This document shows positions 1-33,439 of a stretch of DNA of 33,439 bases, piece by piece. Both the position numbers and the translations under genes were made by a program. Under the pieces are notes generated by a model. That model saw only the letters and a list, made by a program, of their open reading frames with translations. It did not search any database and was not told the origin of the DNA. This DNA is from a virus: the IMG/VR virus record IMGVR_UViG_3300032241_002993, positions 1-33,439 of that record; one strand, written 5' to 3'. Numbering within the stretch: the first letter of the stretch is position 1; the number at the start of each line of letters is the position of its first letter.

Positions 1-414
1 ATTGACGCTTGTGTTACCTACGTTGAATGCAGCTGCTGCGACTGTAGCGCCGTTAGTAGTTGCACTGATGGCACCTACATATAGACCGTTACTATACAAG
101 TTAGATACTGTAGCACCACTTGTACCGTTAGCAATTGTGATATACGGCACACCCGTATTGGTTTGCATTGTTAACGTCGGATTACCAGTAATAGTGCTAT
201 TGCCGTAAACAATTCCTACAGTGCTATTAGAAGAAATATTAATTGTAGGTGCTGTAGTCGTGTTGCCAACGACAATAAAGCTGGCTGCGTTGGCTGCAGC
301 AGTTGCGTTGAAGGTAGCAGTATTGATTTGCCCTGTTACATTTATTCCGGTAGCATTGACAGTTGAAGAGACGTTCAATGATCCGGTAATTACAGTTGAT
401 AATAGCTGTGCCAT
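1..414 (-). CDS. Fibre-like structural protein, 3' end outside window
   Basis: An open frame of 138 codons starts at ATG 412-414 and runs off the left edge, so only the N-terminal part is visible. It begins MAQLLSTVITGSLNVSS and is very rich in Asn, Thr, Ser and Gly with many N-x-T/S triplets, the composition of the other fibre-like proteins nearby. Residues about 50-114 (GNTTTAPTINISSNST... to NLYSNGLYVG) are a module that occurs twice more in the 1121-residue protein at 3538-6903. The start follows the upstream gene's stop by 8 bases, so it probably belongs to the same transcript. Its role is inferred to be a tail-fibre or baseplate-periphery protein; no enzymatic motif is visible. Confidence 0.75.
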   Translation of the reverse strand, partial: MAQLLSTVITGSLNVSSTVNATGINVTGQINTATFNATAAANAASFIVVGNTTTAPTINISSNSTVGIVYGNSTITGNPTLTMQTNTGVPYITIANGTSGATVSNLYSNGLYVGAISATTNGATVAAAAFNVGNTSVN

Positions 415-422
415 AAAAAATC

Positions 423-2681
423 CTATGTTTCTAGAAATGAAATTTCTTGCAATGCACTGTTTGAATACATTTTCATCGAAGGACCTGTAGTTACACTTGC
501 GGGATTAAGTGAAACCAAAATTCCACACGAAGAGGTCTTATAAGTATTTGGCGTAACAAATCCGTATTGATCCCCCGTAGGAACATTTGCCCACGGAATA
601 TCTCCTAGAATAAGATTGCCTCCGTTTGTTTGTGTAGCCACAGTTCTTTGTGTAAATCCTGTGGGCATTGCGGGAGTGGTAGCATAGTTTAAAACAGAGG
701 CACATCCTGCAAAAACAACCATGCAATTATTTACAGTAGGAGTTATTGATTGTGCTAGAATATACCCAGGAGGTCCGAAGGGAGCAGCGTCTGTTCCTTG
801 TAGTGTAAATCCGTTTGAGTGATCTGCGTCAGGATAAGATCTTACAGAACATTGATCAATAGGAGAAGCTGTATTGACTCCGCGATATGCAGTGCAAAAA
901 AGAATTGATGGGTCACCAGTGCTTGTATATGTTACAGTATAACTGGATGGTTCTGAACCCGTTGCTATTTTCCAAAACATACTCAATGATTGAATTGAAA
1001 TTTCTTCTCTGATACCTGCAATTTGAGTAAATCCTGATGGCACAGATGTTGTAACCACACCATATGGGGCTGATGTAGTTAAAAGAATCAAATCACCTGC
1101 AGCCACACCAGAAGGAAGTAAAACTGAATTAGTATTCGTCGCACCTAAAGTATAATTATTTGAAGTGGCATTTACAAATGTTATACTTGTTGTTGGTGTT
1201 TGTTCTATAAAATTGGTTGATTGTGTTGTATTATTTGAATACATTTTAATGGGTGCAGCAGCAGACTCAATTAATTGTGATGATGCTAGAGAGACGAACT
1301 TTCCAGACTGATAGGCTTTAGTTGTAGAAGTTGCTGGTAAAAATAGAGCAGATGTTGCAAACCAATAAGCAGAAGTATTTGCAGTCCATGAAAATGAATT
1401 CAATGGGGGTATTGCGTAATCAATAACCCATTGGTTTGATCCACGATTAGACACATTGAATATATTGGTTTGATTGGTTGCACTTGTAACTGCTGCAGGA
1501 TATGTTTCAAAAAATCCAGTTCCTATAGCAAGTCCTGTTGGAGGTCCTGCAGGAGTTGGTACAGACATTGAAGCAGTGCTTCCACTATTCGCTGTTGAAG
1601 TAGGCAAAGGCTGAGTTAAAGTTACTACAGGTTGGTTGGGATCAACTCCTGTTAGGGGAATAGTAACTAATCCTCCTACAGATGTTCCTCCGGGATATGT
1701 AGCAGACACCGTATAGGAGGATCCTGTAGGGGGATTTATCAAATACCAAATTGATTGTTGATTACCTATGCTATAAGAGTACACACCTGTATTACTACTG
1801 CAGTAAGTATAATTTTGATTATAATAAGTTCCTGGGACTAGTGTCATTGCAACACCATTATATGTGATAGTCGACGGTATTCCGTGTCCATCATTTGTTT
1901 CAACGAGTGCCAAACATGTCGTTCCTGCAGGTGTTGTATAACTAAATGTAACAGTCCCTCCAGGAGATACGGTCGAGTTAACTAGTGTACTTCCTATTGT
2001 TGTACCATTAAGTGCCACTCCGGATGGAGTGTATGATGAGCTGGGAAGTGCAATAACAAAAGCTCCCCAACCAACACCACCCGGGTTACCTGATACCGAC
2101 ATTGTTCCTGATAGCTGACTACCTGCAGGTATCAAAGAAGGAGCGTTGTTTTCATAGGCAAATGCAGATGCTGCATATTGTGAGCAATCGACAATCGCTC
2201 CTGTTGTAAATCCTGATGGCGGCGTGATGGCACTTATTGTTGATCCGAATCCATAAAACATATCAACAAGCCACATGACATCTGATCCTGCAGGTATCAA
2301 AGGTGTTGTTGGATTTACAGTGACTGGAGATGCTGCACCTGTTGTTTGATTTGTAGTATAGACAATAGGATATTGTGTATTTGTTCTTCCAGAAAACGCC
2401 GCAACACCGCATGTTTGATAGTTAGCCCCAACCGTGATCGTATACGTAGAGGGTTCTGCACCTGTTGCAACTTTCCATGCTGCTGCAAAGGTTTGTGATC
2501 CTGAGGAAGTCAATGTCTCATATTGTATTTGACTAAATCCTGAAGGCCATGTTACAGCTACGGAACCTGAGGCTGCAGTATACCACATGATAAGAACGTC
2601 ACCAGAAGCGGTGCCTGTAGGTAAGGCAAGTACTGGATTCGCAGTTGTTGCGTTATTTGAACTATAAGAACGAAATGCCAT
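423..2681 (-). CDS. Large adhesin-like tail protein with internal duplication
   Basis: The protein has 752 residues and no recognisable catalytic motif. It is beta-rich (Ser/Thr/Gly/Pro) and looks like a receptor-binding or distal fibre protein, by inference from composition and position. It contains an internal repeat: residues about 12-105 (LALPTGTASGDVLIMW, then WPSGF, WKVATGAEPSTYT) correspond to about 515-610 (LLPSGVAAGDLILL, then VPSGF, WKIATGSEPSSYT). A second tag repeats too: IKMYSNNTTQSTNFIEQ near residues 478-495 and MKMYSNSALQEISFLET at the extreme C-terminus. The protein therefore reads as two units, each closed by a KMYSN...F(I/L)E peptide. The gene follows the 159-residue gene by 15 bases and precedes the left-edge gene by 8. 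The ribosome binding site is weak (TGAG about 10 bases upstream). Confidence 0.8.
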   Translation of the reverse strand: MAFRSYSSNNATTANPVLALPTGTASGDVLIMWYTAASGSVAVTWPSGFSQIQYETLTSSGSQTFAAAWKVATGAEPSTYTITVGANYQTCGVAAFSGRTNTQYPIVYTTNQTTGAASPVTVNPTTPLIPAGSDVMWLVDMFYGFGSTISAITPPSGFTTGAIVDCSQYAASAFAYENNAPSLIPAGSQLSGTMSVSGNPGGVGWGAFVIALPSSSYTPSGVALNGTTIGSTLVNSTVSPGGTVTFSYTTPAGTTCLALVETNDGHGIPSTITYNGVAMTLVPGTYYNQNYTYCSSNTGVYSYSIGNQQSIWYLINPPTGSSYTVSATYPGGTSVGGLVTIPLTGVDPNQPVVTLTQPLPTSTANSGSTASMSVPTPAGPPTGLAIGTGFFETYPAAVTSATNQTNIFNVSNRGSNQWVIDYAIPPLNSFSWTANTSAYWFATSALFLPATSTTKAYQSGKFVSLASSQLIESAAAPIKMYSNNTTQSTNFIEQTPTTSITFVNATSNNYTLGATNTNSVLLPSGVAAGDLILLTTSAPYGVVTTSVPSGFTQIAGIREEISIQSLSMFWKIATGSEPSSYTVTYTSTGDPSILFCTAYRGVNTASPIDQCSVRSYPDADHSNGFTLQGTDAAPFGPPGYILAQSITPTVNNCMVVFAGCASVLNYATTPAMPTGFTQRTVATQTNGGNLILGDIPWANVPTGDQYGFVTPNTYKTSSCGILVSLNPASVTTGPSMKMYSNSALQEISFLET

Positions 2682-2696
2682 TATAAAATACTCACA

Positions 2697-3176
2697 TCAA
2701 GCGTAAGTGAAGTCAAGTGATGATGTAGATACGTTCCACAGCATACTGAAGTTGTGTCCAGATCCTGCTGCAGTTGAAAGAACAGAACTATTTGCAGTAA
2801 CGTTAACAGTTGAGTTGCCAATTATAATAGAGGATGTTGTCAACTGTACGTTAGCACCTACGTTGGCAGAAGTTGTCGCATAAAATGTCGCTGTGTTGAT
2901 TTGACCGACAACATTGAGTGCTGCTGCATTGACTAGAGAACTATTGGCAGTGAACCCAATGACAGATCCGTTAGATGCTGTATAGGTATAGCTATTCTGA
3001 CCAATGGTGAATACGTTACCTGAGGTACCGTTACTGCTAAACATGATTCCGTCTGCCATGTTAATAGCAAGACCGCCCGGACCAATATATGCCGAGTTAG
3101 TGGAATATGATGCAGTTGTATTAGGAATTCTACCAGTAGTAGAGGTTCTCAATACCTGTAATGCTGTATTTGCCAT
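2697..3176 (-). CDS. Short fibre-like structural protein
   Basis: The protein has 159 residues. Its N-terminus (MANTALQVLRTSTTGRIPNT, then GPGGLAINMADGIMF and VFTIGQ) has the form of the attachment domain that opens many marine T4-like fibre proteins, and it resembles the start of the 1121-residue protein (SNTIVQIRRSNTS, GELGYSYN, LYIGAQ). The middle (VVGQINTATFYATTSANV) resembles the left-edge partial gene. It looks like a minimal fibre: one attachment domain, one or two repeat modules, and a short C-terminal cap ending FSMLWNVSTSSLDFTYA. The start at 3176 is supported by AAGGTG five bases upstream on the coding strand. A 14-bp palindrome lies just upstream. Confidence 0.75.
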   Translation of the reverse strand: MANTALQVLRTSTTGRIPNTTASYSTNSAYIGPGGLAINMADGIMFSSNGTSGNVFTIGQNSYTYTASNGSVIGFTANSSLVNAAALNVVGQINTATFYATTSANVGANVQLTTSSIIIGNSTVNVTANSSVLSTAAGSGHNFSMLWNVSTSSLDFTYA

Positions 3177-3192
3177 CTGGCACCTTAGTCAA

Positions 3193-3206
3193 TCCGTATA
3201 TACGGA
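3193..3206. repeat. Perfect 14-bp palindrome between two small genes
   Basis: TCCGTATATACGGA is a perfect inverted repeat. In RNA it could fold as a 5-bp stem with an AUAU tetraloop. It sits between the stop of the 65-residue gene and the start of the 159-residue gene, 12 bases upstream of that gene's AAGGTG. There is no following T-run, so it is not a convincing terminator. It could be a processing or translation-control hairpin, or chance. Confidence 0.4.
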
Positions 3207-3209
3207 AGG

Positions 3210-3407
3210 TTAAAATGAATCTTCAGTCACCTTTTTAGGTTTCTGTGCTTTTGTGACAGCACTATTTAGCGCTGCCTGTAATTCCTCAATTCTTTTTGCC
3301 TTAAAGTGTGCATCTGTTTCAAGAAGCAACAACTTACTTTGCATATCTGTAATAACAGCTCTCATCTTTTCAATATACACATTAACAAATTCGCCACTCA
3401 TATCCAT
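3210..3407 (-). CDS. Small coiled-coil protein
   Basis: The protein has 65 residues: MDMSGEFVNVYIEKMRAVIT, then leucine- and charge-rich heptad-like sequence (KLLLLETDAHFKAKRIEELQ) and a basic tail. No family is recognised; a short trimeric or dimeric coiled coil in the tail-fibre region is the best description. The start at 3407 is supported by an A-rich AAAAAGG 8 bases upstream. The spacer between that site and the ATG is itself TATAAATA, which resembles a late promoter but would start RNA inside the gene. A better-placed late promoter lies at 3517-3524, giving a leader of about 100 bases. It is followed by the short fibre gene after 33 bases. Confidence 0.6.
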   Translation of the reverse strand: MDMSGEFVNVYIEKMRAVITDMQSKLLLLETDAHFKAKRIEELQAALNSAVTKAQKPKKVTEDSF

Positions 3408-3484
3408 TATTTATACCTTTTTAATTTACCCTTTACAAATCCTGCAGGCATACATATAGTAGAATGAATCCATACTTTTCCATA

Positions 3485-3521
3485 AAATACTCCAGTAAAA
3501 AAGATATCTACTAGAGTATTT
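3485..3521 (-). terminator. Imperfect hairpin after the 1121-residue fibre gene
   Basis: The arms are 3485-3497 (AAATACTCCAGTA) and 3509-3521 (TACTAGAGTATTT). They pair at 12 of 13 positions around an 11-base loop. Read on the minus strand, the descending arm ends in a short TTTT before ATGG, and the hairpin lies 16 bases past the stop of the 1121-residue gene. This is compatible with an intrinsic terminator, though the T-run is short and the stem AT-rich. The late promoter at 3517-3524 overlaps the ascending arm. Confidence 0.45.
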
Positions 3522-3524
3522 ATA
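3517..3524 (-). promoter_or_regulatory. T4-type late promoter
   Basis: The minus strand reads TATAAATA, an exact match to the T4 late promoter element (bound in T4 by the gp55 sigma-like factor with gp33 and the gp45 clamp). With T4 spacing, RNA would start near 3511, giving a leader of about 104 bases to the 65-residue gene at 3407. It lies in the only sizeable intergenic gap (3408-3537). It overlaps the first arm of the hairpin at 3485-3521. Confidence 0.6.
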
Positions 3525-3537
3525 AAATAGCGCGTGT

Positions 3538-6500
3538 CTAAAAAGTGCCTCCGTCTACTCCACCGTAAGCGGGTAGATTGCTTACAATTTGCAATACTTG
3601 ACCATTTGATCCCACAGCAAGTGCAGTAAGGGCTGATGTTCCGCCTGATCCATATACCAATGATCCAGATGCTAGTGTATTTAATCCAGTACCGCCAGAG
3701 CCCACACCCAATGATGTTGCAAGTGACAGAGTGTTTGCAGTGATATTTACATTGACTGTAGAATTGGCTGTAATCTGTACACCAGTCTGAGTAGATGTAA
3801 CACCCAAGAAAGACAACGGCATGAGCGTGGTTGTTGCACCAATCGTTGTACCAAATGGTGTAGTATTGGCAGGATACGTCGGATTTGCAATTTGATTGTT
3901 AGAAACAAATAGCGAGTATGAATTAGAAGATGCGATACGAGCCAAGCCATAAAATCCAGTGTAGTATGCGTTAGCTGTTCCAACAGAGCTCGTACCTGTC
4001 GCTGTCTGAGACATGATCAAGTTGGCAGCGTTAACTGTCGTGATAAATGTATTGGCTGGAATATTTAGACCTGTGATCAACTCACCGACATAGAAGCCAG
4101 CAGTTGAAGTCATCTGAATATTAGCAGAACCTGATGTGGTATTTGCTGTAATATTCGTCGCTGTTTGAATAGGTGCACTTGAAATAAACCCAGAGTCAAT
4201 AGAATCTGCAGTGACGTTAAATGCCTGTCCGTTTGGTGCAATATAGTTCGGGCTATTTTCATCAGCCAATCCAATGATATTATCATTGATGTTTAGATTG
4301 GTTGTGTTGATTGTTGTGAGCGTACCTTGTACGTACAAGTTACCAGAGACTGTAGCATTTTGTACTGTAAGATTAGCAGAAGTTGCAGAGACGTTGCCGC
4401 CAGTAAATGCAAGAACTGTGCTATTAACATTGAATCCATACTGTGTAGTAATGGAATTAACGTTGATTGTCGTATTGCCAGTGGTATTGGCGAGATTAAG
4501 ACTGACTGCCTGCGTAACTGTGCTATTACCTGCGACAAATCCAGATGATGATACATTAACTGTTGGTACAGAAGAACTACCTGTTACAGTATGAACTGCA
4601 GCATTAACAACACCTGTTGAGTTTGCTACGAATACGCCCGCAGTATTAGCAATGACGTTAGACGATGCAATATTTGCTGAGGTTGTAACAAACAATGTAC
4701 CTGTATTGACCTGACCTGATAGGTTGGCATAAGTACCTGTCAAGTTTGCAGCTACAGTTGTGAACGAGCCATTGACGGCAGATACTGTATTGGTGTATAC
4801 AGTACCTGTTGCATTAATAGTAGTTGTGTTAACTGTTGTGAACGAGCCATTAACAGCAGATACTGTATTGGTGTATACAGTACCTGTTGCATTAATAGTG
4901 GTTGTATTAACTGTTGTGAAGGAACCATTTGTTGCAGAAATTGTATTGGTATAGACAGTTGCTGTTGCATTAAGTGTAGTGACATTGGCGGTTGTTGTAA
5001 CGATTGCAGAGCTGTTGACAACCGTGGTACCTACGATCAATCCGTTAGAATACAAATTGGCGACTGTTGCGCCACCTGTACCATTGGCGACAGAGATATA
5101 AGGAACGCCAGTATTTGTCTGTAATGTAAATGTAGGTGCACCAGTAACTGTGCTGTTACCGTATGTGATACCTGCTGTACTATTTGAAGCAAGTGTCAGT
5201 GTGGGTGCAGTGGTTGTGTTACCAGAAATTGTAAATGACGTCTGGCTAACATATGAGTTACCTGACAAGAATCCATTTGCTTGTGCGTTACCTGAAAGTG
5301 TTAGATTACCTGCAGTGGTCAACTGCATCTGTTGTGAGCCGTTGGTATAGAACGATAGTGGCAAATATGTGCCTGTGCCGTTGATACCTGAAACGAGCTG
5401 TACGTCTGTAGATCCGTTGGTAGCAATTAGAATCTTACTGGCATTTGTTGGATTAGAGCTATTTGCTGCTTGCCAGCTTGCTGCACCAGATGTACCGTTG
5501 GGCAGAGCATAAATGCCTGTTGATCCATTAAGGGTTGACGTAATAAAGTTTGATCTGCTATTGACTGTGGTGTTCGAAAAATCGCCCACAAAAAGCGTAT
5601 TGGTATTCATTACAATGTTGGCATTGAACGTTTCTACTGCGTTCCAAGTATATGCAACACTGTTTACAGATACCCAATAGACGTTGCCTGTGCCGTTAGA
5701 AGCAAGGAACTGACCTGCTGTACCCTGCGCTCCTGTGGAGTCAATGAGGCGTGATCCAGAGCTAAGTGTTAGATTGGCGCCTGAAGGCAGACCCACATTA
5801 CCTGTTGCAGTAACAAGAGCAGCGCTGACTGCAGTGCTATTAACGACTGAGGTACCAACAACTAGACCATTTGAATACAGATTGGCGACTGTTGCCCCAC
5901 CTGTACCATTAGCGACCGTGATGTACGGCACACCTGTATTGGTTTGAAGAGCAATTGTAGGAGCACCTGTGATAGTGCTATTACCGTATACAATGCCTGT
6001 CGTTGAGTTAGAGGATATCGTTAGTGTAGGCGCTGTGGTTGTATTCCCAGCAACTACAAATGATGTGTTGGTGATAGATACGTTTGAGGCAACGTTGATA
6101 TACCCACCAGTAACAGCAAACGTATTAGCAACTGTAATGACATTGGTGAATGTCCAGTTGTTGGCTGCGATCTGTGCGCCAGTTAGACCTGATGCGGCGG
6201 CTGCCCAATATGGTGAGCCTGTTGAACCGTTTGAGTATAGAACGTATCCTGCAGTCCCATTGCCTCCGTTAGCATTAAGCGGAATGCCGGAGATCGTAAC
6301 CTGAGTTATATTGGCAATAAAGTTTGTGCTGACAGAAAAGGAGTTGCCAGAAACTGTGTTTGCCTGAATAGAAGTTGCACCACTAAATGTAATGGTGTTT
6401 GTAAATGTTTGTGTGTTAGTCCAGGTATATTGAGCAGCGACGTTAGTTGCACCAGATGCAACCTTACCTGCAACATAAGAAACGATTGCTTGTGTCGTGG

Positions 6501-6903
6501 CAAGTTCATTACCTGATCCACCACCAGATCCATTTGCACCAAGAATAGTTGCTGACGTTGAGTTTGAAATTGAGGTAATGAGAACGTTAGCAAAGCTACC
6601 AGATGCAACAGAAGCAGTGATAGCCAATCCTGAAGTTAGCGTATTTGAAATGAATGAGTTGCCGTCTACAACGACTGTAGCGTTTGCGGCAAGCGTACCA
6701 GGAGTCGTGAAGTTTTGTAGATAAGCGTACTTAGCACCGCCAATAGCAAATCCCGCAGTACCTACGCCAGTTTGTGCACCAATATATAGTGTATTACCTG
6801 TAGACGATGCATTATAAGAATACCCAAGCTCACCAGCATTGAGTGTAGTACCCGGAGTAAGTGAAGTATTACTTCTACGGATCTGTACAATTGTATTTGA
6901 CAT
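3538..6903 (-). CDS. Giant repetitive tail-fibre-like protein
   Basis: The protein has 1121 residues. The N-terminus (MSNTIVQIRRSNTSLTPG, GELGYSYN, NTLYIGAQ) matches the attachment domain of marine T4-like fibres. The body is extremely rich in Asn, Thr, Ser and Gly. It contains two copies of a 70-residue module (GNTTTAPTLTISSNST... to NLYSNGLVVG at about 283-354, and again at about 559-631) and three tandem 26-residue units at about 639-716. Around residues 870-985 there is a motif common in such fibres (NDNIIGLADENSPNY, later YTGFYGLARI), interrupted by an ITGLNIPANTFITTV...IMSQTATG segment. It ends GGVDGGTF. It shares one base with the upstream 82-residue gene. It probably forms a trimeric elongated fibre; this is inference from composition and repeats. 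Confidence 0.8.
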   Translation of the reverse strand: MSNTIVQIRRSNTSLTPGTTLNAGELGYSYNASSTGNTLYIGAQTGVGTAGFAIGGAKYAYLQNFTTPGTLAANATVVVDGNSFISNTLTSGLAITASVASGSFANVLITSISNSTSATILGANGSGGGSGNELATTQAIVSYVAGKVASGATNVAAQYTWTNTQTFTNTITFSGATSIQANTVSGNSFSVSTNFIANITQVTISGIPLNANGGNGTAGYVLYSNGSTGSPYWAAAASGLTGAQIAANNWTFTNVITVANTFAVTGGYINVASNVSITNTSFVVAGNTTTAPTLTISSNSTTGIVYGNSTITGAPTIALQTNTGVPYITVANGTGGATVANLYSNGLVVGTSVVNSTAVSAALVTATGNVGLPSGANLTLSSGSRLIDSTGAQGTAGQFLASNGTGNVYWVSVNSVAYTWNAVETFNANIVMNTNTLFVGDFSNTTVNSRSNFITSTLNGSTGIYALPNGTSGAASWQAANSSNPTNASKILIATNGSTDVQLVSGINGTGTYLPLSFYTNGSQQMQLTTAGNLTLSGNAQANGFLSGNSYVSQTSFTISGNTTTAPTLTLASNSTAGITYGNSTVTGAPTFTLQTNTGVPYISVANGTGGATVANLYSNGLIVGTTVVNSSAIVTTTANVTTLNATATVYTNTISATNGSFTTVNTTTINATGTVYTNTVSAVNGSFTTVNTTTINATGTVYTNTVSAVNGSFTTVAANLTGTYANLSGQVNTGTLFVTTSANIASSNVIANTAGVFVANSTGVVNAAVHTVTGSSSVPTVNVSSSGFVAGNSTVTQAVSLNLANTTGNTTINVNSITTQYGFNVNSTVLAFTGGNVSATSANLTVQNATVSGNLYVQGTLTTINTTNLNINDNIIGLADENSPNYIAPNGQAFNVTADSIDSGFISSAPIQTATNITANTTSGSANIQMTSTAGFYVGELITGLNIPANTFITTVNAANLIMSQTATGTSSVGTANAYYTGFYGLARIASSNSYSLFVSNNQIANPTYPANTTPFGTTIGATTTLMPLSFLGVTSTQTGVQITANSTVNVNITANTLSLATSLGVGSGGTGLNTLASGSLVYGSGGTSALTALAVGSNGQVLQIVSNLPAYGGVDGGTF
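4757..4990. repeat. Three tandem 78-bp repeats inside the fibre gene
   Basis: Units begin at 4757, 4835 and 4913. The first two differ at only 4 of 78 positions, while the third is clearly more diverged. Each encodes 26 residues of the form TVNTTTINATGTVYTNTVSA plus VNGSFT on the minus strand. The near-identity of two units against one diverged unit indicates a recent duplication within the fibre shaft. Confidence 0.9.
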
Positions 6904-7151
6904 TAGAAACTCCCGCCGTCTATGCTAGTGAGGTTCAAATAGTTGGGAGATTCTAGAATGAACTTCTCCTCTTCAGCATTATAAACTAGCGTGTTGCCGT
7001 CCGATTGGTCTTGCATCACTACGTCTTGTAGATTTCTTAACTGAGATGCAGCAATAAGTGCTTCATTTCGTATGACAATGGGGGTTGCGTTCGTACTAAA
7101 ACGAACGGGATTAAAACCTAGGTTTTGCTTAACCTTGACATTAATAGCCAT
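6903..7151 (-). CDS. Small structural protein, fibre-associated
   Basis: The protein has 82 residues: MAINVKVKQNLGFNPVRFST, a short helical part (ALIAASQLRNLQDVVMQ), then NTLVYNAEEEKFILESP and a C-terminus ending SIDGGSF. No catalytic motif is visible. The C-terminal DGGSF resembles the DGGTF end of the next gene's product, with which it shares one base (stop/start overlap), suggesting the two act together. A late promoter (7179-7186) lies 28 bases upstream. A role as fibre connector or accessory is inference. Confidence 0.65.
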   Translation of the reverse strand: MAINVKVKQNLGFNPVRFSTNATPIVIRNEALIAASQLRNLQDVVMQDQSDGNTLVYNAEEEKFILESPNYLNLTSIDGGSF

Positions 7152-7178
7152 TTAATCCCCTTCCTGTGATATTCTTTG

Positions 7179-7186
7179 TATTTATA
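7179..7186 (-). promoter_or_regulatory. T4-type late promoter upstream of the 82-residue gene
   Basis: The minus strand reads TATAAATA exactly, in the 46-base gap between the 174-residue gene and the 82-residue gene. With T4 spacing, RNA would start near 7173, giving a 22-base leader before ATG 7151. It would drive the 82-residue gene and the giant fibre gene. Confidence 0.7.
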
Positions 7187-7197
7187 TAATACTAAAT

Positions 7198-7722
7198 TTA
7201 GTACTGTCTGGGGGATTCTAGTTGAAAATTACTCCATGAACTACCAGTCCAGATATATGCACCATTTAATGTGGTATCATAATAAACTTGACCGATAAAG
7301 GTGGCTGTGGGAGGAGAACTGCGTTGAGTAAAACTAGCGTATACATTCCCGCCATAGTTTGTGGGTGTGGGATATCCTGCAGGAGCCGCATACTGCGTAA
7401 CTTCAGGAGTCACTGTTGCGATTCCTTCTACAACTCGGGTTACAGTATTTGCACTATCTACAGTGATAATGTCATATACATATCTGCCATACCAAAGATT
7501 GCCTGTTTGGTTGGCAGTCAATGACAAGTAGATAGTGCCTGTTGTGGGTGAAGGAATTGATACAGTAAAGCTGGTTGCGTTACTTGATGTATACCACTTG
7601 CGAATTTGACCCTCGGCAGTATACCCTGTCAAATCCAATGGATTGCCATTATTGTCAGTTAAATTCAATTCTGTATTGAATGTGGCGCCCTGATCAATAA
7701 CAATGTTTGCTTTTGCTGCCAT
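7198..7722 (-). CDS. Virion protein with BppU-like N-terminal domain
   Basis: The protein has 174 residues. The N-terminal half (ANIVIDQGATFNTELNLTDN, NGNPLDLTGYTAEGQIRKWY, then LSLTANQTGNLWYGRYVYDI and VVEGIATVTPEVTQ) follows the pattern of small structural proteins common in T4-like cyanophages and resembles the N-terminal beta-sandwich of Siphoviridae BppU baseplate proteins. The C-terminal part (FIGQVYYDTTLNGAYIWTGSSW) looks like a short beta-propeller or lectin-like blade that displays to the outside. It follows the 190-residue gene by 13 bases. A role at the baseplate periphery or fibre joint is inferred. Confidence 0.65.
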   Translation of the reverse strand: MAAKANIVIDQGATFNTELNLTDNNGNPLDLTGYTAEGQIRKWYTSSNATSFTVSIPSPTTGTIYLSLTANQTGNLWYGRYVYDIITVDSANTVTRVVEGIATVTPEVTQYAAPAGYPTPTNYGGNVYASFTQRSSPPTATFIGQVYYDTTLNGAYIWTGSSWSNFQLESPRQY

Positions 7723-7735
7723 TTTATCCTACTCT

Positions 7736-8308
7736 TTAAACAGCGATTGATGTTCGTTCGAAGCTCACTGTCGATACTGTAGGCACGGGTGAAATAAGTA
7801 AATTCAAAGAACCTGCGGAAATGTTTGCAGAAAATGTAGCAATTGTTCCTGCAGTTGTTAGTGTAGCGTATTCTGTAATGTATGCATTCGTTCCGTCATG
7901 CATGACAAGAATTTCTGTAGCTTGATATCCTGAAGCACTATTAACCTGCAACACATACTTTGCTGAACGGTATGTAGAAATGCTGTACTGATCTACAATC
8001 TGATTAGCTGTTGCAGTTGAAAAGGAAGCGAATCCGCCAACATATAGAACAACACCATTACTTGCAAAGGGTGTGCTGATGTTTAGTGTACCAGAAGAAG
8101 CGACTGTGCCTCCACGAAGGCTTTGTGTGACTGCAAACGTATTGGCAGAGAAAATGCCGTTAACGTAAGCATTGCCGACAGTAATTCCTGTAGCACTATT
8201 TGCCGTGACAATCTGTGTGCTTAGATTGGCAGCAATCTGATTGGTCTTTGTAATCCAATCATTGAATGTATCGGTTGATATAGAAACAAGTGCTTGACTA
8301 ATTGCCAT
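7736..8308 (-). CDS. Virion structural protein, fibre/baseplate periphery
   Basis: The protein has 190 residues. It starts MAISQALVSISTDTFNDWIT followed by a helix-like KTNQIAANLSTQIV, then a Ser/Thr/Asn-rich beta region. The middle part (YRSAKYVLQVNSASGYQATEI, LVMHDGTNAYITEYATLTT) is the type of beta-domain common in marine myovirus structural proteins. There is no enzymatic motif. It overlaps the end of the 75-residue coiled-coil gene by 11 bases, so translational coupling is likely. The exact role is unknown. Confidence 0.65.
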   Translation of the reverse strand: MAISQALVSISTDTFNDWITKTNQIAANLSTQIVTANSATGITVGNAYVNGIFSANTFAVTQSLRGGTVASSGTLNISTPFASNGVVLYVGGFASFSTATANQIVDQYSISTYRSAKYVLQVNSASGYQATEILVMHDGTNAYITEYATLTTAGTIATFSANISAGSLNLLISPVPTVSTVSFERTSIAV

Positions 8309-8525
8309 TTTTATTTCTCATTAAAATCTTTAGCATTTCTTTAATTTCAGAAACAGTATCTGTGAGTTCATTAACCTTTTTGTTAATGACTTCTTGCTGT
8401 AGAACTCGATTGCGCTCGTTCATGTACTGATTCAATTCAGCGTCATTATTATTTATGATCATACCTGTCTTAGTATCTCTTAGCAATCCAGGTACACTTG
8501 TATTCAAATATCTGTTTTGCATCAT
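8298..8525 (-). CDS. Small coiled-coil protein between two virion genes
   Basis: The protein has 75 residues. The N-terminus is MMQNRYLNTSVPGLLRDTKT, followed by a long helix (ELNQYMNERNRVLQQEVINK, then VNELTDTVSEIKEMLKILM) with clear heptad spacing of hydrophobic residues, and a basic end. Its start overlaps the stop of the 711-residue gene as ATGA, and its end overlaps the next gene by 11 bases, so its translation is tied to both neighbours. It is probably a short trimeric coiled-coil linker or assembly factor; no family is recognised. Confidence 0.65.
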   Translation of the reverse strand: MMQNRYLNTSVPGLLRDTKTGMIINNNDAELNQYMNERNRVLQQEVINKKVNELTDTVSEIKEMLKILMRNKNGN

Positions 8526-10657
8526 GCGCTCACACCAACTGCTCGAAGACTATTCATTCTGGGTACGATATTGACATTGTTCGAGAGCAATACAATCTTG
8601 AACTGAGCGGTATCATATGTGTCAAAGCGAGTCAATGACGAGTTGAAATAGCAAACAACATTGCTGTTTTGTGGATTGATGAACGCTTGCTTTGGTAGTG
8701 AAATTTTATCAATATAAAATCCTGATTGATTCTGCAACGATGCTCCATTGATTGGATCACTCAAAGTCAAAGATGTTGTATTTGCAATAGCAGTAACCAC
8801 AGCAACTTGATAATTTGTATTTGGGAAGAATGGAGAGTAAACCTTTACAACGTCATTTAGCAAGATTTCAGAACCAAAGTTTGTTCCGGATCCTATGATT
8901 GTGCTGTTGCTATAGGTGGTCACTGTACCGTTTGCAGTATAGAGACTGGGTGGTTGAATGGGCAGACCAAAGTCGAGCTCTACATAGTTGTTTGCAGCAA
9001 CTGTGCTATACTGTCCGCCAGTATTATTAACTGTGACTAGTTGTGTCCAATCCTTACTATTGAATGTATCAGGATCCTTGCTATTGTACAATTTGGCGTA
9101 AGCAAGAATGCTTGTTCCCAGAGGCTGATATGCTGTCAAATAAAGGAATAGACCTTCTGCAGACTTGCCAGAAGCAAATGTCATTTGAGTTGTGATATGC
9201 TTTGCCTGAGCATTTCCTGATGTTGTGTTTTCACCTGAGGCATCGTTATTGATAAGATACTTAGCAACATAACTGTTCAAAGATTCAGAATCTGTGTATG
9301 GTGCAGTATATAATCCATTACCACTATTTGATTGGCAAAGGTGCATGGTTGCAATAACAGATTTTGTGTTTCCGCCGTACAAATATGTAGGATTACTAAC
9401 TTCATTAGAACGAGACATTACAAGCCCATTATATGTGGGTGTTGCTGTCTCGAGATTATTAATATTCGTAAAATTATTGGTTGAAACTCGATAGTTTGCT
9501 CCATCAAAATAAGCATAACTATGTTGTATATTTGCAGAACCTCCTGTTGGAATCTTCACTCCAAATTCTGGATGAATTTGAGAAATAGGAAGATTATCAA
9601 CAGATACGATATTTGCTGTAATGACACCACTAAGCGCAATGCCACCATTCAAAGTAGTATTGTTGCCAAATGTTATGGATCCTGCAATTTGTTGCCCGGG
9701 CTGAAAATATAAAGTTGAATTTGCAGTTGATTTGTTTATATACAACGTGTTTGCAAATTGATTGTGATAATATACTTCACCAACTTGTGTTTTAAAATAT
9801 GGTGCGTTTGTTATAGTCCACCCAGGCCAAAATCCAGTAGCTACAGTCAAAGAAGTATCATTTGCGACACTTGTAACTTTACGAACGATTGGAACAGTGA
9901 TACTTCCTGTCCCGTTGGGATTACCTGTTCCCCAAACTGCAATGTAACTACCGACGGGAAAGGTACTTAAAAATTTTGTACCTGTACCTACAATAGTCGA
10001 ACCACTGCGCGTCACGGTTTGTGCAGAAACGTTAGCATATATTGTAAAAACAATATCTCCGCCAACAAAAGATCCGTTTTGATTTGTGATGGTTAAAAAT
10101 TCAAGATCATCATTGACATATTCAAATGTGTAACAATTATTACTAAACTGAGCTACATAAGAATTGAATGTTAGATTTTCTGCTGCTCTAGGAGTTACTG
10201 TACCATCTGTTGCATAATCGTATAGAGCACCTTGAAATCCAGTAGCAAATCCTGGAAAAACAGTTGTAGTATTTGCAACGTATTGTCCTGCAACTGCACT
10301 CCACAATTCAAAGTCAGGATCTTGTGTTTGAATTCGAATGGCGTACTTCTTTCCTGAATAGAGAGCAACAGGCTGAGGCCATGTAATTGTTGTCGCTGTG
10401 CTTGCACTTGAATTTGCTATGATGCTTGAATAAGGAACATTTATTTGAGAGTCGGAATAAACAGCATCAAAATTTGGACTACCGTCAAGATTTGTGTCAC
10501 AAATAGAGACATGAATTCCTGGATTCGTAATACCGGAACGATTATTTGTCGCAGAAGGTACTGACTTGAAATAAAGATCTACGCCAGTATGAAGTACTGA
10601 AGAGGAATTCGCTACTGCATTAGGATCAACATAAAAAGTCTGCGCTAGAATATACAT
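8522..10657 (-). CDS. Large virion structural protein
   Basis: The protein has 711 residues. The N-terminal domain (MYILAQTFYVDPNAVANSSS, LHTGVDLYFKSVP, HVSICDTNLDGSPN, LYSGKKYAIRIQTQDPDFEL) looks like a carbohydrate-binding or jelly-roll beta domain. Two copies of a small beta module follow: TIVGTGTKFLSTFPVGSYIAV with SLTVA, and TIIGSGTNFGSEILLNDVVKV with SLTLS. The C-terminal part (FDTYDTAQFKIVLLS, NNVNIVPRMNSLRAVGVSA) is typical of the partner genes of DUF4815 proteins in marine T4-like phages. It probably sits with the DUF4815 product on the outer baseplate; this is inferred from position. It ends with an ATGA overlap. Confidence 0.65.
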   Translation of the reverse strand: MYILAQTFYVDPNAVANSSSVLHTGVDLYFKSVPSATNNRSGITNPGIHVSICDTNLDGSPNFDAVYSDSQINVPYSSIIANSSASTATTITWPQPVALYSGKKYAIRIQTQDPDFELWSAVAGQYVANTTTVFPGFATGFQGALYDYATDGTVTPRAAENLTFNSYVAQFSNNCYTFEYVNDDLEFLTITNQNGSFVGGDIVFTIYANVSAQTVTRSGSTIVGTGTKFLSTFPVGSYIAVWGTGNPNGTGSITVPIVRKVTSVANDTSLTVATGFWPGWTITNAPYFKTQVGEVYYHNQFANTLYINKSTANSTLYFQPGQQIAGSITFGNNTTLNGGIALSGVITANIVSVDNLPISQIHPEFGVKIPTGGSANIQHSYAYFDGANYRVSTNNFTNINNLETATPTYNGLVMSRSNEVSNPTYLYGGNTKSVIATMHLCQSNSGNGLYTAPYTDSESLNSYVAKYLINNDASGENTTSGNAQAKHITTQMTFASGKSAEGLFLYLTAYQPLGTSILAYAKLYNSKDPDTFNSKDWTQLVTVNNTGGQYSTVAANNYVELDFGLPIQPPSLYTANGTVTTYSNSTIIGSGTNFGSEILLNDVVKVYSPFFPNTNYQVAVVTAIANTTSLTLSDPINGASLQNQSGFYIDKISLPKQAFINPQNSNVVCYFNSSLTRFDTYDTAQFKIVLLSNNVNIVPRMNSLRAVGVSA

Positions 10658-10669
10658 GTATAACCTCTA

Positions 10670-11131
10670 TCAAGTACTTGCAAAAATAGAAATTGGAGTC
10701 TTGACAAAACTATTTGCAACTGAATCACCTGTTACAACAGAAAGTGTGACATAAGAAATAGATGAATTATCTCCACTTGCGATATATGCTTGCTTTGTAC
10801 CAGTGACTCGATTAGACAAATCTTGTGTGCTTGTTAGTGCCGTTGCTGCAGGAATTCCTGAATTATAATAAAATTCAAATGCTATCGAACCTGTTGCATC
10901 TGTTTGAAGATTTGATCCAGGAATTCCTGCGACAGGAATACATGATGCTGTAGCATTGACTCCGTTATAATAAAAGTAATGCACTGTATTAGGTTTAAGC
11001 CCAGTTGTTGTAATAGTAAATTTTTGTGCAGCCAGAGCGTAATTTGTTTTTTGACTCTGTGAAGGAGGAGTAAATGCCCCAACTATTGCACTATTTGAAA
11101 GAATACCATTACTTATCGTATTGTCCGGCAT
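10670..11131 (-). CDS. Small beta-rich virion protein
   Basis: The protein has 153 residues. It contains a fibronectin/Ig-like stretch (FTITTTGLKPNTVHYFYYNG), followed by LQTDATGSIAFEFYYNSGIP and YVTLSVVTGDSVANSF. No catalytic motif is visible. The start at 11131 is supported by AGGAAAAG a few bases upstream on the coding strand. It lies between the DUF4815 gene and the 711-residue gene, which suggests a place in the same peripheral baseplate assembly. A late-promoter-like CATAAATA lies just upstream. Confidence 0.65.
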   Translation of the reverse strand: MPDNTISNGILSNSAIVGAFTPPSQSQKTNYALAAQKFTITTTGLKPNTVHYFYYNGVNATASCIPVAGIPGSNLQTDATGSIAFEFYYNSGIPAATALTSTQDLSNRVTGTKQAYIASGDNSSISYVTLSVVTGDSVANSFVKTPISIFAST

Positions 11132-11153
11132 GAGCTTTTCCTATAATTTTAAA

Positions 11154-11161
11154 TATTTATG
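11154..11161 (-). promoter_or_regulatory. Near-consensus late promoter
   Basis: The minus strand reads CATAAATA, seven of eight positions of the T4 late element, in the 48-base gap between the DUF4815 gene and the 153-residue gene. With T4 spacing, RNA would start near 11148, giving a 17-base leader. The position fits, but the first base departs from consensus. Confidence 0.45.
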
Positions 11162-11179
11162 TCTTTAATATGAGTGATT

Positions 11180-14100
11180 CTATTTAGGCAGATTTCTATA
11201 TCCTGCACCGCCGCCGCCTATGCCTCCATAAACTATTGTTCCTGTACCTGAAGTAACTGGAGTTTCCGTCTTAGCAACAGATGGTACCACATTCGATGTA
11301 CCCCCGTATGTTACAGGTGTTGAATTAACAGACACTGTATTTGAAGCTGTGTTCGAAACGGTATTTGCTACAACTGTATTTGACACTGTATTAGACACGG
11401 TGTTTGCTACAGTATTCGCCACAACAGTATTAGCGACAGTTGCAACAGGATTGCCTGTATGCTTCTTGGGTGTAAATGGCAGAGTTGTAATCTTTCCTGT
11501 AGTATTCATCACTGTGCCTACGTTGGCAGGGTGTGGAATATGCGGAATGTTGATTACGAATTGATTAGGAACAACTTCCTGATTGACAATCTTGGCATTA
11601 TACTCAGGATTGGTTGTATCTGTATACTGAGTTGATGAGAAATTGTCTGCAAAGAATCCATACTTGAAGCGATTGAGTGTTCCATTCAATGAAGACGGAA
11701 TGGTAAGACCTTGTACTGCTTGCTCGAGAGAACTTAGAGACACATAGTATTCCAAAGCGGCAATTCTTGCTTCTAGATGTCCAATATCTGCCATTGTATA
11801 AACTGCTGGCTGATATTGCTGCTGCTGTGAAGATGTCAATTGCGGAACTGCAATTGTGTGTCCAGTCAAACGCTGATAAGTGAATGTCTGACTTGCAATA
11901 CTCTTATCAACAATATTGACATAGTTAGGAGACAACTGCTGTGCAACTGATGGATATGGAGGAATATACAGCAAGTTGATTGTCATTGTATTTGCAGGTT
12001 GTGGCGGCGGTGTAAAGTTATTTGCCGCGGGAGTACCTGGAATTGCTGTAATTAGTCCGTTGTCATCGATAACAACACGATCCATACGACCCAAATAGTA
12101 CTCGATTGTTGATGAGTAGTTACTTGAGGGTGCTGGGAATCCAATCTTTGACAAGAGTGCATTGTTGCCAAATCGATTATTGGCATTCAATATCTGTGGA
12201 TTGATTGTGGCAGATGAAATTGCGTATGTAACAGTTGCTGTTGGAACAACACGAGGTCTAAAGTCAACGTGATCAATAAGATCATGATATGTTCCGTCAT
12301 TCTTCTTCAAGAATTCAGGAATTTCATGTGTATGAACACTACCACCCGTATTTGTTGAATTCAAAGTAGCGAATGAAAGCGCATCATTCGTTGGATAAGA
12401 CACCTTACCGGCGTAGAATCCTGATGATGAATTTGTGAAGTGGTCAAATGCAACTAGCAATCCCTGACCATTTGCAATTTCAAGATTAGATCCTTGATTG
12501 AGATGCAAGTATCCGTGATCATAAAAATCTGCGTTTTGGTTGTGATCAATATAGAATTGGTTTGTTACCAGAGTTCCGGTGTTTGCAGTTGTTGCAATGA
12601 TGTTGGTGTTGCTGTCAAGGAATACGTACTTCAAACGGAAAACATCAGGTGTGCCCAGACACCATGGACCTGTTGTGTTTGTTGTATAGGTATTAATTGC
12701 TGCTGTAACACCTGCTGTTGCACTGGCAGACATATTCAATACAGTATTTGTAGGTGAGGTATTGATAAATCCAGTGAGATACGTGCCTGCAGGAATGCCT
12801 GCAACGTTTGCATATACGAAAACGTTTTGTCCGTTTCCAGTAGAAATAGAAGTGTTTGCACCTGTTACAGCAGTGATCCACGTATTTCCATTAGTCAACG
12901 TACCTGTAAATGTTGCTAGAGGCTGAACATTTGCTAGATTCAACTTGACCCAAGTATAACGATTCGTTGTCTTCGTTATAGGAGTGGGATTGACCTTTTG
13001 AATATGCAGTTCTGTTCTAAAGACAACGTTTGAAGTGAAATAGCTTGAGCTATTTGCTTTATTCAAAGTAATTGTTAGAATTTGTCCTGTACTATCAATA
13101 TTCGCAGAACGGTCTGGACGATTAACAACTGGGAATGGAAGATATTGTGGATGAAAGAATACTACATTCGCACCAGGACTTGTATTGCTGACTGTTACGT
13201 TTGATTCAAGTTGTACACTTGTGCTATTGATGACTCCAACAATACGTCTAACTTCATTAACAGTTGAATTACTGAATATCTTGAGATGATCGCCTGCAAT
13301 AAATGTAGATAGCGCATTTCCTGTATATCCAGAAATAACATTTGACGTTGTAGTAGTTGTAAAGGCTCCAGAATAATTTGCAGAAGCCTGCAGATTAGCT
13401 GAGGGTATCAGATTCAAGTCACTCAATTGTGTGTTAGATAGAGTGCTGTTTGGAGTATAAGGGTGATATTCAGTACCATTTGTGACAATACTTAAAACGC
13501 CGCCGCTGTTTGCATTGCGAAGATCTCTGTAGATATAGTTAATGTTGTTAGCATTTTTTGTTGAAGGTGCCCCATGATAAAAAAGCATACCTGTTGAATT
13601 TGTATTGACAACAGTAGCTATAGATGTGTTTGTTGATGGATCTGTTATAAGAACCATGTCAGCGATACCTGCGTATCCTGATCCTGTCGTTGAGATATAG
13701 TATACACTTTTAACATTTCTAAAGTTGTATCCTGGATTCATGTTGATATCGTAGAGATACAAATTAAACACTGCGTTGGCAGTTCCGGGATTACCTGTAC
13801 CTGGAACAAGAATCTTAGAACGAATTCTTGCTGTACCAATAACACCGTTTGCAGTTGATGGAGGAGCAACGTTACCTGTTAGCCAGTATGTGTTGCTGCT
13901 GTAATATCCTTTTGGTGCATCATAAAAAGTAACAATGTCACCAATAGTGAAATCAAATACGCCAGCATGTCCTGTTACTTGCGTATAATTTCCGTAATTT
14001 AATGCTACAGGTACGTTTGCAACTGCTGTTGCGGTTGCTTGATTGACAGAAAGCGTATAGTTAGTATATGTCTGTACTCGCTTACCTGAGATGTAGGCAA

Positions 14101-15595
14101 GACCCGGATCGATTGTTACCTGAAATGTATTTGCTTCATTTGTAACATTATTAGCGACTTGCGTTGATATCAAAAAGGGGTCGATGACGAAGTCACCTGA
14201 GGTGTCCTTGATATTTTGTGCAATCTCATTGCCGATGACATTATAAGATGTCTGTTGATTCTGTAGATATGGCTGACCTTGTGAGAATGCAGTGATAGCA
14301 AAAAATTCTGTATTTGCTTCAGAAGACGCTGAATTCAAGACAACAAGGTTTGGTGTCAATTGTAGACGATCTGCGCCAGGTGCCTGTGTGTTCAAGGTAC
14401 CTGAAGAATTATCAAGCAATGAGGGATCGATGTTGCTATTAATAATGGCTTCGCTAGTGTTGAAGCCTACAACAACACCATCTGGCGTATTTGAATACTT
14501 GTCTACGACGATTGTCTGTGGACTGACGTAGAGAAAATATCCCTTTTGAAAGATTACACCTGCTGATACGCCAAATGCATATCCAGATCCAACGGGGGCA
14601 TTAATACTGTTTGCGACAGTAACTTGAGCAAGATAGTTCTGTGCAGTTAATGAGAGACTTGTTACGTTAGCAGCTACATTTGTTGATTGAATTGTGGCTA
14701 CAGGTGGAACAACATACCCATTACCCTGTGTAAGCATGATAATATTTTGAACTCGTCCTGCGCCATCTGTGACAGGAGTTGCTGTTGCTCCAAAGCCAAT
14801 GATACTTTGAATTGTACCTGTAACAGAACTTCCGCCATTATTAATAGTGACCGTGTTGCCTACGTTGAATGACCATGCATTACTAGTAAGTGACGTATTT
14901 GTTAGTGCATTTGCATAGGGTGAGAGATTAAGAACGAGGCTTCCGGGAATTGCTGTTGTATTAACACCAACGACAATCGCGTTAGCAAGTGATACAGGAT
15001 CATTTACTAGTGCCCCGTTTGAGATCGCACCCGTATTTGTTACGGTGATTGCAGGCATGAATACAACAGTATCTGTATTGCTGAAACCTGCGCCAGATCC
15101 GCCTACAGGAACATTAACAGCAAAAATAGAATTGTTTGAGTCAAAGATTGTCAGTACGTCTTGAGGGCTAAATGCAGTAGCAACACCTGTATTGCCTGAG
15201 TTAATGTAGCGCACAAATAGTGTATTGAGATCGGGCGCTTGTGACTCATAGCCAGAATTTGCAGTCATAATATATGCAGTCAAATTGGCGGCATTATTTG
15301 CGTATAGGCCAATGTAGTTATTGACTGTAACACCTAGACCTGCAATGGTCAAATCATTAATCTTTACATACGGATAATTTGAGTAGTACTGAAAATTGCA
15401 TCCGCTGATGATAGTACCTGTATTGAAGATATTATCACCAAACTGTTCAATTTGGTTCTGTAGAATACTTTGAAGTTGATTGAGTTCTCTTACCTGTACA
15501 GCGACGCTTGGCTTGAAAAGAATCTTATAATAGTCTTTAGACTGAGCGAAGTCATCATAGTACGGAGAAACACTAAGATTTGTTTGAATAGGCAT
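11180..15595 (-). CDS. DUF4815-type giant baseplate/virion protein
   Basis: The protein has 1471 residues. The N-terminus (NLSVSPYYDDFAQSKDYYKI, LFKPSVAVQVRELNQLQSIL, NQIEQFGDNIFNTGTII) is the characteristic opening of DUF4815 virion proteins of marine T4-like phages. Around residues 500-525, LAYISGKRVQTYTNYTLSV is also typical. Several small beta modules lie in the middle (for example TLTNGNTWITAVTGANT and LTGFINTSPTNTVLNMSASA). A long helical stretch (TMADIGHLEARIAALEYYVS) follows near residue 1260. The C-terminus carries an NTV repeat tract and a Gly-rich end. It follows gp8 by 9 bases, where T4 has gp9, gp10 and gp11, and probably replaces them structurally (inference). Confidence 0.8.
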   Translation of the reverse strand: MPIQTNLSVSPYYDDFAQSKDYYKILFKPSVAVQVRELNQLQSILQNQIEQFGDNIFNTGTIISGCNFQYYSNYPYVKINDLTIAGLGVTVNNYIGLYANNAANLTAYIMTANSGYESQAPDLNTLFVRYINSGNTGVATAFSPQDVLTIFDSNNSIFAVNVPVGGSGAGFSNTDTVVFMPAITVTNTGAISNGALVNDPVSLANAIVVGVNTTAIPGSLVLNLSPYANALTNTSLTSNAWSFNVGNTVTINNGGSSVTGTIQSIIGFGATATPVTDGAGRVQNIIMLTQGNGYVVPPVATIQSTNVAANVTSLSLTAQNYLAQVTVANSINAPVGSGYAFGVSAGVIFQKGYFLYVSPQTIVVDKYSNTPDGVVVGFNTSEAIINSNIDPSLLDNSSGTLNTQAPGADRLQLTPNLVVLNSASSEANTEFFAITAFSQGQPYLQNQQTSYNVIGNEIAQNIKDTSGDFVIDPFLISTQVANNVTNEANTFQVTIDPGLAYISGKRVQTYTNYTLSVNQATATAVANVPVALNYGNYTQVTGHAGVFDFTIGDIVTFYDAPKGYYSSNTYWLTGNVAPPSTANGVIGTARIRSKILVPGTGNPGTANAVFNLYLYDINMNPGYNFRNVKSVYYISTTGSGYAGIADMVLITDPSTNTSIATVVNTNSTGMLFYHGAPSTKNANNINYIYRDLRNANSGGVLSIVTNGTEYHPYTPNSTLSNTQLSDLNLIPSANLQASANYSGAFTTTTTSNVISGYTGNALSTFIAGDHLKIFSNSTVNEVRRIVGVINSTSVQLESNVTVSNTSPGANVVFFHPQYLPFPVVNRPDRSANIDSTGQILTITLNKANSSSYFTSNVVFRTELHIQKVNPTPITKTTNRYTWVKLNLANVQPLATFTGTLTNGNTWITAVTGANTSISTGNGQNVFVYANVAGIPAGTYLTGFINTSPTNTVLNMSASATAGVTAAINTYTTNTTGPWCLGTPDVFRLKYVFLDSNTNIIATTANTGTLVTNQFYIDHNQNADFYDHGYLHLNQGSNLEIANGQGLLVAFDHFTNSSSGFYAGKVSYPTNDALSFATLNSTNTGGSVHTHEIPEFLKKNDGTYHDLIDHVDFRPRVVPTATVTYAISSATINPQILNANNRFGNNALLSKIGFPAPSSNYSSTIEYYLGRMDRVVIDDNGLITAIPGTPAANNFTPPPQPANTMTINLLYIPPYPSVAQQLSPNYVNIVDKSIASQTFTYQRLTGHTIAVPQLTSSQQQQYQPAVYTMADIGHLEARIAALEYYVSLSSLEQAVQGLTIPSSLNGTLNRFKYGFFADNFSSTQYTDTTNPEYNAKIVNQEVVPNQFVINIPHIPHPANVGTVMNTTGKITTLPFTPKKHTGNPVATVANTVVANTVANTVSNTVSNTVVANTVSNTASNTVSVNSTPVTYGGTSNVVPSVAKTETPVTSGTGTIVYGGIGGGGAGYRNLPK
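11332..11450. repeat. Degenerate NTV-coding repeat tract
   Basis: On the minus strand this stretch encodes about a dozen copies of NTV followed by A, S or V (for example VANTVVANTVANTVSNTVSN) near the C-terminus of the DUF4815 protein. The DNA is a short-period repeat based on units such as acagtattagcgac. Such tracts can vary in copy number by slippage and could act as a flexible or helical linker to the glycine-rich end. Confidence 0.75.
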
Positions 15596-15604
15596 TAGAA
15601 TCCT

Positions 15605-17431
15605 CTAGTATTCTAAAATAAGTTTTACTGTCTCAGATTGCGTAGCTGATCTATTAATCGCTTCAAAGTCTTCAAGATAAATCACTTGACCACTTTCCAT
15701 AACCAAATCTGGGCCTCGTGCAGTATTTATATTGAAAATTGCACCACTTGTTAGCCCTTGAATTGTTGACTGTGAATAGATAGGTCCAAGCTTCGAAGTC
15801 AAATACACAACTGTTCCATCAGAACTATTTGCATAGAATACAGCATTGGATGTTCCAATACTTTGTACTCCACGTTGTACGGGAACTGTATTTGACCCCT
15901 GATATACTGTTTCATTGGGGGAGAATGCATACGCACCGACATAGCTTCCTGTATATGTGGGCGTCTGCATGAACGTAGTGAAGAACTTATTGTTTCCATT
16001 ATTTAGCAGAGCAGATACCTGTGCATTTGCTCCTGACACGGTACCTACTAGTGTTCCTACTGTACTGTTTGTTGTTAGTGTAAACAGTCCTGTAGCATTT
16101 GTTACTTGCACAGAACCTGTTGAGCTTGCTACAACAACACCTGTTGCATTAGACGTTGTCTGTGTGATCTTTTCACCAATCTGAAAACTACCATTTTGAT
16201 TGGTAACAGTGAAAACGACGTTTGCAAACATAGGATCTTTTACAATTCCAATTTGCTGATAATCGCTTGTAGCAAGAATCGTTCCATTTTCTGTGTTTGA
16301 AAACTTTGTGCTGATTCCTACTCGTGAGCAATACAGTTCAGCAGCCACATTAGATCCATGTCCACCTGTAGGGCCTGAAATAACACGCACAACTGCGGTA
16401 TTAGTTACACCAACTGCATTAGCGGCGTATACATAAGCATTAGCGTAATATACGCCGCCTCCTCTGTTAAGAACCTGTACAGAATAAACGCTATTTGAAA
16501 TGCTTGAATTGACAAGAGCTCTTGCAACAACATTAACTGATGCATCAGTGCTATTCAAAAGAATAACTGCAGGGTTGATATCATAAGTGGATGTATTGTC
16601 GGGAATCGTAGCAAAAGCTGTATCTAGTGTAACATATGTTCCCAGCGAATTAGATACGTGTGATGTGATTGTTCTATATTGTCCCTTTCCTGTGCCGCCG
16701 GTAATATACAAATAACATCCATTATAAAAATTATTGACAGATGCTGCTGTATTGGCAAGTTGACAAAGAGGCTGTGTGCTATTCAATACAGATCCTGCAT
16801 AGAACTTGCCGGAAAAGTAGTTATTATATCCTGTACCGCCTGAAGTTACAACGATGGTATCTACTGCTCCGGGAACTGCATTACCTGTTACATTAGCATC
16901 AACTACAAGAGGGATATAATCGACTGTCGCAAATTTATTATATGTAGTTGAAGAAAATTGATACATATACTTCCATACGTATCCATCAGCCGTCTGATAA
17001 TATGTGTCGCTGGCTGATGTATCGGCAAAAGTTGGCGGCTGAGTAGATACTGCACCATAGTTATTTGATAGGCACTTGAATACGTAGTATGTGTTGCTTT
17101 GATAGACATACACATAGAATTGTTCATTTGGAAGATTATAATCTATATCATCGTATTGTGCATATACCGTTCCGCTAATCCACTGATATGCGGGTACCAT
17201 GAGCGATACATCAGTTGGCAAAATTTGCTTACCAAAAAGCATATTATTATAGGCATTGAACTGTACAGTCTGTGGAGTATCGAGAATAGTCGGAATCACG
17301 TTGCTTGCAAACGGACTAGAAGTCCCGGCAAACATATAGTAGATGTTGTTTGCAGCATCTGTAAAAGACTGCACAAACTTGTTTGCCATATGCAATCTAT
17401 AGTTATTAGGAATTAATTGTGTTGTCGCCAT
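15605..17431 (-). CDS. 8: gp8-like baseplate wedge protein with large insert
   Basis: The protein has 608 residues against 334 in T4. Both ends match T4 gp8: DGYVWKYMYQF at 149-159 corresponds to T4 DGYVWEYLFEI, and the last 30 residues (SGQVIYLEDF, then SETVKLILEY) correspond to T4 SGEMIYMENR and TEEINILFTF. The early part (MANKFVQSFTDAANNIYYMF) also fits. Between them, residues about 190-570 hold repeated beta modules such as VTSGGTGYNNYFSGKFYAG and NQNGSFQIGEKITQTTSNAT, which T4 lacks. gp8 joins the gp7/gp10 wedge in the baseplate. The gene starts one base after gp7 ends, within the gp25-gp6-gp7-gp8 series. Confidence 0.85.
   Translation of the reverse strand: MATTQLIPNNYRLHMANKFVQSFTDAANNIYYMFAGTSSPFASNVIPTILDTPQTVQFNAYNNMLFGKQILPTDVSLMVPAYQWISGTVYAQYDDIDYNLPNEQFYVYVYQSNTYYVFKCLSNNYGAVSTQPPTFADTSASDTYYQTADGYVWKYMYQFSSTTYNKFATVDYIPLVVDANVTGNAVPGAVDTIVVTSGGTGYNNYFSGKFYAGSVLNSTQPLCQLANTAASVNNFYNGCYLYITGGTGKGQYRTITSHVSNSLGTYVTLDTAFATIPDNTSTYDINPAVILLNSTDASVNVVARALVNSSISNSVYSVQVLNRGGGVYYANAYVYAANAVGVTNTAVVRVISGPTGGHGSNVAAELYCSRVGISTKFSNTENGTILATSDYQQIGIVKDPMFANVVFTVTNQNGSFQIGEKITQTTSNATGVVVASSTGSVQVTNATGLFTLTTNSTVGTLVGTVSGANAQVSALLNNGNNKFFTTFMQTPTYTGSYVGAYAFSPNETVYQGSNTVPVQRGVQSIGTSNAVFYANSSDGTVVYLTSKLGPIYSQSTIQGLTSGAIFNINTARGPDLVMESGQVIYLEDFEAINRSATQSETVKLILEY
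15724..15731 (-). promoter_or_regulatory. Possible intragenic late promoter in gp8
   Basis: The minus strand reads TATAAATA exactly, inside the 3' end of gp8. With T4 spacing, RNA would start near 15718, 123 bases before the DUF4815 start. Late promoters inside upstream genes are known in T4, but here the octamer also encodes Ile-Asn-Thr in frame and could be chance. Confidence 0.35.
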
Positions 17432-17432
17432 C

Positions 17433-20372
17433 TTATGTGCCTATGGTCGGTGCTGTATTAGAATTATTGATGTGTAGAGGAGTTGACAGTGTACTCTTCT
17501 TGATGGTCGCTCCAAATACTTTGGTACCTGCAACGTGCGTCACTGCTTTAACCATTTCTACGTATTTAAACAAATCTAGAGAAGATTCGATCTCATACGA
17601 GAAATTTTGATAATAATAACTATCCTGCAAATATTTATCAGCACTTAAAAAGCCTTTGGTTGATGAATAGTATCCAGGTCCGTATCCTTGCTTACCTAGA
17701 ACAACCTTTGCAGTACCACTTCGTGTACCATCTGCAGATGTGAATGTGATCAATTCGCTATTCACGTATCCAAAGCCTGAAGATTCAACAACAAGATTCT
17801 TGACTGTACCTGCAGAGGAAAACACAGCAGATAATACATTTGCGTTATCGCCAGAGAAGGCAGATACTGTGTTAGGAACAACGGATACAGCTGTAATAGA
17901 TTGTGCGCTCAAAGAGCCTGTAACTGAATATCCTGGCACAAAGTCTTGTGTGATAGAAAGGCGACGAACATCCAATATATTATTACTTTTTGCGGTGACA
18001 CTACCTGTGGCTGTTTGCGTAATAGCGGCCGTGTTTACAGAATACACATTTGCAGTTGTTCCTGAAGATAGTCCTGTGACAGGCAACGTAGTGACATATG
18101 TTCCGCTGAGCATGTTTGCAACAAAGTTATTTCCTATAATCAACAGGACAGTTCCTACAGCAGATAGTGTAACAACATTTGCGGAAGCGTTTGCAGTATA
18201 TGGCGCACTTGTCAAATAGAATGCACTGCTATTGACGACATTATTAATGACTCGAAGATCTGTTCCTCCGATATACACGTACTCTCCGGCAGACAGAGAT
18301 GTTGTTGTACCAGTCGTGGCAATCATAATTGCATTAGCAGTATTTGCAAGGAACTTGCCTGCTGCGCCATTACTTTGATAAACTACCTCACCGTAAGAGA
18401 ATAAGTTAGCGGGATTGGTGCCCCCGTTAACATTCGATGTGTGTACATTTGACACACCTGAAACTGTCACTACTTGAGTAACGGTTTCACCTATGATATA
18501 TCCTGTAGAAGGTGCTGACAATGTAATGACGTAATCTTGCTTTCTTTTTGGAGCGATTGTGGGCTCATAGATTTCAACATACGGATTATCATTATATCCG
18601 ATACCAGGATTAGTTACCGTAATGGATTCTATAGTACCTAGGTTTAATACTTCAGCTCCGATTATATCAACAAGATATCCATTTGTCAAGTTTGCTGAAG
18701 GTAATTTCGGGAATCCGTAAGATGTTGCATTAAGCGCAATACTAGTATATGGAGTATTTCCAGTGAACTTAACAGCTGCTCCTGTTGCATTAGCACCTGT
18801 GTATGCTCCAGACATAGAAACTGCAGTCGTATTGATAACATTATAAACAAAGGCACTTGCTGGTAATCCTGCAGAAACTGTACCATTTGTTGAGGTAATC
18901 AAACTATTATTGGCAATACCAGACGTAGATCCCATAGCTGTAATAATATTGTTGCCAGTTGTAAATGTGCCTGTCGTTGTGCTGTTGGTTTGCAAAATTG
19001 ATTGCCCACCGATATAGTCACTATAGACATACAAAGTTTCTGTTACATTCAATTGATTGATATTAAAAGATGCATCGATACCTGTTGAGTAACCTGTGAT
19101 TGTTGCATTGCCCGTTGATGTGTATAGTGCTGTGTGTGCGTTGGTCACAGAACCTTGAATGTTTATTATGCCAATATCTGTATCATATGACAAAACGGTT
19201 GCGGTTGCACCTGAATTGGCACCCGTAATTGTTTGTCCGGTAGCAAAGTATGAGTTATAAACATTTGAAAGAGCTAGCGCGACAACCGTACTGTTTACCA
19301 CAGGGGGGGTTGTAATTATTCCAAATGCATTGCCATCTGATGATGTAACAACTTCATTTTTAATAAATGATCCAGTTACCGGAGTGGAATACAAATTGAT
19401 TGTCGAAGAAAATGCAAATACATTCGCTGTCGTGTTTGCTGCATTATTAGCAGGATTATTAATCACAACAGTGCTAAACTTTGGAATAGGTGTTGTGTTT
19501 GTAAGAGCAGTTGAATGTACGTTTGTCAGACGAAGAATTGTGTTTGAAATCAATATTTGTGAATTGCTGGTATATCCCCACCCACCATCTTCAAGTGTGA
19601 AGGTCACAATACCACTAACATCTTCTATTGCTGTTACGCGGCCTGTCGCTTGCTGTCCGTTGAGTGACGATACAGAAACAATATCTCCAATGTTGAATCC
19701 ATAACTACCAGAATCTACAATGAAGTTGGTTAATGATCCTACAACAAAAGGAATATTTGTTAAATCATTATTGATATTAAGTCCTTCACCCGTTTCAAAA
19801 TCTTTTAAAAGGTTTGTGAGGTATAATATAGTAATAAACTTTGAACCCACCGCACGAGTAATAATTTTGTCTACGAATGCGGTTGCACCTGAATTGATGC
19901 CTGTGACCAGTTTGCCTAGGTATTCTGAAATTCGAGGTGAGTTGCTGACTTCAAGATAAATGGGCTGTGTGTATATGCCATCAGAGGGCTTTAAAATATC
20001 CGTTCCTGGAAAATATACAGAGATATCTTCATCAAAAACCAATTGAAACAACAATTTAAGAGCACGTTCACTGCCCTTCGCCTTGTACAAGTCAATAATC
20101 TTTTTGACCATAAGTCGCTGATCAGATAGAGTACTGAATTGAATACCTTGTAGATAGGTATTTTTAAAGTGTACTACGAACTCTTCAAGCGTTGTATCAA
20201 TATCAGAATAACTTAACAAATTTCGTGTCTGATTGATAACATTACCTTGCTGTTCCATCCACTCATAATACGCTTCAAGAAAAGCAACAAGAGTCGGCCC
20301 ATTCTCCCTATAGAATGCAGGAAATTGACTAGCAACAAGATTTGAAATAGTCGTTGGATAATTTACTGTCAT
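17433..20372 (-). CDS. 7: gp7-like baseplate wedge protein
   Basis: The protein has 979 residues against 1032 in T4. The N-terminal part (FLEAYYEWMEQQGNVINQTR at 31-50, then IIDLYKAKGSERALKLLFQL and VFDEDISVYF up to about 120) corresponds to the C-terminal part of T4 gp7 (FCEAYIQYLSDGY, then YSTKGIEASYKFLFKVLYNE). The last 60 residues (SYEIESSLDLFKYVEMVKAV, THVAGTKVFGATI) correspond to the region after it in T4. The roughly 600-residue N-terminal beta part of T4 gp7 is absent. Instead a long insert of beta modules (LEDGGWGYTSNSQILIS, VTNPGIGYNDNPYVEIYEPT, VVESSGFGYVNSELITF) sits in the middle. gp7 nucleates the wedge. It overlaps gp6 by ATGA and gp8 follows after one base. Confidence 0.75.
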   Translation of the reverse strand: MTVNYPTTISNLVASQFPAFYRENGPTLVAFLEAYYEWMEQQGNVINQTRNLLSYSDIDTTLEEFVVHFKNTYLQGIQFSTLSDQRLMVKKIIDLYKAKGSERALKLLFQLVFDEDISVYFPGTDILKPSDGIYTQPIYLEVSNSPRISEYLGKLVTGINSGATAFVDKIITRAVGSKFITILYLTNLLKDFETGEGLNINNDLTNIPFVVGSLTNFIVDSGSYGFNIGDIVSVSSLNGQQATGRVTAIEDVSGIVTFTLEDGGWGYTSNSQILISNTILRLTNVHSTALTNTTPIPKFSTVVINNPANNAANTTANVFAFSSTINLYSTPVTGSFIKNEVVTSSDGNAFGIITTPPVVNSTVVALALSNVYNSYFATGQTITGANSGATATVLSYDTDIGIINIQGSVTNAHTALYTSTGNATITGYSTGIDASFNINQLNVTETLYVYSDYIGGQSILQTNSTTTGTFTTGNNIITAMGSTSGIANNSLITSTNGTVSAGLPASAFVYNVINTTAVSMSGAYTGANATGAAVKFTGNTPYTSIALNATSYGFPKLPSANLTNGYLVDIIGAEVLNLGTIESITVTNPGIGYNDNPYVEIYEPTIAPKRKQDYVITLSAPSTGYIIGETVTQVVTVSGVSNVHTSNVNGGTNPANLFSYGEVVYQSNGAAGKFLANTANAIMIATTGTTTSLSAGEYVYIGGTDLRVINNVVNSSAFYLTSAPYTANASANVVTLSAVGTVLLIIGNNFVANMLSGTYVTTLPVTGLSSGTTANVYSVNTAAITQTATGSVTAKSNNILDVRRLSITQDFVPGYSVTGSLSAQSITAVSVVPNTVSAFSGDNANVLSAVFSSAGTVKNLVVESSGFGYVNSELITFTSADGTRSGTAKVVLGKQGYGPGYYSSTKGFLSADKYLQDSYYYQNFSYEIESSLDLFKYVEMVKAVTHVAGTKVFGATIKKSTLSTPLHINNSNTAPTIGT

Positions 20373-22207
20373 TGTCTTACAATTTGTACATGAACTGTAA
20401 TTTCATCATTGGGAATCTCTAGAACGCTGCTTCGACTTGAAGTGTAGTCAAGCACACCTATAGGCAATCTTGCATAGAATCGAATAGAGTCGCCAAAGTA
20501 TTCAGGAGTATAGAAGTTTATCAATTGAATGACCCCGGTCGCATAGTTCACGGTGCCCACATTGAATAGTGTATGATGGTTTCCATCACTTTGTTCTTGG
20601 ACCATGCGAATATTTCCTGCTCCATCATCTTCCAAAGATACAATCAAACTATTATAAATGAATGTGGTTGACTCGATTGTGTGTTCGGTTGTTGCAGGAT
20701 GTATTGAGGATTGTACAGGAAGTGCACTGTTGAGAGCTGTATTGAAATTAATTGTATAGTTTTGCGTTTCAACTGTTGAAGGTACAAATTTTCTCATCAA
20801 TCGATAATCTGTTTGGTTACTGATAATACTTGGATCTGTCGCATCAATATCTGCAACAAGTCTTGAATACAACAACGTAGCGTTAAAGTTGTCCAAGTAG
20901 ATTTCATTGTATTGCTGAATAGTAGATGTGACAAAAGCGGCGATATCTGCAGGATTTAGCGCAGTCACATTGACGTTGTACTTAACTGTTGTAGAAAGAC
21001 TAATGTAGACATAATCGGGTTCAACAAATACAGGTTGAATTGTTAGCGGTGCGCGTCCACTCAAAAACTGTGCATATTCAATTTTCTTTGCATCGGGGAC
21101 GGCATCAAAGTTTGCAATCTTGATTGAAAGAATAACTGTGCCATATTGCGGAGGAGTTGCATCTTCACCCCCATACACAGAAATTGCTTCAATCTCTGGA
21201 TAATTGATTTGCAACAGTGTTTCATAGTCTGTTGTTGTTACAGCACGATCTTGCGTTGAGTAATAAAGAGGAGCATTTTTACGGATTGATTCAATATCTT
21301 CACCAATATCGCCACCGACAGCTCCAGATACTGTAGTAACTACGATATTTGAAGATCCGCCGATACCGCCGTTCGGAAGAAATACTGACAATCCATTGGG
21401 TAGCTGACCATTACATGTACGGTATTCAGCAATGACAGTAGAATAATCAGGAGGTGCTGCACCAACTACGTTATCTCCAAATACAACTTCATATTGTCCA
21501 TTTTCTGCACCTTGCAAAAAGTAAACGAGTGACGTTGTCTTGAGATCAAGTAATGATGTTGCAAGAGTATAGGGAACTACATTTGCACCATTGTTTGCGA
21601 CAACAGTGACGGTCAAAGATGATGTGTCAATCGTTGGATTAGATAGTGTAAAACGCTGAGTTCCGTATACACTATTAGCTGTATTTGCTGTAGTGCTGTT
21701 TGCAATCGGTTGTACAACAAATGTATCAGTGATGTACGTACCTTCATAGATTTGTAAATTATTTGCATAAAAGACGCCATTAGGGCTTTGAACTACGATA
21801 TTTTGATCAGTGCTAAAGGTGTAGCTATTTGATCCTGCAAGGCCTGTAAACGTAGTGCCCTTTGGAATGGTCAATAGAATAGGAAGATTATTTCCTGTAA
21901 GAATAACTTGCAAGTTAACATTAGCAACTGCTGAACGGAATGACCTGGGTGTATAGTTTAGCTCTTTTGCCTTGAGGACAACAGAATCTCTCAGCTGAGC
22001 GGTATCAAGAAACATCTCAGAACCAATCATATTCAAATAGAACGCATTGAGATATGTGTTATAAGTCAGTAGATCCAGAATGACGCTTAGATTGCTTCCA
22101 TCAAAATTGTAGTCTTTGAATTGCGCTTGAGACTGAAGAAAGGTCTTTAAAGACGCTTTATAATCGGCAAAATCAAGACTTGTGAGAGTAATATTTGCAT
22201 TTGCCAT
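20369..22207 (-). CDS. 6: gp6 baseplate wedge protein
   Basis: The protein has 612 residues, close to T4 gp6 (660). The N-terminus (FKDYNFDGSNLSVILDLLTY at 30-49, then NMIGSEMFLDTAQLRDSVVL and AKELNYTPRSF) is the conserved gp6 / baseplate-J opening; T4 has FLDYDFEGSRLNVLCDLLAYN. The middle (IGEDIESIRKNAPLYYSTQD, RAVTTTDYETLLQINYPEIE) is a classic baseplate-J signature. gp6 forms the inner ring linking wedges around the hub. It is one base from gp25 and overlaps gp7 by ATGA, the conserved 25-6-7-8 order. It carries no obvious inserted module, unlike gp7, gp8 and gp53. Confidence 0.93.
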   Translation of the reverse strand: MANANITLTSLDFADYKASLKTFLQSQAQFKDYNFDGSNLSVILDLLTYNTYLNAFYLNMIGSEMFLDTAQLRDSVVLKAKELNYTPRSFRSAVANVNLQVILTGNNLPILLTIPKGTTFTGLAGSNSYTFSTDQNIVVQSPNGVFYANNLQIYEGTYITDTFVVQPIANSTTANTANSVYGTQRFTLSNPTIDTSSLTVTVVANNGANVVPYTLATSLLDLKTTSLVYFLQGAENGQYEVVFGDNVVGAAPPDYSTVIAEYRTCNGQLPNGLSVFLPNGGIGGSSNIVVTTVSGAVGGDIGEDIESIRKNAPLYYSTQDRAVTTTDYETLLQINYPEIEAISVYGGEDATPPQYGTVILSIKIANFDAVPDAKKIEYAQFLSGRAPLTIQPVFVEPDYVYISLSTTVKYNVNVTALNPADIAAFVTSTIQQYNEIYLDNFNATLLYSRLVADIDATDPSIISNQTDYRLMRKFVPSTVETQNYTINFNTALNSALPVQSSIHPATTEHTIESTTFIYNSLIVSLEDDGAGNIRMVQEQSDGNHHTLFNVGTVNYATGVIQLINFYTPEYFGDSIRFYARLPIGVLDYTSSRSSVLEIPNDEITVHVQIVRQ

Positions 22208-22208
22208 G

Positions 22209-22637
22209 TTATCGTACTCTATAGAGAATGGTGTTTAGCGTGACAGGATTTGTTATATTTATTACATAAAAAGTGATTGTCACAGCATATGCATTTTGAT
22301 CTTCATAGGGAGTACACACAACACCCAGTATTCTCGCTCGAGGCTCATAGTTTTCAATAGCACTTTGAATCTCTGTTTGAAGTTTATCTTGCGTCTCTGG
22401 CATGATAGGCTCAAACAGGGCTTTGCGAATATTGCTACCGAAATCTGGATTAAAGGGTCTTTCGTACTTATTTGTATTGATAATATTAAGAATAGAACCC
22501 TTTACGGCGTCTTCATTTTTTCTGATAACCAAATCATGAAGATTTGGATGTACGTCAAAATTAGTGAAAAGGTCACTATAAATTGGTGGTTGTACAGAAA
22601 GTGGAGTAAATTTATCCTGATTAAAAATCTGTGCCAT
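22209..22637 (-). CDS. 25: gp25 baseplate wedge protein (GPW/gp25 family)
   Basis: The protein has 142 residues, close to T4 gp25 (132). It has the family features: KGSILNIINTNKYERPFNPD near residues 46-65, FGSNIRKALFEP, and the EPR motif (YEPRARI at 97-103) followed by a beta strand pair. gp25 plugs between gp6 and the sheath initiator position and is related to the lysozyme-like subunits of type VI secretion baseplates (TssE). The start at 22637 follows AGGA at a suitable distance. gp6 follows after one base. Confidence 0.95.
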   Translation of the reverse strand: MAQIFNQDKFTPLSVQPPIYSDLFTNFDVHPNLHDLVIRKNEDAVKGSILNIINTNKYERPFNPDFGSNIRKALFEPIMPETQDKLQTEIQSAIENYEPRARILGVVCTPYEDQNAYAVTITFYVINITNPVTLNTILYRVR

Positions 22638-22648
22638 CGTGGTTCCTA

Positions 22649-23893
22649 CTATATGGTAAACGTAATAGCGACGTTCGCTACTGAAGTTGGTCCTGTGTAA
22701 TTTGTAGACATGATGACGGTTCGATTATCAACAATCTGTGTTACGTATGTATTTCCAGGCAAATATCCTACAGTGCTTGGATCTGTCGATGTTATATAGT
22801 CTCCCAAAGCAATATTTGACGTATCAGGTATCTGCGTAATGTAATTATTTGAAAGTGTGAAGATACCTGTCGTGGTGAATGAGAGTCCTGTTGTATTTGT
22901 AGAAGAAAATCCATATACTTGAGTTGAAAATGTCTTTAAGAGACCTCCGGGGGCATAAGAATATGCGCCGTTAGGAGATCTTGTTACACCAGCACTTGCC
23001 AAGAAGTTTGCGACGTTTGAGGTATCTAGTGTTGCAAGACTTGTTTGAAATTCTATTCCAGTATTGTATTGTGTGTTTGATTCAAAAGCAGCAGACATGG
23101 TAACTGTATCTCCACCAACAGCAGAAACAATGATGCCAGCGGCAACGCCGGATGCTACAACCTGTTGTCCCACTGTAATTCCTTGTGTGCTGCCTAAAGA
23201 AGTGATTAACGTACTTCCTGTTGACAGTGTTCCTGTTGTAAGCACAGTTCCTGGACCTGTAGAAAAAATTGTTCCTAGTTGGTCCTGAGCAGCTGCCACT
23301 TGAGCCAAATAAGGCCCAAGAACAGAATCAAGATCTTTTGCAAGTTGTGCATAACACCGCAGCAAACTCAAACCAGGAATTGATATTTGAAGAGCACATT
23401 TTTCTAAAGCTGGCAACAATTTTTCAACTGCTGCTAGAATTTTTGGTAGCTCAGAAAGCAATAAAGAAATTTTAATGATTAATTTAATATACGCGACAAT
23501 CTGTGGAGCAATGGAGGCGACGATTAGTTTTGCTGCCCATTTTAAAATCTTTAAAGGGTTTGTGGGAAGTTGCAGAACGGCAAAAAATGGACTTAAAGTC
23601 TCTAGTTGATTTTCAATGCCGTCAATGAATCCCTGAATTGCTCCTGTCGCTTGAGCCACCGCTTGTTGTAATTCATTACAAATATCACTTTCAAATTGTT
23701 GGATATCTGTTGTAAAGTTTTGCAACTTATCCAATAGTTTTTCAATTCTAGTAACAATATTATCTAGTTGAGCGGTATTTAATATTCCCCCTGTGTTAGT
23801 AAAAACAGAGCTCAGTGCGGAATTAATAGCGCCTTGAATCTGACTATTAATAAGAGCGTTAATATTAATCGAACATTGTGAATTAAGTGACAT
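22649..23893 (-). CDS. Unknown baseplate-region protein with hydrophobic helical part
   Basis: The frame is open further upstream to 23989, but that would overlap gp5 by 86 bases. The ATG at 23891-23893 is preferred because it lies 10 bases after the gp5 stop and has a GAGA about ten bases upstream, giving 414 residues. Residues 1-110 are helical and coiled-coil-like (LDNIVTRIEKLLDKLQNFTT). Residues 115-165 are strongly hydrophobic (LKWAAKLIVASIAPQIVAYI, LIIKISLLLSELP). Residues after 220 hold two beta modules (TLSTGSTLITSLGSTQGITV and FTLSNNYITQIPDTSNIALG, the latter followed by TVIMS). It lies between gp5 and gp25. The function is unknown; a hub or central-spike accessory is possible. Confidence 0.7.
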   Translation of the reverse strand: MSLNSQCSININALINSQIQGAINSALSSVFTNTGGILNTAQLDNIVTRIEKLLDKLQNFTTDIQQFESDICNELQQAVAQATGAIQGFIDGIENQLETLSPFFAVLQLPTNPLKILKWAAKLIVASIAPQIVAYIKLIIKISLLLSELPKILAAVEKLLPALEKCALQISIPGLSLLRCYAQLAKDLDSVLGPYLAQVAAAQDQLGTIFSTGPGTVLTTGTLSTGSTLITSLGSTQGITVGQQVVASGVAAGIIVSAVGGDTVTMSAAFESNTQYNTGIEFQTSLATLDTSNVANFLASAGVTRSPNGAYSYAPGGLLKTFSTQVYGFSSTNTTGLSFTTTGIFTLSNNYITQIPDTSNIALGDYITSTDPSTVGYLPGNTYVTQIVDNRTVIMSTNYTGPTSVANVAITFTI

Positions 23894-23903
23894 ATGTTTT
23901 ATC

Positions 23904-24767
23904 TCAATAAAAGTTAGTGATAATGCCGTTTTTAAAATCGATGGTGTTATCTTCAGAATTAAATGAGCCAGATGCTGCTCCGGCTCCACAAGATACTGCT
24001 CCGTCTACAGTTAAGTCAGTGCCATTAATAAGATTGACTCCTCCGGCAGCTGAAATTGAAACGCTACCACCAGCTGCAATATCTATACTGCCGGTTACAT
24101 CGACAGACAAATCTTTAGCTGCAAGATTACAATCTCCTATGACTTCAATATTGCAAGTTCCTCCCACGTAAACATTTTTATCTTTTACAACAATTTCATA
24201 TCCTGCATCAGCGACTTTCGTGACCAATTGTCCATCATGATTGATTTCTACATATGTACCTGACTTGTGATACATGCGAATTCGTTCTTGATTGGGTGTA
24301 TCATCAACTTCAAAAACGTGCCCTGCTGCGGTTTGCCAGACATGGTTATACGGATACTTTGCATTATAGGCAGGCGCAGGTTCAGGACCCACTTGCTTAA
24401 TGTTGATATTATTATCTCCTTTTGCAAGAGGAGATACATCATTGTCAGTGCCTTTATCAGAAAATGCTTTATTGTATGATCCAAGAATCATAGGCAAATT
24501 CTTTTCATGCCCGTCTGCAAAAAAGCCAAATACATAAGATCCGACTTGCAATCCTGTGGGTGATCTTCCTACACTCTTATTACTTGCAAATGTAACAGGA
24601 ACAATAGGTATGGCCCAAGGCAATTTATCCTCAGGAATATTTTGAGCATCATCGTGTTCGCCAATGACGCTAATTTGCACCATGCCTAGTTTACGCGGAT
24701 CATCGACATTCTTGACTACAGCAAGAAACCATCTGAATCCTTCTTCACCCATTCTTTGAGTAGTCAT
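23904..24767 (-). CDS. 5: gp5-like hub/spike protein lacking the lysozyme domain
   Basis: The protein has 287 residues against 575 in T4. The N-terminal OB-fold (GFRWFLAVVKNVDDPRKLGM, VQISVIGEHDD, LPWAIPIVPV, GSYVFGFFADG) corresponds to the gp5 N-domain. The C-terminal part (AGYEIVVKDKNVYVGGTCNI, EVIGDCNLAA, VDVTGSIDIAAGGSVSISA at about 190-260) has the regular short repeats of the spike beta-helix. The T4 lysozyme domain normally found between them is missing; only a short VWQTAAGHVFEVDDTPNQER segment typical of spike domains is present. It shares one base with the upstream gp27-like gene (TAATG). It would form the trimeric membrane-piercing spike. Confidence 0.88.
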   Translation of the reverse strand: MTTQRMGEEGFRWFLAVVKNVDDPRKLGMVQISVIGEHDDAQNIPEDKLPWAIPIVPVTFASNKSVGRSPTGLQVGSYVFGFFADGHEKNLPMILGSYNKAFSDKGTDNDVSPLAKGDNNINIKQVGPEPAPAYNAKYPYNHVWQTAAGHVFEVDDTPNQERIRMYHKSGTYVEINHDGQLVTKVADAGYEIVVKDKNVYVGGTCNIEVIGDCNLAAKDLSVDVTGSIDIAAGGSVSISAAGGVNLINGTDLTVDGAVSCGAGAASGSFNSEDNTIDFKNGIITNFY

Positions 24768-26026
24768 TATGCAATATCCTCGTAGAATCCCTTTATCAAT
24801 TCAAGAGAACAATTGTATGATGCCTGTCCTGAGGACACATTAAGTACAGTATGTCTAACCTTAGCCATCAAATAATTGCCTGCAATCAAACGATTGTCTT
24901 GTGTCTTACTTGTATCACCTGTAGGATTGATGACATTGACTGTAATGACATCTCCTGCGGTTAGTGCTACATCACCTGCAACGTACATATGGAATATGTT
25001 TTGCGCCACTTTTGTTACGTAAGAATGTGTAGCTGCCATACCATCTGCAATATATGTTTCTGGCAAATGACTCGAGTGTGGAACAAGTAGAACCTTAGCA
25101 ACCGTATCACTCACACTCTTTTCAAATGACGGAGTATTCAATCCCAGAGGCTTTTTTGAGGCAAACTTGAACCCGCTCTCTTTCTCTGAATTGACATAGT
25201 TCAAGACAGTTGTTTTTCCTTGCATAATATCAAACTTCTTCACATTCATGTTCAAAGAGCCTGAAGTCAACTTGGTTGTATTATTCAACTGAGAGACATT
25301 TAAAAGGCTAAGAATTGCTCTTGAATTCATGTTTTTTGCATCAGAGCTTGTTCCAATATCATAATAATATATCTTGTCATTGATATTGTTTTTCGCATTA
25401 TCCATCATATATTCAAGATGCGTTAGATTAAATCCTCTTTTGTTTTCAAAAAAGACAAACGCGCTGGATTGATACTTTTGCGATCTTGATCTCTTTCTAA
25501 GCATATCAATTGCTTGAAATGGACGCAAGCGAGTGATTGTATTTTGAAATGTGCCTTTGAGATCTGAAACAATGTTTACGGCTTTTTGAGTTCCGAGCGT
25601 ATTCTTTAAAATGTCTTGAATGATATTGCCAGTTGTATCTGAATAATACTTTTGAACATACTGCTTGTTGCTAGTTACAAATTCTTCGCTTGTTGCGTGT
25701 AACACATAACTTCTTGTTTTACCTGTCTGCCCAATCAATTGATTCTTGGGTGACTTGATATGAAATGTATATGTGTTTGTCAGATCATTGCCTGGATTGG
25801 AAAAGGAAACTGTAATTAGTTCTTCACCAATAATAGGAAAAGATGTTATAACATCTACAGCATCGATGACTGTAAATTCAGCACGAATAACAGGAAACTG
25901 AATATCCTCATAGATACTAAACTCAATGACCTGACCTTTAAAATCAAAGGTTCTACTACCGTCCATGGACTTAAGGGTAATTTCCTTTACCAGTACGGCA
26001 TCCGATTTTACATAAGGCGTACTCAT
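24767..26026 (-). CDS. 27: gp27-like baseplate hub protein
   Basis: The protein has 419 residues, similar to T4 gp27 (391). It starts with a beta domain (VLVKEITLKSMDGSRTFDFK, then VIRAEFTVIDAVDVITSFPI and GEELITVSF), continues with a helical part (NIIQDILKNTLG, FQAIDMLRKRSRSQKYQSSA) followed by FVFFENKRGFNLTHLEYMM, and ends with a second beta domain (GDVALTAGDVITVNVINPTG, LIAGNYLMAKVRH). This two-barrel layout is that of gp27 / gpD-type hub proteins. Sequence identity to T4 is low, so the call rests on layout and the position directly upstream of gp5, with which it overlaps by one base. Confidence 0.75.
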   Translation of the reverse strand: MSTPYVKSDAVLVKEITLKSMDGSRTFDFKGQVIEFSIYEDIQFPVIRAEFTVIDAVDVITSFPIIGEELITVSFSNPGNDLTNTYTFHIKSPKNQLIGQTGKTRSYVLHATSEEFVTSNKQYVQKYYSDTTGNIIQDILKNTLGTQKAVNIVSDLKGTFQNTITRLRPFQAIDMLRKRSRSQKYQSSAFVFFENKRGFNLTHLEYMMDNAKNNINDKIYYYDIGTSSDAKNMNSRAILSLLNVSQLNNTTKLTSGSLNMNVKKFDIMQGKTTVLNYVNSEKESGFKFASKKPLGLNTPSFEKSVSDTVAKVLLVPHSSHLPETYIADGMAATHSYVTKVAQNIFHMYVAGDVALTAGDVITVNVINPTGDTSKTQDNRLIAGNYLMAKVRHTVLNVSSGQASYNCSLELIKGFYEDIA

Positions 26027-26035
26027 ATTATAATA

Positions 26036-26965
26036 CTAAAGAAATAGGTTTTTGACTTGTGTTGTTGCAGTTTCTGCAAAGCGATTGTCGAGTAGACTAA
26101 TGTGTTTTCTATTGTCATTCAGTTCTTTTTCATAATCATATGCATAAACAGGTGACCAGTAAATGGCTTCATTATCGGGAATGTTTTGTGAAATCAAAGA
26201 AGTCGAAAGAATAGTGGCGGCGGCACCTGATGTTACGCCATCAATTTCACCTGCTGTAATCGTTGTTGCAGTGCCGTCAATATGTTGAAGCATCAATATG
26301 TCAGGACCTGCAGCGGCAACAGTGCCGACAACCACTCCATTTTGTGTAACTTGTTCACCAACTTGAAACGATACGGTGGTCGATCCGCCTTCAGGCCAAA
26401 CAATATCGTAATTATCTGATGTGTCAATAACATAACCGTCTTCTGTCAATAGTTCAACGTCGATGGTAGTTACAGCAGCAATAACCATGTTTGTGGTGAC
26501 TGTCCAATCTTCTTTCTTACGTACATAACTGACAATCTTTCCTGAATATCCTAGCGTCGGCGCCCAATACTTTTGTTGCCCCACACCCAGCGCATTATAC
26601 GCAGTTACAGAAAGAATTGATGGATCACTTGCCCAATTTGTTCTAAAAAATAAAATAGTATTTTGTGCTTGAGAAATGCCACCATATGTGTTGATAACAT
26701 ATGTGTTCAAGTCATCGTCTGACAGAGGGAAATCATAATAAGGATCGATAATTTGATTTGTCAATCCGATTAGCCAAACATAATCAGGATTATTATAATA
26801 GTTATAAGAAAGATTATCGGGTCTTTCACCCTGAGGCATTACATAGGTGTAAAAGGCTTGCTTGTTGTTAACTTCCAATCTAGGCATAGAAACACGCGAA
26901 AGCAAATTCACCGCGTTGTTATTTGCATAATTGATGATGGGAAATTTTTTGAAGAAGTTTGTCAT
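26036..26965 (-). CDS. 53: gp53-like baseplate wedge protein with inserted module
   Basis: The protein has 309 residues against 196 in T4. Residues 48-81 (RPDNLSYNYYNNPDYVWLIG, LTNQIIDPYYDFPL) match the gp53 core (T4: RPEELANAIYGNPQLYWVLL, CNDNYDPYYGW). The C-terminus (NDNRKHISLLDNRFAETATT) has the usual gp53 ending. Between them, residues about 197-255 form an inserted beta module (FQVGEQVTQNGVVVGTVAAA, then GEIDGVTSGAAATIL), which resembles modules in gp7 and gp8. gp53 strengthens the inner baseplate ring around gp25/gp6. It starts one base after gp48 ends. Confidence 0.85.
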   Translation of the reverse strand: MTNFFKKFPIINYANNNAVNLLSRVSMPRLEVNNKQAFYTYVMPQGERPDNLSYNYYNNPDYVWLIGLTNQIIDPYYDFPLSDDDLNTYVINTYGGISQAQNTILFFRTNWASDPSILSVTAYNALGVGQQKYWAPTLGYSGKIVSYVRKKEDWTVTTNMVIAAVTTIDVELLTEDGYVIDTSDNYDIVWPEGGSTTVSFQVGEQVTQNGVVVGTVAAAGPDILMLQHIDGTATTITAGEIDGVTSGAAATILSTSLISQNIPDNEAIYWSPVYAYDYEKELNDNRKHISLLDNRFAETATTQVKNLFL

Positions 26966-26966
26966 A

Positions 26967-28178
26967 TTAGCTTGAAGTGTTAGCTGATCCTGGAGGATTG
27001 TTTATTCCGCTTAATACAGAACCCACACCTTTGACCACAGCTTCAGAAGCTGCTGCTCCAAATTGTGCACCGCCGTAATCCGCAGACAATACATATTCCA
27101 TCTCTTGTAAATCCATCTGCAATTGTACAATAACTGGTGCTTTTGTTTGAGCGTAAATTGATGGCGCTCTTGATGCAGGGTGGTAACTCACATTAAAGTT
27201 TTTCACCACGCACCACTTAAATGGAGAAACCCATTTTGCAAAATCAGAGGAAAATGCAGGTTTTACAATTGACGGATAGTTAAAACTAAAGGTTGTGCTT
27301 CCTGAATATGTGGGCAATTGTTTTTGCTTTATATAACTGATTAGTTGTCTTAGTGTATTTGTTTCTGCCACATTACTTGGAGATAGTGTCCAAGAGAAAG
27401 AAAAGCTTCTGAAAGGAACGCCTTGAAACAACTGACTCATTGCAGGATTAGGAGCAAGTCCCAGAACAGATTCAGCCGCTCCTGCGACTTCTGCGTTTAA
27501 TCCTTGTGCAACCTTCATAGCTGCATAAACTGCAGCATCTACGCCGAGGCCTTTGCCTGATTCACCAGCCTTTTTAATCTTATCAATATCCCCCATTGTG
27601 TTAAGGGCATTTCCTGCAAGTCCCGTAGCAGCTTCTGTCCAAGTAGCTGTTGTGTTATCAATAATACCTGCACCATCAGGTAAGGGAAGAACAATTGTGC
27701 CAGTGATAGGAAGCGTTGTATCTCCCAAAGGTGTAGGCCTTTTATAATCAGCATAATTGAACATTATATAATGTGTCAAAGCTCCTGCGGCAGGATATGA
27801 TATGCTGCTTCCTCCGGACGTATTGTCTTGCGAAGAAGGAATCTGTGTTTGCGGATTTGTTCCAGCCGCAGTAGTTACATTTCTATCAGCAAGGGCGTCT
27901 GAGGTAATACGTAATGGTGATCCTGAGTCAAAAAATCCGTCTGCACCGGATATGACAGAGCTTAGTTGACTTGCCATGGCATCTCCTGCACCGCCTGCAC
28001 TAACTCCTGCAGATAGCAGTGCATTACCAATGCCCGCCAAGACACCTCCGTGAGATCCCAGAGCTCCCGTTACATTATTGAGAGAAGTCGTAACTGCACC
28101 GGATGCTTTTGCTAGTGCGCTAGAAACTGTTTGATTAACAGAAGACACATACGGGTTGTTTGTAGAAATGCTTCGCAT
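26967..28178 (-). CDS. 48: gp48-like tail tube-associated baseplate protein
   Basis: The protein has 403 residues (T4 gp48: 364). The N-terminal third is low-complexity Ala/Gly/Ser (SSALAKASGAVTTSLNNVTG), as in T4. The conserved core includes VPFRSFSFSWTLSPSNVAET followed by NTLRQLISYIK (T4: RTKVFTWDLTPRSTEDLMAI), then FNVSYHPASRAPSIYAQTKA with QLQMDLQEMEYV. gp48 caps the hub and with gp54 starts the tail tube. It is the first gene of the leftward block. ATG 28178 follows GGGA at good spacing, and a TATAAATA late promoter at 28210-28217 gives a leader of about 26 bases. Confidence 0.85.
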   Translation of the reverse strand: MRSISTNNPYVSSVNQTVSSALAKASGAVTTSLNNVTGALGSHGGVLAGIGNALLSAGVSAGGAGDAMASQLSSVISGADGFFDSGSPLRITSDALADRNVTTAAGTNPQTQIPSSQDNTSGGSSISYPAAGALTHYIMFNYADYKRPTPLGDTTLPITGTIVLPLPDGAGIIDNTTATWTEAATGLAGNALNTMGDIDKIKKAGESGKGLGVDAAVYAAMKVAQGLNAEVAGAAESVLGLAPNPAMSQLFQGVPFRSFSFSWTLSPSNVAETNTLRQLISYIKQKQLPTYSGSTTFSFNYPSIVKPAFSSDFAKWVSPFKWCVVKNFNVSYHPASRAPSIYAQTKAPVIVQLQMDLQEMEYVLSADYGGAQFGAAASEAVVKGVGSVLSGINNPPGSANTSS

Positions 28179-28186
28179 CTTATCCC

Positions 28187-28194
28187 TATAAATA
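28187..28194 (+). promoter_or_regulatory. T4-type late promoter, rightward
   Basis: The plus strand reads TATAAATA exactly. With T4 spacing, RNA would start near 28200, 25 bases before the gp4 start at 28225. It lies in the 46-base divergent gap and its transcript runs through the opposing promoter. Confidence 0.75.
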
Positions 28195-28209
28195 AAGATG
28201 TTGTGTGTA

Positions 28210-28217
28210 TATTTATA
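28210..28217 (-). promoter_or_regulatory. T4-type late promoter, leftward
   Basis: The minus strand reads TATAAATA exactly (TATTTATA on plus). With T4 spacing, RNA would start near 28204, 26 bases before the gp48 start at 28178. It mirrors the rightward promoter, with 15 bases between the two octamers. Confidence 0.75.
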
Positions 28218-28224
28218 GTGAAAA

Positions 28225-28644
28225 ATGAAAGGTCGCTTTCAACCAAAAAATCCAAGCAAGTATCTAGGTAATCCTACGAATATCATATGGAGAAGTAAGT
28301 GGGAACTGGATCTAATGATGATACTTGACAACAATCCTGAGGTTGTAGGATGGAGTAGTGAAGAAACAATCATACCATATAAGTCTCCTCTGGATGGACG
28401 TTGGCATCGATATTTTGTAGATTTCCTTGTCAAGACTAAAAACAAAGAGACTATATTGATTGAAGTTAAGCCGTTTCAGCAAACACTAGAACCTACTGTA
28501 CCAAAAAAGAGAACAAGAGCATTTTTATCTGAAGCTGCAACATACGTAGTTAATCAAGCAAAATGGAACGCGGCAGAAGAATATTGTGCAGATCGCAAGT
28601 GGAAATTTAAAATCATCACCGAAAAAGAGTTGTACGGAAAGTAA
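28225..28644 (+). CDS. 4: gp4 head completion protein (TnsA-like nuclease fold)
   Basis: The protein has 139 residues, near T4 gp4 length. The opening (GRFQPKNPSKYLGNPTNIIW, RSKWELDLMMILDNNPEVVG) and WSSEETIIPYKSPLDGRWHR followed by YFVDFLV are the usual gp4 signature. The arrangement of E27, D66 (YFVDF), E80 and K82 (LIEVKP) matches the active-site pattern of TnsA/restriction-type endonucleases, which is known for this family. gp4 completes the head so that the tail can join. It is the first gene of the rightward block. No strong ribosome binding site is seen before ATG 28225. The next gene starts directly after its stop. Confidence 0.88.
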   Translation: MKGRFQPKNPSKYLGNPTNIIWRSKWELDLMMILDNNPEVVGWSSEETIIPYKSPLDGRWHRYFVDFLVKTKNKETILIEVKPFQQTLEPTVPKKRTRAFLSEAATYVVNQAKWNAAEEYCADRKWKFKIITEKELYGK

Positions 28645-29235
28645 ATGGCAATAGAATATTTCACTCAAACACTGCAAACAGGTGTCCGTCAAGGACAAAT
28701 TCCTGGGAAAACGCAAGAATCCCGCGATTGGTTTCGTAATACAGCCAAAAAACTCAAGGGTGTCACAGAAGGTCAACTATTACAATCCAAAGATGCAATT
28801 ACCAATCGTATTGAGATTGGAAAGATGTATATGTTTTCGTATGATCCTAAGCTAAAGAAAGAGCTACCCTACTACGATGCCTTTCCTCTTGTGTTTCCTT
28901 TTCAATCAACCCCTGATGGATTCATCGGAATCAATCTACACTATCTGCCATATGTTCTGCGAGCAAAGCTCATGGATGCACTCTATAACTTTGTCTCTGA
29001 CCCCAAGTTAAATGCAAGAGCACGATTGAAAATTAGTTATAATATATTAAAGTCTGCTTCTACGAATAAATACATACAACCTTGTATAAAGAGATACTTA
29101 AGTTCTCATCTGAGATCACAGTTCATCAATATCATTCCAAAGGAATGGGACGTAGCTTTGTTTCTTCCAGTTGAGAACTTCAAAAAGGCAACAAACGCAA
29201 AGGTCTGGCGAGATTCCAGAAAGAACATAGGATAA
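28645..29235 (+). CDS. Conserved T4-like myovirus protein of unknown role
   Basis: The protein has 196 residues. It carries a pattern I recognise from other T4-like phages but cannot name securely: GKMYMFSYDPKLKKELPYYD, then AFPLVFPFQSTPDGFIGINL, HYLPYVLRAKLMDALYNFV, and near the end IIPKEWDVALFLPVENFKKA. There is no signal peptide or membrane segment. It starts directly after the gp4 stop and ends 3 bases before the tail-tube-like gene. A role in head completion, neck or tail assembly is suggested by position only. Confidence 0.75.
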   Translation: MAIEYFTQTLQTGVRQGQIPGKTQESRDWFRNTAKKLKGVTEGQLLQSKDAITNRIEIGKMYMFSYDPKLKKELPYYDAFPLVFPFQSTPDGFIGINLHYLPYVLRAKLMDALYNFVSDPKLNARARLKISYNILKSASTNKYIQPCIKRYLSSHLRSQFINIIPKEWDVALFLPVENFKKATNAKVWRDSRKNIG

Positions 29236-29238
29236 AAA

Positions 29239-29997
29239 ATGGCAATACAGACACAACAACCTTCAGAAGGATTTAGCATTAGTGAGTTTCGAAGTAATGT
29301 CCTGCAGAATGGATATCTAAAGCCTAGTCTATATCTTGTGAATTTTTCACCTGCTGCAAAGGGATTCATTGGGCGTGATTTATTTTTCTATACTGATACA
29401 CTCGCTATTCCTGCAGTAGATCTTGCGACACAAACCATTTATCGTTACGGATATGGACCTGAAGAGCAAGTAGCACTTCGTCCGATATTTCAACCCATGA
29501 CTATTGACTTCATGGTGCAAGCATCTGCACAAAATATATTGACTGAAGCGCTTAATTACATGACTGGAGTTTCAGCATTCATGAATTACAACAGTATGGT
29601 TGATCCTAACGGATTGCCCACTTATGGTGGAAGTGGCGGACCATACGAAATGGCTTATAAGAATGATTATAAGTTTGATCTTGCAGTATACATGTACAAT
29701 GATATTGGTACACAACTTCTAACATACACCTTTAGAGATTGTCTTGCAAAAACAGTGGGAGGACTTTCTCTTTCTTGGGCATCAACCGATCAATATATAA
29801 AGTCCAGTGTTACCTTTGTCTATACAGATTATACGTTAACTACTGAAGGAGTATCATCTGGTGTATCTTCATCATCGACAACAACTGTACCTGAAACTAT
29901 CCAAGATATGATGAATACCGGAGTTGCAAATACAGCATTATTAAATACTACACCTGATCTTAGCGGATTGACCCCACCTAGTTTCAATTTGGGTTGA
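29239..29997 (+). CDS. Tail-tube-fold protein, gp54/gp19-like
   Basis: The protein has 252 residues. The pattern of tube-fold proteins is visible: N-terminal FSISEFRSNVLQNGYLKPSL, YLVNFS, then LFFYTDTLAIPAVDL with IYRYGYGPEEQVALRPIFQ, PMTIDFMVQAS, and the last strands (YKFDLAVYMYNDIGTQLLTY, FRDCLAKTVGGLSLSWAS). gp54 (the tube/baseplate junction) and gp19 (the tube subunit) share this fold. The length, longer than gp19, and the presence of gp48 close by favour a gp54-like role. The C-terminal 40 residues are a Ser/Thr-rich, probably flexible tail. It is followed by a 27-base gap with a strong AGGAG for gp26. Confidence 0.7.
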   Translation: MAIQTQQPSEGFSISEFRSNVLQNGYLKPSLYLVNFSPAAKGFIGRDLFFYTDTLAIPAVDLATQTIYRYGYGPEEQVALRPIFQPMTIDFMVQASAQNILTEALNYMTGVSAFMNYNSMVDPNGLPTYGGSGGPYEMAYKNDYKFDLAVYMYNDIGTQLLTYTFRDCLAKTVGGLSLSWASTDQYIKSSVTFVYTDYTLTTEGVSSGVSSSSTTTVPETIQDMMNTGVANTALLNTTPDLSGLTPPSFNLG

Positions 29998-30013
29998 TAT
30001 CATTTTTTATCAT

Positions 30014-30018
30014 AGGAG
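30014..30018 (+). promoter_or_regulatory. Strong ribosome binding site for gp26
   Basis: AGGAG lies 6 bases before ATG 30025. It is among the clearest Shine-Dalgarno sequences in the window, consistent with high production of the gp26-type chaperone relative to its frameshift product. Confidence 0.75.
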
Positions 30019-30024
30019 ATTATT

Positions 30025-30744
30025 ATGGCTTTGCCTCGTATTAAAGTTCCTCTTTTTGATGTGACTGTACCGTCTACACAAAAAGATGCCAAGTTTCGTC
30101 CATTCCTTGTTAAAGAAGAAAAGATTCTTCTAATCGCACAGGCAGGCGGAACACGTAAAGAGATGATCAATGCACTTAAGCAGATTGTCAATAACTGCGT
30201 TGTTTACGCTGATGGTAGCGATCTAGATGTAGAATCGCTTCCAACATTTGATCTAGAATACTTGTTTATCAAGATTCGTGCCAAATCAGTTGAGAACATT
30301 GTCAAGTTAAAGTATATCGATCATGAAGATGAAAAGACATATGAATTTGAAGTGAATCTGGATGAGCTTGAGATTCAAAAGAATCCTAGCCATACTAATA
30401 AAATTACAGTCAATGATGATATTGGCATTTTGATGAAGTATCCAACTGCAGCGACAGTCGCAAAGTTAACAAATGACATGCCGTCTGCAGAAATGGCTTC
30501 AACGATGGTCAGAGAGTGTATCGATAAGATTTATGATACTGATACTGTGTATATCGCTAAAGAATCTACACCAAAAGAACTTGATGAGTTTATCGACTCT
30601 CTAAGTGTAAAGGCATTTGAAGAAATCCAAAAGTTCTTTGAAACTATGCCAAAACTATACCACAAGATCGAATACAAAAACTCAATGGGGACGGATAGAG
30701 TCATCGAACTCACGACAGTTGACGATTTTTTTACGTTGGGCTAA
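30025..30744 (+). CDS. 26: gp26-like baseplate hub/tail assembly protein
   Basis: The protein has 239 residues (T4 gp26: 208). It shows the family pattern: ALPRIKVPLFDVTVPSTQKD, KFRPFLVKEEKILLIAQ, then MINALKQIVNNCVVYADGSD, LPTFDLEYLFIKIRAKSV, and a C-terminal acidic region ending DDFFTLG. T4 gp26 acts in hub assembly. By position just before the tape measure it also resembles lambda-type G chaperones. The end of the gene contains TTTTTTT (30726-30732), and the -1 frame remains open past the stop into the gp51-like tail, so a longer fused form of 293 residues is likely. Confidence 0.85.
   Translation: MALPRIKVPLFDVTVPSTQKDAKFRPFLVKEEKILLIAQAGGTRKEMINALKQIVNNCVVYADGSDLDVESLPTFDLEYLFIKIRAKSVENIVKLKYIDHEDEKTYEFEVNLDELEIQKNPSHTNKITVNDDIGILMKYPTAATVAKLTNDMPSAEMASTMVRECIDKIYDTDTVYIAKESTPKELDEFIDSLSVKAFEEIQKFFETMPKLYHKIEYKNSMGTDRVIELTTVDDFFTLG
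30726..30732 (+). promoter_or_regulatory. Slippery heptamer for -1 frameshift
   Basis: Seven T's are arranged as T TTT TTT in the gp26 reading frame (codons 30727-30729 and 30730-30732). This is a perfect X XXY YYZ slippery site. After a -1 slip, translation would continue from 30732 with no stop through 30902. The zero frame ends only four codons later (TAA 30742-30744). No strong downstream stem or nearby Shine-Dalgarno stimulator is apparent by eye. Confidence 0.65.
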
Positions 30745-30905
30745 TTCACAACACATTAAATAATTACTATGCTACGTTGTTCTCAATGTCATACCATTAT
30801 CATTATTCTGTAGAAGATCTTGAAAATTTGATTCCATTTGAAAGAGACTTGTACGTAGAGATGGTAAAGAAAAATATAGAAGAGCAACAGAAAGAGAACA
30901 ATTAA
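30732..30905 (+). CDS. gp51-like frameshift extension of gp26
   Basis: Entered by a -1 slip at 30726-30732, this frame encodes 57 residues: YVGLIHNTLNNYYATLFS, then MSYHYHYSVEDLENLIPFER and DLYVEMVKKNIEEQQKENN. The peptide is coherent and the sequence before the internal ATG (30786) is as protein-like as that after it. The internal ATG could give a separate 39-residue product, but no Shine-Dalgarno precedes it. The SVEDLENLIPFERDLYV pattern resembles the second part of tail assembly chaperones of T4-like phages (gp51-type; analogous to lambda T). The stop overlaps the tape-measure ATG by one base (TAATG). Confidence 0.6.
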   Translation, partial: YVGLIHNTLNNYYATLFSMSYHYHYSVEDLENLIPFERDLYVEMVKKNIEEQQKENN

Positions 30906-33439
30906 TGGCTAGTATCATCGGAGATCTTGCTAAAGGACTTGCAAAAAGCGCTATTTCAAAGCGTCTTGATGATTCTGAAAAAGATAATACTGATAAACCC
31001 AGCACCACTTCTCAATCTGGTGGATTAGCCGCAGTAACAAATAAAACAAAAGCAAGTCAGCCCTTTGAACCATTGCAAAGGGCTATTGCTGAAGCTGCTG
31101 GCGTTAAGTTTAAAGGACTTGGTGCTACAGGACCCGACAGCAGCGGGAAATTCATTAGTCGCCAACAAGTAGATTCAACGATTAAAAATAGCCCGTTCAC
31201 TGCTATTTTAAAACGACTCACTGATGTTGAAGAAAAAGTTTCTCTCGTAGATGCACGCTTATCTGCGAGCGTTACTAGCATCCTTGCTGATCTTTCGCAA
31301 ACAAATAGAATGCTTGCTGGACTTCAAAAGACACTAGTGGGGCAACTTGATCTACAAAAGAAAATGTATGAAGCTCAGCAAATAAAAGAGCATGAAGAAG
31401 AAGAAAAAGATCAAAAGCCCGGCATGTTGGGAAAAGGAGTAGATAGAATAAAAGAAGCTGCCAGTGGCATTTTGGGGTCAATACTCACAACAATGTTTGC
31501 GCTGCTTGTTCCATTTCTTGCAAAACGATTTGGAAGTATTTCTGGAGCTGGAATTGCGTCAGCGACTCTCGGACGAGATATTACTCGAATTACCAATCTA
31601 GGTAAAGAAAAATTACAAGGTGGAGTAAAATCGGCTGAAGAAGAGCTCAGAAATGCAAAACTACAAAAAGAAGCGGCTGAGGTTCAAAAGGCACGTGCTT
31701 TACGTGAAAAAGAAGTCGCTCAAATTGATAAAGAAACTGCTCTTCAGCGCGGAAAAGACGCAAAGAAAGCTGAAGCAAGATATCAGAAGCTTGCACAAGC
31801 GGGGAAGCCAGGCACTGCTGTTCGCCAACTAGTTGCAGAACCCGGTGTTGCAGGTCAAAGGATTGAACGGGCAGCAGCAGGTGAGCAAGTTGCGACAGCG
31901 ACCAGAAAAGAAGCTGCAGCTGTAAAGAAAATTGGAACCGCAGAACGAGTTTCAGCTGCTGCTACAAAAAGAATTGCAGCCGCTGGTCCGTTGATCAAAA
32001 AGGCTCAAAAAGCACTTACCCTCTTTGAGCCTATTCTAAACTTCATCAAAAAGTATGGAACCAAATTAAAAGTTGTAGGATGGATTCTCACCTTAATAGA
32101 TCCTCTATATTCTGGATTAAAAGCAATTGCTGCTGAAAATATGAGCGATGAAGCTGTTAGAACGTCCTTTGGTGCATCCAGAGAAGATCTTTGGAAAAAG
32201 TTTAGACGCGATTTGGTTCGTGTCGGCGGAGCTCTCGTAGTTACACTTGCAGTTGATTCTGCACTGGCGCTAATTCCGTTTATCGGACCTGTACTTGCAC
32301 TTGTAGCATCTCTCACAGGTATCACAACGGATCTTGGATTGTATATTGGCGAAAAGCTTGCTGAGATCGTTTGTGATGATAAGGATGTCCTCACTGTTAC
32401 TAAAGAGATATATGAAGATGCAAAGAAGCGTGCCGCCTCTACAGTTAAAAAGGTTGCATCAAGTGCTGTAAATGCTGCTAAGGCTGCAGGCGGCACTGTT
32501 ATGGGGTGGTTCTCGTCAAAGAAGACCGCGGATGCCAGTAAAGCAGCAGGCCCTGGAGTAGCACCTGCGACTCCTGTAGCGGCGGCTGCTAAGCCTGCTG
32601 CTATGGGCAAAGGCGGTAAGTTTGCTGGAGGAGGAGCATCAGGAAGCTGGAATATGCCCAGCAAGCCTACTGCAACAGGCAAACCTGGTAAAGAGGCTGC
32701 TGCTGCATCTGCAGGAGGATATGCAGATCTTCGTAGACAATTTAATGAATTGGGTATCACAGATGTCTTTACACAAAATGCACTTCTTGCAAACATCAAT
32801 AAAGAATCTGGATTTAAACTTCATAGTGAAGACATAGCAGGATGGGGTAGAACAGCCAATGATAGAATTCGCAAATACTTTGGATCAAGAGTGTCAAAGT
32901 ATTCTGATTCTGAACTAGATGAGATAAAGAAAGATCCTGTAAGATTTGCCGAGACCGTTTATGGATATGAAACCAAAATAGGCAGAGGCATGGGTAATGA
33001 CAAGCCTGGCGACGGATACAAATATATTGGTCGTGGATATATTCAAATCACAGGTAAGAACAATTATGCCGCGATAGGTAAAAAGATCGGCGTTGATTTG
33101 GTCAATAATCCTGAACTCGTTAACGATCCTAAATATGCAGCGAAAGCCACTGCAGCATTTATCAACATGGCTATGGGTGGACAACTATCAAAAGGATTTA
33201 GTAGTCAAGCAGAAGCGAATCGTGCGGTAACTCAAGCAATCGGAGGTCCCACACTTAATCTAGACAAAGGCGCCGGCGCAGAACTTCTTGCTAAGGTCAA
33301 CAACTTCGATCCTGGAGCAAGTCCTGGCGGCGGCGGAGAGGCATCAGGCGGAAAAGGCGGGAAGGGAGCACAAATGCTTGCAAGCACAGGATCAAAGGCT
33401 CCACCTCCTGCACCCTCTAGAGGAGGCGCTGCTGCAAGC
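30905..33439 (+). CDS. Tape-measure-like protein with GH19 domain, 3' end outside window
   Basis: The frame is open for 845 codons from ATG 30905-30907 to the right edge. The N-terminal 180 residues are helical and coiled-coil-like (LADLSQTNRMLAGLQKTLVG). Hydrophobic segments lie at about 189-208 (ILGSILTTMFALLVPFLAKR) and 440-480 (VGGALVVTLAVDSALALIPF onward), with long Ala/Lys/Glu-rich helices between, as in tail tape measures. Residues about 610-770 form a GH19 chitinase/lysozyme-type domain: NINKESGF with E634 as probable catalytic acid, then GDGYKYIGRGYIQITG at 702-717. Gly/Ala/Pro linkers flank it. Its position after the gp26 frameshift pair fits the G-GT-H order of tailed phages. T4's own tape measure is gp29 (590 residues). 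Confidence 0.75.
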   Translation, partial: MASIIGDLAKGLAKSAISKRLDDSEKDNTDKPSTTSQSGGLAAVTNKTKASQPFEPLQRAIAEAAGVKFKGLGATGPDSSGKFISRQQVDSTIKNSPFTAILKRLTDVEEKVSLVDARLSASVTSILADLSQTNRMLAGLQKTLVGQLDLQKKMYEAQQIKEHEEEEKDQKPGMLGKGVDRIKEAASGILGSILTTMFALLVPFLAKRFGSISGAGIASATLGRDITRITNLGKEKLQGGVKSAEEELRNAKLQKEAAEVQKARALREKEVAQIDKETALQRGKDAKKAEARYQKLAQAGKPGTAVRQLVAEPGVAGQRIERAAAGEQVATATRKEAAAVKKIGTAERVSAAATKRIAAAGPLIKKAQKALTLFEPILNFIKKYGTKLKVVGWILTLIDPLYSGLKAIAAENMSDEAVRTSFGASREDLWKKFRRDLVRVGGALVVTLAVDSALALIPFIGPVLALVASLTGITTDLGLYIGEKLAEIVCDDKDVLTVTKEIYEDAKKRAASTVKKVASSAVNAAKAAGGTVMGWFSSKKTADASKAAGPGVAPATPVAAAAKPAAMGKGGKFAGGGASGSWNMPSKPTATGKPGKEAAAASAGGYADLRRQFNELGITDVFTQNALLANINKESGFKLHSEDIAGWGRTANDRIRKYFGSRVSKYSDSELDEIKKDPVRFAETVYGYETKIGRGMGNDKPGDGYKYIGRGYIQITGKNNYAAIGKKIGVDLVNNPELVNDPKYAAKATAAFINMAMGGQLSKGFSSQAEANRAVTQAIGGPTLNLDKGAGAELLAKVNNFDPGASPGGGGEASGGKGGKGAQMLASTGSKAPPPAPSRGGAAAS

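Follow-up and report, generated by a model that had tools for sequence, protein, structure and literature searches.

The G/GT frameshift mechanism of long-tailed phages has been reviewed and is described as widely conserved "except T4" (PMC5009743). The locus described here, by contrast, comes from a T4-like phage. It lies in the window, the whole stretch of 33,439 nt that was analyzed (positions 1 to 33,439 of IMG/VR record IMGVR_UViG_3300032241_002993), and it resembles gpG/gpGT of lambda in two respects: a short product and a -1 fusion would come from one gene with a slip site near its 3' end, and that gene sits between the tail-tube and tape-measure positions. Sequence homology with gpG/gpGT is undetectable, and the heptamer of window-type genes (T_TTT_TTY) differs from that of lambda, as do the proportions of the predicted proteins, with a domain of about 235 aa and a tail of about 57 aa. 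The T part of lambda is larger than the tail in the window, and the next gene in lambda overlaps the end of the -1 ORF, as it does in the window.

The second close system is that of the T4 hub assembly chaperones gp26 and gp51. The short form predicted for the window is co-linear with gp26 and the predicted fusion with gp51, and all belong to PF12322; in T4, however, the two proteins are encoded by separate genes and a slip site is absent. Assembly of T4 needs gp51, a protein of unknown function that is missing from the particle (PMC3004832). In cyanophages, the ORF annotated as "gp51 / baseplate hub assembly catalyst" (phrog_634) is the same -1 ORF as that of the window, but the records annotate it as a free-standing gene, and those examined contain no frameshift fusion. 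An earlier proposal of G/GT in a T-even phage is found in Citrobacter phage Moon, where a "tape measure chaperone, GT-like fusion" is annotated at gp27/gp28 (L279:46607-48001). Moon also has gp26 and gp51, two PF12322 copies, and its annotation competes with the assignment to gp26/gp51. Searches of the accessible literature returned no prior description of a gp26/gp51 frameshift.

The gp26 gene and its -1 frame

The gp26-like product of the window is a member of PF12322 (T4_baseplate; E = 1.2e-58, 198.9 bits versus a curated cut-off of 24.5). It also matches phrog_150 (E = 2.8e-65), and its AlphaFold2 model has a pLDDT of 89. The 3' end of the gene reads GAC GAT TTT TTT ACG TTG GGC TAA. An earlier note on this DNA, made from the sequence alone, had pointed to an in-frame T TTT TTT at this end, and direct reading confirms it: the run is a heptamer of the form X_XXY_YYZ in the 0-frame register, and three sense codons separate it from the stop (Table 1). 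The -1 frame, closed upstream by a TGA (30720-30722), is open from position 30723 as far as a TAA at 30903-30905. Because it opens just past the TGA, a tail encoded in this frame can only begin at the slip site. The 57 open codons and the peptides quoted in the note were recovered on reading, with the stop at 30905, and the two lengths it gave, 239 and 293 residues, are those of the predicted products, the fusion comprising 234 + 59 aa. The note was also correct that the internal ATG of the -1 ORF, at 30786, lacks a Shine-Dalgarno sequence; the duplex energy there is +1.2 kcal/mol, as compared to -7.3 kcal/mol at the gp26 start.

Table 1. Features of the gp26 locus and its neighbors, in window coordinates
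Feature	Position	Strand	Basis
Tail-tube-like gene, upstream	29239..29997	+	phrog_45 tail tube, E = 2.1e-21
gp26-like gene, encoding the short, G-like form (239 aa, unshifted)	30025..30744	+	PF12322, phrog_150, AlphaFold2
-1 frame ORF, putative T-like extension, 57 codons after the slip-site FF	30723..30905	+	phrog_634, dN/dS, gp51 match
Slippery heptamer T_TTT_TTT (7-T run) in the gp26 frame	30726..30732	+	direct reading, relatives, frozen silent sites
Region of the relatives' stem, degraded in the window (about 5/9 pairs)	30733..30815	+	pair counting
gp26 stop TAA, bypassed in the -1 frame	30742..30744	+	sequence reading
Next gene, tape-measure position, runs off the window	30905..33439	+	position

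Judged from these sequence features and from those of relatives, the gp26 gene very probably makes a short and a long protein by programmed -1 ribosomal frameshifting on T_TTT_TTT. In the proposed mechanism, most ribosomes would terminate at 30744 to give the 239-aa gp26, the short form, and a minority would slip by -1 on the heptamer to give the 293-aa fusion with a gp51-type helical tail, the long form. The rate of frameshifting here would presumably be high enough to be useful to the phage.

Conservation of the slip site and of the -1 frame

An initial scan of viral contigs found NNT TTT TTY and an open -1 frame in every relative with a readable gene end. Further scans and isolate genomes brought the full set to 160 gene clusters at 90% identity, and T_TTT_TT(T/C) occupies the equivalent place in 143 of them (84 TTC, 59 TTT). 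The remaining 17 clusters comprise three Ackermannviridae-like genes and 14 from T-even phages (genes 26 and 51 of seven genomes). In all 143 clusters with the gene layout of the window, the heptamer lies 0-8 codons before the gp26 stop, and the -1 frame stays open for 50-74 codons beyond that stop, versus a median of 5 for the +1 frame. Alignment with related phages had been suggested in the note as a check, and both the slippery run and the open -1 frame are retained throughout (143/143). This uniformity also bears on the idea that a base was lost from the T-run during assembly, splitting one true ORF. Some methods do err at homopolymer runs, but a single register in 143 clusters, many isolates among them, and a 0-frame stop conserved 0-8 codons on contradict an assembly error, to which we give practically no weight.

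The -1 ORF is present without the heptamer in three Ackermannviridae-like genomes of the main set and in three more genomes, of Ackermannviridae, that were read individually. PF12322 genes with a -1 ORF but no slippery heptamer are those of L090, L272, L273, and L274, and in Kuttervirus and Taipeivirus the junction has not even an ATG.

The codons of the heptamer are fixed at the nucleotide level. Elsewhere in these genes, FF is written as T_TTT_TTY in 9 of 140 dipeptides, whereas at the 3' end all 143 are written in this way. The residue preceding FF varies (D, S, N, A, or T), and the third base of its codon is T in all cases. Across 67 independent pairs, neither the first Phe codon nor the preceding T shows a silent difference (0/67 each), as compared to background rates of 33.5% and 32% for the two sites (P about 1e-12 per site); in 11 of these pairs the preceding amino acid itself differs and the T is retained. 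In Rhizobium phage AF3, the sequence is T_TTT_TTG: the second Phe is replaced by Leu, yet a slip site is retained and the -1 frame is open. The heptamer and the -1 ORF are thus conserved beyond codon preference and relatedness, and chance is excluded. A C-terminal FF kept for the sake of the protein, with the T-run and open -1 frame being incidental, is a reading that could appeal to T4 gp26, which also ends with FF. There the dipeptide is written GAG TTC TTT, which is not a slip site, and T-even genes in general use other codons for it. Together with the scarcity of T_TTT_TTY at other FF dipeptides, the frozen silent sites, and the selection on the -1 frame described below, this renders such a reading vanishingly improbable.

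Among 59 independent pairs of relatives, the -1 frame has a dN/dS of 0.09-0.11. The value is 0.09 from the 0-frame stop to the usual first ATG and likewise 0.09 in the core, showing that selection acts at the protein level on the -1 frame, including the stretch ahead of any ATG. The extension matches phrog_634 with E = 1.3e-17, and no Pfam family matched it. These values do not suit the reading of the -1 ORF as an independent small gene ("gp51") that has its own start codon and is translated by reinitiation after gp26. Public records of S-PM2, P-SSM4, S-RIM8, and phiN3 annotate the ORF in that way, and the Ackermannviridae hold it without a heptamer. Moreover, 42 of 140 relatives have a start codon no more than 6 nt from the gp26 stop, from which some separately started tail could arise. 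However, an ATG before the core motif is missing in 14 of 140 relatives, and ATG, GTG, and TTG are all missing in three. Shine-Dalgarno sequences at the best internal ATG are weak, with a median of -2.2 kcal/mol versus -6.3 kcal/mol for gp26. A separate gene would also leave the frozen silent T sites unexplained, and T4 gp51 has the tail and a gp26-like domain in one covalent chain. We therefore consider independent initiation improbable as the source of the tail and favor frameshifting.

Downstream of the slip site, the RNA of relatives tends to fold. Over 140 loci compared with shuffles, the 70 nt 3' of the heptamer have a mean folding z of -2.35, as compared to -0.06 upstream. A helix exceeds the 95th percentile of shuffles in 47% of loci, and its commonest start is 7 nt past the slip site. 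In the group to which the window belongs, pairing reaches 91% in a 9-bp stem located 7 nt past the heptamer, versus 20-35% when the stem is slid, and direct counting finds compensatory changes in it (14 double-change cells). RNAalifold on A2 predicted zero pairs, though direct counting favors a long-loop stem, and nothing in Rfam matched. The stem has been lost from the window and from L002, the relative closest to it, and the downstream sequence of the window folds no better than shuffles (z of +0.73). Many relatives thus have a putative stimulatory structure at suitable spacing, whereas none was found in the window. The structures in relatives help to distinguish the ribosome from the polymerase as the agent of slippage, which would yield an identical fusion product in either case. 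A T-run is a possible slip site for RNA polymerase; nevertheless, most relatives have just 6 T, the fixed NNT TTT TTY register is needless for a polymerase, and a stem about 7 nt downstream has the spacing of ribosomal frameshifting. Transcriptional slippage is accordingly rated as less probable still than a separate gene, and ribosomal frameshifting remains the preferred reading.

Relation to T4 gp26 and gp51

T4 gp26 and gp51 both belong to PF12322, and profile comparisons link all three proteins. Window-type gp26 matches T4-like gp26 (E of 4e-19) and residues 13-202 of gp51 (E of 4e-13), and T4-like gp26 matches gp51 (E of 6e-17). The extension aligns in hhalign with residues 200-251 of T4-like gp51 (E = 9.5e-8), and its profile gave no match to T4-like gp26. 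With the phrog_634 match, this profile check upholds the description of the tail as gp51-like in the earlier note. In predicted models the order of elements is similar, and gp51 has three extra C-terminal helices beyond the point at which gp26 ends. By these sequence comparisons, T4 gp26 and gp51 are paralogues, gp26 being equivalent to the predicted unshifted product and gp51 to the predicted fusion encoded in one frame. The note was right that the two are separate genes in T4; its equation of gp51 with the tail alone needs revision, as gp51 is a full gp26 paralogue plus the tail.

The slip site and a second gene copy are inversely related. Two PF12322 genes occur in 8 of 24 genomes, all of them T-even, and no slip site is present where the gene ends were read. 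The other 16 genomes have one PF12322 gene, with a slip site in 14; the two exceptions are Ackermannviridae. The mechanism is supported by the slip site in register, the selection on the -1 frame, the co-linearity with gp51, and this inverse relation. T-even phages would obtain the equivalent pair from two paralogues, gene 26 for the short form and gene 51 for the long one, and this would account for the listing of T4 as lacking G/GT frameshifting. The two genes are divergent in T4 and tandem in RB43. A weak match of gp26 to phrog_1140 had suggested gp28 as a third T4 paralogue; this was rejected, as gp28 matches only its own families.

A gene tree sets the single-copy genes apart from genes 26 and 51 of T-even phages (99/97). 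The tree is compatible with duplication of a frameshift gene but leaves the root unplaced, and the direction of change is therefore argued from parsimony. The ancestor of the T4 superfamily probably had one gene that made a chaperone pair by -1 frameshifting, which T-even phages later duplicated, fixing gp26 as the short form and gp51 as the long form in frame. Our data indicate that the predicted frameshift is conserved in most members of the T4 superfamily, which would use G/GT-type frameshifting that T4 itself would have replaced by gene duplication. Nature would here offer an example of recoding exchanged for two paralogous genes. It would also correct the annotation of gp26/gp51 in many records of single-gene (cyanophage-type) phages.

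Neighboring genes and the chaperone role

The gene pair lies between a tail-tube-like gene and the tape-measure position (Table 1). The product of the downstream gene is presumably the tape measure, judged from its position. In relatives, tape-measure PHROGs match the immediate downstream neighbor in a KVP40-like phage and, in phiN3, the gene two places downstream. The downstream product of the window also contains a lysozyme/chitinase domain of the GH19 family (PF00182, E = 4.4e-9). The stop of the -1 ORF and the ATG of the next gene overlap as TAATG (30903-30907), and 99 of 140 relatives have a next-gene start that overlaps the -1 stop or lies no more than 10 nt from it. Synthesis of the tape measure may consequently be coupled to ribosomes that have frameshifted.

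The position of the gene, its predicted short and long products, and what is known of T4 gp51 point to a chaperone pair of the G/GT type, and the two products may act as such during tail assembly. The common domain would hold the tape-measure protein, and the tail would bring in the tail tube or hub. Profile searches gave no significant sequence match to known tail-chaperone families, no sequence relative was found in the PDB, and Foldseek returned no significant match there; the PDB match listed with the best probability is the HK97 tail assembly chaperone 2ob9, which is very weak (probability of 0.28, E of 2.3). Of the lambda-type G/GT system put forward in the note, the -1 frameshift is thus well supported, and the chaperone role is suggested by analogy, with no family match and a very weak fold match. 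It gives gp51, an essential T4 protein, a testable role. Elsewhere in the window, tandem 78-nt repeats (2.9 copies, 4757-4980) lie inside a large minus-strand ORF (3538-6903).
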